DNA of 64,000 bases, from the NCBI RefSeq assembly GCF_963457605.1, contig NZ_OY735139.1, forward strand, positions 1,240,001 to 1,304,000, read 5' to 3'. The position numbers were made by a program, and so were the translations under genes. The notes below the pieces were generated by a model. It was not told the origin of the DNA. It made no database searches and saw nothing but the letters and a program-made list of their open reading frames with translations. Positions 1 through 64,000 of this stretch are shown here, piece by piece (the stretch's first letter is position 1; each line of letters opens with the position of its first letter). Source of the stretch: an uncultured Gellertiella sp. GTDB lineage: Bacteria > Pseudomonadota > Alphaproteobacteria > Rhizobiales > Rhizobiaceae.

Positions 1-1
1 T

Positions 2-46
2 GACACGTCCGATCCCTGGCAGTTCCGCAACATTCTGGTGCGCTAA
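2..46 (+). CDS. C-terminal end of an unidentified gene (partial)
   Basis: An open frame enters the window and stops with TAA at 44-46, giving a 14-residue tail, DTSDPWQFRNILVR. Codon use fits the neighbouring genes and a non-coding stretch follows, so it is probably the end of a real upstream gene. Too little is visible to name a family. Confidence 0.4.
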   Translation, partial: DTSDPWQFRNILVR

Positions 47-122
47 ACCGCCTGACCTGCCGCTGCGCCGCAACGGGCAACGGCAGATTGTGCCTTGAAC
101 CACACAGATTTGTGAAATCACG

Positions 123-156
123 AGGCCGGGAAGGAGTTGACACTCTTTCCCGGCCT
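123..156. other. Hairpin in the omp10 leader
   Basis: AGGCCGGGAA (123-132) pairs with TTCCCGGCCT (147-156) across a 14-base loop. No T-run follows, so it is not a convincing intrinsic terminator for the partial gene upstream, although it could end that transcript or fold in the leader of the lipoprotein gene. Confidence 0.4.
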
Positions 157-220
157 TGCCATGCGAAAGCCTTCACGTCATGATTTTGTGACGAAATGCT
201 TGCCGAATCGGGAGATGCTT

Positions 221-685
221 ATGAATAGCCAGAGGGTGATTGTCCTGCTTGCAGCGGCTGCGCTGCTGTCGGCCTGCGACACGACAGGCAACACGCCCCG
301 CCGGTTGCCCGATCCCGTGCGCGCGCCCACCGTCGAGGGTTCGTGGGGTGATCCGCATGGTCTGGTCTCCACCTTCCAGGCAGGCACCTTCAACACCCGC
401 ACCTCCGACGGCACCAATGCGGTGATGGCGTCTGGCACCTATACGACCGACCCGAGCGGCATCGTGCAGATCACCTTCTATTCGACGATCAAGAAGACCA
501 CGTCGCGGGCCAATTGCCAGCTGGCAAGCCTGACCCAGCTGAACTGCACTTCCGACAGTGGTGCGCAATTCTCGCTGCAACGCCGCGCCGACATGCCATC
601 GCCGCCGCCGCCGCCGGGCATCCAGCCCGTGGGCCAGGTCTATGGGACGGCTCCCGCCCCGCAGCCGATCGGCACGGTCAACTGA
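221..685 (+). CDS. omp10: Omp10-like outer membrane lipoprotein
   Basis: This is a predicted lipoprotein of 154 residues. The N-terminus has a short charged start, a hydrophobic stretch and a lipobox LLSAC, so Cys18 should be lipidated and the protein anchored in the outer membrane. The mature part carries EGSWGDPHG, TTSRANCQLASLTQLNCTS and FSLQRR, which match my recollection of Brucella Omp10, a relative of the AprI/Inh protease-inhibitor fold. Two cysteines (in NCQL and NCTS) could form a disulphide. The C-terminus adds a proline-rich tail (PSPPPPPG) not typical of Brucella Omp10. I chose the ATG at 221 because GGGAGA lies just upstream and the signal peptide begins there; an in-frame start exists at 137 but gives an implausible leader. 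The exact role in the envelope is unknown. Confidence 0.8.
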   Translation: MNSQRVIVLLAAAALLSACDTTGNTPRRLPDPVRAPTVEGSWGDPHGLVSTFQAGTFNTRTSDGTNAVMASGTYTTDPSGIVQITFYSTIKKTTSRANCQLASLTQLNCTSDSGAQFSLQRRADMPSPPPPPGIQPVGQVYGTAPAPQPIGTVN

Positions 686-704
686 CCCTTTCTGCCTCGC
701 CTTC

Positions 705-738
705 AAAGCCTCCAGTCCCGATGGCCCGGAGGCTTTTT
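705..738 (+). terminator. Intrinsic terminator after omp10
   Basis: AAAGCCTCC (705-713) pairs with GGAGGCTTT (728-736), and the descending arm runs into TTTTT. It sits about 20 bases after the omp10 stop. Confidence 0.75.
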
Positions 739-945
739 CATGTCCACCAGGTGGATTTTCAGTTCTCCGCAGCTTTTGGCTTGCAACCCCGACCGTCCGG
801 TGAAACGATTGGAACCTGCGGGGATGTCACGGATTTTACGTGATATTTCTATAGGATAACGAGATGGTGTCCTGAGAACCGGACCGGTCCTTCAGGCACC
901 CTGCTCCCGGATGACACCGGGAGCATCTGAACAAGGAGATCGCCG

Positions 946-2820
946 ATGAACCGCCGCCTTCTTTCCCTCATGCTCGCCACGGCAGCGCTTGCCGCCAGCA
1001 CCGGTTTCGCCTTTGCCGATTACAAGCTGACGATCCTGCATATCAACGACTTCCACGCCCGCTTCGAGCCTATCAACAAGTATGATTCGACCTGCGCCCC
1101 CGAGGATGATGCCAAGGGCTCCTGTTTCGGCGGCATTGCCCGGCTGAAGACGGCCATCGACCAGCGTCGCGCCGAACTGAAGGATGCGCCGGTCCTGCTG
1201 TTGTCGGCAGGCGACGAGTTTCAGGGCTCGCTGTTCTACACCACCTACAAGAGCGCGCCGATTGCCGAATTCATGAATGGCATGGAATTTGACGCCGTGA
1301 CGCTTGGCAATCACGAATTTGACGACGGGCCGGAAGAACTGGCGAAATTCCTGACCGCACTGAAGGCGCCCGTGGTTTCCGGCAACACGCTGGCGAGCCT
1401 GAGCTCGCCGATTGCCAACAAGTTCAAGGGCTACGAGATCAGGGAGACCGGTGGCCAGAAGATCGCCATCATCGGCCTTACCACGCAGGAAACCGACCAG
1501 ACCTCGTCACCCGGCCCCAATGTGCTGTTCGGCGATGAAATCGCCTACCTGAAGGGCGCGGTGAAGGAGATCACCGACCAGGGCGTCAACAAGATCATCG
1601 TGCTGTCGCATATCGGCTACGAGCGCGACAAGGAAATCGCTGCTGCGGTCGACGGCATCGACGTGATCGTCGGCGGCCACAGCCACACCTATCTCTCCAA
1701 TGTCAGCGACAAGGCCGCAGGCCCCTACCCGACTTTGGTGAAAAGCCCGTCCGGTGTCGAGGTGCCCATCGTCACCGCCGGGTCCTATTCGAAATATCTG
1801 GGTGACCTCACCGTCACCTTCGACGATACAGGCAAGGTGAAATCCGCCAGTGGCGAGCCGCATCTGATGGATGCCGGCGTCAAGCCGGACGAGGCCTTTG
1901 CCACGCGGGTTGCCGAACTTGCAAAGCCGCTGGACGAGGTGCGCAAGAAGGTGATTGGCGAGACCCAGACGCCGATCGAGGGCGCGCGCGATGTCTGCCG
2001 GGTGCGCGAATGCGCAATGGGTGACCTGGTGGCCGATGCGATGCTCGACCGGGTCAGGGATCAGGGCATCACCATTGCCATCCAGAATGGCGGCGGCTTG
2101 CGCGCCTCCATCGATCAGGGCCCGGTCACCATGGGCGAAGTGCTGACGGTGCTGCCGTTCCAGAACACGCTTGCAACCTTCCAGCTCAAGGGCTCGGACC
2201 TCAAGGCCGCGCTCGAAAACGGCGTCAGCGATGTCGAGCATGTCGAAGGCCGTTTCCCGCAGGTGGCAGGCCTGAAATATTCCGCCGACCTCACAAAGCC
2301 GAAAGGCAGCCGCATCGTCAGCGTCCTGGTGACTGAAAAAGGCGGTTTCGGTCCGCTTGATCCGGCGAGGACCTATGGCGTTGTCACCAACAATTACATG
2401 CGCGGCGGCGGTGATGGCTACAGCATCTTCGCCAAGGCGGCAATCGACGCCTATGATTACGGCCCGAACCTTGAGGATGTGGTTGCCGCCTATCTCGGTG
2501 CCCACCAGCCCTACAAGCCCTATACCGATGGGCGCGTCACCGTCTCGGGCGTTGTTGCCGCCACCCCCAATGCCGACACCACCGCAGCGGGATCAGCCCT
2601 GGCCAAGCCGGACAAGGCGGTGACGACGCCTGCTGCCCCTGCCGCATCGGTGGCGGGAACCGGAACCACGCATGTGGTGGCAAGGGGCGATACGTTCTGG
2701 GATCTCGCGGTCAAATATCTCGGCCATGGCAGCCAGTGGAAAGTCCTCTCCGCCGCCAATGGCAATCCGGACCCGCAAAAGCTTGCCGTCGGCAAGGAGC
2801 TCACCATTCCCGCAAGGTGA
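946..2820 (+). CDS. Secreted 5'-nucleotidase/UshA-type phosphoesterase with C-terminal LysM
   Basis: The 624-residue protein starts with a Sec signal peptide (about 1-24, cut after FAFA). The metallophosphoesterase domain follows, with metal-binding motifs LHINDFHARFEP, GNHEFDDG, LSHIGYE and VGGHSHTYL. The 5'-nucleotidase C-terminal domain comes next, with AMGDLVADAML and the substrate loop IQNGGGLRASI. This architecture hydrolyses nucleotides or UDP-sugars in the periplasm. The last 50 or so residues (THVVARGDTFWDLAVKYLG to LAVGKELTIPAR) form a LysM domain, so the enzyme may be tethered to peptidoglycan. An alanine/threonine-rich linker joins the two. AAGGAGAT lies about 10 bases before the ATG. 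The precise substrate cannot be told from sequence; UshA, YfkN-like and SoxB-like relatives share the fold. Confidence 0.88.
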   Translation: MNRRLLSLMLATAALAASTGFAFADYKLTILHINDFHARFEPINKYDSTCAPEDDAKGSCFGGIARLKTAIDQRRAELKDAPVLLLSAGDEFQGSLFYTTYKSAPIAEFMNGMEFDAVTLGNHEFDDGPEELAKFLTALKAPVVSGNTLASLSSPIANKFKGYEIRETGGQKIAIIGLTTQETDQTSSPGPNVLFGDEIAYLKGAVKEITDQGVNKIIVLSHIGYERDKEIAAAVDGIDVIVGGHSHTYLSNVSDKAAGPYPTLVKSPSGVEVPIVTAGSYSKYLGDLTVTFDDTGKVKSASGEPHLMDAGVKPDEAFATRVAELAKPLDEVRKKVIGETQTPIEGARDVCRVRECAMGDLVADAMLDRVRDQGITIAIQNGGGLRASIDQGPVTMGEVLTVLPFQNTLATFQLKGSDLKAALENGVSDVEHVEGRFPQVAGLKYSADLTKPKGSRIVSVLVTEKGGFGPLDPARTYGVVTNNYMRGGGDGYSIFAKAAIDAYDYGPNLEDVVAAYLGAHQPYKPYTDGRVTVSGVVAATPNADTTAAGSALAKPDKAVTTPAAPAASVAGTGTTHVVARGDTFWDLAVKYLGHGSQWKVLSAANGNPDPQKLAVGKELTIPAR

Positions 2821-2851
2821 TGCGTGCTTGCAATGATTGTGGCAATTGATC

Positions 2852-2882
2852 ACCGGCCAGGGTTTTCCTGGCCGGTTTTTCG
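2852..2882 (+). terminator. Intrinsic terminator after the phosphoesterase gene
   Basis: ACCGGCCAGG (2852-2861) pairs with CCTGGCCGGT (2867-2876) around a five-base loop, followed by TTTTT. It separates the phosphoesterase gene from hemH. Confidence 0.88.
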
Positions 2883-2960
2883 TGGCGCAACCCTTTTCCT
2901 GCCGCCATCTCCGCCTATATTGGCGGAGCCTGAATCATGATGAACTAAAAAGAGAGACCC

Positions 2961-3995
2961 ATGCCCTTTGACACCGCCCATCTTCCTGCCGACCATCCCC
3001 CGGTGAAATTCGGCAAGGTCGGGGTTCTCCTCGTCAATCTGGGCACGCCCGATGGCACCGATTACACGTCGATGCGCCGCTACCTGAAGGAATTCCTGAT
3101 GGACCGGCGGGTGATCGAATGGTCGCGCTGGCTCTGGTATCCCATCCTTTTCGGCATCGTGCTGCGCACCCGGCCGGGCAAGGTCGGCAAGGCCTATCAG
3201 GCGATCTGGAACAAGGACCTGGACGAGAGCTATCTGCGCACCTATACCCGCGCCCAGGCGGAGAAGATGGCCGAAAGCCTGAAGGATCATTCCCATGTCG
3301 TGGTCGACTGGGGGATGCGCTACGGCCAGCCGTCGATTGCCTCGCGCATCGATGCGCTGAAGGCCGAAGGCTGCGAAAAGATACTGCTGTTTCCGCTCTA
3401 TCCGCAATATGCCGCCGCGACCACGGCGACCGTCAACGACAAGGCGTTCGAATCCCTGTTGCAGATGCGCTGGCAGCCGGCCCTTCGCACCGTCCCGCCC
3501 TATCACGACGATCCCGTCTATATCGAGGCGCTCGCCAATTCGGTGCGCAAGCATCTCGAAACGCTCGACTGGGAGCCGGAAGTATTGCTCACCTCCTTCC
3601 ACGGCATCCCGATGTCCTATTTCAAGAAGGGCGACCCCTATCATTGCCAGTGCCTCAAGACGGCCCGGCTGCTGCGCGAAAAGCTCGGCTGGCCGAAGGA
3701 AAAGCTGATGGTGACCTTCCAGTCCCGCTTCGGGCCGGAGGAATGGCTGCAGCCCTATACGGACAAGACGGTGGAAAAACTTGCAAAAGACGGGGTGAAG
3801 CGGATCGCGGTGATGAACCCGGGTTTCGTTTCGGACTGCCTGGAAACGCTCGAGGAAATCGCCGGGGAAGCGGGCGAGATCTTCCATCACGCAGGCGGCG
3901 AGAAATTCACCCATATCCCCTGTCTCAACGATTCCACCGATGGCATGTGGGTTCTCGACCATGTGGTGAGGCGCGAGCTTTCCGGCTGGATCTGA
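2961..3995 (+). CDS. hemH: Ferrochelatase
   Basis: HemH inserts ferrous iron into protoporphyrin IX, the last step of haem synthesis. At 344 residues it has the usual bacterial length. Family landmarks are GVLLVNLGTPDG near the N-terminus, TSFHGIP with the metal-binding histidine at about residue 214, FQSRFGPEEWLQPYT, and NPGFVSDCLETLEEI with the second metal-site glutamate near the C-terminus. It appears to be a single-gene unit: a terminator lies upstream and the next gene starts about 110 bases later. AGAGAG upstream of the ATG is a modest ribosome site. Confidence 0.96.
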   Translation: MPFDTAHLPADHPPVKFGKVGVLLVNLGTPDGTDYTSMRRYLKEFLMDRRVIEWSRWLWYPILFGIVLRTRPGKVGKAYQAIWNKDLDESYLRTYTRAQAEKMAESLKDHSHVVVDWGMRYGQPSIASRIDALKAEGCEKILLFPLYPQYAAATTATVNDKAFESLLQMRWQPALRTVPPYHDDPVYIEALANSVRKHLETLDWEPEVLLTSFHGIPMSYFKKGDPYHCQCLKTARLLREKLGWPKEKLMVTFQSRFGPEEWLQPYTDKTVEKLAKDGVKRIAVMNPGFVSDCLETLEEIAGEAGEIFHHAGGEKFTHIPCLNDSTDGMWVLDHVVRRELSGWI

Positions 3996-4107
3996 TATCC
4001 CTGATGTTTGACAGGCCCGCCCCTTGCAATTGCCAGCCTGACCCTCCAGTTGTAGACACAGCGCAGCGCGGCATGGGCCGGGCGGCGCTCACGATGGGGG
4101 AATGTCC

Positions 4108-5151
4108 ATGACGGGTTTTGATATTGCGGTGATCGCACTGGTGATCCTGGTGATCTTCGTGCTGTTTGCGGGCGTGAAGACGGTGCCGCAGGGCTATCTC
4201 TATACGGTCGAACGCTTCGGCAAATATACCCGCACCCTGCAACCCGGCCTCAACCTGCTCACCCCCTTCATCGAGCGCGTCGGCGCACGGATGAACATCA
4301 TGGAACAGGTGCTGAGCGTGCCGACCCAGGAGGTCATCACCAAGGACAATGCCTCCGTCTCCGCCGATGCCGTCACCTTCTACCAGGTGCTGAACGCCGC
4401 GCAGGCCGCCTATCAGGTGACCAATCTCGAAAACGCCATCCTCAACCTCACCATGACCAATATCCGCTCGGTGATGGGTTCGATGGATCTCGACGAGCTG
4501 CTGTCAAACCGCGAGGTGATCAACGACAAGTTGCTGCGCGTCGTGGATGAAGCGGTCGGCCCCTGGGGCATCAAGGTCACCCGCGTCGAGATCAAGGATA
4601 TCCAGCCGCCGAAGGACCTGGTGGAATCCATGGGCCGGCAGATGAAGGCAGAGCGAGAGAAGCGGGCGCAGGTGCTGGAGGCCGAAGGGGCGCGCAATGC
4701 GCAGATTCTCCGCGCCGAGGGTGCCAAGCAATCCGCCATCCTGCAGGCCGAAGGCCAGCGCGAAGCCGCCTTCCGCGACGCCGAAGCCCGCGAACGTCTC
4801 GCCGAAGCCGAAGCAAAGGCCACCCGCATGGTGTCGGAAGCCATTGCCGCCGGGGACGTGCAGGCGATCAATTACTTCGTCGCGCAGAAATATACCGAAG
4901 CGCTGGCCTCCATCGGTCGGGCCAACAATTCGAAGATCGTGCTGATGCCGATGGAAGCTTCCGCCCTGATCGGCTCGCTCGGCGGCATCGGGGCCATCGC
5001 GAAGGAAGTCTTCGGCGACAAGGGCGATGCTGCCGATGCGCAGGCCGCCCGCCGCGCCGCAGTCCCCCGTACCACGCCCGCCGTCATGTCGCCTCCCGCG
5101 CCCATGCCCGCACGCCCCCAGCGCGACAATCCGACCGATCAGGAGGGCTGA
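4108..5151 (+). CDS. SPFH-domain (stomatin/slipin) membrane protein
   Basis: This 347-residue protein has one N-terminal membrane segment (about 3-22, [17 protein letters not shown]). An SPFH/band 7 domain follows ([19 protein letters not shown], then [16 protein letters not shown]-type helices), then a long charged Ala/Glu/Arg-rich coiled coil (about 175-235). The C-terminus is proline-rich. Such proteins oligomerise at the membrane and form scaffold-like microdomains; QmcA and paraslipins are the nearest named relatives. The NfeD partner follows four bases later, the usual pairing for this family. An ATG at 4102 is also in frame, but GGGGGA lies only one base before it and about seven bases before the ATG at 4108, so I prefer 4108. 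Confidence 0.9.
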
Positions 5152-5154
5152 GCC

Positions 5155-5619
5155 ATGCTCGACGCCTTCCTGACTGAAACCGGCCCCTGGGCCTGGTGGA
5201 TCCTCGGCATCGCGCTGCTCGGGGCCGAATTGCTGATGCCGGGCGTGTTTCTGGTCTGGATCGGCCTTGCCGCCATTGCCGTCGGTGCGCTGTCGCTGGC
5301 GCTGTGGGGCATGACCGTCTGGCACTGGGAAGTGCAGATGCTGGTGTTTGCAGTCCTGTCGGTGGCGTTCGTGCTGATCGGCCGCCGTTTCTATGGCCGG
5401 CTGGACCATGCCACCGACCAGCCGCTCCTCAACCAGCGCGGTGCCTCCCTGATCGGTCGCACCGCCACACTCGGCGAACCCGTCGTCGATGGCCGCGGAC
5501 GGCTCAGGATCGACGACACCTACTGGCCGGTGATGGGCCCGGACCTGCCTGCGGGCACCCGGGTGATGATTTCGGGGATAAATAACCATATGCTGGCTAT
5601 TGAAGAATACAAATCTTAA
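5155..5619 (+). CDS. nfeD: NfeD family membrane protein
   Basis: The 154-residue short-type NfeD has two or three hydrophobic helices in its first 80 residues (WWILGIALLGAELLMPG, then MLVFAVLSVAFVLIG). A C-terminal OB-fold domain follows (LIGRTATLGEPVVDGRGRLRI). NfeD proteins are obligate partners of SPFH proteins, and this one starts directly after the SPFH gene, so the two are almost certainly co-transcribed. The reading frame ends naturally. The stop lies only six bases from the end of the restriction-endonuclease remnant on the other strand, which marks the left border of the restriction-modification island. Confidence 0.88.
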   Translation: MLDAFLTETGPWAWWILGIALLGAELLMPGVFLVWIGLAAIAVGALSLALWGMTVWHWEVQMLVFAVLSVAFVLIGRRFYGRLDHATDQPLLNQRGASLIGRTATLGEPVVDGRGRLRIDDTYWPVMGPDLPAGTRVMISGINNHMLAIEEYKS

Positions 5620-5625
5620 ATGACG

Positions 5626-5757
5626 TCACGATTTTGCAATGACGACCCCATTTGGGTATACTCTATCCGTTTCCCTGTATAGAATAATATAACCTGACAA
5701 GCGTGTAGCTTGCCATCCCGGCTGGAGGTGCATAACGATATGCTGGGCGTTCTCTGA
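5626..5757 (-). pseudogene. Severed C-terminal tail of the Eco29kI-like endonuclease
   Basis: On the minus strand, from the IS30 left end to a TGA at 5628-5626, there is a 43-residue open stretch. It includes HLQPGWQATRLSGYIILYRE and VYPNGVVIAKS. From memory of the family (not checked), GWQAT.L.GY.ILY.E..YP.G is how Eco29kI-type endonucleases end. The stretch has no start codon of its own and abuts the insertion element. I therefore read it as the displaced tail of the endonuclease that begins at 7458 on the other side of the element. With any simple target duplication the two halves join one base out of frame (see findings). Confidence 0.7.
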
Positions 5758-5774
5758 TTTGAAGTGCAACAGGC
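5758..5774 (+). repeat. IS30 left inverted repeat
   Basis: TTTGAAGTGCAACAGGC; its inner 14 bases (GAAGTGCAACAGGC) are the exact inverse of the right end. Confidence 0.82.
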
Positions 5775-5795
5775 ATCCGTTTAAAGGATGCCGTT

Positions 5796-6806
5796 ATGGG
5801 TCAGCATTATCAGCATTTTAGCGCTTTTGAGCGCAACTTTCTCCAGAGCCGTTTGAATATGGGCAACACGCAGGCGTGGATCGCTCTGGCTCTTGGCCGG
5901 TCGCGATCGACTGTGTCTCGGGAGGTTCGCCGCAACGCGCCGCCAGCGTCGCCTTCTCACTTATGCTATGACGCGGGCATTGCTTCCAGAGCCTCTTTGT
6001 CGCGCCGCCGTCGCGGACTGGTCAGGCTTGCGGAAGGGACGGCCTTGCGGGAGACTGTTTTCAGGCAGATACGTCTGGGCTGGTCCCCGCAGCAGATTTC
6101 CGGCAGGTTAAAGCACATGGACGAGCCCGAGACAGTGGCGCACGAGACGATTTACCGGGCGATCTACATCCTGCCGAAAGGCGAATTGCGCAAGCAACTC
6201 ATAGGCTTGCTTCGACAGGGGCATAAATTGCGCCGCCCCCGCGCTCAAGGCAAGGACCGGCGCGGCAGCCTGCCTGGCATGGTGTCGGTGCATGCGCGTC
6301 CGGCGTCCGTGCTGACCCGTGAACTGCCCGGCGACTGGGAGGGCGACCTGATCAAGGGCACCGGAAATGCCAGTTGCATCGGCACGCTGGCCGAACGCAA
6401 AACCCGCTATGTCATTCTGACGAAGATGAAGGATGCCAGCGCGGATGCAGCACTTGCCGGGTTCTCGCGCGGCCTGTCGCGTGTCCCTCAAGCGATGCGC
6501 ACCAGCATGACCTACGACCAGGGAAAAGAAATGGCTCAGCACACCGAGCTGGCTAAGCGGCTGAATATAAAAGTGTATTTCTGCGATCCGCATAGCCCGT
6601 GGCAGCGACCCACCAACGAAAATACCAATGGCCTGATCCGCCAGTATCTGCCAAAAGGCATCGATCTCAGCATCTACTCCCAGAAGGACCTCGACAAAAT
6701 CGCCGACAGCCTCAACAATCGACCAAGACAAACACTCGGATTCAGAACACCCCTCGAAGCCTATCAAACCGAAATCTCAAACCAGCCTGTTGCACTTCAG
6801 AAATGA
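5796..6806 (+). CDS. IS30-family transposase
   Basis: This 336-residue DDE transposase carries out cut-and-paste or copy-type movement of the element. The N-terminal helix-turn-helix region reads FERNFLQSRLNMGNTQAWIALALGRSRSTVSREVRRN, given here only to mark residues 9-46. The acidic triad lies in GDWEGDLIKG, SMTYDQGKEM and SPWQRPTNENTNGLIRQYLP, the typical IS30 spacing. AAAGGA precedes the ATG. The final coding triplet AAA is followed by TGA at 6804-6806, which is also the putative duplicated target. The stop codon thus appears to come from flanking host DNA. Confidence 0.95.
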   Translation: MGQHYQHFSAFERNFLQSRLNMGNTQAWIALALGRSRSTVSREVRRNAPPASPSHLCYDAGIASRASLSRRRRGLVRLAEGTALRETVFRQIRLGWSPQQISGRLKHMDEPETVAHETIYRAIYILPKGELRKQLIGLLRQGHKLRRPRAQGKDRRGSLPGMVSVHARPASVLTRELPGDWEGDLIKGTGNASCIGTLAERKTRYVILTKMKDASADAALAGFSRGLSRVPQAMRTSMTYDQGKEMAQHTELAKRLNIKVYFCDPHSPWQRPTNENTNGLIRQYLPKGIDLSIYSQKDLDKIADSLNNRPRQTLGFRTPLEAYQTEISNQPVALQK

Positions 6807-7458
6807 GACCGCCCTGCAAAATGGTACGGGGCGTAGCGGGCCCTTCGAGAGCTGAGATTTTCTGTGAATTAAGTTCGGCGTCGGGTTGCCTGCTTCGACC
6901 CGGCAACATTTGAAATCGCAAGGTATAGGGTAACGCGTCCTTCAGGCGGGCCAAAACAGCGGCAGCACTTTCCGGTACTGGTATGGAAAATGGAATTTGC
7001 CTGTCTATGTCGATTGGAAACAAAGCATCGAAATTGTTTGGTTCAATCCGCGTGGTGTCTCTCTCCCGACCCGGATCATTTGATCCAAAGCCGCTCCCAT
7101 TCCATGCTATAGATCTCACGCCCCCGTAATACGCAATCAAATCTGATTCGAGGTCAATTGCCGTGAAGACAAATATCCTCATAGCTTTAAAAGTTAATCT
7201 ATTTGAATCCAGACCCTGGCGATACATCGTCTTTCGCAAATGCCTGGATAAACGCCTGTGCAGACCAGATTCTGCATCAGTTTTTCCTATGTATACCAAA
7301 TTTCCATCCAGAAATAATTGATATATCCCTTGGGTTTCAGGAACATTTGATAAACTGGACACACTTAAAGGGGCAGCTTCCACGCGTTCAATTGCATCAA
7401 TCAGTTTTTCCAGAAGTGCTGTTGGCAAATCAAATTCAAATTCAACATAGCCAGTCAT
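6742..7458 (-). pseudogene. Eco29kI-like GIY-YIG type II restriction endonuclease, C-terminus replaced by IS30
   Basis: The frame codes for 238 residues, of which about 218 are native; the last 20 or so are read from the IS30 right end. GIY-YIG landmarks are present: GIYQLFL (Tyr46), LVYIGKT (Tyr56), GLHRRLSRHLRK (Arg69/Arg72, His73), a possible Glu104, and AWNGSGFGSNDPGRERD (Asn120), the last being typical of Eco29kI relatives. That family cuts CCGCGG, so CCGCGG is the likely but unproven site here. The ATG overlaps the methyltransferase stop as TAATG, implying coupled translation. The nuclease core is intact, but the C-terminal segment that follows it in the family now lies beyond the element at 5626-5757. 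Activity is therefore doubtful, though not excluded. Confidence 0.8.
6785..6803 (-). repeat. IS30 right inverted repeat
   Basis: Read on the minus strand this is TTTCTGAAGTGCAACAGGC. It matches the left end apart from a CT insertion after the first three bases. It lies inside the 3' end of the transposase gene. Confidence 0.82.
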
Positions 7459-8636
7459 TATTGTTTTCCCGAGTCAGCAAAACGTAGATGTCTTTTCACG
7501 CTACGGGCGATAATCCAGGCCAATTCCACAGGAACTGCATTCCCCAATTGACGCATTGCTTCCGACCAGGATCCATTAAAACCGTATGAGTCCGGAAATG
7601 TTTGCAAACGGGCACTTTCCCTGATTGTAAAATACCGGACGCTGCCATCGGAACGTAAAAGCATGTTTTCACCACCCGGGACCCCATGAACACCCGCCTT
7701 CAACGTCTTTGCGGGTTCATCAAGGGGACTGCCTGTATGCCCTGCATAAGACCGGGCACCAGGTTGGAACTTATGGCCATTTATCGTTGAGGTTTCACGG
7801 GCACAGAACTCGGGATCGGGCAAGTCGTGGATTGCATCCCGGGTTGTTCGCCACGCCAACGACAATGGCCTTTCATTCAGTTTTTTCCCGCGTTCACTGT
7901 TCCTCTCCGAAATCACTTGGTGGTTTCGTGGAAGGCGGTGCCGGTCCCGATAGTCACCCTTCAATTGATTCCACAAGAGTGCATCCATAGAATGGGTCTC
8001 GGCTGGAAAAGACCATTCAATTTCAAGGTCAGATCTGAACCCGACCACAACCACCCGTTCTCGCCGTTGTGGCACTCCGTAATTTGCAGCATTGATCACT
8101 CGAAATACGACTCTGTATTCAAGCCCGCCAGAATGGCGACGACCCGTATGGTGTTGCTCAAGGCGCCCCAGATGACTTTCCCACCCTTCCCCCACGCGGG
8201 CAACGAGCTCGGGATATTGCAACTGCAATAAGATATGGGAAAAATAGGTTGCGAAGGTAGCGCGCGCCAAACCTTTGACATTTTCGAATATGAAAGCTTG
8301 CGGCTTGGCGTCGCGAATGGCACGTATCGCCTGCGGCCACATGTCTCTTTCATCAGCGTGTGCCTGATGTTTGCCGCCGACGGAGAAAGGCTGACATGGT
8401 GGGCCGCCCGTCACCAGATTTACTCGGCCCTGATACATTTTGAAGTCTATGTTTCGCACGTCGCTTTCAATTGGCTCCGGCCAATCTGCTATCACGCCAA
8501 ATTCGTTTTTCCTGTTCTGCCGAATGGTGTCACAACACCAACGGTCCCACTCAATTACAGCTTCTGTTTTGAATCCGGCTCTGCTGACGCCCATTCCAAG
8601 GCCACCAGCACCTGCAAAAAGCTCCAGTGTCTTCAT
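7458..8636 (-). CDS. DNA (cytosine-5-)methyltransferase of the restriction-modification system
   Basis: The 392-residue C5-methyltransferase protects host DNA from the partner endonuclease. Motif I is LELFAGAGGLG at the N-terminus. Motif IV is GGPPCQPFS, with the catalytic cysteine at about residue 81. Motif VI is FENVKGL, motif VIII QRRERVVVVG, and motif X LGNAVPVELAW at the C-terminus. The variable region between VIII and IX holds the target recognition domain. The first possible codon is a TTG at 8639; I prefer the ATG at 8636, with AGAGG upstream. The gene is visibly AT-richer than its chromosomal neighbours, which suggests transfer with the endonuclease. With the endonuclease disrupted, it may now act as a solitary methyltransferase. 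Confidence 0.93.
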   Translation of the reverse strand: MKTLELFAGAGGLGMGVSRAGFKTEAVIEWDRWCCDTIRQNRKNEFGVIADWPEPIESDVRNIDFKMYQGRVNLVTGGPPCQPFSVGGKHQAHADERDMWPQAIRAIRDAKPQAFIFENVKGLARATFATYFSHILLQLQYPELVARVGEGWESHLGRLEQHHTGRRHSGGLEYRVVFRVINAANYGVPQRRERVVVVGFRSDLEIEWSFPAETHSMDALLWNQLKGDYRDRHRLPRNHQVISERNSERGKKLNERPLSLAWRTTRDAIHDLPDPEFCARETSTINGHKFQPGARSYAGHTGSPLDEPAKTLKAGVHGVPGGENMLLRSDGSVRYFTIRESARLQTFPDSYGFNGSWSEAMRQLGNAVPVELAWIIARSVKRHLRFADSGKQ

Positions 8637-8720
8637 CAATCACCATCCTCTCAAAAAAGCGATCCAAACCGGTGTTGAAGAAATCAATTGCAACTTAGGT
8701 GTATAGCCTTGCCTGAACCC

Positions 8721-9716
8721 TCACGCCACGCCGATCCGCAACAGATCGTGGAAATGTACCACGCCGACCGGATGGCTGGTGTCGTCGATGACGAAGAGGG
8801 CGGAAATATTGTGCTGGTTGAGGATCGCCATGGCGGCGGTGGCCAGCGACTCCGCCTTCACCGTTTTCGGCGCGCGGGTCATGATGTCGTCGACCACGAG
8901 GCCACCGAGATTGCGGCCAATGCTGCGGGCAATATCGCCATCGGTGATGATGCCGGAAAGCCGCCCTTCCCCGTCCAGAATGCCGACGCAGCCGAAGCGC
9001 TTCTGCGACAGGATGGTGACCGCCTGCTGCAGGCCTGTTCCTTGCGCCACCAGCGGCAGCACGTCGCCGCGATGCATGATGTCGCCGACATGGGCAAGGC
9101 TCGCCCCGAGCTTGCCGCCGGGATGGAAGGTGCGGAAATCGAGCGCGGTAAAGCCGCGGCTTTCCAGCAGCGCCACCGCCAGCGCATCGCCGAGCGACAA
9201 CTGCATCAGCGTTGAGGTGGTGGGCGCAAGCCCGTGCGGGCAGGCTTCCTGTTCGCGGGGCAGCGACAGCACGATATCGGCGGCCTTGGCGAGCGTCGAG
9301 GTCTCGCCGGACGTGATCGCGATCAGCGGGATCTGGAAGCGGCGGGAATAGGCGATGATCCCCTGCAATTCGGTGCTTTCGCCGCTCCAGGACATCGCAA
9401 TGATCACGTCATCGCGGGCAATCATCCCGAGGTCACCGTGATTGGCTTCCACCGGATGAACGAAAAACGCCGGCGTGCCGGTCGAGGCAAAGGTGGCGGC
9501 CAGTTTCGAACCGATATGGCCACTCTTGCCGACCCCCGTCACGATCACCCGGCCGGTAATCCGGAATATGGCATCAACGGCGTCGGAAAACGGCTGCGAC
9601 AGCGGACCTGCCAGCGCCCGTTCCAGCGAGGCAAGGCCGTTTCGCTCGGTTTCAATGGTGCGGAGCGCCGAAGCGACGGCCTCTGCGGCTTTTGGAATGC
9701 TGTCCGGTCGGGTCAT
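8721..9716 (-). CDS. kpsF: KpsF/GutQ family sugar isomerase (arabinose-5-phosphate isomerase)
   Basis: The 331-residue protein has an N-terminal SIS domain (about 40-180; VTGVGKSGHIGSKLAATFASTG and SWSGEST bind the sugar phosphate). Two CBS domains follow (about 205-325; GDVLPLV and DDIMTRAPKTVKAESLA). Family members interconvert ribulose-5-phosphate and arabinose-5-phosphate, the entry to Kdo for lipopolysaccharide or capsule. Length and architecture are standard. It reads towards the restriction-modification island, which begins 80 bases downstream, and no strong terminator lies between, so read-through into the methyltransferase is possible. Confidence 0.92.
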   Translation of the reverse strand: MTRPDSIPKAAEAVASALRTIETERNGLASLERALAGPLSQPFSDAVDAIFRITGRVIVTGVGKSGHIGSKLAATFASTGTPAFFVHPVEANHGDLGMIARDDVIIAMSWSGESTELQGIIAYSRRFQIPLIAITSGETSTLAKAADIVLSLPREQEACPHGLAPTTSTLMQLSLGDALAVALLESRGFTALDFRTFHPGGKLGASLAHVGDIMHRGDVLPLVAQGTGLQQAVTILSQKRFGCVGILDGEGRLSGIITDGDIARSIGRNLGGLVVDDIMTRAPKTVKAESLATAAMAILNQHNISALFVIDDTSHPVGVVHFHDLLRIGVA

Positions 9717-9963
9717 GGAAAGACCGTTAGCGCGTTCCGGGGGCGCTGTCCAACCCGGCGAAATCGTTATCCGCAGGGATTGCTGCGGTTTTTCACGCTC
9801 CGCAGGCCTCGCGCAGCCTTGATCGGCAAAGCTTGGGCGAGCGGTGCTGCGGCGACCGATTCCCTCATTTGGGTCGCGTCTCCCCGGCCAAATATAAACG
9901 TTACGTTAACCACAAGCTTTTAGAGATAGGTAACTATTTCTCGCCTCCAGGGCCCTTGAGCGC

Positions 9964-11514
9964 ATGATTGCTGCCGACACCAGAGGACGCCTGACGCGTC
10001 ATCTCCGTTCATCCTGCCTTGCGGCGGGGGCGGTGGTGCTTGGGCTTGTGCAGGCGGTGCCGCAGGCAGGCGCTCAAAGCCTTCCTCCCGTCAGTGCCGA
10101 CGGCACGGCGTCAAGCCTTGAGGGCACGCTCAGCGATCCCGCAGCGACCGATGCGCTGGCCGAGGCCGCCGCCAAAACCAGCGCCAGGGCCCTGAAGAAA
10201 AAGAAGCAGGCAGCAGCCTCGGAGGCCAGCGAAGCGCTGAACCCGCGCGCCGGAAAAATCACCACGACCGTGGAAAGCGACACACCGGAGCCTGCCGCCG
10301 ATCTTGGCCGCGATAATCTGAGGACCGGCAATATCGACGGTTCCCGGGCCGCAAAACGGGGCGATGCCGGCGATACGCCCGGCATTCCGCTCGGCAGTTT
10401 CATCCTGAGGCCTTCCGTCAACACCTCGCTCAACAGCGAGAGCACCCGAACCTCCGGCACCGGCGGCACCGGCGGCACCGACACCAGCCGCACCTTCCTT
10501 GCGACCGATCTCAAGGGCACGCTCACCTCCGACTGGTCGCGACATCAACTGCTCATCACCGGTGACGGCATCTTTCAGCGCAATATCAGCGGCGATGCCC
10601 AGGCACTGCCGTCGGCAAGCCTCAATGCGGACCTGCGTCTCGACCTTTCCGACGACATGATCGCCCATCTGACCGCCGGCTACACCAACAGCCGCGAAAG
10701 CGCCACCGATCCGAATGCGGTGCTGGGGGCCGTCGACCAGTCGAAGGTACAGGGCCTCAGTGCCGGTGCCTCCATCGAGCGGGATTTCGGCCTGCTGCGC
10801 GGCCTCGCCGCCATTGATGTCAACCGGACAACCTATTCCGACGTGACGCTGTCGGATGGCACGACCTCGTCGCTTGAAAGCCGCAACCGCACCACCGGCA
10901 ATTTGCGGGTCCGGGTCGGCTACGAGATTTCCCCTGCCCTGGTGCCCTTCCTGGAAGCCTCCGCCGGACGCTCGGTCTATGATCTCCAGATCGATACGTC
11001 AGGCTATGCCCGCGACACGAAGAGCCTCGGCGGCAAGGCGGGCGTGCAGATCGATCTCGGCGAAAAACTGAAAGGCGAAATCGGCCTCGGCTACCGGAAG
11101 GTGACATTTGCCGATGCGCGGCTTGCCGAAATCGACGCCATGGTGCTCGACGCCAGCGCCAGCTGGTCACCGCGCCGCGGCACCGACATCACCATCGGCC
11201 TTACCACCTCGGTCGAACCCTCCGTGGTCGCGGCACAATCGGGCTATGTCAACCGGGCGCTCACCATCGAGCTCACCCAGCAGGTGCGCGATCAGGTGGT
11301 GGCCAAGCTGTCCGGCGGCCTTACCTGGCGCAACTACCGGCCTGACGGCTCCAGCAGCGACCAGCGGGTGACAAGTCTCGGCGCAGGCCTCGCCTATGGC
11401 CTCAACCGCTATCTCGACCTCACCGGAACCATTGCCTGGGAACGAACCAGCCCTGACACCGGTGCCTCGACGGATATCCTGCGCACCGGTATCGGCCTCA
11501 CCCTGAAGCGGTAA
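9964..11514 (+). CDS. Outer membrane beta-barrel protein
   Basis: This 516-residue protein has a signal peptide (about 1-38, ending in AGAQS). A low-complexity region rich in Ala, Lys and Asp/Glu follows (about 50-120, including KKKKQAA). A C-terminal barrel made of alternating strands runs to an aromatic/basic end (TGIGLTLKR). Repeating segments such as LTAGYTNSRES, LRGLAAIDVNRTTYSD, AGVQIDLGEKLKGEIGLGYRK and TDITIGLTTSVEPSV are typical of the BBP2-type outer-membrane family seen in rhizobia. No enzymatic motif is visible. The ribosome site is weak. Substrate or partner is unknown; a role in envelope structure or polysaccharide export would be a guess. Confidence 0.75.
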   Translation: MIAADTRGRLTRHLRSSCLAAGAVVLGLVQAVPQAGAQSLPPVSADGTASSLEGTLSDPAATDALAEAAAKTSARALKKKKQAAASEASEALNPRAGKITTTVESDTPEPAADLGRDNLRTGNIDGSRAAKRGDAGDTPGIPLGSFILRPSVNTSLNSESTRTSGTGGTGGTDTSRTFLATDLKGTLTSDWSRHQLLITGDGIFQRNISGDAQALPSASLNADLRLDLSDDMIAHLTAGYTNSRESATDPNAVLGAVDQSKVQGLSAGASIERDFGLLRGLAAIDVNRTTYSDVTLSDGTTSSLESRNRTTGNLRVRVGYEISPALVPFLEASAGRSVYDLQIDTSGYARDTKSLGGKAGVQIDLGEKLKGEIGLGYRKVTFADARLAEIDAMVLDASASWSPRRGTDITIGLTTSVEPSVVAAQSGYVNRALTIELTQQVRDQVVAKLSGGLTWRNYRPDGSSSDQRVTSLGAGLAYGLNRYLDLTGTIAWERTSPDTGASTDILRTGIGLTLKR

Positions 11515-11585
11515 GCTGACGTGAAAAGCGCCCCTTGCGCGGGAGCAGCCGCTACGATCCGCTTCACACTCCCGCGTGAGATGTT

Positions 11586-11883
11586 TCAAGCATCGCTGAC
11601 ATCTTCGCAGCGGCCCTCAATCAAATTCTGCCAGTTCTCTCTTTGGTGATAGATGGCGTAAATGACGTTGATCCCCAGAACGCTTGCATAAAAAAAATCG
11701 ATAGCCGTTTCGAACCCGCTTGAACGTCAGACCTCTGTGATATGCAGTCGGGGAGGTGTCACACACCCGAGCATCCTCGTAAAGCTGCTCTTCGATCTCT
11801 TCTGCTCGCCCCTCGTCGCTCTTGCCGTCGTGATGGTTGTAGATCCTGTCGAAGTCACCGATTGTCGATGGATCGAGCTTCAT
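11586..11883 (-). pseudogene. RelE/ParE-like toxin, frameshifted at a run of eight A
   Basis: As sequenced, the frame gives 88 residues and stops at 11617. A run of eight T on the coding strand (A8 at 11690-11697) lies in the region for YRFF. With one T fewer, the frame reads YRFFYASVLGINVIYAIYHQ, then RENWQNLIEGR, and ends at a TGA at 11588-11586. That gives 98 residues with the usual RelE/ParE finish: beta strands followed by a HQR-type end. The N-terminal part (LDPSTIGDFDRIY, AYHRGLTFKRVRNGYRFF) fits the same family. The start overlaps the antitoxin stop as TGATG. It could be a true pseudogene, a phase-variable tract, or a sequencing error in the homopolymer. Confidence 0.65.
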
Positions 11884-12071
11884 CAGATATCCATCGACAG
11901 GGGCAAGCCGGATTTCTTGCGCTCGGCCCGCCGTTTGCGGAGGATGTCGCGGTGCTCGTCAGCGCTGAGAGCGGTGTCCGGTAACACCTGCTTCGATTTC
12001 CGCAAAAGTTCCTGATAGACCTGTTCCGGCATCCCGGCGAATTCCTGGGCGTCCTGGCGGCCATTGTCCAT
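11883..12071 (-). CDS. Putative antitoxin paired with the RelE/ParE-like toxin
   Basis: This small protein of 62 residues is charged and helical (PEQVYQELLRKSKQ, SADEHRDILRKRRAERKK), with no recognised enzyme motif. It is placed directly before, and overlaps by one base, a frame with RelE/ParE features. The order antitoxin-toxin and the coupling are typical of type II pairs. I chose the ATG at 12071 because GAGGAG lies eight bases upstream; the open frame extends to 12140 without a better site. The sequence does not match an antitoxin family I can name, so the role rests on context. Confidence 0.55.
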   Translation of the reverse strand: MDNGRQDAQEFAGMPEQVYQELLRKSKQVLPDTALSADEHRDILRKRRAERKKSGLPLSMDI

Positions 12072-12177
12072 CGCTATGCTCCTCGGCAATATCCACTGCC
12101 CTGTATACAGCAATTCCCGGGAAAAGACACCAGGCGGCATTGCCGAGGTTTCACATCACCGTTTTCCGCATGGACAG

Positions 12178-12206
12178 AAAAAAGCCGCCCCTTGCACAGG
12201 AGCGGC
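12178..12206 (-). terminator. Intrinsic terminator after galU
   Basis: On the minus strand GCCGCTCCT pairs with AGGGGCGGC (one T-G wobble) around a five-base loop, followed by six T. It lies about 35 bases beyond the galU stop. Confidence 0.85.
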
Positions 12207-12240
12207 CTATCAGTGGATACCGGGGTCTGCCGGGCCGAAA

Positions 12241-13194
12241 TCAGGCCTTGAGTGCAGCCAGGAGCGCCTTCAGCGGCTCCTCGATGCTGGCCCGGATATC
12301 GGGGCGGGCAAGGGCGAAGGCGACATTGGCGAGGATGAAACCGTCCTTGCCGCCGGTGTCATAGGTCTTGCCGCGATAGGGATAGCCCGCAAAGACCTGC
12401 TGTTTCGACAGTTTCAGCATGGCATCTGTCAGCTGGATCTCGTTGCCGGCACCCCGCTCCTGGGTTTCCAGAATGTCGAAGATTTCGGGCTGCAGGATAT
12501 AGCGGCCGTTGATATAGAGATTGGAAGGGGCGCTGCCGGGAGCAGGCTTTTCCACCATGCCGGTGATGCGGAAGCCCTCGCCGATGGTCTCGCCAACGCC
12601 GACGATCCCGTATTTATGGGCCTCCGCCGGATCGCATTCCTCGACCGCAATGATGTTGCCGCCCGAATGGTTGTAGAGATCGACCATCCCCCTGGTGCAA
12701 CCCTTTTCGCCCATCATGATCATGTCGGGCAGAAGCAGCGCAAAGGGTTCGTTGCCGACGATATCGCGGGCACACCAGACGGCGTGGCCGAGACCGTGTG
12801 GCTCCTGCTGGCGGGTGAAACTCGCCATGCCCGCCTTCGGCAGGATGCCGGACAGGATGGTCAGTTCCGCCGTCTTCGACCGGGACCTCAGCGTCTGTTC
12901 CAGTTCGTAGTGAATGTCGAAATAGTCCTCGATGACGCCCTTGCCGCGCCCGGTGACGAAGACCAGATGCTCGACGCCCGCGTCCAGCGCTTCGTCCACT
13001 ACATATTGCAGGACCGGCTTGTCGACCACGGTCATCATTTCCTTCGGCACCGCCTTGGTGGCCGGCAGAAACCGGGTTCCGAGACCCGCGACGGGAAATA
13101 CGGCTTTACGAACTTTGCGATGCTGTCCCAAACATGCCTCCATGGGCCTTTTCATTGACTGGCCACTCATGCCCTGATCAAGGGAAGTAGTCAT
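12241..13194 (-). CDS. galU: UTP-glucose-1-phosphate uridylyltransferase
   Basis: GalU makes UDP-glucose from UTP and glucose-1-phosphate, feeding lipopolysaccharide, exopolysaccharide and cyclic glucan synthesis; the rhizobial paralogue is often called exoN. The nucleotide-binding start reads [20 protein letters not shown], followed by [35 protein letters not shown] and [14 protein letters not shown]. Its length of up to 317 residues is normal, but the N-terminus carries about 28 extra residues before the conserved block. Four in-frame starts exist (residues 1, 9, 14, 18) and none has a strong ribosome site, so the true start may lie 8-17 codons inside. It is followed by its own terminator. 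Confidence 0.94.
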
Positions 13195-13332
13195 GAATTG
13201 CTACTTTTTTGCAAAGAATGACGGCGTCAAGCGAATATGGTAAAGATTTTGTTGAGAATATCACGTTAGCTTCTGGATGGATCGGTCTTATCAGGGCCGA
13301 ACCGGTATTTCGCCACCTGACGGGATTGCACA

Positions 13333-14553
13333 ATGACCGGAAAACCCACGAAAACCCTTGCAAGACTGGCCCTTGGCCTGACGGTTGCGGCTGGCGTCGG
13401 TCTGGCTGGCCCGGCCTTCGCCGATCAGGCATTTCGAAACTGGATCATCAGTTTCTATCCCGTGGCAGCCCATGCGGGGATCACCAAATCCACCTATCAC
13501 GCCGCCTTTGCCAATGTGACGGAACCCGATCAGGACGTGCTGCGCAAGGCCGGTTTCCAGCCGGAATTCCGCACTCCCGTCTGGGATTACATGGACAGCC
13601 GCGTCAACCCCTACACGGTGAAGATCGGCCAGCAGATGGCCCGCAAATATGGCTCGACGCTGGCCGCCATCGAGACCCATTTCGGCATTGACCGCAATAT
13701 CCTGCTCGCCATCTGGTCGATGGAATCGAATTACGGCGCGGTGCTCGCCAAGGAGGAGCGGCTGCATTACGTGCCGCAGGCGCTGGCAACGCTGGCCTAT
13801 TCCGATCCCAGGCGGGCGAAATATGCCCGCACCCAGCTGATCGCCGCCCTGCGCATCCTGCAGGCGGGCGACGTGCCGCCTGCAGGCCTCACCGGCTCCT
13901 GGGCCGGTGCCATGGGCCATACACAGTTCATTCCGACCAGCTACCTGCTCTATGGCTTCGATGCCGACGGCAACGGCAAGCGCGACATCTGGAACTCGGT
14001 CCCCGATGCACTTGCAACTTCGGCCAATCTTCTCCGGCAGAACGGCTGGACGCCCGGCAAGACCTGGGGCTACGAGGTGACGGTGCCGGCGGGCGGAGCG
14101 GCCTATGCGGGCAAGACGCTGACGCTTGCCCAGTGGGAGAGGCTTGGTTTCCTCCGGCCGAACGGCAAGGGGTTCAAGACCGGCGGCGACCGCGCCCAGC
14201 TGAAGATGCCTGCCGGTGACAACGGGCCGGGCTTCCTGATGGCCAGGAACTTTTTCGTCATCAAGAAATACAATGCCGCCGACACCTATGCGCTGGCGGT
14301 CGGCCTGCTGGCAGATCAGATCTCCGGCTACAGCGGCATGCGCCAGAACTGGCCGCGTCCCGACGGCACGCTCGACATCAAGCAGAAATTCGAACTGCAG
14401 TCGCGGATGAAAGAGCTTGGCTATTACGAAGGCGAGGTCGACGGCAATTTCGGCTCCGGCTCCAAGGCCGCCATCGCCTCGATCCAGCAGAAACTGGGTC
14501 TCCAGCCCGATGGCGAACCCTCGCAACAATTGCTGGATGCGCTGCGGAAATAG
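13333..14553 (+). CDS. Lytic murein transglycosylase (MltB-like) with peptidoglycan-binding domain
   Basis: This 406-residue periplasmic enzyme cleaves peptidoglycan glycan strands to anhydromuropeptides. A signal peptide (about 1-31, ending GPAFA) is followed by an SLT_2 domain. Its catalytic Glu lies in LLAIWSMESNYGAVL (about residue 135), and supporting motifs are SWAGAMGHTQFIPTSY and DADGNGKRDIWNSVPDALATSA. A C-terminal PG_binding_1 domain covers the last 60 or so residues (FELQSRMKELGYYEGEVDG to GEPSQQLLDAL). The two-domain layout is common in alphaproteobacteria. It is transcribed away from galU. Confidence 0.93.
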   Translation: MTGKPTKTLARLALGLTVAAGVGLAGPAFADQAFRNWIISFYPVAAHAGITKSTYHAAFANVTEPDQDVLRKAGFQPEFRTPVWDYMDSRVNPYTVKIGQQMARKYGSTLAAIETHFGIDRNILLAIWSMESNYGAVLAKEERLHYVPQALATLAYSDPRRAKYARTQLIAALRILQAGDVPPAGLTGSWAGAMGHTQFIPTSYLLYGFDADGNGKRDIWNSVPDALATSANLLRQNGWTPGKTWGYEVTVPAGGAAYAGKTLTLAQWERLGFLRPNGKGFKTGGDRAQLKMPAGDNGPGFLMARNFFVIKKYNAADTYALAVGLLADQISGYSGMRQNWPRPDGTLDIKQKFELQSRMKELGYYEGEVDGNFGSGSKAAIASIQQKLGLQPDGEPSQQLLDALRK

Positions 14554-14716
14554 AGTTTCCCGGGGAAAACCGGATTCCACTTTTCCCTGACAAGCTCTGG
14601 GCGGGTAAATTTCACGCGCATCCCTCCGCCCGCCTTTCACCCTGACCGGATCGCTCTATACTGGCAGGGCGAACCGCACGTACCGGCATCTGAAGCGTGG
14701 CAATGAAGAGGCTTGC

Positions 14717-15880
14717 ATGACAACCTGTCGACCTGCGTCTGTCGCTCTGCGGAGGCCACTTGTCCTGCTTCTGTCTGCTGCCCTCCTGCTGCCGCTGTGT
14801 GCCGTCCCCGCAAGCGCCGGGCAGCTTCAGCAACCGCCGCAGCGGCGAACCTTGCTGCAATGGCTGTTCGGCGGATCCCCCCGGCAGCAGGAGGACATCA
14901 TTACCCTGCCGACCCGCAAGAAGCGGCCGCGGGTGAAGAAGCACAATGCCGGAAGTATCACCACCCTTTCGACGCAAGTGCCGCTGGCCAAGGCTGTGGA
15001 TGCGCGTCATGTGCTTGTGGTCGGGGATTTTCTGGCCGCAGGCCTGGCCGACGGGCTTGAGGCCGCCTTTGCCGGCGATGCCACCACCGTCGTCGACAGC
15101 CGCACCAGCACCGCCTCCGGCCTGACACGGGATGATTATTTCAATTGGCCGGGCACACTTGGCAAATATCTGGCCGAGACCCATCCGGCGGCGGTGGTTG
15201 TGCTGCTTGGCGCCAATGACCGCCAGCAGATCCGCGGCAAGGGCAGCAGCATCAAGTTCGACTCGCCCGCCTGGACCGAAGCCTATCGTGCCCGCGTCGA
15301 TGCCTTGATCAAGGTGGCGGACGAGGCGCATGCCCCGCTGATCTGGGTCGGGCTGCCGTCGTTCCGGATCGATGCCACCAATGCGGCGGCTCTGCAATTC
15401 AACGCGGTCTATCGCAACGAGACCGCGAAAGCCGGCGCGGAATTCGTCGATATCTGGGATGGGTTTGTCGATGAGAACGGCAAATTCATGCTGACCGGCT
15501 TTGACGTCAATGGCCAGCCTGTCCGGTTGCGCACCAGCGATGGCGTCGGGATGACGGAGGCGGGGAAACGCAAGATGGCCTTCTACGCGGAAAAACCCGT
15601 CCGCAAGATCCTCGGTGATCCCCTCACGGTGGAAAAGATCGTCCGTCTCGACCAGCAAGGCCTGCTCGGCCCCACCGTCCCGGAGGTGACACCCAAAACG
15701 GCGGGAGTGGCGGTGAGGATAGCGCCGATCAGCCTGACCGATCCGGAACTGGATGGAGGGGCGACGCTTCTCGGCGACCCCGGAGAGAAAACCACGATCT
15801 CCGGGACCCTGTTGCCAGGCCGTTCAGGCCCCGCCCCTGTCGGGCGGGTCGACGATGATCGCCTTCCCGCCCTCCAGTAA
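14717..15880 (+). CDS. Secreted SGNH-hydrolase-like protein (DUF459 type) lacking the usual nucleophile
   Basis: The 387-residue protein has a signal peptide (about 1-34, ending VPASAG), then a basic linker (RKKRPRVKK), and an SGNH-like core. Block I reads HVLVVGDFLAAGLADGL, where a GDS motif is expected; the serine position is Phe. Block III is present as VVLLGANDRQQI with the Asn. The end of the core, TSDGVGMTEAGKRKMAFY, lacks a clear DxxH. I recall DUF459 proteins of rhizobia with a similar GDF. It may bind polysaccharide or be an inactive relative of an O-acetyl esterase. GAAGAGG sits five bases before the ATG. Confidence 0.75.
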   Translation: MTTCRPASVALRRPLVLLLSAALLLPLCAVPASAGQLQQPPQRRTLLQWLFGGSPRQQEDIITLPTRKKRPRVKKHNAGSITTLSTQVPLAKAVDARHVLVVGDFLAAGLADGLEAAFAGDATTVVDSRTSTASGLTRDDYFNWPGTLGKYLAETHPAAVVVLLGANDRQQIRGKGSSIKFDSPAWTEAYRARVDALIKVADEAHAPLIWVGLPSFRIDATNAAALQFNAVYRNETAKAGAEFVDIWDGFVDENGKFMLTGFDVNGQPVRLRTSDGVGMTEAGKRKMAFYAEKPVRKILGDPLTVEKIVRLDQQGLLGPTVPEVTPKTAGVAVRIAPISLTDPELDGGATLLGDPGEKTTISGTLLPGRSGPAPVGRVDDDRLPALQ

Positions 15881-15897
15881 TATCAGGGATCACACAG

Positions 15898-17268
15898 TCA
15901 CTCCTGCGGAGTTCCAGGCCAGAACCGGTTGGCCAGCAGTGGCACGAAACCGATCAGCAAGCCGCCCACGCCGACCATCGTCGTGACCCGGTCAAAGGTC
16001 GGAATGCTGTAGAGAGCGACGAACACCATGAACAGCGCACTTCCCAGCGGCCAGAGCACGTAGGAAAAGGCCGACCCCGCCCCTTCCTTCAGCTTGCCGC
16101 GATAGTACCAGGCGCAGGCAAAACCGGCGAGGCCCATGTAGAAGCAGATCTGCAACCCGATGGCGAGGATCGAGCTCTGGAGGATGGCCTGAACGGTCGG
16201 CAGATAGGTCGAGCCGAACAGCAGCACGATGCCGAGTGCCCAGATCACCAGGGTCGCTACCCACGGGGTCTGCCATTCCGGATGCACCCTGGCGTAGCGC
16301 GGATGCAGCATCTTGTCGCGTGACATGGCAAACATTGAGCGCGAGAATTGCAGGATCTGCGTCTCGATGGTGCCGACGGTGCTCAGAACGGTGCCGAGAA
16401 CCGCCAGATAGTTCCAGGGGCGCGGAAACAGCTTGTCGGCAATCGCATAGAGCACATTGGTATTGGCCTTGGCGATTTCATCATCGGAGAGCACGATCAG
16501 CACGACGGTCATCATGATGATGAAAAACAGGATGAGATTGATCATCGACCAGAAGGCCCCCTTGCTTGAGGGATGCGGCAGACCTTCCGTGGTCTCCTCG
16601 CCGAGATTCATCGTCACATCCCAGCCCCAGTAGAAGAAGATCGCCGTCAGCGCCCCGGTCGCAAACATTTCCGGCGTGAAGGAGAAGGGCGAGACCCACT
16701 GGAAACTCGGCATATGGACGGGTTTGCCGCCATATTGAATGAAGGCACCGATGATCAGGCCGAAGACGATCACGCTCTCGATGACCGTGAAGATGATCTG
16801 CGCATAGCTGGCATGCTTGATGCCCTTGGTCACCACCACGGTGATGACCGTCAGCCAGATCGCCGCAACCAGCGGCACCCAGGTGGTGCTTTCGACGAGG
16901 TCCGGCGCAATCAGCACCAGCGTCGAGGTTGCCGCCGGAATGGTGGCGGAGACCATGAACACCACCGAGGCGACCAGCAGGCCCCAGCCGGCAAAGAAGC
17001 CCCAGGAAGGACCGAAGACATGGCCGACCCAGGCATAGGTGGCACCGGCATTCGGCGAAATCTTGTTCAGGTGAATGAAGGCGAGCGTGATGCCGAACAT
17101 GATCAGCCCGCAATAGAAGATGCTGCCGACCGACAGGGTCCCGACAGCGGCGACAATGGCTGCCGTCGTTACCGCCACGCTGAACGCGGGCGCCGTCCCC
17201 GCTATGCCCATGATGATGGATTCGATGGTCCCGAGCGAGCCGCTCGCCAAACCGGTTTTCTCAGACAT
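15898..17268 (-). CDS. APC-family amino acid permease
   Basis: This 456-residue inner-membrane transporter has about twelve hydrophobic helices and almost no large soluble part. The unwound first helix carries the amino-acid-binding signature GIAGTAPAFSVAV, and NKISPNAGATYAWVGHVFG is the conserved second block of the APC superfamily. FFYWGWDVTMNLGEET matches helix 6 of this group. It probably imports amino acids or an amine by proton symport; the substrate cannot be read from sequence. It is convergent with the DUF459 gene (17 bases apart) and has no partner genes. Confidence 0.88.
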   Translation of the reverse strand: MSEKTGLASGSLGTIESIIMGIAGTAPAFSVAVTTAAIVAAVGTLSVGSIFYCGLIMFGITLAFIHLNKISPNAGATYAWVGHVFGPSWGFFAGWGLLVASVVFMVSATIPAATSTLVLIAPDLVESTTWVPLVAAIWLTVITVVVTKGIKHASYAQIIFTVIESVIVFGLIIGAFIQYGGKPVHMPSFQWVSPFSFTPEMFATGALTAIFFYWGWDVTMNLGEETTEGLPHPSSKGAFWSMINLILFFIIMMTVVLIVLSDDEIAKANTNVLYAIADKLFPRPWNYLAVLGTVLSTVGTIETQILQFSRSMFAMSRDKMLHPRYARVHPEWQTPWVATLVIWALGIVLLFGSTYLPTVQAILQSSILAIGLQICFYMGLAGFACAWYYRGKLKEGAGSAFSYVLWPLGSALFMVFVALYSIPTFDRVTTMVGVGGLLIGFVPLLANRFWPGTPQE

Positions 17269-17462
17269 TTTTCCCTCCCGACCGGATCATCCGGCCGAAT
17301 TGCTGCTTGCGGACGACTGTTTTTCAGAATTTTTATTGTCCGTCCCGTTACGGCTACCTGCGCAAATGGGGCAAGGCAAGGCACTTTTTAGGGAAGATGC
17401 AGCTTCAGAGCGGCATTCTGGCGAGGTTGCACTGCCCCGGACGGATTAAAGCCGGCAAAACG

Positions 17463-17492
17463 CAACGCAGCCCCGCTTTCGGCGGGGCTGCG
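17463..17492 (-). terminator. Probable terminator of the glt genes
   Basis: CGCAGCCCCGC (17466-17476) pairs perfectly with GCGGGGCTGCG (17482-17492). On the minus strand the stem is followed by TTGCGTTTT, an interrupted T-tract. It lies just beyond the gltD stop. Confidence 0.7.
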
Positions 17493-17517
17493 GAAAAGCC
17501 AGACATTTCAATCCGGT

Positions 17518-18972
17518 TCAGCGCGGCAGGATACTGCTGCCCATCAGGGTTTCGTCGATGGCGCGGGCGGCCTGACGGCCTTCGCGGATGGCCCAGACCA
17601 CCAGCGACTGCCCCCGGCGCACGTCGCCCGCCGTCCACAGCTTTTCCACCGAGGTGCGATAATCGCTCTCGTTGGCGATCACATTGGTCGAGCCGCGCCT
17701 GTCGGTGTCGAGCTTCAGCTTTGCACCGAGTTCCTTGACCACACCATCCTGGCAGGGACCGCAAAAACCGATGGCGATGAAGGCGAGATCCGCCTTGATG
17801 ACGAATTCCGTTCCGGCAATGGGCTTGCGGCGATCGTCGACTTCGCAGCACTTGACCCCGGTCAGCACCCCGTCTTCGCCGATGAATTCCAGCGTCGCCA
17901 CCTGGAATTCGCGGATCGCGCCTTCGGCCTGCGAGGAGGAGGTACGCATCTTGGTTGCCCAGAACGGCCAGACGGCAAGCTTGTCTTCGGTCTGCGGCGG
18001 CTGCGGGCGAATGTCGAGCTGGGTGACCTTGACGGCCCCCTGGCGAAAGGCGGTGCCGACGCAGTCGGACGCAGTGTCGCCGCCACCCACCACGACCACA
18101 TGCTTGCCCGCCGCCAGCACCGACATCACCGGCCAGCCGACGCTGTCGGCATTCTCCCGGCCAACGCGGCGGTTCTGCTGGACCAGATAGGGCATGGCAT
18201 CGTGGACACCGGCCAGATCGACGCCCGGAATGCCCGCCTCGCGCGGGGTTTCCGAGCCGCCGCAATAGAGCACCGCATCGTGATCGGCGAGCAGCTTTTC
18301 AACCGGCAGGGTAACCCCGACATTGACGCCGCAATGGAAGGTCACGCCTTCGCCGCGCATCTGTTCGACGCGGCGGTTGATGAAGTTCTTTTCCATCTTG
18401 AAATCGGGAATCCCGTAGCGCAGCAGGCCGCCGGGCTTGGATTCCCGCTCGTAGACATGCACTTCGTGGCCGGCGCGACCCAGCTGCTGGGCGGCGGCAA
18501 GGCCGGCAGGACCAGACCCGATGACCGCCACCTTCTTGCCGGTATGGATGGTCGGCGGCTGCGGCACGATGAAGCCGAGTTCATAGGCCTTGTCGGCAAT
18601 CGCCTGCTCGACGGTCTTGATCGCCACCGGCGTGTCTTCGAGATTGAGCGTGCAGGCTTCCTCGCACGGCGCCGGGCAGACGCGACCGGTGAATTCCGGG
18701 AAATTGTTGGTGGCGTGCAGGTTGCGGATCGCCTCTTCCCAATTGCCGTTATAGACGAGATCGTTCCAGTCGGGGATCTGGTTATGCACCGGGCAGCCGG
18801 TCGGACCATGGCAGTAGGGAATGCCGCAATCCATGCAGCGCGCCGCCTGTTTCTGCACCTCCGGGTCCGACATCGGCAGCGTGAATTCGCGAAAATGGCG
18901 GATGCGGTCGGAGGCCGGCTGATACTTCGCCACCTGCCGGTCGATTTCCATGAAGCCTGTTACCTTGCCCAT
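17518..18972 (-). CDS. gltD: Glutamate synthase (NADPH) small subunit
   Basis: GltD takes electrons from NADPH and passes them through FAD and iron-sulphur clusters to GltB, so that glutamine plus 2-oxoglutarate gives two glutamates. The 484-residue chain shows the N-terminal cluster cysteines (ARCMDCGIPYCHGPTGCPVHN and GRVCPAPCEEACTLN), the FAD site KVAVIGSGPAGLAAAQQLG, the NADPH site HVVVVGGGDTASDCVGTA, and the C-terminal flavin motif KLWTAGDVRRGQSLVVWAI. It lies downstream of gltB on the same strand, separated by a small gene. Confidence 0.97.
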   Translation of the reverse strand: MGKVTGFMEIDRQVAKYQPASDRIRHFREFTLPMSDPEVQKQAARCMDCGIPYCHGPTGCPVHNQIPDWNDLVYNGNWEEAIRNLHATNNFPEFTGRVCPAPCEEACTLNLEDTPVAIKTVEQAIADKAYELGFIVPQPPTIHTGKKVAVIGSGPAGLAAAQQLGRAGHEVHVYERESKPGGLLRYGIPDFKMEKNFINRRVEQMRGEGVTFHCGVNVGVTLPVEKLLADHDAVLYCGGSETPREAGIPGVDLAGVHDAMPYLVQQNRRVGRENADSVGWPVMSVLAAGKHVVVVGGGDTASDCVGTAFRQGAVKVTQLDIRPQPPQTEDKLAVWPFWATKMRTSSSQAEGAIREFQVATLEFIGEDGVLTGVKCCEVDDRRKPIAGTEFVIKADLAFIAIGFCGPCQDGVVKELGAKLKLDTDRRGSTNVIANESDYRTSVEKLWTAGDVRRGQSLVVWAIREGRQAARAIDETLMGSSILPR

Positions 18973-19051
18973 TCGTCTTTTCCCAACCGTTCCATGGTCT
19001 CCGGCCTCACCGGATCCAGTTTTCCATCTTCAAACCCGCAACCCGGGTGAA

Positions 19052-19273
19052 TTAATCCTCGTCTGCCCATCCTGGCATGACGGTCTTGGCCCATTGCGCC
19101 TGCTGCTCTTCGCTCAGCTTGCTCTGATCGGGCTGCAGGGTGATCACACCGTCCTTTTCCTGCCGGATGATCAATTCGCCATCCGGAAGGACAAAATCAG
19201 GCGGCAGGACAACCAGTCGCTGCGCCTGCGACCTGATCAGACGGGTGCGCTCTTCCTTTGGCTTCATCCACAT
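19052..19273 (-). CDS. Small AbrB/VapB-like protein between gltB and gltD
   Basis: This protein of 73 residues has a central block RSQAQRLVVLPPDFVLPDGE, then LIIRQEKDGVITLQP. It resembles the swapped-hairpin AbrB/MazE fold of VapB antitoxins (RSQAVRLPKEF..., then a hydrophobic strand ending ..L.P). The tail is acidic (PGWADED). GGAGG lies eight bases before the ATG at 19273. It sits 65 bases after gltB and 79 bases before gltD, so it is probably co-transcribed with them. No toxin gene adjoins it. It could be a DNA-binding regulator, an orphan antitoxin or an unrelated small protein; the fold call is by eye only. Confidence 0.6.
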   Translation of the reverse strand: MWMKPKEERTRLIRSQAQRLVVLPPDFVLPDGELIIRQEKDGVITLQPDQSKLSEEQQAQWAKTVMPGWADED

Positions 19274-19338
19274 CGGTCATACCTCCGTTCCCGTTCACAT
19301 GTTTGGATATTCACATATACGGTCCAGATTTGCGAGCC

Positions 19339-22300
19339 TCACTCCGCCGCCACGCCCATGGCCAGCCGTTCCATGTCTTCCAGCGCCCGGCGGTATTCGA
19401 CCGGCATGACCTTGCGGAACATCGGGCGGAACTCCGTCCAGCGGTCGAGGATCGCGCGGGCGCGGGTCGAGCCGGTATAGTGGTGGTGGTTGGAGATCAG
19501 CTGGTAGAGCCGTTCCTCGTCATGCCGGGTCATGTCGCCGGAGACATCGACGAGGCCCATATGCTGGAGGTCGCCGCCGCGATGGTGCAGCTTTTCCAGC
19601 ATGTCGTCCTCTTCCGGCACCGGCTGCAGTTCGACCATCGCCATGTTGCAGCGGCTGGCAAAATCCCCGGCCTCATCCAGCACATAGGCCACGCCGCCGG
19701 ACATGCCTGCGGCAAAGTTGCGGCCGGTTTCGCCGATCACCACCACAACGCCGCCGGTCATGTATTCGCAGCCGTGGTCGCCGACACCCTCGACCACCGC
19801 GATGGCGCCGGAGTTGCGCACCGCAAAGCGTTCGCCTGCCACGCCGCGGAAATAGCATTCGCCCTCGGTGGCCCCGTAAAGCACGGTATTGCCGACGATG
19901 ATCGATTCCTCGGCGATGATCCGGGCATTTTCCGGCGGACGGACGATGATGCGGCCACCCGACAGGCCCTTGCCGACATAGTCATTGCCTTCGCCGACCA
20001 GCGACAGCGTGACGCCACGCGCCAGGAACGCGCCGAAGGACTGGCCTGCCGCCCCGGTGAGCTTGACGTTGATCGTGTCGTCCTTCAGCCCCTTGTGACC
20101 GAAGCGCTTTGCCACTTCGCCCGACAGCATGGTGCCGACCGAGCGGTCGACGTTGCGGATCGCGGTTTCGATGGTCACCGACTTCTTCGATTGCAGCGCG
20201 ACCTTTGCCTTTTCAATCAGCTTGCGGTCGAGCACATCGTCGATGGGATGCTGCTGGCGCTCCGTCCAGTGGGTGGCCTGGCGCGGCGCTTCGACCTTGT
20301 GGAAGATCCGGCTGAAATCGAGCCCCTTCGCCTTCCAGTGGGCGATGGCCTCATCCTTTTCGAGCAGTTCCGACAGGCCGACGATATCGTCGAGCTTGCG
20401 CACGCCAAGCGAGGCAAGGATTTCTCGCACTTCTTCGGCGACGAAGAAGAAATAGTTGACCACATGTTCCGGCAGGCCCTTGAACCGGGTGCGCAGCACC
20501 GGGTCCTGGGTGGCAACCCCGACCGGGCAGGTGTTGAGATGGCACTTGCGCATCATGATGCAGCCCGCCGCGATCAGCGGCGCGGTGGCAAAGCCGAATT
20601 CGTCGGCCCCGAGCAGCGCCCCGATGATCACGTCGCGCCCGGTCTTCAGACCACCATCGACCTGCAGGGCGACGCGTGAGCGCAAGCCGTTCAGCACCAG
20701 CGTCTGCTGGGTTTCCGAAAGGCCGATTTCCCACGGCGAGCCCGCGTGCTTCAGCGAGGTGAGCGGCGAAGCGCCGGTACCGCCATCGAAACCGGAAATG
20801 GTGATGTGGTCGGCACGCGCCTTGGCAACGCCTGCGGCGACCGTTCCGACGCCCACTTCCGACACCAGCTTGACCGAGACATCCGCTTCCGGATTGACGT
20901 TCTTGAGGTCGAAGATCAGCTGGGCGAGATCCTCGATCGAATAGATGTCATGGTGCGGCGGCGGCGAAATCAGCCCGACACCGGGGGTGGAATGGCGGGT
21001 CTTGGCAATGGTCGCATCGACCTTGTGGCCGGGCAGTTGACCGCCCTCGCCGGGCTTTGCCCCCTGCGCCACCTTGATCTGCAGCATGTCGGCATTGACC
21101 AGATATTCGGTGGTCACCCCGAAGCGGCCGGAGGCCACCTGCTTGATCGCCGAACGTTCCGGATTGGCGGAGCCATCCGCAAGCGGCAGATAACGGTCGG
21201 CCTCTTCGCCGCCTTCACCGGTATTCGACTTGCCGCCGAGCTGGTTCATGGCGATGGCAAGCGTCGTATGGGCCTCGCGGCTGATCGAGCCGAAGGACAT
21301 CGCCCCGGTCGAAAACCGCTTGACGATCTCGCTTGCAGGTTCCACCTCGTCGACCGAAACCGGCTTGCGGCCCAGCGCCTCGGCGCTTTTGATCCTGAAC
21401 AGGCCACGGATCGAGTTCATCCGGACGGCTGACGTGTTGACCATCGTCGAAAATTCGCGGTAGCGGTCGAGCGCATTGCCCCGCACCGCATGCTGGAGTG
21501 ACGCCACCACGTCGGGCGTCCAGGCATGGTCCTCGCCCCGCATCCGGAAGGCATATTCGCCGCCGATATCGAGCGTCTTCGAGGTCAGCGCATTGTTGTT
21601 GAAGGCCGCCTGATGGCGCGCCACGGTTTCCCGGGCGATTTCCTCAAGGCCGACGCCTTCAATCGTGGTGGCGGTGCCAAAGAAGAACTGGTCGACGAAA
21701 TCGGACTTCAGCCCGATGGCATCGAAGATCTGCGCGCCGCAATAGGACTGGTAGGTGGAAATACCCATCTTCGACATCACCTTGAGGATGCCCTTGCCGA
21801 CCGCCTTGATGTAGCGATAGACGAGCTCGTCCTTGTCGACCTCCGGCGGGAAGGCGCCATGCTTGTGCATGTCGATCAGCGTGTCGAAGGCAAGATAGGG
21901 ATTGATCGCCTCGGCACCGTAGCCGGCAAGGCAGCAGAAATGATGAACTTCGCGCGGCTCGCCGGATTCGACAACCAGCCCGACGGAGGTGCGCAGGCCC
22001 TTGCGGATCAGGTGGTGATGGACGGCGGCCGTGGCCAGCAGCGCCGGAATGGCGATGCGGTCCGGACCGACCTGCCGGTCGGACAGCACGATGATGTTGT
22101 AGCCGCTCGCCACGGCATGTTCGGCCCGCTCGCAGAGCCGGTCCAGCATGTCGGGCATTTCTTCCGCGCCGCGCGTCACGTCATAGGTGAAATCGAGCGT
22201 CTTGGTGTCGAAGCGGTCTTCGGTATGGCCGATGGAGCGGATCTTTTCGAGATCGCCATTGGTGAGGATCGGCTGGCGCACTTCCATCCGCTTGGCATTG

Positions 22301-24066
22301 GCAGCCCCGCCGTGATCGAGAATGTTCGGGCGCGGGCCGATGAAGGAGACGAGGCTCATCACCAGTTCCTCGCGGATCGGGTCAATCGGCGGATTGGTGA
22401 CCTGGGCGAAGTTCTGCTTGAAATAGGTGTAGAGCAGCTTGGTCTTCGACGACATCGCCGAAATCGGGGTATCGGTGCCCATCGACCCGACGGCTTCCTG
22501 GCCGGTGGTCGCCATCGGCGACATCAGGAGCTTGGTGTCCTCGAGCGTATAGCCAAAGGCCTGCTGGCGGTCGAGCAGCGACACGTCACGGCGCAGCGCC
22601 CGGGGTTCGACCGGGTGCAGGTCTTCGAGAATGAGCTGGGTGCGGTCGAGCCAGTCCTTGTAGGGATGGGCGGTGGCAAGCTCCGACTTCACCTCCTCGT
22701 CGGAAATGATCCGGCCCCTGACCATGTCGATCAGCAGCATCTTGCCGGGCTGCAGACGCCACTTCTTGACGATCCGTTCTTCCGGCACCGGCAGTACGCC
22801 GGCCTCGGAGGCCATGATCACCCGGTCATCGTCGGTGACGATGTAGCGGGCCGGACGCAGGCCGTTGCGGTCAAGCGTCGCGCCGGTCTGGCGGCCATCG
22901 GTGAAGGCGACGGCGGCAGGTCCGTCCCACGGCTCCATCAGCGCGGCGTGATATTCGTAGAAGGCCTTGCGCTCGGGCGACATCGACTGGTTGCCCGCCC
23001 AGGCTTCCGGGATCAGCATCATCACCGCATGGGCCAGCGAATAGCCGCCGCGCACCAGGAATTCGAGCGCATTGTCGAAGCAGGCGGTATCCGACTGGCC
23101 CTCGTAGGAAATCGGCCAGAGTTTCGAGATGTCACCGCCAAACAGCGGCGAGGAGACCGAGGCCTGGCGCGCCGCCATCCAGTTGACGTTCCCCCTCAGT
23201 GTGTTGATTTCGCCATTATGGGCGACCATGCGATAGGGATGGGCGAGCTTCCACGACGGGAATGTGTTGGTGGAAAAGCGCTGGTGGACGAGAGCGACCG
23301 CACTTTCAAACCGCGGATCCAGCAGGTCGCTGTAATAGGACCCTACCTGGAAGGCGAGGAACATGCCCTTGTAGACGATGGTCTGGGTGGAAAGTGACAC
23401 GACATAGAAGCCGAGATCGCCGCCATCGGCTTCCGCATAGATGCGGTTGGAAATCACCTTGCGCAGCGTGAACAGGCGGCGCTCGAATTCGTCATTGGTA
23501 GCAGCATCGCGGCCCGCCCCGATCAGAACCTGCACATGGCGCGGCTCGGTTGCCGCGATGTCGGGGGCTTTCGACAGGGAGGAATTGTCGACCGGCACAT
23601 CCCGGAAGCCGATCAGCACCTGGCCTTCTTCCGCCACCACTTCGGCGATCACCTGCTTGAAATGGGCAATCAGCGCCTCGTCCTGCGGCATGAACAGGTA
23701 GCCGACGCCATATTCCCCGGCTTTGGGCAGGATCACGCCCTGCCTTGCCATCTCCTCGCGGAAGAAGCGGTCGGGGATCTGCACCAGAATGCCCGCACCA
23801 TCGCCCATCAGCGGATCGGAACCGACAGCGCCGCGATGGGTGAGGTTTTCCAGCATGAACAGGCCATCGCGCACGATCTGGTGCGACTTCTGGCCCTTCA
23901 TGTGGGCGATGAAGCCGACGCCGCAGGCATCATGCTCGTTTCGCGGATCATAGAGTCCCTGGCCAACAGGAAGACCCGCATGGTTCCTGCCCGCTGCCGT
24001 CAGGGATCGGACCTTCTGAACAGGAGAATCGGGCGATGCGTGCATCTCGGTCTCTCTCTCGGTCAT
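19339..24066 (-). CDS. gltB: Glutamate synthase (NADPH) large subunit
   Basis: This 1575-residue enzyme of ammonium assimilation has four domains in order. An N-terminal glutaminase has its nucleophile at Cys48 ([15 protein letters not shown]) after a short propeptide. A central domain follows, then an FMN synthase barrel ([48 protein letters not shown]). The 3Fe-4S cysteines are in [19 protein letters not shown]. The C-terminal GXGXG repeat domain ends the chain ([32 protein letters not shown]). Length and order are those of bacterial GltB. AGGAGA lies nine bases before the ATG. A 444-base region upstream carries a strong dyad that may be regulatory. Confidence 0.97.
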
Positions 24067-24510
24067 CGTCTTTTCTCCTGTCGGGGCAGCTTTGCCCTGC
24101 GGTTCACATCCAGCCTGAAGGTGGCCCCGGGGCCTAAGTCCTTCAAATCGATTTAATTTTTGCCTGCCGCGTGACTGCGACCCTCACATCCTGGTGCTTC
24201 CGGATCTCGATCTTGCGACAAATTAGGACAGCAAGACTGTCCTAATTTCTGATTTTCTATGGCAGATGACGGCCGTTTGCGCAAGCATTTTGTTATGTTT
24301 CCCAAACGCGGGACGCATCAAGATTGTCAGTGATGGCGGCAGGTCCGCAATAAAGTTGCGCCACCACCATCGAAATCATCGCCTTTCTTTCAAAACTATG
24401 CATCTGTATAAAAAGCCGTGATAGGGCCGGTTGATCCCGTCTAACAAAGATTTAAACTCGTTGCGACCGGCAAACCCGCCCCTCACATTCGTCCAGGACT
24501 GGCCCTATTT
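24067..24510. promoter_or_regulatory. Divergent gltB/ltaE intergenic region with a perfect dyad
   Basis: This 444-base non-coding stretch lies between the divergent gltB and threonine aldolase genes. The clearest element is AATTAGGACAG (24221-24231) and CTGTCCTAATT (24237-24247), an 11-bp perfect inverted repeat with a five-base spacer. It lies about 155 bases upstream of gltB. It could be an operator or fold as an attenuator. The surrounding sequence (24280-24470) is AT-richer than coding DNA. I see no further ORF or RNA gene. Promoter boxes could not be assigned with confidence. Confidence 0.6.
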
Positions 24511-25560
24511 ATGATCTTCACCTCCGACAACTGGGCAGGTGCCCATCCCGCCATCGCGAAACGGCTTTTTGACGCCTCTTCTGGCCATGCGCCCGCCTAT
24601 GGCACCAGTGATCTCGACCGCGCTGTCGAAGAAAGGTTCAACGCGATTTTCGAACGGGAAGTGGCCGTCTTCTTCGTCGGCACGGGAACGGCCGCCAATT
24701 CGCTGGCGCTTGCCAGCGTCACGCGGCCCGGTGGCGTCACCTTCTGCCACGCCGAGGCCCATATCCAGACGGATGAATGCGGGGCTCCCGGCTTCTTTGC
24801 CCATGGTGCAAGGCTCGTTCCGGTCTCCGGCGCGGATGCCCGGATCGATGGCGCAGCCCTTGAGCGGGCCATTGCCCGCTTCCCCGAGCGGGGCGTGCAT
24901 TTCGGCCAGGCCGCCGCAGTCAGCATCACCCAGGCAACGGAATTCGGCACCGTCTATTCGCTCGACCAGATCGAAGCGATCGGAGCCATTGCCCGCAGCC
25001 GGGGCCTGCCGCTGCACATGGATGGGGCACGGTTTGCCAATGCGCTGGTGTCGCTCGATGCGACGCCCGCCGAGATGACCTGGAAGCGCGGCGTCGATCT
25101 CCTCTCCTTCGGCGGCACCAAGAATGGCTGCTGGATGGCCGAGGCCATCGTGGTGATGGACCCGGCGAAGGCGGACGACATGCCCTATCTGCGCAAGCGC
25201 TCCGCGCAGCTCTTCTCCAAGTCCCGCTTCATCGCCGCGCAGTTCGACGCCTATCTGGAAGAAGGCCGCTGGCTCGATCTTGCCCGTCACGCCAACCTTA
25301 TGGCCGACGGGCTGCGGGCCGGCCTGAAAGCCTCCCGTCGCTGCCGCGCAGGCTGGGAAACCTCCGCCAATGAAGTCTTTGCCGTCCTGCCGAAAACGGT
25401 GATGGCGCAAGCTGAAGAAGCCGGTGCCCGCTTCTACGACTGGCCGGCCCCCGCCGACCGGCCTGATCTCCTCGGCGAAGACGAGATCCTGATCCGGCTC
25501 GTCACCAGCTTTGCGACCAGCAAGGACGAGGTGGAGCGCTTCCTGGAGGTGATCGGCTGA
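24511..25560 (+). CDS. ltaE: Low-specificity L-threonine aldolase
   Basis: This 349-residue PLP enzyme splits threonine or allo-threonine to glycine and acetaldehyde. Features of the fold-type I aldolase family are FTSDNWAGAHPAI at the start, FVGTGTAANSLALAS for the PLP phosphate, HMDGARFANALVSL, and SFGGTKNGC, which holds the PLP-binding lysine. It stands alone between an intergenic region and a terminator. Annotated relatives are sometimes named only as beta-eliminating lyase family proteins. Confidence 0.93.
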   Translation: MIFTSDNWAGAHPAIAKRLFDASSGHAPAYGTSDLDRAVEERFNAIFEREVAVFFVGTGTAANSLALASVTRPGGVTFCHAEAHIQTDECGAPGFFAHGARLVPVSGADARIDGAALERAIARFPERGVHFGQAAAVSITQATEFGTVYSLDQIEAIGAIARSRGLPLHMDGARFANALVSLDATPAEMTWKRGVDLLSFGGTKNGCWMAEAIVVMDPAKADDMPYLRKRSAQLFSKSRFIAAQFDAYLEEGRWLDLARHANLMADGLRAGLKASRRCRAGWETSANEVFAVLPKTVMAQAEEAGARFYDWPAPADRPDLLGEDEILIRLVTSFATSKDEVERFLEVIG

Positions 25561-25578
25561 AGGTCCGGCCACATACGG

Positions 25579-25609
25579 AAAGGACGGCACCGGAGCCGGT
25601 GCCGTCCTT
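25579..25609. terminator. Terminator between ltaE and the hsp20 gene
   Basis: AAGGACGGCACCGG pairs with CCGGTGCCGTCCTT around a two-base centre. The stem is long and flanked by A on one side and T on the other. It lies between convergent genes and could serve both. Confidence 0.75.
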
Positions 25610-25660
25610 CGCTATCCCAGGGAGGATTGGACTTTATGTGTGTCGCGGGCATCAAGCCCG

Positions 25661-26131
25661 TCAGTTGACCGAAACCTGGCCTTCGATGGCCTTGGCCGTG
25701 CTCGTGGCATCGGCGGCTATCGCGATGCGGCGCGGTTTCATGGTTTCGGGAATGTTGCGGAGCAGATCGATATGCAGCAGGCCGTTCTTCAGCGACGCGG
25801 ACTGAACCTCGACGTGATCGGCAAGCTGGAAACGGCGCTCGAAGGCGCGCTTGGCGATGCCGCGATAGAGATACTCGCTTTCGCCCGTGGTTTCCTCGGC
25901 CTTTTCGCCCTTGACGCTCAGCACCTGGGCATGGGCCTCGATGGTGAGTTCCTTCTCGTCAAAACCGGCAACCGCCATGGTGATGCGATAGGTGCTCTCG
26001 CCGGTCCGCTCGATATTGTAGGGCGGATAGGCGGGCGACTGATCGGGCTGGCCGACCGTGTCGAGCAGATTGAACAGACGGTCGAAACCGACGGTGGAAC
26101 GATAAAGGGGCGCAAAATCTACGTGACGCAT
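25661..26131 (-). CDS. Small heat shock protein (Hsp20/IbpA type)
   Basis: This 156-residue alpha-crystallin chaperone keeps unfolding proteins soluble. Its N-terminus, FAPLYRSTVGFDRLFNLLD, is that of bacterial class A IbpA-like proteins. The crystallin domain spans about residues 36-130 (YPPYNIERTGESTYRITMAVAGF, listed for location only as 36-58), with RGIAKRAFERRFQLAD and the domain-end LKNGLLHIDL. The C-terminal tail lacks the full IXI motif but has RRIAIA. GGAGG lies five bases before the ATG at 26131; the open frame upstream is leader, not protein. A sigma-32-type promoter and a folded leader precede it. Confidence 0.94.
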   Translation of the reverse strand: MRHVDFAPLYRSTVGFDRLFNLLDTVGQPDQSPAYPPYNIERTGESTYRITMAVAGFDEKELTIEAHAQVLSVKGEKAEETTGESEYLYRGIAKRAFERRFQLADHVEVQSASLKNGLLHIDLLRNIPETMKPRRIAIAADATSTAKAIEGQVSVN

Positions 26132-26237
26132 GGTGTCCTCCTGTGAGCGACTGTGAGCGATGGTGTCTGACGCTCCGGGATCCCTTGATCGGCAATCCCG
26201 GACTGTGGCGCAGGCCCTTCCGGCGCCCGCACCCTCG
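26132..26237 (-). promoter_or_regulatory. Candidate ROSE-like RNA thermometer in the hsp20 leader
   Basis: The leader predicted from the promoter is about 100 nucleotides. It can form a hairpin CCGGGAT/ATCCCGG (26175-26201) and ends in a perfect tandem repeat TCGCTCACAG x2 (26141-26160) that abuts the ribosome site AGGAGG (26137-26142). Each repeat carries UCGCU, which can pair with AGGA if the G bulges. That is the UYGCU/Shine-Dalgarno pairing known for ROSE elements of rhizobial small heat shock genes. Sequence and context support it; the fold was not computed. Confidence 0.55.
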
Positions 26238-26266
26238 AGATGGGAAATGCAAAATCGGCTTTCAAG
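26238..26266 (-). promoter_or_regulatory. Sigma-32 (RpoH) type promoter of hsp20
   Basis: On the minus strand CTTGAAA (26266-26260) and CCCATCT (26244-26238) are separated by 15 bases. The E. coli sigma-32 consensus is CTTGAAA, 11-16 bases, CCCATNTA, so both boxes match almost completely. The expected start of transcription is near 26230. Confidence 0.8.
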
Positions 26267-26343
26267 GGGATTGGGACACAAACTGCGAAAAGCTGAACGG
26301 CGGATGAATTCTCCGTTCGGATACAATTCAGCCGCACGCCGCT

Positions 26344-26463
26344 AAAGCTTGGCAACAGGAGGAAAACGCTCCTGATGACCGCAGGCCATCGCCCCCGATC
26401 CCTGCGGCATGAATTGCCGGAACGCACCGCCGCCCCCATTCTGGATGCGTTCCGGCTTTTTTC
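26344..26463 (+). ncRNA. Candidate three-hairpin small RNA
   Basis: The region between the divergent hsp20 and hydrolase genes ends in a strong plus-strand terminator that no coding gene needs. Upstream of it are two more hairpins: CAGGAG/CTCCTG (26356-26374) and CCGCAGG/CCTGCGG (26379-26407). A -10-like TACAAT lies at 26332-26337, which would place the 5' end near 26344. About 120 nucleotides with three stems and a terminal T-run resembles the alphaproteobacterial alpha-r small RNAs. I cannot assign it to a named family. It could instead be leader sequence for the hydrolase, but the terminator argues against that. Confidence 0.6.
26416..26463 (+). terminator. Strong intrinsic terminator (3' end of the candidate sRNA)
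   Basis: GCCGGAACGCA (26416-26426) pairs perfectly with TGCGTTCCGGC (26446-26456), followed by six T and a C. It sits about 65 bases before the next start codon. Confidence 0.88.
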
Positions 26464-26527
26464 TTTGACCATCCCCCGCGCTTGAGGCTAGGCATAGGGC
26501 ATAACCGATCCCTTCCGCAGACCGCTC

Positions 26528-27496
26528 ATGGACGCCACGCTCCACCTCAGTGCCGGTAATCCCGCGCCCGACAATTGCACGCTCGGCTTTTTCACCGGGC
26601 ACAAGGGCGTGCGGCTGCGCTATGGCATCTTTCGCTCGCGCCATTCGGTCGCCAAGGGCACCGTCGTGCTGCTGCATGGCCGCAACGAATGCATCGAGAA
26701 ATATCTGGAAACGATACGGGCGCTCAATGAGCACGGGTTGTGGGTCGCAACCTACGACCATCGTGGCCAGGGGGATTCCGGCCGGCTGACGTCAAATCCG
26801 CGCCGTGGCCATGTCAGGCGGTTTCGGGACTATGAGAAGGATCTGCAGCTCTTCCTCAGCGATATCGTGCTGCCCGATTGCCGCCTGCCCTTCTACCTGA
26901 TCGGCCATTCGACCGGGGCGCTGGTTGCCCTGTCGGCAGCCCCGCTGCTTGCCAGCCGGATCGAGCGCATGGTGCTCGCCTCGCCGTTTCTGGGGCTGTC
27001 AGGACAGGCGCTGCCGCCGGGACTGGTGCGCCTGATCACGCGGATTGGCTGCCTTGCCGGTCTGGGCGGCGCGGCGCTGACCGGCGACACGCCGCCGCCG
27101 CCGTTTGAAGACAATGTGGTGACATCCGATCCCTTGCGCTATGCGCGCAACCTGGCGCTGCTTGCGGATTTTCCTGAGCTTGCCCTTGGTCCTCCCACCT
27201 GCCGCTGGCTGCATGAGGCCTTCCTGGCCATCGACCGGGTGACACGACCGGACCATCTGACGCGGATCACCATTCCGACGCTGGTCCTGGCGCCAACCAT
27301 GGACCAGCTGGTTCCCTTTGACTGCCAGGAGCGGCTTGCCCGGCAGTTTCGCGCCTGCCAGCTGGTGCCGGTTGCAGGTGCCCGGCACGAGATCTTTCAG
27401 GAGCGCGATATTTTCAGGGCCCAGGCCATCGGTGCAATCACCGCCTTCATCCCAGGCAGTGACGCCGACGAAAACGGCATGGGCGCCTCTATCTGA
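26528..27496 (+). CDS. Alpha/beta hydrolase, lysophospholipase-like
   Basis: This 322-residue alpha/beta hydrolase of the monoacylglycerol lipase/PldB group has GTVVLLHGRNECIEKY for the oxyanion region and the nucleophile elbow IGHSTGALVAL. The catalytic Asp is in APTMDQLVPF and the catalytic His in GARHEIFQERD. No signal peptide or membrane segment is visible, so it is likely cytoplasmic or peripheral. It probably hydrolyses a monoacyl lipid ester, but the substrate is inferred from family only. It is convergent with hisN. Confidence 0.85.
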   Translation: MDATLHLSAGNPAPDNCTLGFFTGHKGVRLRYGIFRSRHSVAKGTVVLLHGRNECIEKYLETIRALNEHGLWVATYDHRGQGDSGRLTSNPRRGHVRRFRDYEKDLQLFLSDIVLPDCRLPFYLIGHSTGALVALSAAPLLASRIERMVLASPFLGLSGQALPPGLVRLITRIGCLAGLGGAALTGDTPPPPFEDNVVTSDPLRYARNLALLADFPELALGPPTCRWLHEAFLAIDRVTRPDHLTRITIPTLVLAPTMDQLVPFDCQERLARQFRACQLVPVAGARHEIFQERDIFRAQAIGAITAFIPGSDADENGMGASI

Positions 27497-27500
27497 AACC

Positions 27501-27543
27501 GCCAGAGTCTGTCTGGTTTAGTATGAACCTGACAGACTCTGGC
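27501..27543. repeat. Palindromic repeat, copy 1 (also a bidirectional terminator candidate)
   Basis: GCCAGAGTCTGTC (27501-27513) and GACAGACTCTGGC (27531-27543) form a perfect 13-bp inverted repeat with GGTT..AACC in the loop. It lies between convergent genes. A degenerate copy with the same outer and loop blocks occurs at 42013-42054. Confidence 0.8.
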
Positions 27544-27548
27544 GTGCC

Positions 27549-28328
27549 TCAGCGATTGAGTATCTCGAGCGCTGCCTCATGCACGGCCTTGCTGCCGGCG
27601 GCAATCACCAGTCCGCCATTTTCCGGACGCCCGCCATCCCAGGCGGTGAAATAGCCGCCGGCCTGCTCGACCAGCGGGATCAGCGCCCCGACGTCGTAGG
27701 GCTTCAGCGCGCTTTCGACCACCAGGTCGATATGGCCTGCGGCCAGCAGCGCATAGGCATAGCAATCGCAACCGTAGCGAAACAGCCTGACCTGATTCTG
27801 GATCGTCATGTAACGGTCCATTTCGCTGCCCTCGAACAGATGCGGCGAGGTGGTGAACAGGATCGCGTCGGAGAGTGACGTGCAGGCCCGCGTCTTCAGC
27901 TTGCGGCTGCCCTCCGGCCCCTCGTACCAGGAGGATGTGCCATCGGCAAAATAGCGTTCGCCGGTAAAGGGCTGGTCCATCAGGCCCATGATCGACCGGC
28001 CCTTTTCGCGCAGGCCGATCAGCGTGCCCCAGACCGGCACGCCGGAGATGAAGGCGCGGGTGCCGTCGATCGGGTCGATCACCCAGAGCAGGTCGCGGTC
28101 AAGGCCGATATCGGCATGTTCCTCGCCGAGAATGCCATGCTCCGGATAGTGCTCGAGGATCAGCGAACGGATGGCGGTTTCCGCCGCGCGGTCGCCCTCG
28201 GTGACGGGATCGTAGAGACCGCCTGCCTGCTGCTTGTTGTCGACATCGAGCAGCGAGCGAAAGCGCGGCAGGGTCTCTGCCTTCGCCGCATCGGCCAGGC
28301 GGTTGAAAAAGGCACGGTCAGGATACAT
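27549..28328 (-). CDS. hisN: Histidinol-phosphatase, inositol monophosphatase family
   Basis: This 259-residue Mg-dependent phosphatase has family signatures ILGEEH, WVIDPIDGTRAFISG (metal ligands), and KPYDVGALIPLVEQAGG at the C-terminus. In rhizobia and actinobacteria this subgroup supplies the histidinol-phosphatase step of histidine synthesis; FRYGCDCYAYALLAAGHID matches HisN better than SuhB, by memory. The frame opens with TTG at 28334, but ATG at 28328 has GGGG eight bases upstream. Inositol or nucleotide phosphatase activity is a possible alternative. Confidence 0.85.
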   Translation of the reverse strand: MYPDRAFFNRLADAAKAETLPRFRSLLDVDNKQQAGGLYDPVTEGDRAAETAIRSLILEHYPEHGILGEEHADIGLDRDLLWVIDPIDGTRAFISGVPVWGTLIGLREKGRSIMGLMDQPFTGERYFADGTSSWYEGPEGSRKLKTRACTSLSDAILFTTSPHLFEGSEMDRYMTIQNQVRLFRYGCDCYAYALLAAGHIDLVVESALKPYDVGALIPLVEQAGGYFTAWDGGRPENGGLVIAAGSKAVHEAALEILNR

Positions 28329-28430
28329 CGGCAAGCCCCGCTATGGTCCGCCCGCCTCGGCGGGTTTGAAGAGATCTTTTCAGTATACCAATCTTGAATG
28401 AAATAAAATGACGGATTTTATTCAAACTTC

Positions 28431-29315
28431 CTATTCTGCCGCCAGGGCGGTTGCGCCGGAGGCATCGCTGGCAAAGCCCGCCAGCCGCTGCATGAAGAGG
28501 CCAAGCGACCGCACCAGCGGTGAAAATCCTGCCGTTTTCTCAAGGCTTGCCTCATCGACATAGAGCGCCCGGCTGACCTCCACCTGGAGGGCATGCAGGC
28601 CCCGCGAGGGCCTCCCGTAGTGCTCGGTGATGAAGCCGCCGGCATAGGGCTTGTTGCGCACCACATGGAAGCCGAGCGCATCGAGCGTATCCATGGCGGT
28701 ACGCGACAGGCTCGCAGAGGCACTGGCACCGTAGCGGTCGCCGATGATGAAATCCGGCCGCAGCCCGCTGCCTGCAAGCTTGATATTGCCCGGCATCGAG
28801 TGGCAATCGACCAGCACGCAATAGCCGAACCGCGCATGGGTGCGGGCAATCAGCCGCCGAAGCGCGGCGTGATAGGGCTTGTAGATATCCTCGATCCGGG
28901 TAATGGCCTCATCGACGGTCAGCCGGTGGTCGTAGATTTCCATGTTTTCGGCCACGATGCGCGGGATCGTTCCGAGCCCGCCCGCCACCCTGGGCGACCC
29001 GATATTGGCGTAAGGCGGCAGCGGCCGGTCGAACATCCTCGGATCAAGCTCATAGGGTTCGCGGTTGACATCGACATAGGCCCGCGGAAAATGCGCCACC
29101 AGCATCGGCGCGCCAAAGGCGGTGGCCGCCGCGAAGAGTTCGTCGACAAAATGATCTTCCGAGCGCCGGAGTTGGTGACTGTCGAGCCGGGACTGGGCGA
29201 GGAAGGCTTGCGAATACTGCCTGCCGCTATGGGGGGAGTTGAAAACAAAGGGGATTTTCTGGACGTGCGGCTCCCGCACCTCGAACAGTTCATATCCGCT
29301 GTCGGCATGCGGCAT
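28431..29315 (-). CDS. N-formylglutamate amidohydrolase family protein
   Basis: The 294-residue zinc hydrolase family removes formyl groups from N-formylglutamate or related N-acyl amino acids. Supporting motifs are VFNSPHSGRQYS at the N-terminus, RSEDHFVDELF, AYVDVNREPYELDPRMF, LVDCHSMPG and GGFITEHYGRP; the Asp/His/Glu residues in these are the likely metal ligands. I prefer the ATG at 29315, which has GGGGG seven bases upstream, over an in-frame ATG at 29342. No other histidine-degradation genes are nearby, so a HutG role is unproven. Confidence 0.85.
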   Translation of the reverse strand: MPHADSGYELFEVREPHVQKIPFVFNSPHSGRQYSQAFLAQSRLDSHQLRRSEDHFVDELFAAATAFGAPMLVAHFPRAYVDVNREPYELDPRMFDRPLPPYANIGSPRVAGGLGTIPRIVAENMEIYDHRLTVDEAITRIEDIYKPYHAALRRLIARTHARFGYCVLVDCHSMPGNIKLAGSGLRPDFIIGDRYGASASASLSRTAMDTLDALGFHVVRNKPYAGGFITEHYGRPSRGLHALQVEVSRALYVDEASLEKTAGFSPLVRSLGLFMQRLAGFASDASGATALAAE

Positions 29316-29515
29316 CAAATCGTTTGGCCCCCGGCAAATCATTGGTTACAACAGTATGACATGTTGCCAGCATGGGTATCGGAAGTCCATATGATCAAAT
29401 CTGTGAATTGGCGGGCTAAATTGCACATCTTCACCAGATCTTTACCCGTCAAGCCCTAACGTCCGAGACTGAAATCATCCATTTCCACCCTCCATTTGAG
29501 TAGCGGTTCCAGAGT

Positions 29516-29878
29516 ATGAGTCAGAAAATCCTCCTCGCCGAAGACGACAACGATATGCGCCGCTTTCTGGTCAAGGCGCTCGAAAAGGCAGGTTACAAGG
29601 TTTCCTCTTTCGACAACGGGGCAAGCGCCTATGACCGGCTGCGGGAAGAACCGTTCTCCCTGCTGCTCACCGATATCGTCATGCCCGAGATGGACGGCAT
29701 CGAACTGGCACGCCGCGCCACCGAGCTTGATCCCGATCTCAAGGTGATGTTCATCACCGGCTTTGCCGCCGTGGCGCTGAACCCGGATTCCAAGGCGCCG
29801 AAGGATGCCAAGGTCCTGTCGAAACCCTTCCACCTGCGCGATCTCGTCGACGAAGTGAACAAGCTTCTGGTCGCCTGA
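29516..29878 (+). CDS. cpdR: Response regulator CpdR
   Basis: This 120-residue protein is a single receiver domain with no output domain. AEDDNDMRRFL holds the acidic pocket, LLTDIVMPEMDG the phospho-acceptor Asp, FITGF the Thr/Ser switch, and LSKPFHLRDLV the conserved Lys. It matches the CpdR group, which directs ClpXP to cell-cycle substrates such as CtrA regulators when unphosphorylated and is controlled by the CckA-ChpT relay. The C-terminus ends VA, close to the small hydrophobic ends seen in CpdR. It is followed by its own terminator. Confidence 0.9.
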   Translation: MSQKILLAEDDNDMRRFLVKALEKAGYKVSSFDNGASAYDRLREEPFSLLLTDIVMPEMDGIELARRATELDPDLKVMFITGFAAVALNPDSKAPKDAKVLSKPFHLRDLVDEVNKLLVA

Positions 29879-29905
29879 AAACCCCGATCCGGTGTGAAAT
29901 CCCGC

Positions 29906-29937
29906 AAGCCGGGCGCCTCCCCGCGCCCCGGCTTTTT
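29906..29937 (+). terminator. Intrinsic terminator after cpdR
   Basis: AAGCCGGGCGC pairs with GCGCCCCGGCTT (one bulged C), followed by TTT. It lies 28 bases after the stop codon. Confidence 0.82.
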
Positions 29938-30061
29938 GCCATGCGCGTCCCCACACCGCCCACAACCGCGCTTATCCCCAACTTCGCAAAACTTCTGACA
30001 AAAAACGGAAAAAGGCAGTTGACGGCGCAAGTGGTTTTATGATGTATGCGCCTCATCGGAT

Positions 30062-30136
<75 letters not shown>

Positions 30137-30231
30137 TCCGAAACTCCCCCTTGTTTGAACACGTTGCTGAAATTCTGAGCGAACCGTCAGGCGGTTGCCG
30201 CGGCGTTGCGCGCAGTTGCGCACAGGCAAAG

Positions 30232-30263
30232 AAGCTGCGGACGAGTTGCCCGCAGCTTTCCTT
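30232..30263 (+). terminator. Probable terminator after tRNA-Val
   Basis: AAGCTGCGG pairs with CCGCAGCTT, followed by TCCTTTC. The U-tract is imperfect, so the call is moderate. Confidence 0.6.
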
Positions 30264-30278
30264 TCCCGGCGTCTCCCC

Positions 30279-31427
30279 TTACCCTTTCAGCACGAAATCA
30301 TGAAGGGCCTGATGGGGGAAGGACGGGAGGGTGAAGCCGTTGCGGCCGGTCATCGGCCGGTTGGCGATCAGCACGTTCAGCACCGATTCTTCCGTTGCCT
30401 GCACGGCGGCCTCATAGAGCGTGTCCATCGCCGCCCTGGGCAGCAGTCCGAAACTCTTTTCCACCTCGCCGTCGGCAGCATACATCTTGCTGTCGAGCAC
30501 GCCGGGATTGGCGGTGGAAAAGGCAAGGAAGATATCGCCGGAAAAATGCGAGCCGGAGGTGCCGGTGCGGGCAAGGCCGAGCGGCAGGCGGCGGGCCAGC
30601 GCCTTCAACTGGCCAGGCAAGAGCGGCGCGTCGGTCGCAAGGATGCCGATGCAGGACCCCGCCCCCTCGCGGGTCATGAGGTCAGCCTCGAGATCGGCGA
30701 GCGGATTGTTGTCCTTCAGCTTGTCGCCAAGCCAGGTGCCGGTGACCGACAGTTCGTGGCGCGAGCCGAAATTGGCCTGCAGGAAGACGCCGACGGTGAA
30801 CGTCCGCCCGCCGATCTCGACCTTGCGCGAGGCGGTACCATTGCCGCCCTTGAAGCCGTAGCCGGACATGCCGGTGCCGCCACCCTGCGAGCCTTCGGCG
30901 ACCGGGCCTGCATCGGCCCCTTCAAGCGCTGCGACCACATGGTCCGGCCGTACATGCAGGCCGTTGATGTCGTTCAGCACGCCATCATAGGTTTCGGCGA
31001 CCACCGGCAGCATCCAGGCCCTGGCAAGGTCAGGCTTGTGGGCGATCAGCCAGCGCAGCACACCCTCATGCGCCGCGCCAATCGAATGGGAATTGGTAAT
31101 GGCAATCGGCGTCGAGAGGCAGCCCGCCTCCTCAATCCAGCTGAAACCGGTCATTTCGCCATTGCCATTGAAACTGTGGACGGCTGCCGGACAGCTCGGT
31201 CCCGTGCCCTGCCGTCCGCGCGGCAGGATGGCGGTGACGCCGGTCCGCACCGCCACCCCGTCGCGGTCCTCGATCAGCGTCACGCAGCCGGTTTCCACGC
31301 CCGCCACATCGGTGATCGCGTTGAGCATCCCTGGCGTCCCCTTGAGATCGAGCCCGAAGGCGCGGGCCCGTGGCAAGCCATCCGGCGTGGCCTTCCAGGC
31401 CTCAGGCAGTTCCAGTCCGTCGAGCAT
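30279..31427 (-). CDS. P1 (DmpA-type) self-processing aminopeptidase
   Basis: This 382-residue protein belongs to the S58/DmpA family of N-terminal-nucleophile peptidases. They cut themselves once and then release N-terminal or beta-amino acids. The autocleavage site is expected before Ser296 in SHFSGDIFLAFSTAN. Other family blocks are AITDVAGVETGCVTL, GNGEMTGFSWIEEAG, TPIAITNSHSIG and GTGMSGYGFKGGNGTASR. There is no signal peptide, so it is cytoplasmic. It is divergent from an IclR regulator, which may control it. Confidence 0.92.
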   Translation of the reverse strand: MLDGLELPEAWKATPDGLPRARAFGLDLKGTPGMLNAITDVAGVETGCVTLIEDRDGVAVRTGVTAILPRGRQGTGPSCPAAVHSFNGNGEMTGFSWIEEAGCLSTPIAITNSHSIGAAHEGVLRWLIAHKPDLARAWMLPVVAETYDGVLNDINGLHVRPDHVVAALEGADAGPVAEGSQGGGTGMSGYGFKGGNGTASRKVEIGGRTFTVGVFLQANFGSRHELSVTGTWLGDKLKDNNPLADLEADLMTREGAGSCIGILATDAPLLPGQLKALARRLPLGLARTGTSGSHFSGDIFLAFSTANPGVLDSKMYAADGEVEKSFGLLPRAAMDTLYEAAVQATEESVLNVLIANRPMTGRNGFTLPSFPHQALHDFVLKG

Positions 31428-31987
31428 TCCTGATGTCCTCTTTGAATGAATATCCTGTCATGGCCGGGACGCAGGCCATTGCCCGCCTCCCGTCTGCTGC
31501 GCCAGCCGGTATAGAACGCGATATCCCGCCGGAAAAGACCATCGGTCGCAGAGGACAGGAATATGGCGGCCCGATTGCCCGGCCATGCCCGGCTGCCCTT
31601 CAGTCGCACCGGCTTGCTGCCCGCGCGTCGAGCACCGGCGGCAACACGTGTCGGATCATATATTGAACCACTTAAAATGAAACAACATTGTTGTGAAATG
31701 TACTTATTTGTAAACAATGGCCACCGGCCACCTCTGCCTGCGGCCATCACCCTGAACAAATTAGATTTCATGAAGACGAAAAACATGGGCGCACGGAACC
31801 GCTTTCCTGAATTTCAGAAGAATCGTTGATTTGTTCCATTCCTTTCGGTTCAACATTTAAACCGATTATCATTCAAGACACCTTGTATATCGAATGACTG
31901 CATGACATGCAGGGTGTGCTATCCCATTCGGGGGATGAAATTGATCAGGCGTTCAGTCCACGGGAAATTCGGGACAGGAGAAGGCGG
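31428..31987. promoter_or_regulatory. AT-rich divergent control region (peptidase/iclR)
   Basis: About 560 bases separate the two divergent starts. The half near the peptidase is GC-rich and contains nothing I can name. The part from about 31660 to 31900 is AT-rich. Two perfect dyads stand out: ACAACA-T-TGTTGT (31682-31694) and CTGCATG-A-CATGCAG (31898-31912). Either could be the operator of the adjacent IclR protein. No small gene is convincing here. Confidence 0.55.
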
Positions 31988-32860
31988 ATGGGAACGATCG
32001 GCAAGGCGCTGAGACTGCTCGACCTGATTTCAGGGCTGGAGCAGGACGCGGGCCTGAGCGAGATTGCCCGGGCGAGCGGGCTCGACAAGGCCACCGCCCG
32101 CCGTTTCCTGGTGGCCCTTCAGGCGCATGGTTTCCTCGAGCAGGACCACGAGACACGGAAATACCGGATTGGCGGTGCGCCGGTGCGGCTGGCACAGATC
32201 CGCGAGAGCCGGTTGCCGCTGGTCCAGCGTGCCATTCCGCTGCTGCGGGCATTGGCGTCCCGCTTCGAGGAAACCGTGCATATGGGGGAGTTTTCGGGAG
32301 GCAGGCTTTCGACCATCCATGCCGAAGAGCCGGCCCGTGCCCACCGGATCAGTGCCAGGATCGGCACCGTGCTGCCGCTGCATGCGACGGCTTCCGGACT
32401 TGCCTATCTCTCCTTCTGCCCGCCGGTGCTGCTCGAGGAGTATCTTGCCCTGCCGCGCAGCCGGTATACCGACCAGACGGTGACCGACGAATGGCAATTG
32501 CGCGCCCTGGTCGCCGAAATCCGGGATCGCGGCTATTCGATCAATCGCCAGGGGCTTGAAGGCGGGATGGTCAGTGTCGCAGCCCCGATTCTCGCGGGCG
32601 GGCGTCCCCCCATCGGCACGGTCGCCATTGCCGCACCGCTGGCGCGCACCGACGACAAGGCCATCGCCACCTATGGCACCGCAGTTCGCGAGACTGCCGC
32701 AGCGCTGTCCTCGACGCTGTTTTCCGCACAACAGCCCTCCACCCGCACCGTCTGGACCGGAAAGGCCCTGACCCGCGAGGAATACCAGACCCTTGGCACC
32801 GGCTTCCCCGGCACGATCCCGGGCCTTACGGGCCGGCAGGACGAGGGCGAAAAGGTCTGA
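31988..32860 (+). CDS. IclR-family transcriptional regulator
   Basis: This 290-residue regulator has an N-terminal winged helix-turn-helix (TIGKALRLLDLISGLEQDAG, then LSEIARASGLDKATARRFLVAL). A C-terminal IclR effector domain follows (LPLHATASGLAYLSF, IRDRGYSINRQGLEGGMVSVAAPI, IGTVAIAAPLAR). The last 45 or so residues extend past the usual end. I chose the ATG at 31988, preceded by GGAGAAGG; the open frame begins at 31907 but the extra 27 residues look like leader and would cover a palindrome. Its divergent neighbour, the DmpA-type peptidase, is the likeliest target. It is convergent with cobM (18 bases apart). Confidence 0.9.
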   Translation: MGTIGKALRLLDLISGLEQDAGLSEIARASGLDKATARRFLVALQAHGFLEQDHETRKYRIGGAPVRLAQIRESRLPLVQRAIPLLRALASRFEETVHMGEFSGGRLSTIHAEEPARAHRISARIGTVLPLHATASGLAYLSFCPPVLLEEYLALPRSRYTDQTVTDEWQLRALVAEIRDRGYSINRQGLEGGMVSVAAPILAGGRPPIGTVAIAAPLARTDDKAIATYGTAVRETAAALSSTLFSAQQPSTRTVWTGKALTREEYQTLGTGFPGTIPGLTGRQDEGEKV

Positions 32861-32878
32861 GGCGACCGGTTACAGCAT

Positions 32879-33643
32879 TCAGAAGCTGTCGCGGCCCCGG
32901 AACCGGCGCTGGTAGACGGGATCATAGAGCGAGCTTTCCTGAAAATCCTCGGCCGCCAGACCGGGACCGACGAAGATCAGTGCCGTCCGGTCAATCGGAT
33001 CTTCCGCCACCTTTGCCTCGATGTCGGACAGCCTGCCGCGCACGATCCGCTGGTCCGGCCAGGTGGCCTTGCAGATGATGATGACCGGGCAATCGGCGCC
33101 ATAGAGCGGTGTCAGTTCTTCGACGATCTGAGGCAGCGAATGAATGGCGAGGTGGATGGCCAGCGTCGCCCCGGTCGCGCCGAAACCCGCCAGCGTCTCG
33201 CCATTCGGCATCGGCGAGGCCCGGCCTGATACGCGTGTCAGCACCAGGCTCTGGGCAACGCCCGGAATGGTCAGCTCCCGCCCGAGCACGGAAGCAGCTG
33301 CGGCGAAGGAGGGCACGCCGGGGGTCATGGTATAGGAAATGCCGTGCCGCTCCAGCCGCCGGATCTGTTCGGCAACCGCACTCCAGACCGAGAGATCGCC
33401 GGAATGAAGCCGCGCCACATCCTGGCCTTCAGCCGCCGCCTTCAAATATTCCGTCTCGATCTCGTCAAGCGACATCGGGGCGGTATCGACGATGCGCGCG
33501 CCGGGCGGGCAATATTGCAGGAGCTCCGGCGAGACGATCGAGCCGGCATAAAGGCAGACCGGACATTTTCCGATCAGGTCGCGCCCCCTGACGGTGATCA
33601 GATCCGCAGCCCCCGGCCCTGCCCCGATGAAATGAACCGCCAT
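32879..33643 (-). CDS. cobM: Precorrin-4 C11-methyltransferase
   Basis: CobM transfers a methyl group from S-adenosylmethionine to C11 of precorrin-4, giving precorrin-5 in the aerobic B12 route. The 254-residue tetrapyrrole methylase shows [18 protein letters not shown] at the start, [29 protein letters not shown] and [11 protein letters not shown], matching the CobM/CbiF subgroup. It is the last gene of the minus-strand cob set, downstream of cobL. The ribosome site is weak. A short triplicated sequence separates it from cobL. Confidence 0.95.
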
Positions 33644-33705
33644 GTCTTTGAACTCCTGTCACGCTCTGGCCCTGCGGCCACATTGTTTGCAAACACCCTT
33701 GCGGG

Positions 33706-33790
33706 CTTATTTCTTGACCCAGGCCCATTGGGACTTATTTCTTGACCCAGGCCCATTGGGTCATCTCTTCTTGACCCAGGCCCATTGGGT
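33706..33790. repeat. Three tandem copies of the cobL 3' end
   Basis: TTGACCCAGGCCCATTGGG occurs three times, starting at 33714, 33742 and 33771 (periods 28 and 29). The right-hand copy encodes the last residues of CobL (TQWAWVKKR). On the minus strand the other two copies would also code WAWVKK followed by TAA. It looks like a tandem duplication of the gene end. Confidence 0.85.
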
Positions 33791-34996
33791 CACGGGCATC
33801 GCCGCCCGCCAGCCATGCATCCGGCCGACCGGGCTGGCGCGCTGGATGTCGATGCGGGTCAGCGATCCGCCAAGGCGCGTAAAGCAGTCGTTCAGAACCG
33901 CTTCCATTTCGAGCGTCACGCCATTGGCGACCAGCCTGCCACCTTCAGGCAGCGCCTCTATCGCCGCCTGCATCACACCGGGCTCGCTGCCGCCGCCGCC
34001 GATGAAGATCGCATCGGGCACCGGCAGTCCTTCAAGCGCCTGAGGGGCCATGCCCTCCACCACGGTCAGACCGGGCACGCCAAAACACCGCGCGTTGCGG
34101 CGGATGCGGGCGGCACGCTCGGGCATGCCCTCGATGGCAATCGCCCGCAGCGAGGGATGGCCGAGCATCCATTCAATCGAGATCGAGCCGGAACCGCCGC
34201 CGATATCCCACAGCAATTCTCCATGCCGGGGGGCGAGCGCCGAAAGGGTCGCGGCGCGCACTTCCCGCTTGGTCAACTGCCCGTCGCTTTCAAACAGCCC
34301 GTCGTCGAGCCCGTTGGCATAGGCAAGGATCCGCGCCCCCTCGTCGGCGCGCAGCGTGAGGGCGCAGACATTGAGGCTGTTGATACCGGTCATCGCGAAG
34401 CTGCGGGCGACCTGTCGCGTCACCCGCTCCTGCGGCCCGCCGAGCGCTTCGAGCACGGTCATCTCGCTATCGCCGAAACCGCTTTCGGTCAGCAGCGCTG
34501 CAAGCTCCGCCGGGCCCCGCTCATCCGAGGTAAGCGCGATCAGCCGCGCACCGGGATGGAGATGCGGGCGGATGAGGTCGACCGGACGGCCATGCAGCGA
34601 CACGGTCCCGACCTCCTGCAGCGCCCAGCCGAGCCTGGAGGCGGCGAGCGAGAAGGAGGAAGGGGCCGGGATCACCCGCATCTCGTCGCGCGGCAGCCGC
34701 CGGCAGAGCGTCACGCCGACGCCATAGTGAAAGGGATCGCCGGAGGCGAGCACCACGACCTTCTGGCCCCGCTTGCTTTCGACCAGTTCCATCGAGCGCT
34801 CGAAGGGGCTCAGCCAGACATGCCTTTCGCCCGTCATCAGCCGGGCCACGAGATCCAGATGCCGCGCACCGCCACAGACGAGGGCGGCGTCACCGATCAA
34901 TTCCTGTGCCTCGGCCCCAAGCCCGGCTGGACCATCCTCGCCCAGGCCGATAAGGGTGAGCCAGCGCCCGTATCTGGAAGAAATCGCCTCAGCCAT
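33761..34996 (-). CDS. cobL: Precorrin-6Y C5,15-methyltransferase (decarboxylating)
   Basis: CobL methylates C5 and C15 of precorrin-6B and removes a carboxyl group, giving precorrin-8. The 411-residue protein is a fusion of a CbiE-like methylase (WLTLIGLGEDGPAGLG, VLASGDPFHYGVG, VIPAPSSFSLAASRLGW) with a CbiT-like Rossmann methylase (LTKREVRAATLSALAP, LLWDIGGGSGSISIEW, DAIFIGGGG). I place the start at the ATG 34996-34994, giving a normal CobL N-terminus; a longer open frame to 35404 is only the antisense of cobK. This ATG overlaps the cobK ATG on the other strand. Its 3' end has been tandemly copied. Confidence 0.94.
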   Translation of the reverse strand: MAEAISSRYGRWLTLIGLGEDGPAGLGAEAQELIGDAALVCGGARHLDLVARLMTGERHVWLSPFERSMELVESKRGQKVVVLASGDPFHYGVGVTLCRRLPRDEMRVIPAPSSFSLAASRLGWALQEVGTVSLHGRPVDLIRPHLHPGARLIALTSDERGPAELAALLTESGFGDSEMTVLEALGGPQERVTRQVARSFAMTGINSLNVCALTLRADEGARILAYANGLDDGLFESDGQLTKREVRAATLSALAPRHGELLWDIGGGSGSISIEWMLGHPSLRAIAIEGMPERAARIRRNARCFGVPGLTVVEGMAPQALEGLPVPDAIFIGGGGSEPGVMQAAIEALPEGGRLVANGVTLEMEAVLNDCFTRLGGSLTRIDIQRASPVGRMHGWRAAMPVTQWAWVKKR

Positions 34997-35765
34997 GCAG
35001 AAACACCGTATCCTTGTTCTCGGCGGCACCACCGAAGCCCGTGGCCTGTGCGAACGGCTGGCGGCAGATCCGCGCCTTGATATCACGCTTTCGCTCGCGG
35101 GCAGAACCCTCGATCCGCGCCCGCAGCCGGTGCCGGTGCGCAGCGGCGGTTTTGGCGGGGCAGACGGACTGGCAAGCTGGCTCCGGAGCGAGAATATCGA
35201 TCTCCTGATCGATGCCACCCATCCCTTTGCCGCGCAGATCTCGCAAAATGCCGCCGAAGCCGCCGCCATCACCGGCGTGCCGCTGCTGGCCCTTTGCCGC
35301 CCGGGCTGGGAACGGCAGGAGGGTGACCGCTGGATCGAGGTCGGCTCGGTCAGGGAGGCGGTGGACGCGCTGCCCGAAACCCCTGCCCGGGTGTTTCTCG
35401 CCATCGGCAGGCAGGAAGCCCGGCAATTCTCGGCCCGTCCGCACCATGCCTATCTCGTGCGCAGCGTCGATCCCGTCATGCCGCCGCTGGATGTGCCGGA
35501 AGCCCGCTACATCCTCGATTGCGGCCCCTTCGACGAAAAGGCCGAACTTGCGCTGCTCAGCGCGGAAAGGATCGGCGTGATCGTGGCAAAGAACAGCGGC
35601 GGCAGCGCCACCTACGGCAAGATCGCCGCCGCCCGCAGCCTCGGCATTCCGGTGATCATGATCGGGCGGCGCATACCGCCAGATGTCAGGACGGTCGGGA
35701 CGGTGGATGCCGCTTGCGCTGACATCGATCACCTGCTGTCCCCGGTCAGGAACCGTGGCGTATAG
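34995..35765 (+). CDS. cobK: Precorrin-6A reductase
   Basis: CobK uses NADPH to reduce precorrin-6A to precorrin-6B. The 256-residue protein starts RILVLGGTTEARGLCERLA, then ITLSLAGRT, DATHPFAAQISQNAAEAA, FLAIGRQEARQF, LVRSVDP and VIVAKNSGGSATYGKI, as expected for CobK/CbiJ. It is the only plus-strand gene of the cluster. Its start codon overlaps that of cobL and its 3' end overlaps the 3' end of cobJ by 37 bases, so it has no private intergenic DNA at either end. Its promoter must lie inside cobL. Confidence 0.95.
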   Translation: MQKHRILVLGGTTEARGLCERLAADPRLDITLSLAGRTLDPRPQPVPVRSGGFGGADGLASWLRSENIDLLIDATHPFAAQISQNAAEAAAITGVPLLALCRPGWERQEGDRWIEVGSVREAVDALPETPARVFLAIGRQEARQFSARPHHAYLVRSVDPVMPPLDVPEARYILDCGPFDEKAELALLSAERIGVIVAKNSGGSATYGKIAAARSLGIPVIMIGRRIPPDVRTVGTVDAACADIDHLLSPVRNRGV

Positions 35766-36493
35766 ACGAGATCAGGCTTGCCGGGCCGCTCGATGATCCT
35801 GGTTTCCGGCGAGCCGATGATGACGCAGGTCGCCATGTCGGCGCGTGTCGCATCCGCCTTCCCAAGCGGCATCACCAGCATGCGCTCGTCCGGGCGACCG
35901 GCGGCGCGGCCGAAGATCACCGGAACGGTGGCAGGCAGAACCGAACGCAGCAGCTCGAAGGCCGCCCCCAGCTGCCAGGGCCGGGCCTTGCTGATCGGAT
36001 TATAAAGCGCAATCACCATGCCCGCTTCCGCCATCAGCTCAAGGCGGCGGGTGATCACCTCCCAGGGCTTCAGATTGTCCGACAGCGAAATCGCGCAGAA
36101 ATCATGGCCGAGCGGCGCGCCGATCCTTGCCGCAACCGCCAGCATGGCGGTGACGCCGGGGGTGACGACCAGATCCACGTCCCGCCATTCGGCAGGCCCG
36201 GCATCGATGGCCTCGCAGACCGCAGCCGCCATGGCGAAAACGCCGGGATCGCCACCCGAGACCACACAGACCTTTTCGCCCGCCGCAGCCCGGATCAGCG
36301 CCGCCTTGGCGCGATCCAGTTCCTCGCGGTTGTCGGAGGCGATCTTCTGCTGGTCGGGGCGCAGGTTCAGCCGGTCGATATAGGGGAAATAGCCGAAGAA
36401 CGAGGTGGAGGCCTCGACCGCCGCCCTTGCTTCCGGCGTCATCTGCTCGGGCGCACCCGGACCGGTGCCGATCACATGCAGGATGCCGCTCAT
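35729..36493 (-). CDS. cobJ: Precorrin-3B C17-methyltransferase
   Basis: CobJ methylates C17 of precorrin-3B and contracts the macrocycle to give precorrin-4. The 254-residue protein begins LHVIGTGPGAPEQMTPEA and shows VVSGGDPGVFAMA, VVTPGVTAMLAVAARIGAPL, CAISLSDNLKPWEVI, and ALYNPISKARPWQL, all typical of CobJ/CbiH. Its ATG overlaps the cobI stop as ATGA. The far end runs 37 bases into the end of cobK on the opposite strand. Confidence 0.95.
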   Translation of the reverse strand: MSGILHVIGTGPGAPEQMTPEARAAVEASTSFFGYFPYIDRLNLRPDQQKIASDNREELDRAKAALIRAAAGEKVCVVSGGDPGVFAMAAAVCEAIDAGPAEWRDVDLVVTPGVTAMLAVAARIGAPLGHDFCAISLSDNLKPWEVITRRLELMAEAGMVIALYNPISKARPWQLGAAFELLRSVLPATVPVIFGRAAGRPDERMLVMPLGKADATRADMATCVIIGSPETRIIERPGKPDLVYTPRFLTGDSR

Positions 36494-37254
36494 TCGACGC
36501 TCTCGGAAGGCTTGTCCTTCCAGCCGGCGACCAGCACCAGCGAGAAATAGGGCGCGGTGTCATCGGCCTTTTCGGCAAGGCTGATCATGCCTGAATTCTT
36601 CATCGTGCCGCGCTCGACATAGAGCGCCTGCCCGAGCTTGCCTGCGGCTTCGAGCGCCCGGCGGATCTTTGGCAGGTTGCGGCCAACCTTCATGATCACG
36701 GCGGCTTCGGTATCCTTCAGCCGACGGACAAGTTCCGCCTCGTCCATGATGCCGGGCAGCACCGACAGAACATCGTCGCCCTGCACGATCGGCAAGCCCG
36801 CCATCGACCAGCAGCCCGACATCGCGGTAATGCCGGGGATCACTTCCGTCGGGAAGCGGTGGGCAAGCCGGACATGCAGATGCATGTAGGAGCCATAAAA
36901 CAGCGGATCGCCTTCCGACAGGATGGCTACCGTGCGTCCCGCCTCAAGCTCGCGGGCAACGGCGGCAGCCGAGGCGTCATAGAAGGCCGTGATCTGGCTC
37001 TTGTAGTCGGCGTGATCCTTGTGGATCTCGGTGGTGACGGGATAATAGAGCGGCAGTTCCGGCATGCCCTCGCGCACGATGCCATCAACGATGGTGCGCC
37101 CGTTGCCGCGACGGCCTTCCTTGGCGAAATAGGCGAGCACATCGGCCTCTGCCAGTGCCTTGACCGCCTTGACGGTCAAAAGGTCAGGGTCGCCGGGACC
37201 GGTGCCGACGCCGATCAGCCGCCCGGACCTCTGCGTTGCCTGAAGCGCGGTCAA
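36490..37254 (-). CDS. cobI: Precorrin-2 C20-methyltransferase
   Basis: CobI methylates C20 of precorrin-2 to precorrin-3A. The 254-residue protein has LIGVGTGPGDPDLLTVKAVK, ILSEGDPLFYGSYMH, VIPGITAMSGCWSMAGLP and the C-terminal FSLVLVAGW. The best start is the TTG at 37254-37252, which overlaps the cobH stop as TTGA, mirroring the ATGA overlap at its other end. No ATG lies near the conserved N-terminus. The open frame continues upstream to 37515 only as a shadow of cobH. Confidence 0.93.
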   Translation of the reverse strand: MTALQATQRSGRLIGVGTGPGDPDLLTVKAVKALAEADVLAYFAKEGRRGNGRTIVDGIVREGMPELPLYYPVTTEIHKDHADYKSQITAFYDASAAAVARELEAGRTVAILSEGDPLFYGSYMHLHVRLAHRFPTEVIPGITAMSGCWSMAGLPIVQGDDVLSVLPGIMDEAELVRRLKDTEAAVIMKVGRNLPKIRRALEAAGKLGQALYVERGTMKNSGMISLAEKADDTAPYFSLVLVAGWKDKPSESVE

Positions 37255-37883
37255 AGGCCCGGCCTCGCCAGTGAATTCAGCGCCGCCGCCGTCATCGCGC
37301 TGCCGCCGAGGCGACCACGGACGATGGCATAGGGAACGCCATACGAATTTTCCGCCAGTGCATCCTTCGATTCCGCCGCGCCGACAAAACCGACCGGCAT
37401 GCCGAGAATGGCGGCAGGCTTCGGCGCACCGTCGCGCAACAGTTCGAGCAGGTAGAACAGCGCCGTCGGCGCATTGCCGATGGCCACCACCGATCCGGCC
37501 ATCCGCTCCAGCCACAGCCGGATTGCGGCAGCAGAACGGGTATTGCCGATCTCGCGGGCGATCCCGACCGTCTCGGGATTGGAGATTTCGCAGATCACCT
37601 CGTTATTGGCGGGCAACCGTGCATGGGTGACGCCCTTGGCCACCATCTGCGCATCGCAGAAGATCGGTGCACCGGCGGCAAGCGCTGTCCGGGCGGCAGT
37701 GACGAAATCCGGCGAAAAGACGAAATGCCGGGCGGCATCGACCAGCCCGCAGGCATGCACCATCCGCACCGCAACATCGGCTTCCGCTTCGGAAAAACGG
37801 GAAAGATCCGCCTCGCTGCGGATGATCGCGAAGGATTTTTCGTAGATGGCAGTGCCGTCTTTTATGTAATCGTAGTCAGGCAT
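37251..37883 (-). CDS. cobH: Precorrin-8X methylmutase
   Basis: CobH moves the C11 methyl group to C12, turning precorrin-8X into hydrogenobyrinic acid. The 210-residue protein has the catalytic histidine in VRMVHACGLVD, the conserved block GAPIFCDAQMVAKGVT, and GNAPTALFYLLELL. Length is normal. AGGAAT precedes the ATG by six bases and the gene starts two bases after the cobG stop, so cobGHIJ are tightly coupled. Confidence 0.95.
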   Translation of the reverse strand: MPDYDYIKDGTAIYEKSFAIIRSEADLSRFSEAEADVAVRMVHACGLVDAARHFVFSPDFVTAARTALAAGAPIFCDAQMVAKGVTHARLPANNEVICEISNPETVGIAREIGNTRSAAAIRLWLERMAGSVVAIGNAPTALFYLLELLRDGAPKPAAILGMPVGFVGAAESKDALAENSYGVPYAIVRGRLGGSAMTAAALNSLARPGL

Positions 37884-37885
37884 TT

Positions 37886-39253
37886 CTATTCCTGTCGCAA
37901 GGCAGCGGCAATTTCGGCGGAGCCCAGCCGTGTAAGGCAGGAGCGCGCCGATTCGCCAGCGTCTTTCCGGGTGCGCACAAGGGACAAAAGCCCCTGAACG
38001 GCGGTCGCCACGTCATTAGCAGCGATGTAGGCCTGTGGCGAGTGGGATGCGGGACCATTTACGACAAGTCCATAGCCTAATGGCGCACCGACCAGCGTCA
38101 GGAGAGCCGGGGCCGGATGGGCGCAGCCCTTGGGGCAGCCGGAGAGGTGCAGGTCATGGCTGCCGTCGAGAAGTTCGGGCACCTCCCTGATCAACAGCCT
38201 CGCCGCCGCATGGGTGTCGAAAAAGGCGGAAGCACAGCCCGCGATCCCGGCACAGACCGAAACCGAATTGGCGGGATCATCGGGAGAGGCAAGAAAGCCA
38301 AGGCCCGCCGCGAAGACCAGCAACTGGTCGGCACGCCGGGCGTCGAGACCGGGGATCAGGAAGCCATGGTTGGGTGCAAGCCGGAACTCGCCGACGTCAA
38401 GCCGGGCAGCCTCGTCGCAGAGCGACAGGAGGTCGGCAGACTTGACCTGGCAGAAGGCAAGGCCAAGCCCGGCGACGACAGAACCATCAGCCAGTGGATG
38501 CAGCCCGGCGGGCCGCAGGATCGCGGCCTTCCGGCGCGAGGAAACATGGGAATGGCCGCGGGCGGGAAGCCCCGTGATGTCGATATCCCTGCCCCGCGCT
38601 TCGGTTCCGCGACCATGCAATTGCCGCAGCATCTCCATCACCACGCCGACAACATCGGCCTCCTCATAAAGGGCAACCGGCCTTGCGGTTTCGGCGGTGC
38701 CGCCGAGCGACAGCGCCCATCCCGTCCCGGTCCGGTGGCGTGTCGCCTTCAGGCGGAGATCGGCGACCACCGCATCAAGGCTGAAGGGGCCACCGCCATC
38801 GACGATGACGGAAAGCTTGGCGGCAAGCCGGAGCGGCGGCTCCTCGGCTGCCACCGCCTGCCGCAACCGGGCGGCCAGCCGTCGGGCATCGACGATTTCG
38901 GCGGAATCAAGGCCCGACAAAGGCGGCGTCTCGACCGCAAGTCCGGTGGCAAGATCGATACCGGTCGCAAACACCGCCTCCGTCAGCGGCTGAACGGTCT
39001 CGGCCGTCAATCCCCGGATCTGCAGATTGCCGCGCGCGGTCACTTCCAGAATGCCATTGCCGAATTCGGCTGCCGCCCGGGCAATCGCGGCGAGTTCGGC
39101 AGGCGTCAGCCCGCCCGAAGCCGGACGCAGCCGCACCAGCAGGCCATCGCCTGTCTGCATCGGTTTCGACAGCGACGGGCAGACGCCACGACGGGTCGAG
39201 GCGACGGGCTGGTCGTCGGCGGTTCTGAAAAGCGGGGCGGTACCTGAACTCAT
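37886..39253 (-). CDS. cobG: Precorrin-3B synthase
   Basis: CobG is the oxygen-dependent mono-oxygenase that converts precorrin-3A to precorrin-3B, the hallmark of the aerobic B12 route. The 455-residue chain is a nitrite/sulphite-reductase-like protein. The N-terminal ferredoxin-like part reads RRGVCPSLSKPMQTGDGLLV and EVTARGNLQIRGL. Iron-sulphur cysteines lie in VCAGIAGCAS and LSGCPKGCAHPAP near the C-terminus. It heads the coupled cobGHIJ block; 127 bases separate it from cobF. Confidence 0.94.
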   Translation of the reverse strand: MSSGTAPLFRTADDQPVASTRRGVCPSLSKPMQTGDGLLVRLRPASGGLTPAELAAIARAAAEFGNGILEVTARGNLQIRGLTAETVQPLTEAVFATGIDLATGLAVETPPLSGLDSAEIVDARRLAARLRQAVAAEEPPLRLAAKLSVIVDGGGPFSLDAVVADLRLKATRHRTGTGWALSLGGTAETARPVALYEEADVVGVVMEMLRQLHGRGTEARGRDIDITGLPARGHSHVSSRRKAAILRPAGLHPLADGSVVAGLGLAFCQVKSADLLSLCDEAARLDVGEFRLAPNHGFLIPGLDARRADQLLVFAAGLGFLASPDDPANSVSVCAGIAGCASAFFDTHAAARLLIREVPELLDGSHDLHLSGCPKGCAHPAPALLTLVGAPLGYGLVVNGPASHSPQAYIAANDVATAVQGLLSLVRTRKDAGESARSCLTRLGSAEIAAALRQE

Positions 39254-39380
39254 CGGTCATGTCCTCATGCTGCCAGGCCCTGACCGGGCCAATGGCGGCA
39301 AGAACAACCCTTACCACAGGGCAGTCCTTGAGATCGATCAATCGGCGACGACAAATTGCCTCACGGCTTCGCTGAAGCAC

Positions 39381-40154
39381 TCATTCGTCGTCGAAATCGG
39401 CACCCTTCTGCAACAGGTAGATATCCATGATCCAGCCATGGCGGGCCCGCTCCTCGGCGCGCACCCGGCTGATCTCCCCGGCGCAGTCCACGACCGGACC
39501 CGATATCACCACTTCGTCGGGCGTGCCGAGATAGGCGCCCCAGTAGATCTTCGCGTCGGGATCGCTGACCTTGGTGAAGGCCTGTTCGCCATCGAGCATG
39601 ACGACCGCCGTTTCGCAGCGCCCGGGAAAGCTTTCCTGCAGCCGCCTGCCGGTGGTGATCTCGACCGGCTTGCCGACGAGATTGAGCGGAATGCGGTGGC
39701 TGGCACAGAGCGCCTGGATGGAGGTGATGCCGGGAATGACGGTGACATCGAGGTCAACCCTGCCCGAAGCCCTGACCCGCTCGATGATCCGCAGCGTGCT
39801 GTCATAGAGCATCGGATCGCCCCAGACCAGCAGGGCGCAGGTGCCGCCCTCGGCAACCTCGCGCTCGAGCAGGCCGATATAGGCCTCTGAAATCGCCCGG
39901 TGCCATTCATCGACGCCGGAAACATAGGACTGGCCCTCGACCCGGCGCACCGGCAGTGCGAATTCCACGGTACGGCTGGCGGGATTGGTGACGTAGCGGC
40001 GGATGATGTCGCGGCGAATGCCCGCAAGATCCGCCTTCTTCGCGCCCTTGGTCGGCACGAACAGCACATCGGCGCGGTTCAGCGCATTGATCGCCTGCAC
40101 CGTCAGATGTTCGGGATTGCCCGTGCCGATCCCCACCACCAGAATATGTTTCAC
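39381..40154 (-). CDS. cobF: Precorrin-6A synthase (deacetylating)
   Basis: CobF methylates C1 of precorrin-5 with loss of acetate, giving precorrin-6A; it occurs only in the aerobic pathway. The 257-residue protein shows ILVVGIGTGNPEHLTVQAIN, DVLFVPTKGAKKADL, ALLVWGDPMLYDST, VIPGITSIQALCASHRIPLN and a C-terminal AEERARHGWIMDIYLLQ. It is the first gene of the minus-strand set. I found no B12-box (GCCACTG type) or other cobalamin riboswitch core in the 263 bases upstream. Confidence 0.95.
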   Translation of the reverse strand: MKHILVVGIGTGNPEHLTVQAINALNRADVLFVPTKGAKKADLAGIRRDIIRRYVTNPASRTVEFALPVRRVEGQSYVSGVDEWHRAISEAYIGLLEREVAEGGTCALLVWGDPMLYDSTLRIIERVRASGRVDLDVTVIPGITSIQALCASHRIPLNLVGKPVEITTGRRLQESFPGRCETAVVMLDGEQAFTKVSDPDAKIYWGAYLGTPDEVVISGPVVDCAGEISRVRAEERARHGWIMDIYLLQKGADFDDE

Positions 40155-40417
40155 CCGCAGACCCCTTCCAAAGCGTTTTGAGCCGTCCCTCTAAAGAGGA
40201 TTGCGCCTGCCGTCATCTGTTTTTCATGGCACCGCCGTCTGGGTGTCCAGATAGCGCCAGACAGCGATCAGGGTGCCGGAAGACAGCGATGCATCACAGT
40301 CGACGGCCCCCGCAGCGACCATTTACTATGTTTGTTAGGCGCACGTCGATGTTTCTCGCCTATCTGGGATAAGAGCTCAGGCTGAAAAGCGAGACAGGAC
40401 AGGACAGGAGCGGAAGA

Positions 40418-41845
40418 ATGAGCCAGAAAATTGTTCCCGTAATTATGGCGGGCGGCAAGGGTACGCGGCTGTGGCCACTGTCACGGTCATCGGCCCCCAA
40501 ACAGTTCATTCGCTTCATCGGCGACCGCACGCTGTTCCAGAAGACACTGGAACGGGTCGCCGACACCGCGCTTTACGAAGCCCCCGTTGTGGTCACCAAC
40601 GAGGAGTTTCGCTTTCTGGTGGCCGAACAGGCACGTGAAATCGGCATGACGCTGGCCACGATCATCCTGGAACCGGTGGCGCGCAATACCGCCCCCGCCG
40701 TTGCCGCCGCCGCCGCCCTGATCCGCACGACGTCGGGCGACACCGCGCTGATGCAGTTGCTCGCCTCCGACCATGAGATCGATGCCGGCGACAGCTATTT
40801 CGACTGCGTGCGCACCGCCCGCGACGTGGCCCTGTCCGGCAGGCTCGTCACCTTCGGCATCCTGCCGAGCGAGCCTGCGACCGGCTATGGTTATATCCAG
40901 GCAGGTGAGGCCATTTCCGCAGCGGCCAATGCAATCCTGAAATTTGTCGAAAAGCCGCCCGTCGAAACGGCACGCGCCATGCTGGAGGCTGGCGGCTATT
41001 TCTGGAATTCCGGCATGTTCGTCTTCCCGGTCCGCCTGCTGTCGGAAGAATTTGCCCGCCATGCGCCAGAGGCCTGGAATGCCGCCGAACGCGCCGTGGC
41101 AAAATCCACCCGCGATCTCGATTTTACCCGGCTTGATGCCGGGAGTTTTGCCGCAAGCCCCGATATTTCGATCGACTATGCGATCATGGAAAAGACCGTT
41201 CATGGGGCGGTCGTTCCCTCCTCCTTCGCCTGGTCCGACCTCGGCTCCTGGGATTCGATCTGGAAGCTTGGCCAGCGCGATGAAAACGGCAATGTAACGG
41301 ACGGCAATGCGACCCTGGTCAACACCCGCAATTCGCTGGTCATCTCCCATAACGGCCATCTGGCCATCCAGGGCATGGACAATGTCGCGGTGATCGCCAG
41401 CGAGGATGCCGTCTATGTCGGGCGGCTGGAAGACAGCCAGAATGTCGGCCAGCTGGTAAAGCTGCTCGGCGCGCGCCCCGCCACCGCCAGGCTTACCGAA
41501 CAGCACCCGACCAGCTACCGGCCCTGGGGTGGCTATACCTCGATCCTCAATGGTGACCGCTTCCAGGTGAAGCGGATCTTCGTGCAGCCGGACAAGAAGC
41601 TGTCGCTGCAGAAACACCATCACCGTTCCGAACACTGGATCGTCGTCAAGGGTACGGCGGAGGTCACCATCGGCGACCGGGTGCAGATGCTGCGCGAAAA
41701 CGAATCCGTCTATATCCCGCAGGGCGAGATTCACCGCCTCGCCAATCCCGGCAAGATCATGCTGGAACTGATCGAGGTGCAGACCGGCTCCTATCTCGGC
41801 GAGGACGACATCATCCGCATCGTCGATGAATTCGGCAGGCAATAG
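40418..41845 (+). CDS. manC: Mannose-1-phosphate guanylyltransferase / mannose-6-phosphate isomerase
   Basis: This 475-residue bifunctional type II enzyme makes GDP-mannose for polysaccharide. The N-terminal nucleotidyl transferase has VPVIMAGGKGTRLWPLSRS, PKQFIRF, and FVEKP with GYFWNSGMFVF. The C-terminal cupin phosphomannose isomerase has RPWGGYTSIL, KRIFVQPDKKLSLQKHHHRS, EHWIVVKGTAEV and YIPQGEIHRLANPG, with metal ligands in QKHHHRSEHW. The upstream leader contains a tandem ACAGG repeat just before the ribosome site. It is divergent from cobF and shows no adjacent sugar genes; algA/xanB are equivalent names. Confidence 0.93.
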   Translation: MSQKIVPVIMAGGKGTRLWPLSRSSAPKQFIRFIGDRTLFQKTLERVADTALYEAPVVVTNEEFRFLVAEQAREIGMTLATIILEPVARNTAPAVAAAAALIRTTSGDTALMQLLASDHEIDAGDSYFDCVRTARDVALSGRLVTFGILPSEPATGYGYIQAGEAISAAANAILKFVEKPPVETARAMLEAGGYFWNSGMFVFPVRLLSEEFARHAPEAWNAAERAVAKSTRDLDFTRLDAGSFAASPDISIDYAIMEKTVHGAVVPSSFAWSDLGSWDSIWKLGQRDENGNVTDGNATLVNTRNSLVISHNGHLAIQGMDNVAVIASEDAVYVGRLEDSQNVGQLVKLLGARPATARLTEQHPTSYRPWGGYTSILNGDRFQVKRIFVQPDKKLSLQKHHHRSEHWIVVKGTAEVTIGDRVQMLRENESVYIPQGEIHRLANPGKIMLELIEVQTGSYLGEDDIIRIVDEFGRQ

Positions 41846-41915
41846 GCGGGGTCAGGCCAAGGCGCGGGGGAGCGGCGGACAAGCATCTTGAAGCAGGGAC
41901 AAAATGGCTTTAGGG

Positions 41916-41997
41916 TTTGTCAGGGAAAACACGCAAACGACGTTTTGCGTTTGGAATCCGGTTTTCCCGCTCAAACTTGTTTGCGCGAAAAGACAAA
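41916..41997. repeat. Nested inverted repeats in the manC/ATP-grasp gap
   Basis: Three nested pairs occur in about 80 bases: TTTGTC/GACAAA (41916, 41992), GGGAAAAC/GTTTTCCC (41923, 41961), and CGCAAAC/GTTTTGCG (41932, 41942). The segment is AT-richer than its surroundings and precedes the second palindromic repeat. It may be a folded transcript or a remnant of a small repeat element. No credible ORF is present in the 264-base gap. Confidence 0.55.
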
Positions 41998-42012
41998 CGA
42001 AAACAAAGGGAA

Positions 42013-42054
42013 TTAGAGTTCGTAGGGTTCAATATGAACCAGACAGACTCTAGG
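42013..42054. repeat. Palindromic repeat, copy 2 (degenerate)
   Basis: TTAGAGT..GGTTCAATATGAACC..GACAGACTCTAG shares its right half, TATGAACCAGACAGACTCT, with copy 1 (TATGAACCTGACAGACTCT at 27521-27541), one mismatch in 19. The left arm is degenerate. Confidence 0.7.
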
Positions 42055-42109
42055 CCTGATTTCCGGGTTTGGGGCTTCGGCCCTTTCTCGGGGTGCGGGG
42101 AATGGCGAC

Positions 42110-44500
42110 ATGAGGGCGGATGACAGGCACGCAGGGGCAGCGAATGTCGCCCTGGCTGATTATCCGCTCGGCTATTGTCCCGGTTCGGCTGGCTTCGACG
42201 AGATGGTGTCGCCGGATGGCAGGATGCGCGACCACTGGCAGGGCCTTGCAAACTCGCTGCTGAACGACCGTACCGATTATCCCGACCGTTTTGGCCGCGC
42301 CGAGCGCTATCTGCGCGATGCCGGGATCTTTCACCGCGATTATGGAGACACCGGCAAGGGACTGCGCAGCTGGCCACTGTCGGCCTTTCCGGTGCTGCTC
42401 ACCCGGCATGAATTCGACAGCATTGCCGCAGGGCTTGCCGAGCGGGCCGATTTTCTCGAACAGGTCATGGCGGATCTCTACGGCAACAATCGCCTCATTG
42501 CCGAAGGCCTGCTGCCGCCCCGGGCGATTGCCGCCAATCCCGAGTTCCTGCGACCGCTTGTCGGTGTGAAACCTGCAGGTGGACACTATCTGCATTTTTG
42601 CGCCTTCGATCTCGGTCGTGACGCAAGCGGACGGTTCAAGGTGCTGGCCGACCGCACCCAGGCCCCCTCCGGCGCAGGCTTTGCCCTGGAAAACCGGGTG
42701 GCCACCGCCCGGGCCTTTGCAGGCATCCATGACCGCAGTGCCGTTACCCGGCTGTCACCCTTCTTCCAGCAGTTCCGCGACAGCCTGGAAGCGGGCCTTG
42801 ATGCCGAAGACGAGCGGGTGGCGGTGCTGACACCGGGCCGCGCCAATCCCACCTATTTCGAACAGGCCTATCTCGCCCGCTATCTCGGTTTCACGCTGCT
42901 CGAAGGCGAGGATCTGGTGGTGATCGACGGCGTGCTGATGGTGCGCACCATCTCGGGGCCAAAGCCCGTCAGCGTGCTCTGGCGTCGCCAGCACGCGGCA
43001 CTGACAGACCCCCTCGAACTCGACGAAAGCGCCAGCGGCGGCACGCCGGGCCTGATGGAAGCAATCCGGGCCGGCAGCGTCAAGATGGTCAATGCGGCGG
43101 GTTCGGGACTTCTCGAGACAGGCATACTTGCCGCCCACCTGCCCGCAATTGCCCGGCATCTGGCGCGGGGGGAGCTGAAGCTCGACATGGTTGAAACCCT
43201 GTGGGGCGGTGGGCCTCGTCCCCTCCCGCACCAGGGTTTTGCCATCGGCCCGGCCTTTGCCAGCCTGCCGCATTTCGAGCGCAACAGTCTCTATGCGCAT
43301 GCCACACCTGCCGTCTTTGACGGCAATCCCGACCGGGTCGCGCGGGCGATCCCGGTTCTCTCCCGGGTGCCGCTGCTTCAGGGCGGAAAGCTGGTGCCGC
43401 GCCCCCTGATCCTGCGGTTCTTCGCCGCCCGTACCGGCAATGGCTGGGCGGTGATGCCCGGCGGTTTCGCGCGGCTTGCTGCCGGTGACGGCGCTGATCT
43501 GCTCGCCTTTCACCAGGGAGGCAACAGCGCCGATCTCTGGATCGTCAATCCCGATCACCCGCCTGCCGCAAACCCGCCGGTGGTCTCCAGCCCGCCTGAA
43601 GTGCACCGGCAGGCCGGCAATCTGCCGAGCCGCGCGGCCGACAACCTGTTCTGGCTCGGGCGTTATATCGAGCGGGCCGAAGGGGCCTTGCGCATCCTGC
43701 GGGCCTATCATGCCCGGCTGGCCGAAACCGGCAGTCGCCAATTGCCGCTGCTGCTGTCGTTGAGCGCCTATCTCAAGGAGCTCGACATCGACACCGGTGA
43801 CGCGGTGCCGGCCATGCTGCTCGCCAATATCGACAGTGCCGTCTACGCCGCCGGCAATATTCGCGACCGGTTTTCGCCGGATGGCTGGATGGCACTGACC
43901 GATCTGCAAAAGACGGCACATCGCTTCGCCGATACCGTTGCAGACGGCGATGATGCCGCCCATGCCATGACCATCCTGTTGCGAAAGCTCGCAGGCTTTG
44001 CCGGTCTGGTGCATGAAAACATGTACCGTTTCATGGGCTGGCGCTTCCTGATCCTCGGTCGGCATCTGGAGCGGGGATTGCACATGACCCGGTTGCTCGC
44101 CCATTTCACCGCACAGAATGAGTCCGGGGCATGGGCCGTGCCCGGGGCAACTGGCGTGCCCGATGGAGCTGACGATCTGCTTCTGGATATCGGCGACAAT
44201 GTCATGACCCATCGCCGTCACTACAGCGTCACAACCTCGAGCGCCAGCGTCATCGACCTGATGGGACTGGACCCCTTCAACCCGCGCTCGGTGGCCTTCC
44301 AGCTCACCGAAATCGCCGGGACGGTCGCGCAACTGCCGGAGGGTGGTGACGACCGGCTGATGTTGCGCCAGAACGCGCTTGCCATCGCGCAAAGCCTGTC
44401 CGGGCCGCGGGCCGTGCGCCTGACTTCGGAGCGGTTCAGGAGCCTCGAATCGGACCTCGAAGCCTTTGCCGATCACCTCGCGCTTGCCTATCTGAGCTGA
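42110..44500 (+). CDS. Circularly permuted ATP-grasp ligase fused to an alpha-E domain
   Basis: The 796-residue protein has a CP_ATPgrasp_2-type N-terminal half (about 1-490). Landmarks are LPLTR-region FPVLLTRHEFDSIAAGL, QVMADLYGNN, FCAFDLGRD, VLADRTQAPSGAGFALENR, VLTPGRANPTYFEQAYLAR, VIDGVLMVRT, VNAAGSGLLET and PHQGFAIGPAFAS. From about 505 an alpha-E helical domain follows (LPSRAADNLFWLGRYIERAEG, ENMYRFMGWRFLILGRHLER). Known work on amidoligases proposes that these proteins join an amino acid or peptide to a carboxyl group using ATP. It runs four bases ahead of a transglutaminase-like gene; such operons occur across proteobacteria, but their product is unknown. Confidence 0.88.
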   Translation: MRADDRHAGAANVALADYPLGYCPGSAGFDEMVSPDGRMRDHWQGLANSLLNDRTDYPDRFGRAERYLRDAGIFHRDYGDTGKGLRSWPLSAFPVLLTRHEFDSIAAGLAERADFLEQVMADLYGNNRLIAEGLLPPRAIAANPEFLRPLVGVKPAGGHYLHFCAFDLGRDASGRFKVLADRTQAPSGAGFALENRVATARAFAGIHDRSAVTRLSPFFQQFRDSLEAGLDAEDERVAVLTPGRANPTYFEQAYLARYLGFTLLEGEDLVVIDGVLMVRTISGPKPVSVLWRRQHAALTDPLELDESASGGTPGLMEAIRAGSVKMVNAAGSGLLETGILAAHLPAIARHLARGELKLDMVETLWGGGPRPLPHQGFAIGPAFASLPHFERNSLYAHATPAVFDGNPDRVARAIPVLSRVPLLQGGKLVPRPLILRFFAARTGNGWAVMPGGFARLAAGDGADLLAFHQGGNSADLWIVNPDHPPAANPPVVSSPPEVHRQAGNLPSRAADNLFWLGRYIERAEGALRILRAYHARLAETGSRQLPLLLSLSAYLKELDIDTGDAVPAMLLANIDSAVYAAGNIRDRFSPDGWMALTDLQKTAHRFADTVADGDDAAHAMTILLRKLAGFAGLVHENMYRFMGWRFLILGRHLERGLHMTRLLAHFTAQNESGAWAVPGATGVPDGADDLLLDIGDNVMTHRRHYSVTTSSASVIDLMGLDPFNPRSVAFQLTEIAGTVAQLPEGGDDRLMLRQNALAIAQSLSGPRAVRLTSERFRSLESDLEAFADHLALAYLS

Positions 44501-44503
44501 CCC

Positions 44504-45385
44504 ATGCGCTATGCCCTCTCCCTCCGCATCGGCTCCACCTATGCCTGTCCCGTCGCCACGGGCAGACATGTGCTGCGTATCGCACCGCTCGATATGCCCG
44601 ACCGGCAACAGGTCGAGGCGCTTGGCATCAGCATCGATCCCGATCCCGCCAGCCGCCGGGATTTTCTCGGCTTCTTCGGCAATCCGGCAATCGGCATTGC
44701 GATCCGCCATCCCCACCAGCGCCTGGCGGTGACCCTTTCGGCCAGGGTGACGGTCACCGCGCCCCGCTGGAACCGCGACGGCTCGACAGGCCTGCCACAG
44801 CTGGTGCAAGAGATGGAAGCGATCAGGGCCGTAGACGCCACTGCTCCGCACCATTTCGTTGCGCCGAGCCCGCGGCTGCTGACGGCGACTGCCGAACTCT
44901 CTGCCTATGCCGGGAAAAGTCTTGCCGCCGGTCCATCGGTCTTTGCGGTCGCGCAGGACATGATGGAGCGCATTCACCGGGATTTCACCTATGATGCGAA
45001 GGCGACCACCGTCGACACCAGGGCCGCGGATGCGTTCCGGCTGCGGCGCGGCGTCTGTCAGGATTTCGCCCATGTGATGATCCTCGCACTGCGGACGCTC
45101 GGCATACCTGCCGCCTATGTCAGCGGTTACCTCAGGACGCTGCCGCCGAAGGGCAGGCCGAGACTGGTGGGCGCGGATGCCATGCATGCCTGGGCACGGG
45201 TCTGGTGCGGCGCGGCAGCGGGCTGGATCGAATTTGATCCCACCAACCGCATGCTGGCCGGAGAGGACCACATCGTCGCCGGCTTCGGGCGCGATTACAG
45301 CGATATCGCGCCGCTGTCGGGCACAGTCAAAATCCACGGTGACCAGCAAAGCTTCCAGCAGGTCGACATTATCGATATAGGTTAG
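44504..45385 (+). CDS. Transglutaminase-like cysteine peptidase/transferase
   Basis: This 293-residue cytoplasmic protein has an N-terminal Bact_transglu_N beta-sandwich (YALSLRIGSTYACPV, RHVLRIAPLDMPDRQ). The transglutaminase core follows: catalytic Cys in RLRRGVCQDFAHVMILALR, His in DAMHAWARVW, Asp in WIEFDPTNRML. The N-terminus differs slightly from the common Y.Y..PV form but keeps SFTYACPV-like spacing. It pairs with the ATP-grasp/alpha-E protein and probably cleaves or transfers the amide bond that the ligase makes, or the reverse. No signal peptide is present. Confidence 0.9.
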   Translation: MRYALSLRIGSTYACPVATGRHVLRIAPLDMPDRQQVEALGISIDPDPASRRDFLGFFGNPAIGIAIRHPHQRLAVTLSARVTVTAPRWNRDGSTGLPQLVQEMEAIRAVDATAPHHFVAPSPRLLTATAELSAYAGKSLAAGPSVFAVAQDMMERIHRDFTYDAKATTVDTRAADAFRLRRGVCQDFAHVMILALRTLGIPAAYVSGYLRTLPPKGRPRLVGADAMHAWARVWCGAAAGWIEFDPTNRMLAGEDHIVAGFGRDYSDIAPLSGTVKIHGDQQSFQQVDIIDIG

Positions 45386-45487
45386 TATTTTTAAATACAA
45401 TCGCAAGATATAATTTACATTGAAAATAAATAAGAATCTAACATATCGCCGCTATGATGATTTCGGTAAACACCTCAGTAGCGGGTT

Positions 45488-46615
45488 ATGATCATGTGGC
45501 ATGGACTGGGACTTCCCTCGGGTTGTATGCAATTTCTGAAAGCACGTGGTGGCAATTTCGCCTTTACCACGGCGATCATGCTGCCGGTGCTGGTCGGAAC
45601 GATCGGTCTCGCCATCGATTCTGCCCATCTCTTCCAGTTCCGCAACAGCCTGCAGCAGGCCGCCGATTCCGCTACCCTGGCGACGTCGTCCAAGTTGGGA
45701 TCCACCGCCAGCGCCACCCAAAGCGAGGCCGAGATCCTGGCAAAGCAGTTTCTCGCCGGACAGATGCAGAACCAGATGCAGGAAGAATCGGCCTCTTCCG
45801 CAAGCAAGCCGCAAATGGTCGGCGATCCCTCCGTCGCCGTTGAAATAGACCAATCAAACCCCGGTTCGAAACGTTTCGCCGTGACCATGTCCGTCGCCTA
45901 TGACGTACCGCTGAGCGCGTTTTCCCGCGCCATCGGCCTCGACAAGATGCGGGTTTCCGTCAACAGCATCTCGGAAAGCTCGATCCAGACCCGGGCACCG
46001 CTGTCGCTCTATTTCGTTCTCGACAAGTCGGGCTCGATGAGCGACTACACCACCTCCGGCATCACCAAGATCCAGTCGCTGAAAATTGCCGCCAACACCC
46101 TGCTCGACCAGCTGGACACAGCCGACCCCACCCAGAAATATGTCCGCACCGGTGCGGTGGCCTATAGCCACATCATGCGCACCCCCACGGCGCTGGCCTG
46201 GGGGACCTGGGGCGCACGAATCTACATCAACAATCTCAATCCGGGCGGCAACACCGATTCCGGCCAGCCGACCGTGAAGGCCTATACCAGTCTTGCCGCC
46301 GGCTCCGAAAACGCCGCCCACCAGGCACGCAACGGCCAGATCCCGACCAAGATCATCCTGCTGATGACCGATGGTGAAAACAACGTCGCCAGCGCCGACC
46401 AGACCACGCTTTCTGCCTGCACCAATGCCAAGAACGACGGCATGCTGATCTATACCGTCGCCCTGATGGCGCCACCGGCCGGGCAGTCCTTGCTCAGTCA
46501 GTGCGCCTCCGGGCCGACCTATTACTTCGAAGCGGAAAATACCCAGCAACTGGTCGACGCCTTCAAGGCAATCGGCGAGCGTGCTGCGGACCAGGCCACC
46601 CGTCTCACGAACTGA
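45488..46615 (+). CDS. TadG-like protein with von Willebrand factor A domain, copy 1
   Basis: The 375-residue protein begins with a TadE/TadG-type segment: a basic stretch, GGNFAFTTAIMLPVLVGTIGLAIDSAHLF as the membrane helix (residues 21-49), then FRNSLQQAADSATLATSS. The rest is exported and contains a VWA domain with the metal site FVLDKSGSMSDY and TDGENNV. Such proteins act in Flp/Tad pilus assembly or as surface adhesins. A near-paralogue follows at 46803. The frame starts at 45488 but Met14 could also be used; neither has a clear ribosome site. A terminator separates the copies. Confidence 0.82.
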   Translation: MIMWHGLGLPSGCMQFLKARGGNFAFTTAIMLPVLVGTIGLAIDSAHLFQFRNSLQQAADSATLATSSKLGSTASATQSEAEILAKQFLAGQMQNQMQEESASSASKPQMVGDPSVAVEIDQSNPGSKRFAVTMSVAYDVPLSAFSRAIGLDKMRVSVNSISESSIQTRAPLSLYFVLDKSGSMSDYTTSGITKIQSLKIAANTLLDQLDTADPTQKYVRTGAVAYSHIMRTPTALAWGTWGARIYINNLNPGGNTDSGQPTVKAYTSLAAGSENAAHQARNGQIPTKIILLMTDGENNVASADQTTLSACTNAKNDGMLIYTVALMAPPAGQSLLSQCASGPTYYFEAENTQQLVDAFKAIGERAADQATRLTN

Positions 46616-46641
46616 TTGCCTTCCCCCGGTGCAAACCACCC

Positions 46642-46670
46642 GCCACCGCTTTCCAAAAGCGGTGGCTTTT
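46642..46670 (+). terminator. Intrinsic terminator between the two TadG-like genes
   Basis: GCCACCGCTTT (46642-46652) pairs perfectly with AAAGCGGTGGC (46656-46666) followed by TTTT. The two paralogues are therefore probably transcribed separately. Confidence 0.85.
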
Positions 46671-46802
46671 CTGCATTCTGGAGGCATGGAACGCTTCATA
46701 TACTTATCTGGAGTTGATTAAATTTTTAGCGTTCCTCTCAACCGGAATGCAACCTGTGTATCCTATGATGGTCCTATCCTAAATGAGATAGGGAACAACG
46801 CG

Positions 46803-47978
46803 ATGAGTGCGTTACATCAGGTCCTCGGCTGCATCAGGCGGCTGAAGGAGGACATGTCGGGTAATTTTGCCATTACCACCGCCTTTGTTATACCTGTCCT
46901 GATCGGCGTTGCCGGTCTGGCCATCGACACGACCAATCTGGTGATGTTCAAGAACAAGCTGCAGACGGCTGCCGACACGGCGACGCTTGCAGGTGCTTCA
47001 GCAATGGCCTCCCAGGCAAAGACGGCCGATGATGCCAGGCTGCTCTCCCTCCAGTTCCTCAATGGCCAGATCAACAACGGCTCGCCGACGATCACGCCGG
47101 CCAACAAGGATCAGTTTCCCTCGCTGAGTTTCACGCCCGCAGTGACGGTGACCACCGAGCCCTTCAACGTCACGGGCAAGAAATTTACGGTGGCGATGAC
47201 CACCAGCTACACGGTGCCGCTCAGCCCGCTGGCCCGGGTTTTCGGTTTCGAATCGGCAACCGTGAAGGTGGCGAGCACCTCGCAAAGCACAACCGAAACC
47301 AAGAACGCCCTGTCGATGTATTTCGTCCTCGACCGCTCGGGTTCGATGGCGGACTATACCAACACGACCTACAATTCGACCTGCTATGACCGGCGCGGGC
47401 GGCCTTTCAACTGCACGGCCTATTACACCAAGATCGACTCGCTGAAGCTTGCGACCGCATCGCTGCTGACCCAGCTTTCGACCGCCGATCCGCAGAAGAA
47501 ATATGTCCGCATCGGCGCGGTCTCCTATGACCTGGCGATGGGGACACCGCTGGCACTGAACTGGGGGACGTCGGGCGTGTCCACCTATGTCAACGCACTG
47601 ACCGCCAGCGGCGGCACCAGCTCGACGCTTGCCTTCCAGCAGGCCGTCACCCGGCTGACGGCCACCACCGAGGATGCGGCCCACAAGACCATGAATGGCC
47701 AGGTGCCGTCGAAATACATCGTGTTCATGACCGACGGCGAAAACAACTATTCCGCCGACGATGTGACCACCAAGGCGGCCTGCGACACGGCCAGGGCCAA
47801 GAAGATCGAGGTCTTTACCGTCGCCTTCATGGCACCGGCGGTCGGCAAGGCACTGCTTGGTTACTGCGCCACCGATGCCAACCATTATTTCGCCGCCGAA
47901 GATACGACCGATCTGGTCAAGGCTTTCAAGACGATTGGCGACAAGGCGGCGCAACAGCTGACCATCCTGACCAATTGA
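46803..47978 (+). CDS. TadG-like protein with von Willebrand factor A domain, copy 2
   Basis: This 391-residue protein is a paralogue of the gene before it. It shares SGNFAITTAFVIPVLIGVAG (membrane helix), DTTNLVMFKNKLQTAADTAT, YFVLDRSGSMADY, KYVRIGAVSYD, FMTDGENNY and the end AFKTIGDKAAQQLTILTN (the first copy ends in a matching RAADQATRLTN). A 20-residue insert after the metal site (about 187-206) contains two Cys (STCYDRR and FNCTAYY) and is absent from copy 1. No other tad/cpa pilus genes lie in the window, so a pilus role is only inferred. Confidence 0.83.
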   Translation: MSALHQVLGCIRRLKEDMSGNFAITTAFVIPVLIGVAGLAIDTTNLVMFKNKLQTAADTATLAGASAMASQAKTADDARLLSLQFLNGQINNGSPTITPANKDQFPSLSFTPAVTVTTEPFNVTGKKFTVAMTTSYTVPLSPLARVFGFESATVKVASTSQSTTETKNALSMYFVLDRSGSMADYTNTTYNSTCYDRRGRPFNCTAYYTKIDSLKLATASLLTQLSTADPQKKYVRIGAVSYDLAMGTPLALNWGTSGVSTYVNALTASGGTSSTLAFQQAVTRLTATTEDAAHKTMNGQVPSKYIVFMTDGENNYSADDVTTKAACDTARAKKIEVFTVAFMAPAVGKALLGYCATDANHYFAAEDTTDLVKAFKTIGDKAAQQLTILTN

Positions 47979-48110
47979 GCCCTCCCGTTGAAGCGCGGCG
48001 CATCCTGTACGATTGATCAGGGCCGCGCTTTCGCTCCTGTATTGCCGCATGCAGGCAATCGTTCAACCGAGTGCGATTGAACGCCACATGCCTGATGGGC
48101 GGACCCTCAA

Positions 48111-48147
48111 TCCCGCCCGGTTTCCACCGGGCGGGACTGGCTTTTTG
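48111..48147 (+). terminator. Intrinsic terminator upstream of glgP
   Basis: TCCCGCCCGGT (48111-48121) pairs with ACCGGGCGGGA (48126-48136), followed after a short gap by CTTTTTG. It closes the transcript of the second TadG-like gene. The rest of the 285-base gap to glgP holds nothing further that I can identify. Confidence 0.8.
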
Positions 48148-48263
48148 TCCCACGGTCGTGGCGTGCGGGATTGTCGTGCGGAATTGGAATTAAATCGGTT
48201 TTATTCCACCGATTCTTGGTCTAACGTCATGCTGCAAGAGCAAGGACGAATAGAGCCCCCAAT

Positions 48264-50726
48264 ATGAATTCTTCGACAAAGCCTGACATCCCATCGCCTG
48301 CCCCGCGCGTTTCAAGCCCGGACGTGCTTGCCGCCGAAATCATCGAAACCCTCACCTACCGGATCGGCAAGGATGCCAAGGTTGCCAAGCCGCATGACTG
48401 GCTGACGGCGACCATTCTGGTCATCCGCGACCGGATCATCGACCGATGGATGCAGTCGACGCGCAAGGCTTACGAGACCAATGCAAAACGGGTCTATTAC
48501 CTGTCGCTGGAATTTCTGATCGGTCGCCTGATGCGCGACGCGGTGTCCAATCTCGGCCTGATGACCGAGACCCGCCAGGCGCTTGCCTCGCTTGGCGTCG
48601 ATCTCGACATCATCGCCGGCCTTGAGCCCGATGCAGCGCTTGGAAACGGCGGCCTTGGCCGCCTCGCCGCCTGCTTCATGGAATCGATGGCAAGCGTCGA
48701 CATTCCCGCCTATGGCTATGGCATCCGCTACATGCACGGCCTCTTCCGCCAGCAGATGTCGGATGGCTGGCAGGTGGAACTGCCGGAAACCTGGCTCGCC
48801 CATGGCAATCCCTGGGAATTCGAGCGGCGCGAAAGCTCCTACGAAATCGGTTTTGGCGGTTCGGTCGATACGATCGGCAGCTATGACGAGGCACCGCGCT
48901 ACGTCTGGAAACCCGCCGAACGGGTGATCGCCACGGCCTATGACACGCCTGTCGTCGGCTGGCGGGCGCAGCGGGTCAACACGCTGCGGCTCTGGACCGC
49001 CCAGCCGATCGACCCGATCCTGCTCGATGCCTTCAATGCCGGCGACCATATCGGCGCGCTGCGGGAAAGCAACAAGGCGGAATCGCTGGCCCGCGTTCTC
49101 TATCCCGCCGATGCGACACCGGCCGGCCAGGAGTTGCGGCTGCGGCAGGAATATTTCTTCTCCTCCGCCTCGCTGCAGGACATCCTGCGCCGCCATCTCC
49201 AGCAATATCCGGATTTCCGGTCGTTGCCGGACAAGGTGTCGATCCAGCTCAACGACACCCATCCCGCCGTCTCGGTCGCCGAACTGATGCGGCTGCTGAT
49301 GGATGTGCACCATCTCGATTTCGTCGAGGCCTGGGACATTACCTGGCGCACCTTCAGCTACACCAATCACACGCTGCTGCCGGAAGCGCTGGAAAGCTGG
49401 CCGGTGCCGCTGTTCGAGCGGCTGTTGCCACGCCACATGCAGATCGTCTATGCGATCAACGCCCATATTCTCGTCGATGCCCGCAAGGGCCAGGGCCTTT
49501 CCGATGCGGAAATCCGCTCGATTTCGCTGATCGACGAGACAGGTGACCGGCGGGTGCGGATGGGCAACCTTGCCTTTACCGGCTCGCACAGCATCAATGG
49601 CGTCTCCGCGCTTCATACCGAGCTGATGAAGGAAACGGTGTTTGCCGACCTGCACAAGCTCTATCCGACCCGGATCAACAACAAGACCAACGGCATCACG
49701 CCCCGCCGCTGGCTGATGCAATGCAATCCCGGCCTGACGGCGCTGATCCGCGAGGCCATCGGCGACAAGTTCATGGACGACGCCGATGAATTGCAGGCGC
49801 TGAATGCCTTTGCCGAGGACCGGGCCTTCCAGGAAAAATTCGCGGCCATCAAGCGGACGAACAAGGAGGCGCTCTCCAACCTCGTCGGCAACCGCATGGG
49901 CGTGCGCATCGATCCCGCCGCGATGTTCGACATCCAGATCAAGCGTATCCATGAATACAAGCGCCAGTTGCTCAACATCATCGAGGCGGTGGCGCTCTAT
50001 GACCAGATCCGCTCGCGGCCCGAACTCGACTGGACGCCGAGGGTCAAGCTGTTTGCCGGCAAGGCGGCACCGAGCTATCACAATGCCAAGCTGATCATCA
50101 AGCTCGCCAATGATGTCGCCCGGGTGATCAACAATGATCCGTCGGTGCGCGGCCTGCTCAAGGTCGTGTTCATCCCGAACTACAATGTCTCGCTGGCCGA
50201 GGTGATGGTGCCCGCTGCCGATCTGTCCGAACAGATCTCGACCGCAGGTATGGAAGCGTCGGGTACCGGCAACATGAAGTTCGCGCTGAACGGTGCACTG
50301 ACCATCGGCACGCTCGACGGCGCCAATGTGGAAATGCGCGATTGCGTCGGTGCCGACAACATCATCATCTTCGGCCTGACCGCCGAGGAAGTGGCGAAAA
50401 AGCGGGCCGATGGCCACGATCCCCGCCCGATCATCGAAGCCTCGAAGGAACTGTCGCAGGCGCTCGCCGCCATAGCCTCCGGCGTGTTTTCGCCCGATGA
50501 TCGAAGCCGCTTCACCAGCCTGGTCGATGGGCTCTACAGCCACGACTGGTTCATGGTGGCAGCCGATTTCGATGCCTATGCCAAGGCCCAGCGCGACGTG
50601 GATTGCCTCTGGGCAAACCCGGAAAGCTGGAATGCCAAGACCATTCGCAACACCGCCCGGATGGGATGGTTCTCTTCGGACCGGACCATCCGCCAATATG
50701 CCAAAGAGATCTGGAGAGCCGGATGA
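48264..50726 (+). CDS. glgP: Glycogen phosphorylase
   Basis: GlgP releases glucose-1-phosphate from glycogen. The 820-residue PLP enzyme has the family blocks YYLSLEFLIGRLM, DAALGNGGLGRLAACFMESMA, QLNDTHPAVSVAELMRLL, NNKTNGITPRRWL, and EASGTGNMKFALNGALTIGT, the last holding the PLP-binding lysine. Length is standard. It opens the glycogen operon; its stop overlaps the glgB start as ATGA. Confidence 0.97.
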   Translation: MNSSTKPDIPSPAPRVSSPDVLAAEIIETLTYRIGKDAKVAKPHDWLTATILVIRDRIIDRWMQSTRKAYETNAKRVYYLSLEFLIGRLMRDAVSNLGLMTETRQALASLGVDLDIIAGLEPDAALGNGGLGRLAACFMESMASVDIPAYGYGIRYMHGLFRQQMSDGWQVELPETWLAHGNPWEFERRESSYEIGFGGSVDTIGSYDEAPRYVWKPAERVIATAYDTPVVGWRAQRVNTLRLWTAQPIDPILLDAFNAGDHIGALRESNKAESLARVLYPADATPAGQELRLRQEYFFSSASLQDILRRHLQQYPDFRSLPDKVSIQLNDTHPAVSVAELMRLLMDVHHLDFVEAWDITWRTFSYTNHTLLPEALESWPVPLFERLLPRHMQIVYAINAHILVDARKGQGLSDAEIRSISLIDETGDRRVRMGNLAFTGSHSINGVSALHTELMKETVFADLHKLYPTRINNKTNGITPRRWLMQCNPGLTALIREAIGDKFMDDADELQALNAFAEDRAFQEKFAAIKRTNKEALSNLVGNRMGVRIDPAAMFDIQIKRIHEYKRQLLNIIEAVALYDQIRSRPELDWTPRVKLFAGKAAPSYHNAKLIIKLANDVARVINNDPSVRGLLKVVFIPNYNVSLAEVMVPAADLSEQISTAGMEASGTGNMKFALNGALTIGTLDGANVEMRDCVGADNIIIFGLTAEEVAKKRADGHDPRPIIEASKELSQALAAIASGVFSPDDRSRFTSLVDGLYSHDWFMVAADFDAYAKAQRDVDCLWANPESWNAKTIRNTARMGWFSSDRTIRQYAKEIWRAG

Positions 50727-52936
50727 CAGAGATGCCGCACCCATCCGACGCAGGAACCCCGGCAGCAGAGCCGCTTGCAACGGATATTGCGGCACTGCTC
50801 GCAGGCGCCCACGGCAACCCGTTTGCCGTGCTTGGCCTGCAGGCCCATATGGACGGCTTTGAAGCCCGCTGCCTCATTCCCGGTGCCGAACGGGTGGAGG
50901 CGGAAACGCTGGATGGCAAGACCGTCGGCCCGCTGGCAAGGCGGCATGAGGGCGGCTTCTTCCAGGGCAAGGTTGCCGTCACCAAACGCCAGCCGCTGCG
51001 CTATCGCGCCTTTCGCGGCGGCGACAGCTGGATGGTATCAGACCCTTACAGCTATGGCCCGATTCTGGGGCCGATGGATGACTATTTCCTCCGGGAAGGC
51101 TCGCATGTGCGGCTGCACGAGAAGATGGGTGCCCATCTTCGAAGGCACGAGGGCTCCGACGGCTGTCATTTTGCCGTCTGGGCCCCCAATGCCCGCCGCG
51201 TCTCGGTGGTCGGGCAATTCAACAGCTGGGATGGCCGCATCCATGTGATGCGCGCGCGCCATGACAGCGGCATCTGGGAAATCTTCCTGCCCGGCATCGG
51301 GCCGAACGAGGCCTACAAATATGAAATCGTCGGGCCGGATGGTGTCGTGCTGCCGCTGAAGGCCGACCCCTTCGCCCGCAAGGCGGAACTGCGACCGCAG
51401 ACGGCCTCGCTCACCACACCCGATCTTGCCCAGATCTGGGACGACGAAGCCCATATGCAGCATTGGGCCAATCTTGACGCCCGCCGCCAGCCGATATCGA
51501 TCTACGAGGTGCATGCCGCCTCCTGGCAGCGGCGCGACGACGGTACCATGCTCTCCTGGGACGAGCTTGGCGACCGGCTGATCCCCTATTGCGTCGACAT
51601 GGGCTTCACCCATATCGAATTCCTGCCGATCACCGAACATCCCTATGATCCGAGCTGGGGCTACCAGACGACCGGTCTCTATGCCCCGACCGCCCGTTTC
51701 GGCGAGCCGGAGGGTTTTGCCCGTTTCGTCAACGGCTGCCACAAGGCGGGTGTCGGCGTCATCCTCGACTGGGTGCCCGCCCATTTCCCGACCGATGCGC
51801 ATGGCCTTGGCCAGTTCGACGGCACCGCGCTCTACGAACATGCCGACCCGCGCAAGGGCTTTCACCCCGACTGGAACACCGCGATCTACAATTTTGGCCG
51901 GACCGAGGTGAAGTCCTACCTGATCAACAACGCGCTCTACTGGCGCGAGATCTTCCATCTCGACGGATTGCGCGTCGATGCGGTCGCCTCGATGCTCTAT
52001 CTCGACTATTCCCGCAAGGAAGGCGAATGGATCCCGAACGAGCACGGTGGCCGGGAAAATCTCGAAGCCGTATCCTTCCTGCAGGAGCTCAATGCCCGCG
52101 TCTACGGCACCCACAAGGGCATCGTCACCATTGCCGAGGAATCGACTTCCTGGCCGAAAGTGTCGCATCCGACCAACGAGGGCGGTCTCGGCTTCGGCTT
52201 CAAGTGGAACATGGGCTTCATGCATGACACGCTGGCCTATCTCGCCCGTGATCCGGTCTACCGCAAGCACCACCACCACGAACTGACCTTCGGCCTGCTC
52301 TATGCCTTCAGCGAGAATTTCGTGCTGCCGCTGTCCCATGACGAGGTCGTGCATGGCAAGGGTTCGCTGGTCGCCAAGATGGCGGGCGACGAATGGCAGA
52401 AATTTGCCAACCTGCGCGCCTTCTACGCCTTCATGTGGGGCTATCCCGGCAAGAAACTGCTGTTCATGGGGCAGGAATTTGCACAGGTCCGCGAATGGAG
52501 CGAAGAGCGCGGCCTTGACTGGGACCTGCTGCAGCACACCCCGCATCACGGCATGAAACAACTGGTGAAGGACCTGAACCACACCTATCGCACCACCGTG
52601 GCGCTGCATGGCCGCGATTGCGAAGGCGACGGTTTCGAATGGCTGGTGGCCGACGACGCGGACCTGTCGATCTATGCCTGGCTGCGCAAGGCACCGGGGG
52701 AAAAGCTGGTCGCCGTCGTCACCAATTTCACGCCGGTCCCGCACCAGCACTATCATCTCCGGCTGCCCGTTGAGGGACAGTGGAAGGAGATCATCAATAC
52801 CGATGCCGGCCTTTATGGCGGATCCGGCATGGGCAATCAGGGCCAGGTAGAAGCCCGCAGACACGCCAGTGGAGATATTACAGCAGAGATGGTCCTGCCA
52901 CCGCTGGCAACCATCATGCTGGAACTTCAAGCATGA
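50723..52936 (+). CDS. glgB: 1,4-alpha-glucan branching enzyme
   Basis: GlgB adds alpha-1,6 branches to growing glycogen. The 737-residue protein has an N1 domain, a CBM48 domain (CHFAVWAPNARRVSVVGQFNSWDG), a GH13 barrel with WGYQTTGLYAPTARFG, nucleophile Asp in LDGLRVDAVASMLYLDY and acid Glu in IVTIAEESTSWP, NFVLPLSHDEVVHGK, and a C-terminal beta domain. I placed the start at 50723, the ATG of the ATGA overlap with glgP; the open frame further upstream is a shadow. The next gene starts 18 bases downstream. Confidence 0.97.
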   Translation: MTEMPHPSDAGTPAAEPLATDIAALLAGAHGNPFAVLGLQAHMDGFEARCLIPGAERVEAETLDGKTVGPLARRHEGGFFQGKVAVTKRQPLRYRAFRGGDSWMVSDPYSYGPILGPMDDYFLREGSHVRLHEKMGAHLRRHEGSDGCHFAVWAPNARRVSVVGQFNSWDGRIHVMRARHDSGIWEIFLPGIGPNEAYKYEIVGPDGVVLPLKADPFARKAELRPQTASLTTPDLAQIWDDEAHMQHWANLDARRQPISIYEVHAASWQRRDDGTMLSWDELGDRLIPYCVDMGFTHIEFLPITEHPYDPSWGYQTTGLYAPTARFGEPEGFARFVNGCHKAGVGVILDWVPAHFPTDAHGLGQFDGTALYEHADPRKGFHPDWNTAIYNFGRTEVKSYLINNALYWREIFHLDGLRVDAVASMLYLDYSRKEGEWIPNEHGGRENLEAVSFLQELNARVYGTHKGIVTIAEESTSWPKVSHPTNEGGLGFGFKWNMGFMHDTLAYLARDPVYRKHHHHELTFGLLYAFSENFVLPLSHDEVVHGKGSLVAKMAGDEWQKFANLRAFYAFMWGYPGKKLLFMGQEFAQVREWSEERGLDWDLLQHTPHHGMKQLVKDLNHTYRTTVALHGRDCEGDGFEWLVADDADLSIYAWLRKAPGEKLVAVVTNFTPVPHQHYHLRLPVEGQWKEIINTDAGLYGGSGMGNQGQVEARRHASGDITAEMVLPPLATIMLELQA

Positions 52937-52954
52937 TCGTATCGGGAGGATCAT

Positions 52955-54217
52955 ATGGTCGAAAAGCGCATACAGCCTCTATCCCGTGATGCCATGGCCT
53001 ATGTTTTGGCCGGAGGCAGGGGTAGCCGTTTGAAAGAATTGACGGATCGCCGGGCAAAGCCTGCGGTCTATTTTGGCGGCAAGGCCCGCATCATTGATTT
53101 CGCACTGTCCAATGCCCTGAATTCCGGCATCCGCCGCATCGGCGTCGCCACCCAGTACAAGGCCCATTCCCTGATCCGTCACCTGCAACGCGGCTGGAAC
53201 TTCTTCAGGCCGGAGCGCAACGAGAGTTTCGACATCCTGCCCGCCAGCCAGCGCGTGTCGGAAACCCAGTGGTATGAAGGCACCGCCGATGCGGTCTACC
53301 AGAACATCGACATCATCGAGCCCTATGCGCCGGAATACATGGTGATCCTGGCGGGCGACCACATCTACAAGATGGACTACGAACTGATGCTCCAGCAGCA
53401 CGTCGATTCCGGGGCCGATGTCACCATCGGCTGCCTGGAAGTGCCGCGCATGGAAGCGACCGGCTTCGGCGTCATGCACGTCAACGACAAGGATGAAATC
53501 ATCGATTTCATCGAGAAACCCGCCGATCCGCCGGGCATTCCCGGCAACGAGAACATGGCGCTTGCCTCGATGGGCATCTATGTCTTCCACACCCGCTTCC
53601 TGATCGAATGCCTGAAGCGCGATGCCGCCGACCCGAATTCCACCCGCGACTTCGGCAAGGACATCATCCCTTACATCGTCCAGCACGGAAAGGCGGTCGC
53701 CCACCGGTTTGCCCGCTCCTGCGTGCGCTCCAGCTTCGAGCGCGAACCCTATTGGCGCGATGTCGGCACCATCGATGCCTACTGGCAGGCCAATATCGAC
53801 CTTACCGACATCGTTCCGGAACTCGACATCTACGACAAGTCCTGGCCGATCTGGACCTATGCGGAAATTACCCCGCCGGCCAAGTTCGTCCATGACGATG
53901 AAAACCGGCGCGGTTCGGCCACCTCCTCGCTGGTGTCGGGCGACTGCATCATCTCCGGTGCACAACTGAACCGCAGCCTGCTGTTTACCGGGGTCAGAGC
54001 CAATTCCTACTCGCGGCTGGAAAATGCGGTCGTGTTGCCCGGCGTGAAGGTCGGTCGGCGCGCCCAGCTGAAGAATGTCGTGATCGACCACGGCGTCACC
54101 ATTCCCGAAGGGCTGGTTGTCGGCGAGGATCTCGAACTCGATGCCCAGCGTTTCCGCCGCTCGGAAAATGGAATATGCCTGATCACGCAGCAAATGATCG
54201 ACAAACTGGGTATCTGA
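52955..54217 (+). CDS. glgC: Glucose-1-phosphate adenylyltransferase
   Basis: GlgC makes ADP-glucose, the committed and allosterically controlled step of glycogen synthesis. The 420-residue protein shows [77 protein letters not shown] and the C-terminal left-handed beta-helix ([20 protein letters not shown]). The spacing [19 protein letters not shown] is that of the Agrobacterium-type enzyme. GGGAGG precedes the ATG. Confidence 0.97.
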
Positions 54218-54221
54218 ACAG

Positions 54222-55664
54222 ATGAACATCCTTTCGGTGGCTTCCGAGGTCTACCCGCTGGTGAAAACCGGCGGGCTGGCCGATGTCGCAGGTGCCCTGC
54301 CGCTTGCCCTCGAAGGGCTGGGGATCAGGACCAGAACCCTGATTCCCGGCTACCCGGCCGTGCTGAAGAAGCTCGAGAACCCGGTGGAGTTGATGCAATT
54401 CCCGGATCTGCTTGGCGAAGGGGCGCGTCTGATTGCCGCGACCTGCCAGGGTCTGGATCTGCTGGTGCTGGATTGCCCTGCCCTGTTCGACCGGTCGGGT
54501 GGCCCCTATGTCGATGAGAACGGGCTGGATTATCCCGACAACTGGAAGCGCTTTGCCGCCCTTTCCCTTGCCGGTGCCGAAATCGCCGCCGGGATCCTGC
54601 CGGATTTTCAGCCGGATCTGGTGCATGCCCATGACTGGCAGGCGGCGATGACCCCGGTCTACATGCGCTATGGTGCCGCCTACGCCGTGCCGAGCATCCT
54701 GACCATCCACAATATCGCCTTTCAGGGCCAGTTCGGCTTTTCGATTTTTGCCGGCCTTCGCCTGCCGCAGCAGGCCTTCTCGGTCGATGGCGTTGAATAT
54801 TACGGCGATGTCTGCTTTCTGAAGGGCGGATTGCAATCGGCCAGTGCCATCACCACCGTCAGCCCGTCCTATGCGGGCGAAATCCTGGTCCCTGCCTTCG
54901 GCATGGGCCTGGAGGGAGTCATCGCTGCCCGCGGGGCCGCCCTGCATGGCATTGTCAACGGCATTGACGCCGCTGTCTGGGACCCCGCCACCGATCCGAT
55001 GATCGCCGCCCCCTATTCCGCCGCATCCTTGAAGGGCCGGGCCCGCAACCGCGAGGCGCTGGCCGGGCATTTTGACCTCGACCGCGACGACGGTCCGATC
55101 TTCTCGATCGTCAGTCGCCTGACCTGGCAGAAAGGCATGGACCTTTTGCCCGCCGTCATCGATGACATCGTCCGTCTGGGCGGCAAGCTGGTCATTCTCG
55201 GCAGCGGTGATGCGGCGCTCGAAAGCGCCATGCTGAGTGCCAGCGCCCGCAATCGCGGGCGGATCGGCATGACCACCGGCTATAACGAACCGCTCTCGCA
55301 CCTGATGCAGGCGGGATCGGACGCCATCCTGGTGCCGTCGCGCTTCGAGCCCTGCGGCCTGACGCAGCTCTATGCGCTGCGCTATGGCTGCGTGCCCGTC
55401 GTTGCCCGCACCGGTGGTCTTGCCGATACCGTGATCGACGCCAACCATGCCGCCATCCAGGCCCGCTGCGCCACGGGCATCCAGTTCGCGCCCGTCACCG
55501 AGGAGGGTTTGCGGCAGGCTATCCACAGGACCTTCCGACTATATGCCGACAAGAAGCTCTGGACGCAGATTCAAAAGCAAGGCATGAAGGCGGACGTTTC
55601 CTGGATGCGGAGCGCCCAGCGCTATGGCGAGCTCTATTCCAGCCTCCTATCAAGAACCGCGTGA
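54222..55664 (+). CDS. glgA: Glycogen synthase (ADP-glucose)
   Basis: GlgA transfers glucose from ADP-glucose to the glycogen chain. The 480-residue GT5 enzyme has the N-terminal substrate loop [68 protein letters not shown] and the C-terminal nucleotide site [18 protein letters not shown]. Length matches the Agrobacterium enzyme. It starts four bases after glgC. Confidence 0.97.
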
Positions 55665-57299
<1,635 letters not shown>

Positions 57300-57331
57300 C
57301 ATCGTCCGGGCGCGCGCCGCAAGGAGACCGC

Positions 57332-59275
57332 ATGGCTGCAAGACCGGGCGCGACACTGACCGCTGAGGGCGCGGATTTTGCCATCCATGCACCCGATGCA
57401 GGACTTGTCGAGCTTTGCCTCTACGATGGCGATACCGTGACCCGCCGCCTGCCGATGGATCGCGATGGCAAGCTGCACCGGCTGTCGGTGGCCGGACTGG
57501 CGGAAGGTCAGCGCTACGGCCTTCGCGCCCATGGCGTTTACGATCCCGCCCGCGGCCTGTGGTTCGATCCGGCAAAGCTGCTGGTCGATCCCCATGCGAC
57601 GGAACTCGACCGCCCGTTCCGTCATGATCCCCGCCTCTGCACCTTCGGCGCCGAGACCGGCGACATCGTGCCGCGCGCGATCCTGCGCCAGCACCCGCAG
57701 ACAAAGCCCGGGTCGCCGCTGTTTCGTCCGGGCGGGCTGATCTATGAGGTCGCCGTCAAGCCCTTCACCCGGCTCCATCCCGATATCCCGGAAGCAATCA
57801 GGGGCACGGTCGCAGCCCTTGCCCATCCTGCGGTAATTGCCCACCTCAAGCGTCTTCACGTCTCCGCCATCGAGCTGATGCCGGTCACCGCCTGGTTCGA
57901 CGAACGCCACCTGCCGCCGCTCGGCCTTGCCAATGGCTGGGGCTATAATCCGGTGGCGCTGATGGCGCTTGATCCCCGCCTCTGTCCGGGAGGCGTCCAG
58001 GAACTGCGCTCGACGGTTGCGGCACTTCGTGCCGAGGGGATTGGCACCATCCTCGATCTGGTCTTCAACCATACCGGCGAGAGCGACCGCCATGGCGCGA
58101 CGCTGTCGCTGCGCGGTCTCGACAATCTCTCCGCCTATCGCCATCTGCCCGGTGATCCCGCAACCCTCGTCAACGATACCGGTTGCGGCAATACGCTTGC
58201 CTGCGGAGAGCCTTTCATCCGGCAGCTGATTGTGGATTGCCTGCGCCATTTCGTGTTGAGCACAGGTGTTGACGGCTTCCGTTTCGACCTTGCGCCGATC
58301 CTGTTTCGCGTCGGCGAGGGGTTTGACGCTGCTGGCGAAACGGCCCGCGTGCTGCTTTCCGATCCCGTTCTGCATGACCGCGTGCTGATTGCCGAGCCCT
58401 GGGATATCGGCCCGGGCGGCTATCAGCTCGGCAATTTCCCGAACCGTTTTCTCGAATGGAACGACCGGGCGCGCGACACGCTGCGCCGGGTCTGGCGCGG
58501 CGACCGGGGGATGACGGGAGCGCTTGCCACCGTTCTGGCGGGGTCCTCCGATGTGTTTGCTCCCACGGGGCAAGAGGCGCGCGGCGTCACCTTCCTTGCC
58601 GCCCATGACGGCTTTACCCTGCTGGATCTCGTCTCCCATGACCACAAGCACAATGAGGCCAATGGCGAGGAGAACCGGGACGGCCACAACGAAAACCTGT
58701 CGTGGAACAATGGCACCGAAGGCGCGACCGACCGGCCCGAGGTGATCGCATCCCGCAGGCGCGATGTGAAGGCCCTGCTCTCCACCCTGTTTGCCACGCG
58801 CGGCACCATCATGCTGACGGCGGGTGACGAAGGCGGACGCAGCCAGCAAGGCAACAACAATGCCTATGCCCAGGACAATGCGCTGACCTGGCTCGACTGG
58901 GACCGGCAGGACACGGAACTCACCGCGCACACGGCTTTTCTGGCCTCGCTCAGAAGCCGTTTTGATGTCTTTCAGCAGACGAGCTTCTGGCCCGGTGATG
59001 GCGATGCGGTCGAATGGCTGCATCCCGACGGGATGGCTATGCGTCCGGATCTCTGGGAAAATCCGGAGGAAACTGGCCTTGCCATGATCCTGCGGACGGC
59101 GGACCGCTCGACCGGCCAGATGGTCCGCCTTGCCGTCCTCATCAACCGCGCGCCGCAATCACGCCATTTCACGATTGCCGGTACCTGGCAAGAACTTGCG
59201 CCTGACGCCGGACCCGCCATTTCGGGAGGCCTGCTGCTTTCGGCACGCGAGGTCCGCTTTCTGGTATGTGCATAG
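57332..59275 (+). CDS. glgX: Glycogen debranching enzyme GlgX
   Basis: GlgX hydrolyses alpha-1,6 branches left by phosphorylase. The 647-residue GH13 protein has a CBM48-type N-terminus (DFAIHAPDAGLVELCLYDG, GLRAHGVYDPARGLWFDPAKLLVDP), ELMPVTAWFDERHLPPLGL, LDLVFNHTGESD, nucleophile Asp in GVDGFRFDLAPIL, acid Glu in LIAEPWDIGPGGYQLGNFP, and VTFLAAHDGFTLLDLV. Its position after pgm suggests it is the last gene of the operon, 32 bases downstream. AAGGAG lies seven bases before the ATG. Confidence 0.95.
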   Translation: MAARPGATLTAEGADFAIHAPDAGLVELCLYDGDTVTRRLPMDRDGKLHRLSVAGLAEGQRYGLRAHGVYDPARGLWFDPAKLLVDPHATELDRPFRHDPRLCTFGAETGDIVPRAILRQHPQTKPGSPLFRPGGLIYEVAVKPFTRLHPDIPEAIRGTVAALAHPAVIAHLKRLHVSAIELMPVTAWFDERHLPPLGLANGWGYNPVALMALDPRLCPGGVQELRSTVAALRAEGIGTILDLVFNHTGESDRHGATLSLRGLDNLSAYRHLPGDPATLVNDTGCGNTLACGEPFIRQLIVDCLRHFVLSTGVDGFRFDLAPILFRVGEGFDAAGETARVLLSDPVLHDRVLIAEPWDIGPGGYQLGNFPNRFLEWNDRARDTLRRVWRGDRGMTGALATVLAGSSDVFAPTGQEARGVTFLAAHDGFTLLDLVSHDHKHNEANGEENRDGHNENLSWNNGTEGATDRPEVIASRRRDVKALLSTLFATRGTIMLTAGDEGGRSQQGNNNAYAQDNALTWLDWDRQDTELTAHTAFLASLRSRFDVFQQTSFWPGDGDAVEWLHPDGMAMRPDLWENPEETGLAMILRTADRSTGQMVRLAVLINRAPQSRHFTIAGTWQELAPDAGPAISGGLLLSAREVRFLVCA

Positions 59276-59351
59276 CGGTAAACGGATGGATTGCGACAAT
59301 CGCCGGGATCGGTATTAATTTCCCGAACTGTTCTCTGTAAAGGTGGGCGCG

Positions 59352-59837
59352 ATGGCAAACGAGATTTCACTGGCTGATGTCAGGAAAGAGATTGGCGTCA
59401 ATAGGGTTTCGCGATGGTTCGAGGTCACCCAGACCATGATCGACGCCTTCGCGGACGCGACCGAAGACCATCAGTTCATCCATACCGACCCCGTGCGGGC
59501 CGCGGCAGAAAGCCCGTTCGGCGGCACGATTGCGCATGGATTTCTCTCGGTGTCGCTGCTGAGCGCCATGAACTACGATTGCCTGCCGCATATACGCGAG
59601 CAGACAATGGGCATCAATTACGGCTTTGAAAAGCTGCGGTTCATGGCACCGGTGAAAACCGGGGCACGGGTGCGCGGCCATTTCACCCTGACGGAAGCCC
59701 GGTTTCGCGGTGCCGGCCTGTTGATGACCACCTATGATGTCAGCGTCGAAATCGAAGACGAGCGCAAGCCCGCCCTGACGGCCACCTGGATCACCATCGT
59801 CCAGTTCGACCCGAAGGACAGGCCGGAGGACGCCTGA
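59352..59837 (+). CDS. MaoC-like (R)-specific enoyl-CoA hydratase / NodN family
   Basis: This 161-residue hot-dog-fold protein has the hydratase-2 active site FADATEDHQFIHTDPVRAA, with Asp and His, followed by GGTIAHGFLSVSLLSAM. It probably hydrates a trans-2-enoyl-CoA; rhizobial NodN belongs to the same family. The frame begins with GTG at 59343, but the ATG at 59352 has AGGTGG at a good distance. Its stop overlaps the start of the DUF2332 gene (TGATG). Confidence 0.88.
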   Translation: MANEISLADVRKEIGVNRVSRWFEVTQTMIDAFADATEDHQFIHTDPVRAAAESPFGGTIAHGFLSVSLLSAMNYDCLPHIREQTMGINYGFEKLRFMAPVKTGARVRGHFTLTEARFRGAGLLMTTYDVSVEIEDERKPALTATWITIVQFDPKDRPEDA

Positions 59838-60880
59838 TGCAGGACAGGATACGCGACAGTTTCACAAAGCAGGCCGTCGAGTGCGACAGGCTGGATGCGC
59901 CTTTCATGGGCAGGCTGCTGCGCCTGCTTGCAAATTCGCTCAACGAAAACTCGCGGGTCGGGGCCGCCATCCTCAACTGGCCGGGCAATCCGCTGCCCGG
60001 CGGCGATGCGCTGGCCCTGCGGGTGGCGGGAGCCCTGCACGCGCTGGTTCTCGATGGCAACCGGGACCTGGGCGATGTCTATCCGCCCCATCAGGCGGAT
60101 GAAGCCGAAATCGCCGCCGCCTGCGAACGGGCACTTCAGTCCCATGCAGAGTTCATTCTCGCCCGCCTCGCCTCACCGCCGCAGACCAACGAAGTCCGCC
60201 GCTCCGGCCCGCTCTATGCGGGCCTGCTGGAAATCGCCCGGCAGACCGGAAAGCCGCTGCGGCTGCTTGAAATCGGTGCCAGTGCCGGCCTGAACCTCAT
60301 TCCGGACCACTATGGCTATCGCTTCGATGGCATTGCCTTCGGCAATGCCGAGGCACCGGTGCAGATTGCGCCCGACTGGCAGGGGCCGCGACCTCCATCT
60401 GTCAGACTTGCGATCTCGGGACGCGGTGGCTGCGACCTCAATCCCCTCTCCAGCACGGAAAAAGCCGACCGCGACCGGCTGCTTTCCTATCTCTGGGCCG
60501 GCCAGACGGACCGGCTGCAGCGCACCCGCGCGGCACTCGGACTTGCCGCGCGGATCGGCGCACCTGTCGAGAGGGCAGATGCCCTTCCCTGGCTCGATGC
60601 CCGCCTCGGCGACCGCAGGAAGGGCGAGGTGCGGGTGATCCTGCATTCGGTCGTCTGGCAATATTTCCCCGACAGCCTGAAGGCGCAGATGCAGGCGATG
60701 ATTTCCCGCCACGCGGCGGACGCGGATGAGGATCATCCCATCGCCTGGCTGTCGATGGAGGGCGACGGCAAGCCCGAGGGGGCCGCTGTCTCGCTTACCC
60801 TCTGGCCAGGCGGCGAGACCCGGGAACTTGGCCGGGCGGATTATCATGGCCGCTGGCTGCGCTGGACGGGGTGGCAATAG
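59837..60880 (+). CDS. DUF2332 family protein
   Basis: The 347-residue protein begins RIRDSFTKQAVECDRLDAPFMGRLLRLLA, listed only to mark residues 4-32. It carries GPLYAGLLEIARQTGKPLRLLEIGASAGLNL (residues 125-155), which resembles an S-adenosylmethionine-binding glycine loop (LEIGASAGLN). Later blocks are DRLLSYLWAGQTDRLQRTRAAL, VILHSVVWQYFP and AWLSMEG. The family has no established function; a methyltransferase-like fold is my inference from the glycine loop. It is coupled to the MaoC gene by a one-base overlap. Its 3' end overlaps the antitoxin gene on the other strand by 86 bases. Confidence 0.82.
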   Translation: MQDRIRDSFTKQAVECDRLDAPFMGRLLRLLANSLNENSRVGAAILNWPGNPLPGGDALALRVAGALHALVLDGNRDLGDVYPPHQADEAEIAAACERALQSHAEFILARLASPPQTNEVRRSGPLYAGLLEIARQTGKPLRLLEIGASAGLNLIPDHYGYRFDGIAFGNAEAPVQIAPDWQGPRPPSVRLAISGRGGCDLNPLSSTEKADRDRLLSYLWAGQTDRLQRTRAALGLAARIGAPVERADALPWLDARLGDRRKGEVRVILHSVVWQYFPDSLKAQMQAMISRHAADADEDHPIAWLSMEGDGKPEGAAVSLTLWPGGETRELGRADYHGRWLRWTGWQ

Positions 60881-61172
60881 CCTCCGCACTGGCCGCCATC
60901 GGCTGGATCGACAATTCCAACCCCAGCGCCTCCAGCACCTTCTGCACGGTTTCAAACCGCAGCTTCGACCCCGGCTTCAAGGCCTTGTACAGGCTTTCGC
61001 GGCTAAGTCCGGTTGCCTCGGAAATCTTCGCCATGCTGCGCGCCCGGGCGATATCCCCGAGCGCGGAGAGAAATGAGTCGGGATCTTCTTCTGCAAGGGC
61101 AACCCTGAGATATTCAATCTGCTGCTGTTCGTTCGCCAGATAGTCGGCAACATCAAACCGGGTAAACTTCAT
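60795..61172 (-). CDS. HigA-like antitoxin (putative addiction module antidote)
   Basis: This 125-residue protein begins FTRFDVADYLANEQQQIEYL and has an HTH region ALGDIARARSMAKISEATGL, then SRESLYKALKPGSKLRFETV. It matches the addiction-module antidote family (TIGR02684 type). The usual family end is near VLEALGLELSI; here about 35 further residues continue into sequence antisense to DUF2332. I chose the ATG at 61172, which gives an ATGA overlap with the toxin stop and has GGAGG five bases upstream. It would bind and neutralise the toxin and repress the pair. Confidence 0.85.
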   Translation of the reverse strand: MKFTRFDVADYLANEQQQIEYLRVALAEEDPDSFLSALGDIARARSMAKISEATGLSRESLYKALKPGSKLRFETVQKVLEALGLELSIQPMAASAEAIATPSSAASGHDNPPGQVPGSRRLARG

Positions 61173-61468
61173 CCTGCCCTCCATGTGCGTGCCATTTCGA
61201 CAGCACGTTTGATGTCGTCCCGCTGGCTCGACTTGTCGCCACCCGCCAGAAACAGGTAAACTACTGACCCCACGCGGGTATAATAGAGCCTGTAGCCGGG
61301 GCCGTGGTGAATACGCATCTCGTACAGGCCTCGTGCCACAGGTTTCGTATCGCCGAAATTCCCCTGTTCGGCCCGCCGCAGCCTTCGCACGATATGGGAC
61401 TGGGCAGAGGCATCCACCAGGTCGTGCAGAAAGCGCTCAAACTCTTCCGACAGCAATATTTCATACAT
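61169..61468 (-). CDS. HigB/RelE-type toxin (addiction module killer protein)
   Basis: This 99-residue protein has the family blocks SEEFERFLHDLVDASAQSHI, RRLRRAEQGNFGDTKPVARG and LYEMRIHHGPGYRLYYTR, ending FLAGGDKSSQRDDIKRAVEMA. It is the TIGR02683-type RelE-fold mRNA interferase that pairs with the antidote downstream. The ATG at 61468 is preferred over an in-frame TTG at 61492, because the latter would cover a candidate operator. The gene order toxin then antitoxin is typical of HigBA. Confidence 0.86.
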   Translation of the reverse strand: MYEILLSEEFERFLHDLVDASAQSHIVRRLRRAEQGNFGDTKPVARGLYEMRIHHGPGYRLYYTRVGSVVYLFLAGGDKSSQRDDIKRAVEMARTWRAG

Positions 61469-61474
61469 TAGCAC

Positions 61475-61490
61475 GTATCCAACTAGATAC
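61475..61490. promoter_or_regulatory. Candidate operator of the HigBA-like pair
   Basis: GTATC-CAACTA-GATAC is a dyad with five-base arms and a six-base spacer, seven bases upstream of the toxin start. CAC and GTG lie just outside in rough symmetry. Such pairs usually repress their own promoter, so this is a plausible site for the antitoxin. Confidence 0.5.
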
Positions 61491-61557
61491 AAGTGCGCCC
61501 AAAAAAACGCCCGATTCGCAGGAACCGGACGCTCTTTATATCATATATTTCTAATGT

Positions 61558-62112
61558 TCAGTGCGCGGCGTCTTCGGCGGATTCGTGCAGCATGCCGAAA
61601 ACGTAGGTGGCAAAGGAGCGCCAGACTTCGACGCGGAACACTTCTTCCGCCGTGCGGAAGAGCACCACTTCAGCCTTGCCGATCAGGGTGCGCGAGCAGC
61701 CACCGACCGGGAAGACCGAAAGCGACAGGTCCTGCGAGCAGCCACCATTGAGGGTATTTTCGGCAGCCGGACCGGAGACGATGATCGCATTGTTGCGGTG
61801 CGAGACATCCGCCGCCGAATGCAGCGCGCCGGATTTGCCCGCCTCGGCCACCAGATCGGCGCCGCTCTCGTCGATCACAAGCCATTCGTCCGGACCGATC
61901 CACAGAGCGTGGCGGCCATTGGCATAGGCCGAAGTCTTCGGACGGGTCGGCAGGCTGACACCAAGCGCGGTCGACAGCGCAGCAACGGAGGCGGCGGGTG
62001 CCCGCAGCGAGATCCGGCTTGCAGGAGCGGCAGGCGTCAGGCTTGCCACCGGCGAGCCACCCGTCAGGCCCTGAAGAACGCTCTTGCGGGTTGCGATATT
62101 CAGGTCAGCCAT
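61558..62112 (-). CDS. soxG: Sarcosine oxidase gamma subunit
   Basis: SoxG is the small subunit of heterotetrameric sarcosine oxidase, which demethylates sarcosine to glycine with tetrahydrofolate. The 184-residue protein shows the family blocks ALWIGPDEWLVI, DVSHRNNAIIVSGPAAENTLNGGC and a C-terminal FRVEVWRSFATYVFGML. I placed its start at the ATG 62112, where it overlaps the soxA end by eight bases; the frame open to 62241 is a soxA shadow. It lies last in the sox order soxBDAG, of which only A and G are in the window. Confidence 0.92.
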   Translation of the reverse strand: MADLNIATRKSVLQGLTGGSPVASLTPAAPASRISLRAPAASVAALSTALGVSLPTRPKTSAYANGRHALWIGPDEWLVIDESGADLVAEAGKSGALHSAADVSHRNNAIIVSGPAAENTLNGGCSQDLSLSVFPVGGCSRTLIGKAEVVLFRTAEEVFRVEVWRSFATYVFGMLHESAEDAAH

Positions 62113-64000
62113 GGATGCGTCCCCCTTCCTTGTCAAAGAATACCATGTCCGACACCTCGACCGCGATGGTGCGGTCGGCCATCGGCACATAGAGCGTTTT
62201 GCCCATGCGGGCCCGGCCATCGGCAACCAGCGCCATCGCAATCGAGCGACCGCAATTGCTCGACCAGTAGGACGAGGTCACGTGACCGAGCATGGTCATC
62301 GGCTTCGGCTCGTTCGGATCGGCGACGATTTGTGCGCCCTCTTCCAGCACCACGGACGGATCTTTGGTGAGGAGACCGACGAGCTGCTTGCGGCCTTCGC
62401 GCACCAGATCCGGACGCTTCAGACCACGAATGCCGACGAAATCGGGCTTCTTCTTCGAAACCGCCCAGGAAAGCGCGGCATCGTCAGGGGTGACGGTCCC
62501 GTCCGTATCCTGGCCGACGATGATATAGCCCTTCTCGGCGCGCAGCACGTGCATGGTTTCCGTGCCGTAAGGGCAGGCGCCCATCGGCTCGGCCCGGGCC
62601 CAGATTGCCTCCAGCACCGCCTGGCCATAATCGGCAGGCACGTTGACTTCGAAGCCGAGTTCGCCGGTGAACGACATGCGGAACAGCCGGGTCGGCACGC
62701 CGCAGATCCGGCCTTCGGCCACACTCATGTGGGGGAAAGCCTCGTTGGAAAGATCGATGCCCTCGACCAGCGGCGCGATGATCTCGCGGGCCTTCGGACC
62801 CTGGACGGCAATAACCGCCCATTGTTCGGTGGTGGAGGTCAGCCATACCTGCATCTCGGGGAATTCGGTCTGCAGGTAGTCTTCCATGTGCTGGAGAACG
62901 CGCGGCGCGCCGCCCGTCGTCGTCGTCACGTGGAAACGGTCCTCTGCCATCCGGCCGACGACACCGTCGTCATAGATGAAGCCGTCTTCGCGGGTCATGA
63001 TGCCGTAGCGGCAGCGACCGGGCTTCAGCGTATCCCAGGCATTGGTGTAGAGCAGGTTCAGGAACATCGCCGCATCCGGCCCGACCACTTCGATCTTGCC
63101 GAGGGTCGAGGCGTCGAAAATCCCGGCGACATCGCGCACGGTCCTGCATTCGCGGGCAACGGCCTGATGCATGTCTTCGCCGGCGCGCGCATAGAACCAG
63201 GCACGCTTCCAGTTGCCGACATCCTCGAACTCGGCACCTTTGGCCACTTCCCAGTCATGCAGCGCCGTCTTGCGGGCGGGATCGAACAGTTCGCCACGCG
63301 AGTGGTTGATGATCGTGCCGAAGGTGACGGGTGTATAGGGCTGGCGGAAGGTGGTGAGACCGACCTGCGGAATGTCCTTGCCGAGCATTTCGGCGGCAAT
63401 GGCCAGACCGTGCATGTTCGACATCTTGCCCTGGTCGGACGCCATGCCATTGGTTGTGAAGCGCTTGATATGCTCGATCGACTGCATGCCTTCGCGCACC
63501 GCCAGACGGATATCCTTGGCGCAGACATCATGCTGGAAGTCGACGAATGCCTTGACGGACGTGTCGGGGCCTGCGCCTTCGCCCGCGCCGATCATGCCGC
63601 CGGTCCAGGCAAAGGGGGCCTCGCCGGAGATCTCGACCTTCCCATCGCTTTCGGCACCCGAGGCGCGGGCCATCAGCTCGCCTGCGGCAAGGGCCTCCTC
63701 GATGGTTGCCTGCAGCGCATCGGTGCCATTGCAGGCCCCGACCGACAGTGCATCCTGGGCATAGGTGCCGGGCAGGAAGCGCTGGTGCTCCGCATCCCAG
63801 CGCAGCTTGCCGCGCGACTGGGAGAAGAGATGCACGGAGGGCGTCCAGCCAGCCGAGACCAGCAGCGAATCCACCGCGATCTTGCGGGTCGGGCCACCAT
63901 TGTGGCGACCGACGGTCATCGACGAGACGCGCAGCTTGCCGCCGACGGTCAGCACCGCATGGCCGGTCAGCACCTCGATGCCGAGCGAGCGGGCTTCGGC
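62105..64000 (-). CDS. soxA: Sarcosine oxidase alpha subunit (partial, cut by window end)
   Basis: The visible 631 residues are the C-terminal two thirds or so of an expected protein of about 1000. The first part belongs to the NAD-binding oxidoreductase region (LLVSAGWTPSVHLFSQSRG, QDALSVGACNGT). The rest is an aminomethyltransferase (GCV_T)-like domain that binds tetrahydrofolate (DWEVAKGAEFEDVGNWKRA, SFTGELGFEVNVPADYGQAV, LRAEKGYIIVGQDTDGTVTP, GHVTSSYWS). The frame is open right to base 64000, so the 5' end lies outside. It overlaps soxG by eight bases. Confidence 0.95.
   Translation of the reverse strand, partial: AEARSLGIEVLTGHAVLTVGGKLRVSSMTVGRHNGGPTRKIAVDSLLVSAGWTPSVHLFSQSRGKLRWDAEHQRFLPGTYAQDALSVGACNGTDALQATIEEALAAGELMARASGAESDGKVEISGEAPFAWTGGMIGAGEGAGPDTSVKAFVDFQHDVCAKDIRLAVREGMQSIEHIKRFTTNGMASDQGKMSNMHGLAIAAEMLGKDIPQVGLTTFRQPYTPVTFGTIINHSRGELFDPARKTALHDWEVAKGAEFEDVGNWKRAWFYARAGEDMHQAVARECRTVRDVAGIFDASTLGKIEVVGPDAAMFLNLLYTNAWDTLKPGRCRYGIMTREDGFIYDDGVVGRMAEDRFHVTTTTGGAPRVLQHMEDYLQTEFPEMQVWLTSTTEQWAVIAVQGPKAREIIAPLVEGIDLSNEAFPHMSVAEGRICGVPTRLFRMSFTGELGFEVNVPADYGQAVLEAIWARAEPMGACPYGTETMHVLRAEKGYIIVGQDTDGTVTPDDAALSWAVSKKKPDFVGIRGLKRPDLVREGRKQLVGLLTKDPSVVLEEGAQIVADPNEPKPMTMLGHVTSSYWSSNCGRSIAMALVADGRARMGKTLYVPMADRTIAVEVSDMVFFDKEGGRIHG

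Follow-up and report, generated by a model that had tools for sequence, protein, structure and literature searches.

The window is the whole 64,000-nucleotide stretch of DNA that we analysed, from an uncultured Gellertiella sp. On its minus strand, a restriction-modification (RM) module extends from 8639 to 5626. The methyltransferase gene is read first, followed by the interrupted gene for a GIY-YIG endonuclease, and the last base of the former is the first base of the latter (overlap at 7458). The module is flanked by an NfeD-like gene, in convergent orientation, and a gene for a KpsF/KdsD-type isomerase. A preliminary description, made from the sequence alone, had recognized a restriction endonuclease gene split by IS30, an Eco29kI-like enzyme, and a methyltransferase kept intact. 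All three points stand. All features are listed in Table 1.

Table 1. Coordinates of the module, the inserted element and the flanking genes within the window
Feature	Position	Strand	Details
NfeD-like gene	5155..5619	+	left neighbour, convergent with module
Detached C-terminal tail of endonuclease	5626..5742	-	38 residues (5629-5742) and stop (5626-5628)
Target duplication CTG, left copy	5743..5745	.	3 bp
IS30-family insertion sequence	5746..6813	+	1,068 bp; ends GGCGTTCTC / GAGACCGCC; one of 7 full genome copies
IS30 transposase	5796..6806	+	336 aa, open frame; NCBIfam NF033563 E=1e-90; Pfam HTH_38 and rve
Element DNA as new end of endonuclease ORF	6742..6813	-	23 residues and stop
Target duplication CTG, right copy	6814..6816	.	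3 bp; doubles as last native endonuclease codon kept
GIY-YIG restriction endonuclease gene, native part	6814..7458	-	residues 1-215; six R.Eco29kI active-site positions present
DNA cytosine-5 methyltransferase, intact	7458..8639	-	Pfam PF00145 E=1.4e-59; NCBIfam TIGR00675; TTG start 8639, ATG at 8636
KpsF/KdsD-type sugar-phosphate isomerase	8721..9716	-	right neighbour of module

Boundaries of the IS30-family element

The transposase belongs to the IS30 family (NF033563, 304.1 bits; cut-off 80) and the termini of the element are imperfect inverted repeats, identical at 24 of 29 positions. Besides seven full copies, the genome contains two that are partial and a 23-bp piece. We set the ends of the element by comparing the flanks of the full copies, which are at different sites. 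Previously, an inner 15-bp sequence, TGAAGTGCAACAGGC, had been taken for the element end, and TGA for the target duplication. Neither assignment survives the comparison. The seven full copies have 14 bp more in common, on each side, than the inner sequence, and the duplication flanking the window copy is CTG. Exact 3-bp direct repeats flank six of the seven (CTG for the window copy; CTA, CAC, CGG, CGG, and CAG for the others).

The sole full copy with no such duplication is L007 (G000:C2:1559207-1560326). Here, an inverted 23-bp piece of the element's left end is found 14 bp past the right end. This arrangement recalls the IR-targeting that is described for IS30 in the excerpted text of PMC9333248.

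Some sequence variation between copies was apparent. The window copy differs, at five positions, from four copies that are mutually identical. Conversely, the window copy is identical, over 789 bp, to a partial copy lying some 117 kb from it (G000:C2:1128165-1128953). Hence, at least two sequence variants of the element are present together in this genome. We did not find the element in any of the four other genomes from this genus, and a plasmid megablast with the IS sequence gave no match. We also considered that flank bases at the right end might be part of another mobile element. This was rejected because the junction pattern is single in the genome; a 21-base pattern spanning the right junction (9 element and 12 flank bases) occurs once, with up to three mismatches allowed.

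The interrupted endonuclease gene and its detached tail

The endonuclease ORF, starting at 7458 on the minus strand, enters the element and terminates inside. In the endonuclease frame, 645 native bases, or 215 codons, are kept. These are followed by 23 element-encoded residues (GGLISEVQQAGLRFRFDRLRGVF), where the preliminary description counted about 20. Past the element, the minus strand reads HIVMHLQPGWQATRLSGYIILYRETDRVYPNGVVIAKS and then reaches a stop codon. After removal of one CTG copy, the flanks join as ATPRTILQ-HIVMHLQP in a single frame. Hence, with the true element ends, both halves of the gene share one frame, with the spacing found in the closest relatives, and a reported one-base frame discrepancy vanishes. 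The discrepancy arose because the inner TGAAGTGCAACAGGC was taken as the end, so that 14 bp of element, per side, was counted as gene. The readable tail had been placed at 5757-5626 for the same stretch. Of this, 5626-5742 is indeed tail, while 5746-5757 is element DNA and 5743-5745 is the CTG duplication. Judged from the DNA sequence, the split is an ordinary IS30-family insertion that truncates the endonuclease and leaves the methyltransferase alone. A search of the genome revealed no second copy of this endonuclease; the remaining matches were element ends.

The suggestion that the detached stretch is the family C-terminus is borne out by comparison with relatives. In the Rhizobium metallidurans protein, residues 216-253 are matched by the tail (5742-5629), with 25 of 38 identical. 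The native part is identical to the same protein at 138 of 215 positions, in an alignment ending at residue 215, directly before the tail match. We tested the tail against 17 relatives (5 database records, 3 genomes, and 9 from IMG/VR). Note that these include near copies; over the part read, L084 is the same as L085, and L087 to L089 are nearly identical. For 16 of the 17, none of 1,000 shuffles of the tail scored as high as the tail itself. The exception is the distant relative L029, for which 80 of 1,000 shuffles reached the tail score. Similarly, when a profile built from five intact relatives was run over 385 genomes, it recovered the detached tail in the present one (E = 3.7e-8), in a match spanning window positions 5629-5754 that includes the 3-bp repeat and 9 element bases. 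The relatives were also checked for natural ends near residue 218, or lack of the GWQAT/ILY-type tail, either of which would make the detached stretch unrelated. Their lengths, as read, are 249 to 275 residues (n=17), and the tail is recognized in the 16 already mentioned. Finally, the tail is stop-free and has diverged no more than the rest of the endonuclease. This suggests that the insertion is recent.

The C-terminal domain in a structure model

From 10 sequences, we obtained a model of intact R. metallidurans endonuclease with a mean pLDDT of 82.9. An earlier model, from 3 sequences, had a mean pLDDT of 37.2 and was not used. The insertion point (residue 215) is inside a helix of the modelled relative, comprising residues 210-220. 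The part lost consists of the remainder of this helix and strands 225-229, 233-238, and 248-252. From residue 211 on, block mean pLDDT values are 76 to 96. In terms of this model, losing the tail would most likely unfold the C-terminal domain. Since the 38 lost residues are the end of that domain, the endonuclease most likely does not cut. Note that the active-site positions, Y46, Y56, R69, H73, E104, and N120, are all within the kept part. Because all six remain, inactivity is something that we infer.

When the C-terminal domains of five relatives were scanned on their own against Pfam, no match had an E below 0.047. Using Foldseek, the model of the intact relative (L020; m372b4dcfe2e3) matched 2iah_A, 2o5p_B, and 6ovk_B (E 0.016-0.34), over 85-92 columns with rmsd of 2.2-3.6 and 14-17% identity. 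These are structures of signalling domains from TonB receptors and from their regulator, and we take the domains to be of the STN type. The part of L020 matched would be the C-terminal half, which provides no more than a lead. No Pfam STN match was found in the relatives or in the isolated C-terminal domains.

Methyltransferase and origin of the module

The methyltransferase is full length, and its alignment with 8 relatives extends from one end to the other (55-70% identity to seven and 49% to the eighth). Profile scores are 202.6 bits for PF00145, against a cut-off of 22, and 162.1 for TIGR00675, against 100.65. Elsewhere in the genome, the closest methyltransferase has 42% identity, confined to part of its length. 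A further cytosine methyltransferase, with an adjoining vsr gene, is encoded by the plasmid contig (G000:C1:132160-133420). Among the matches listed, 20 kb of this contig is matched by plasmids of Shinella, Rhizobium, and others over no more than 14% of its length; the window's ferrochelatase has up to 83% identity to copies on Ensifer plasmids.

In four of four same-genus genomes, the nfeD-like and kpsF genes are adjacent, the module is absent, and the stop codons are 6 to 211 bp apart. The equivalent stop-to-stop distance here is 3,101 bp. The G+C content of the module genes is 0.46-0.52, compared with 0.64 for both neighbours. These observations are consistent with the module having come, by horizontal transfer, into the nfeD-like/kpsF gap. 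Its absence from the four genomes, each representing one species, may also be due to loss of the module there.

Among 61 genomes of the order, a single-protein search detected the endonuclease only in this one. In a profile search, 26 of 385 genomes of the class matched at E<=0.001. Besides this genome, only three (G285, G124, and G383) match over most of the endonuclease profile. The remaining matches involve only parts of approximately residues 15-110, mostly in frames of at least 580 residues, and these long frames probably encode UvrC-like proteins. The R. leguminosarum endonuclease matched nothing in phage records. No vsr gene is present upstream of the window methyltransferase, and a search for remnants at the start of that gene (8501-8900) gave weak, short matches only (best E 0.06). 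Two vsr genes are found elsewhere in this genome.

Probable loss of endonuclease function by simple insertion

We are highly confident in the following account. A type II RM module, consisting of the methyltransferase and an Eco29kI-like GIY-YIG endonuclease, would have arrived horizontally between the nfeD-like gene and kpsF. Later, a single clean insertion of the IS30-family element occurred after endonuclease codon 215, with 3 bp duplicated. The endonuclease thereby gained 23 element-encoded residues and lost 38 native ones. The element with its ends, the duplication, the frame, the tail, and the intact methyltransferase are all shown by the sequence. From the model, loss of cutting is likely. 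The untouched methyltransferase probably still protects the same sites, and so the cell would tolerate the loss.

Other scenarios were weighed against this one. The preliminary description proposed that the endonuclease gene was already frameshifted, or that the insertion was not a simple duplication. This holds only if the inner TGAAGTGCAACAGGC is the element end. Given the 14 additional bases per side in all seven full copies, the exact duplications at six, and the continuous frame with native spacing, we rejected both versions and regard them as extremely improbable. We also think it unlikely that the module still restricts through a truncated endonuclease that, ending in 23 element-encoded residues, retains DNA binding or cleavage, possibly with altered properties. 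Retention of all six active-site positions would permit this. Furthermore, three Eco29kI-family proteins have different ends, without this tail, and the Eco29kI-family protein of an enterobacterial plasmid is only 214 residues long. However, 16 of 17 relatives have the tail, and the insertion point cuts the confidently modelled domain that holds it. Since the C-terminus of the Eco29kI proteins differs, their length is no guide. That a chimeric endonuclease is still made, and acts on DNA in an altered way, having been remodelled by the IS rather than killed, is in our view very unlikely.

A last scenario is that the insertion is a reversible off-switch, with exit of the element restoring restriction. 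An in-frame insertion with a 3-bp duplication is compatible with this, since exact loss would give a continuous frame. What is stated about IS30 in the excerpted text of PMC9333248 speaks against it. Briefly, transposition gives no precise excision regenerating a non-IR target, and the IS-free state is reached only via very rare illegitimate recombination. Hence, we give the idea of a switch almost no credence. On IS-inactivated restriction genes, nothing relevant was found in the excerpted text of PMC4687349.

Returning to the simple insertion, the frame puzzle is explained as a misplaced element boundary, and an unusual transposition event is not needed. The locus provides a clear case of an RM module that loses the endonuclease while the protecting methyltransferase stays. 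On general grounds, losing the endonuclease before the methyltransferase is the order in which the host stays safe from its own enzyme. IS insertion is an ordinary route for RM defence systems to lose the cutting half.

Comparison with known systems

The element resembles other IS30-family insertion sequences in having an IS30-type transposase, imperfect inverted ends, and a short target duplication. The difference is that duplication at the window element is 3 bp.

According to the excerpted text of PMC1952068, R.Eco29kI is a GIY-YIG enzyme that recognizes CCGCGG, with active-site residues Y49, Y76, R104, H108, E142, and N154. In a profile alignment, these equate to the six positions of the window protein given above, which are invariant in an alignment that includes it. 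Profile comparison with Eco29kI-family proteins gave 96.6% probability, covering only residues 42-134. With Foldseek, 11 of 11 matches to the L020 model at E<=0.001 are R.Eco29kI chains (best E=1.2e-6). The TM values, 0.39-0.43 by query length, indicate a partial fold match and refer to the L020 model rather than to the window protein. Eight of eight relatives match Pfam RE_Eco29kI (PF09517) at E up to 5, with a best value of 3.4e-7. The R. metallidurans relative scores 20.9 bits, under the cut-off of 30.8, and the window endonuclease has no Pfam match at E<=0.001. Similarly, a PDB sequence search with the window endonuclease gave no hit at E<=1. With the R. metallidurans relative below the RE_Eco29kI cut-off, we call the enzyme Eco29kI-like and do not file it as a member.

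CCGCGG is a plausible site for the module. This genome contains 1,017 copies of CCGCGG, the lowest count, compared with 1,712 to 3,547 in four relatives. Note that a reversed control is likewise lowest here; the ratio of CCGCGG to control is 0.80, against 0.71-0.83 in the four relatives. Hence, there is no excess avoidance of CCGCGG relative to these genomes, and the counts do not argue that an active CCGCGG system has resided here for long.

In common with the Eco29kI system, the module has a GIY-YIG core in which all six active-site positions recur, and a related cytosine-5 methyltransferase partner. The methyltransferase of the enterobacterial plasmid is 49% identical to that of the window; the endonuclease gene is first there and second here. 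Two other methyltransferases, with partners annotated as Eco29kI family, have 55-58% identity to the window protein. A related methyltransferase on Sphingomonas paucimobilis pKira_2 (L056) matches in 3 pieces, mostly without a listed gene, with a vsr gene on one side and a 134-residue Eco29kI-family endonuclease on the other. This is a second module of the kind, which may be in decay.

The operons of R. metallidurans, R. leguminosarum pR132502, Pseudomonas putida, Methylocaldum szegediense, and Ruegeria plasmids have the same methyltransferase-endonuclease order, with overlapping genes. Their endonucleases are 45-64% identical to the window protein over its native part. In all five, vsr is upstream (annotated in three, and read from ORFs and similarity in two), whereas the window module has no vsr there and carries the IS. 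Compared with Eco29kI-family proteins, the subfamily represented in the window is longer and the window copy is interrupted. Our analysis draws attention to this Eco29kI-like subfamily with a long C-terminal domain.
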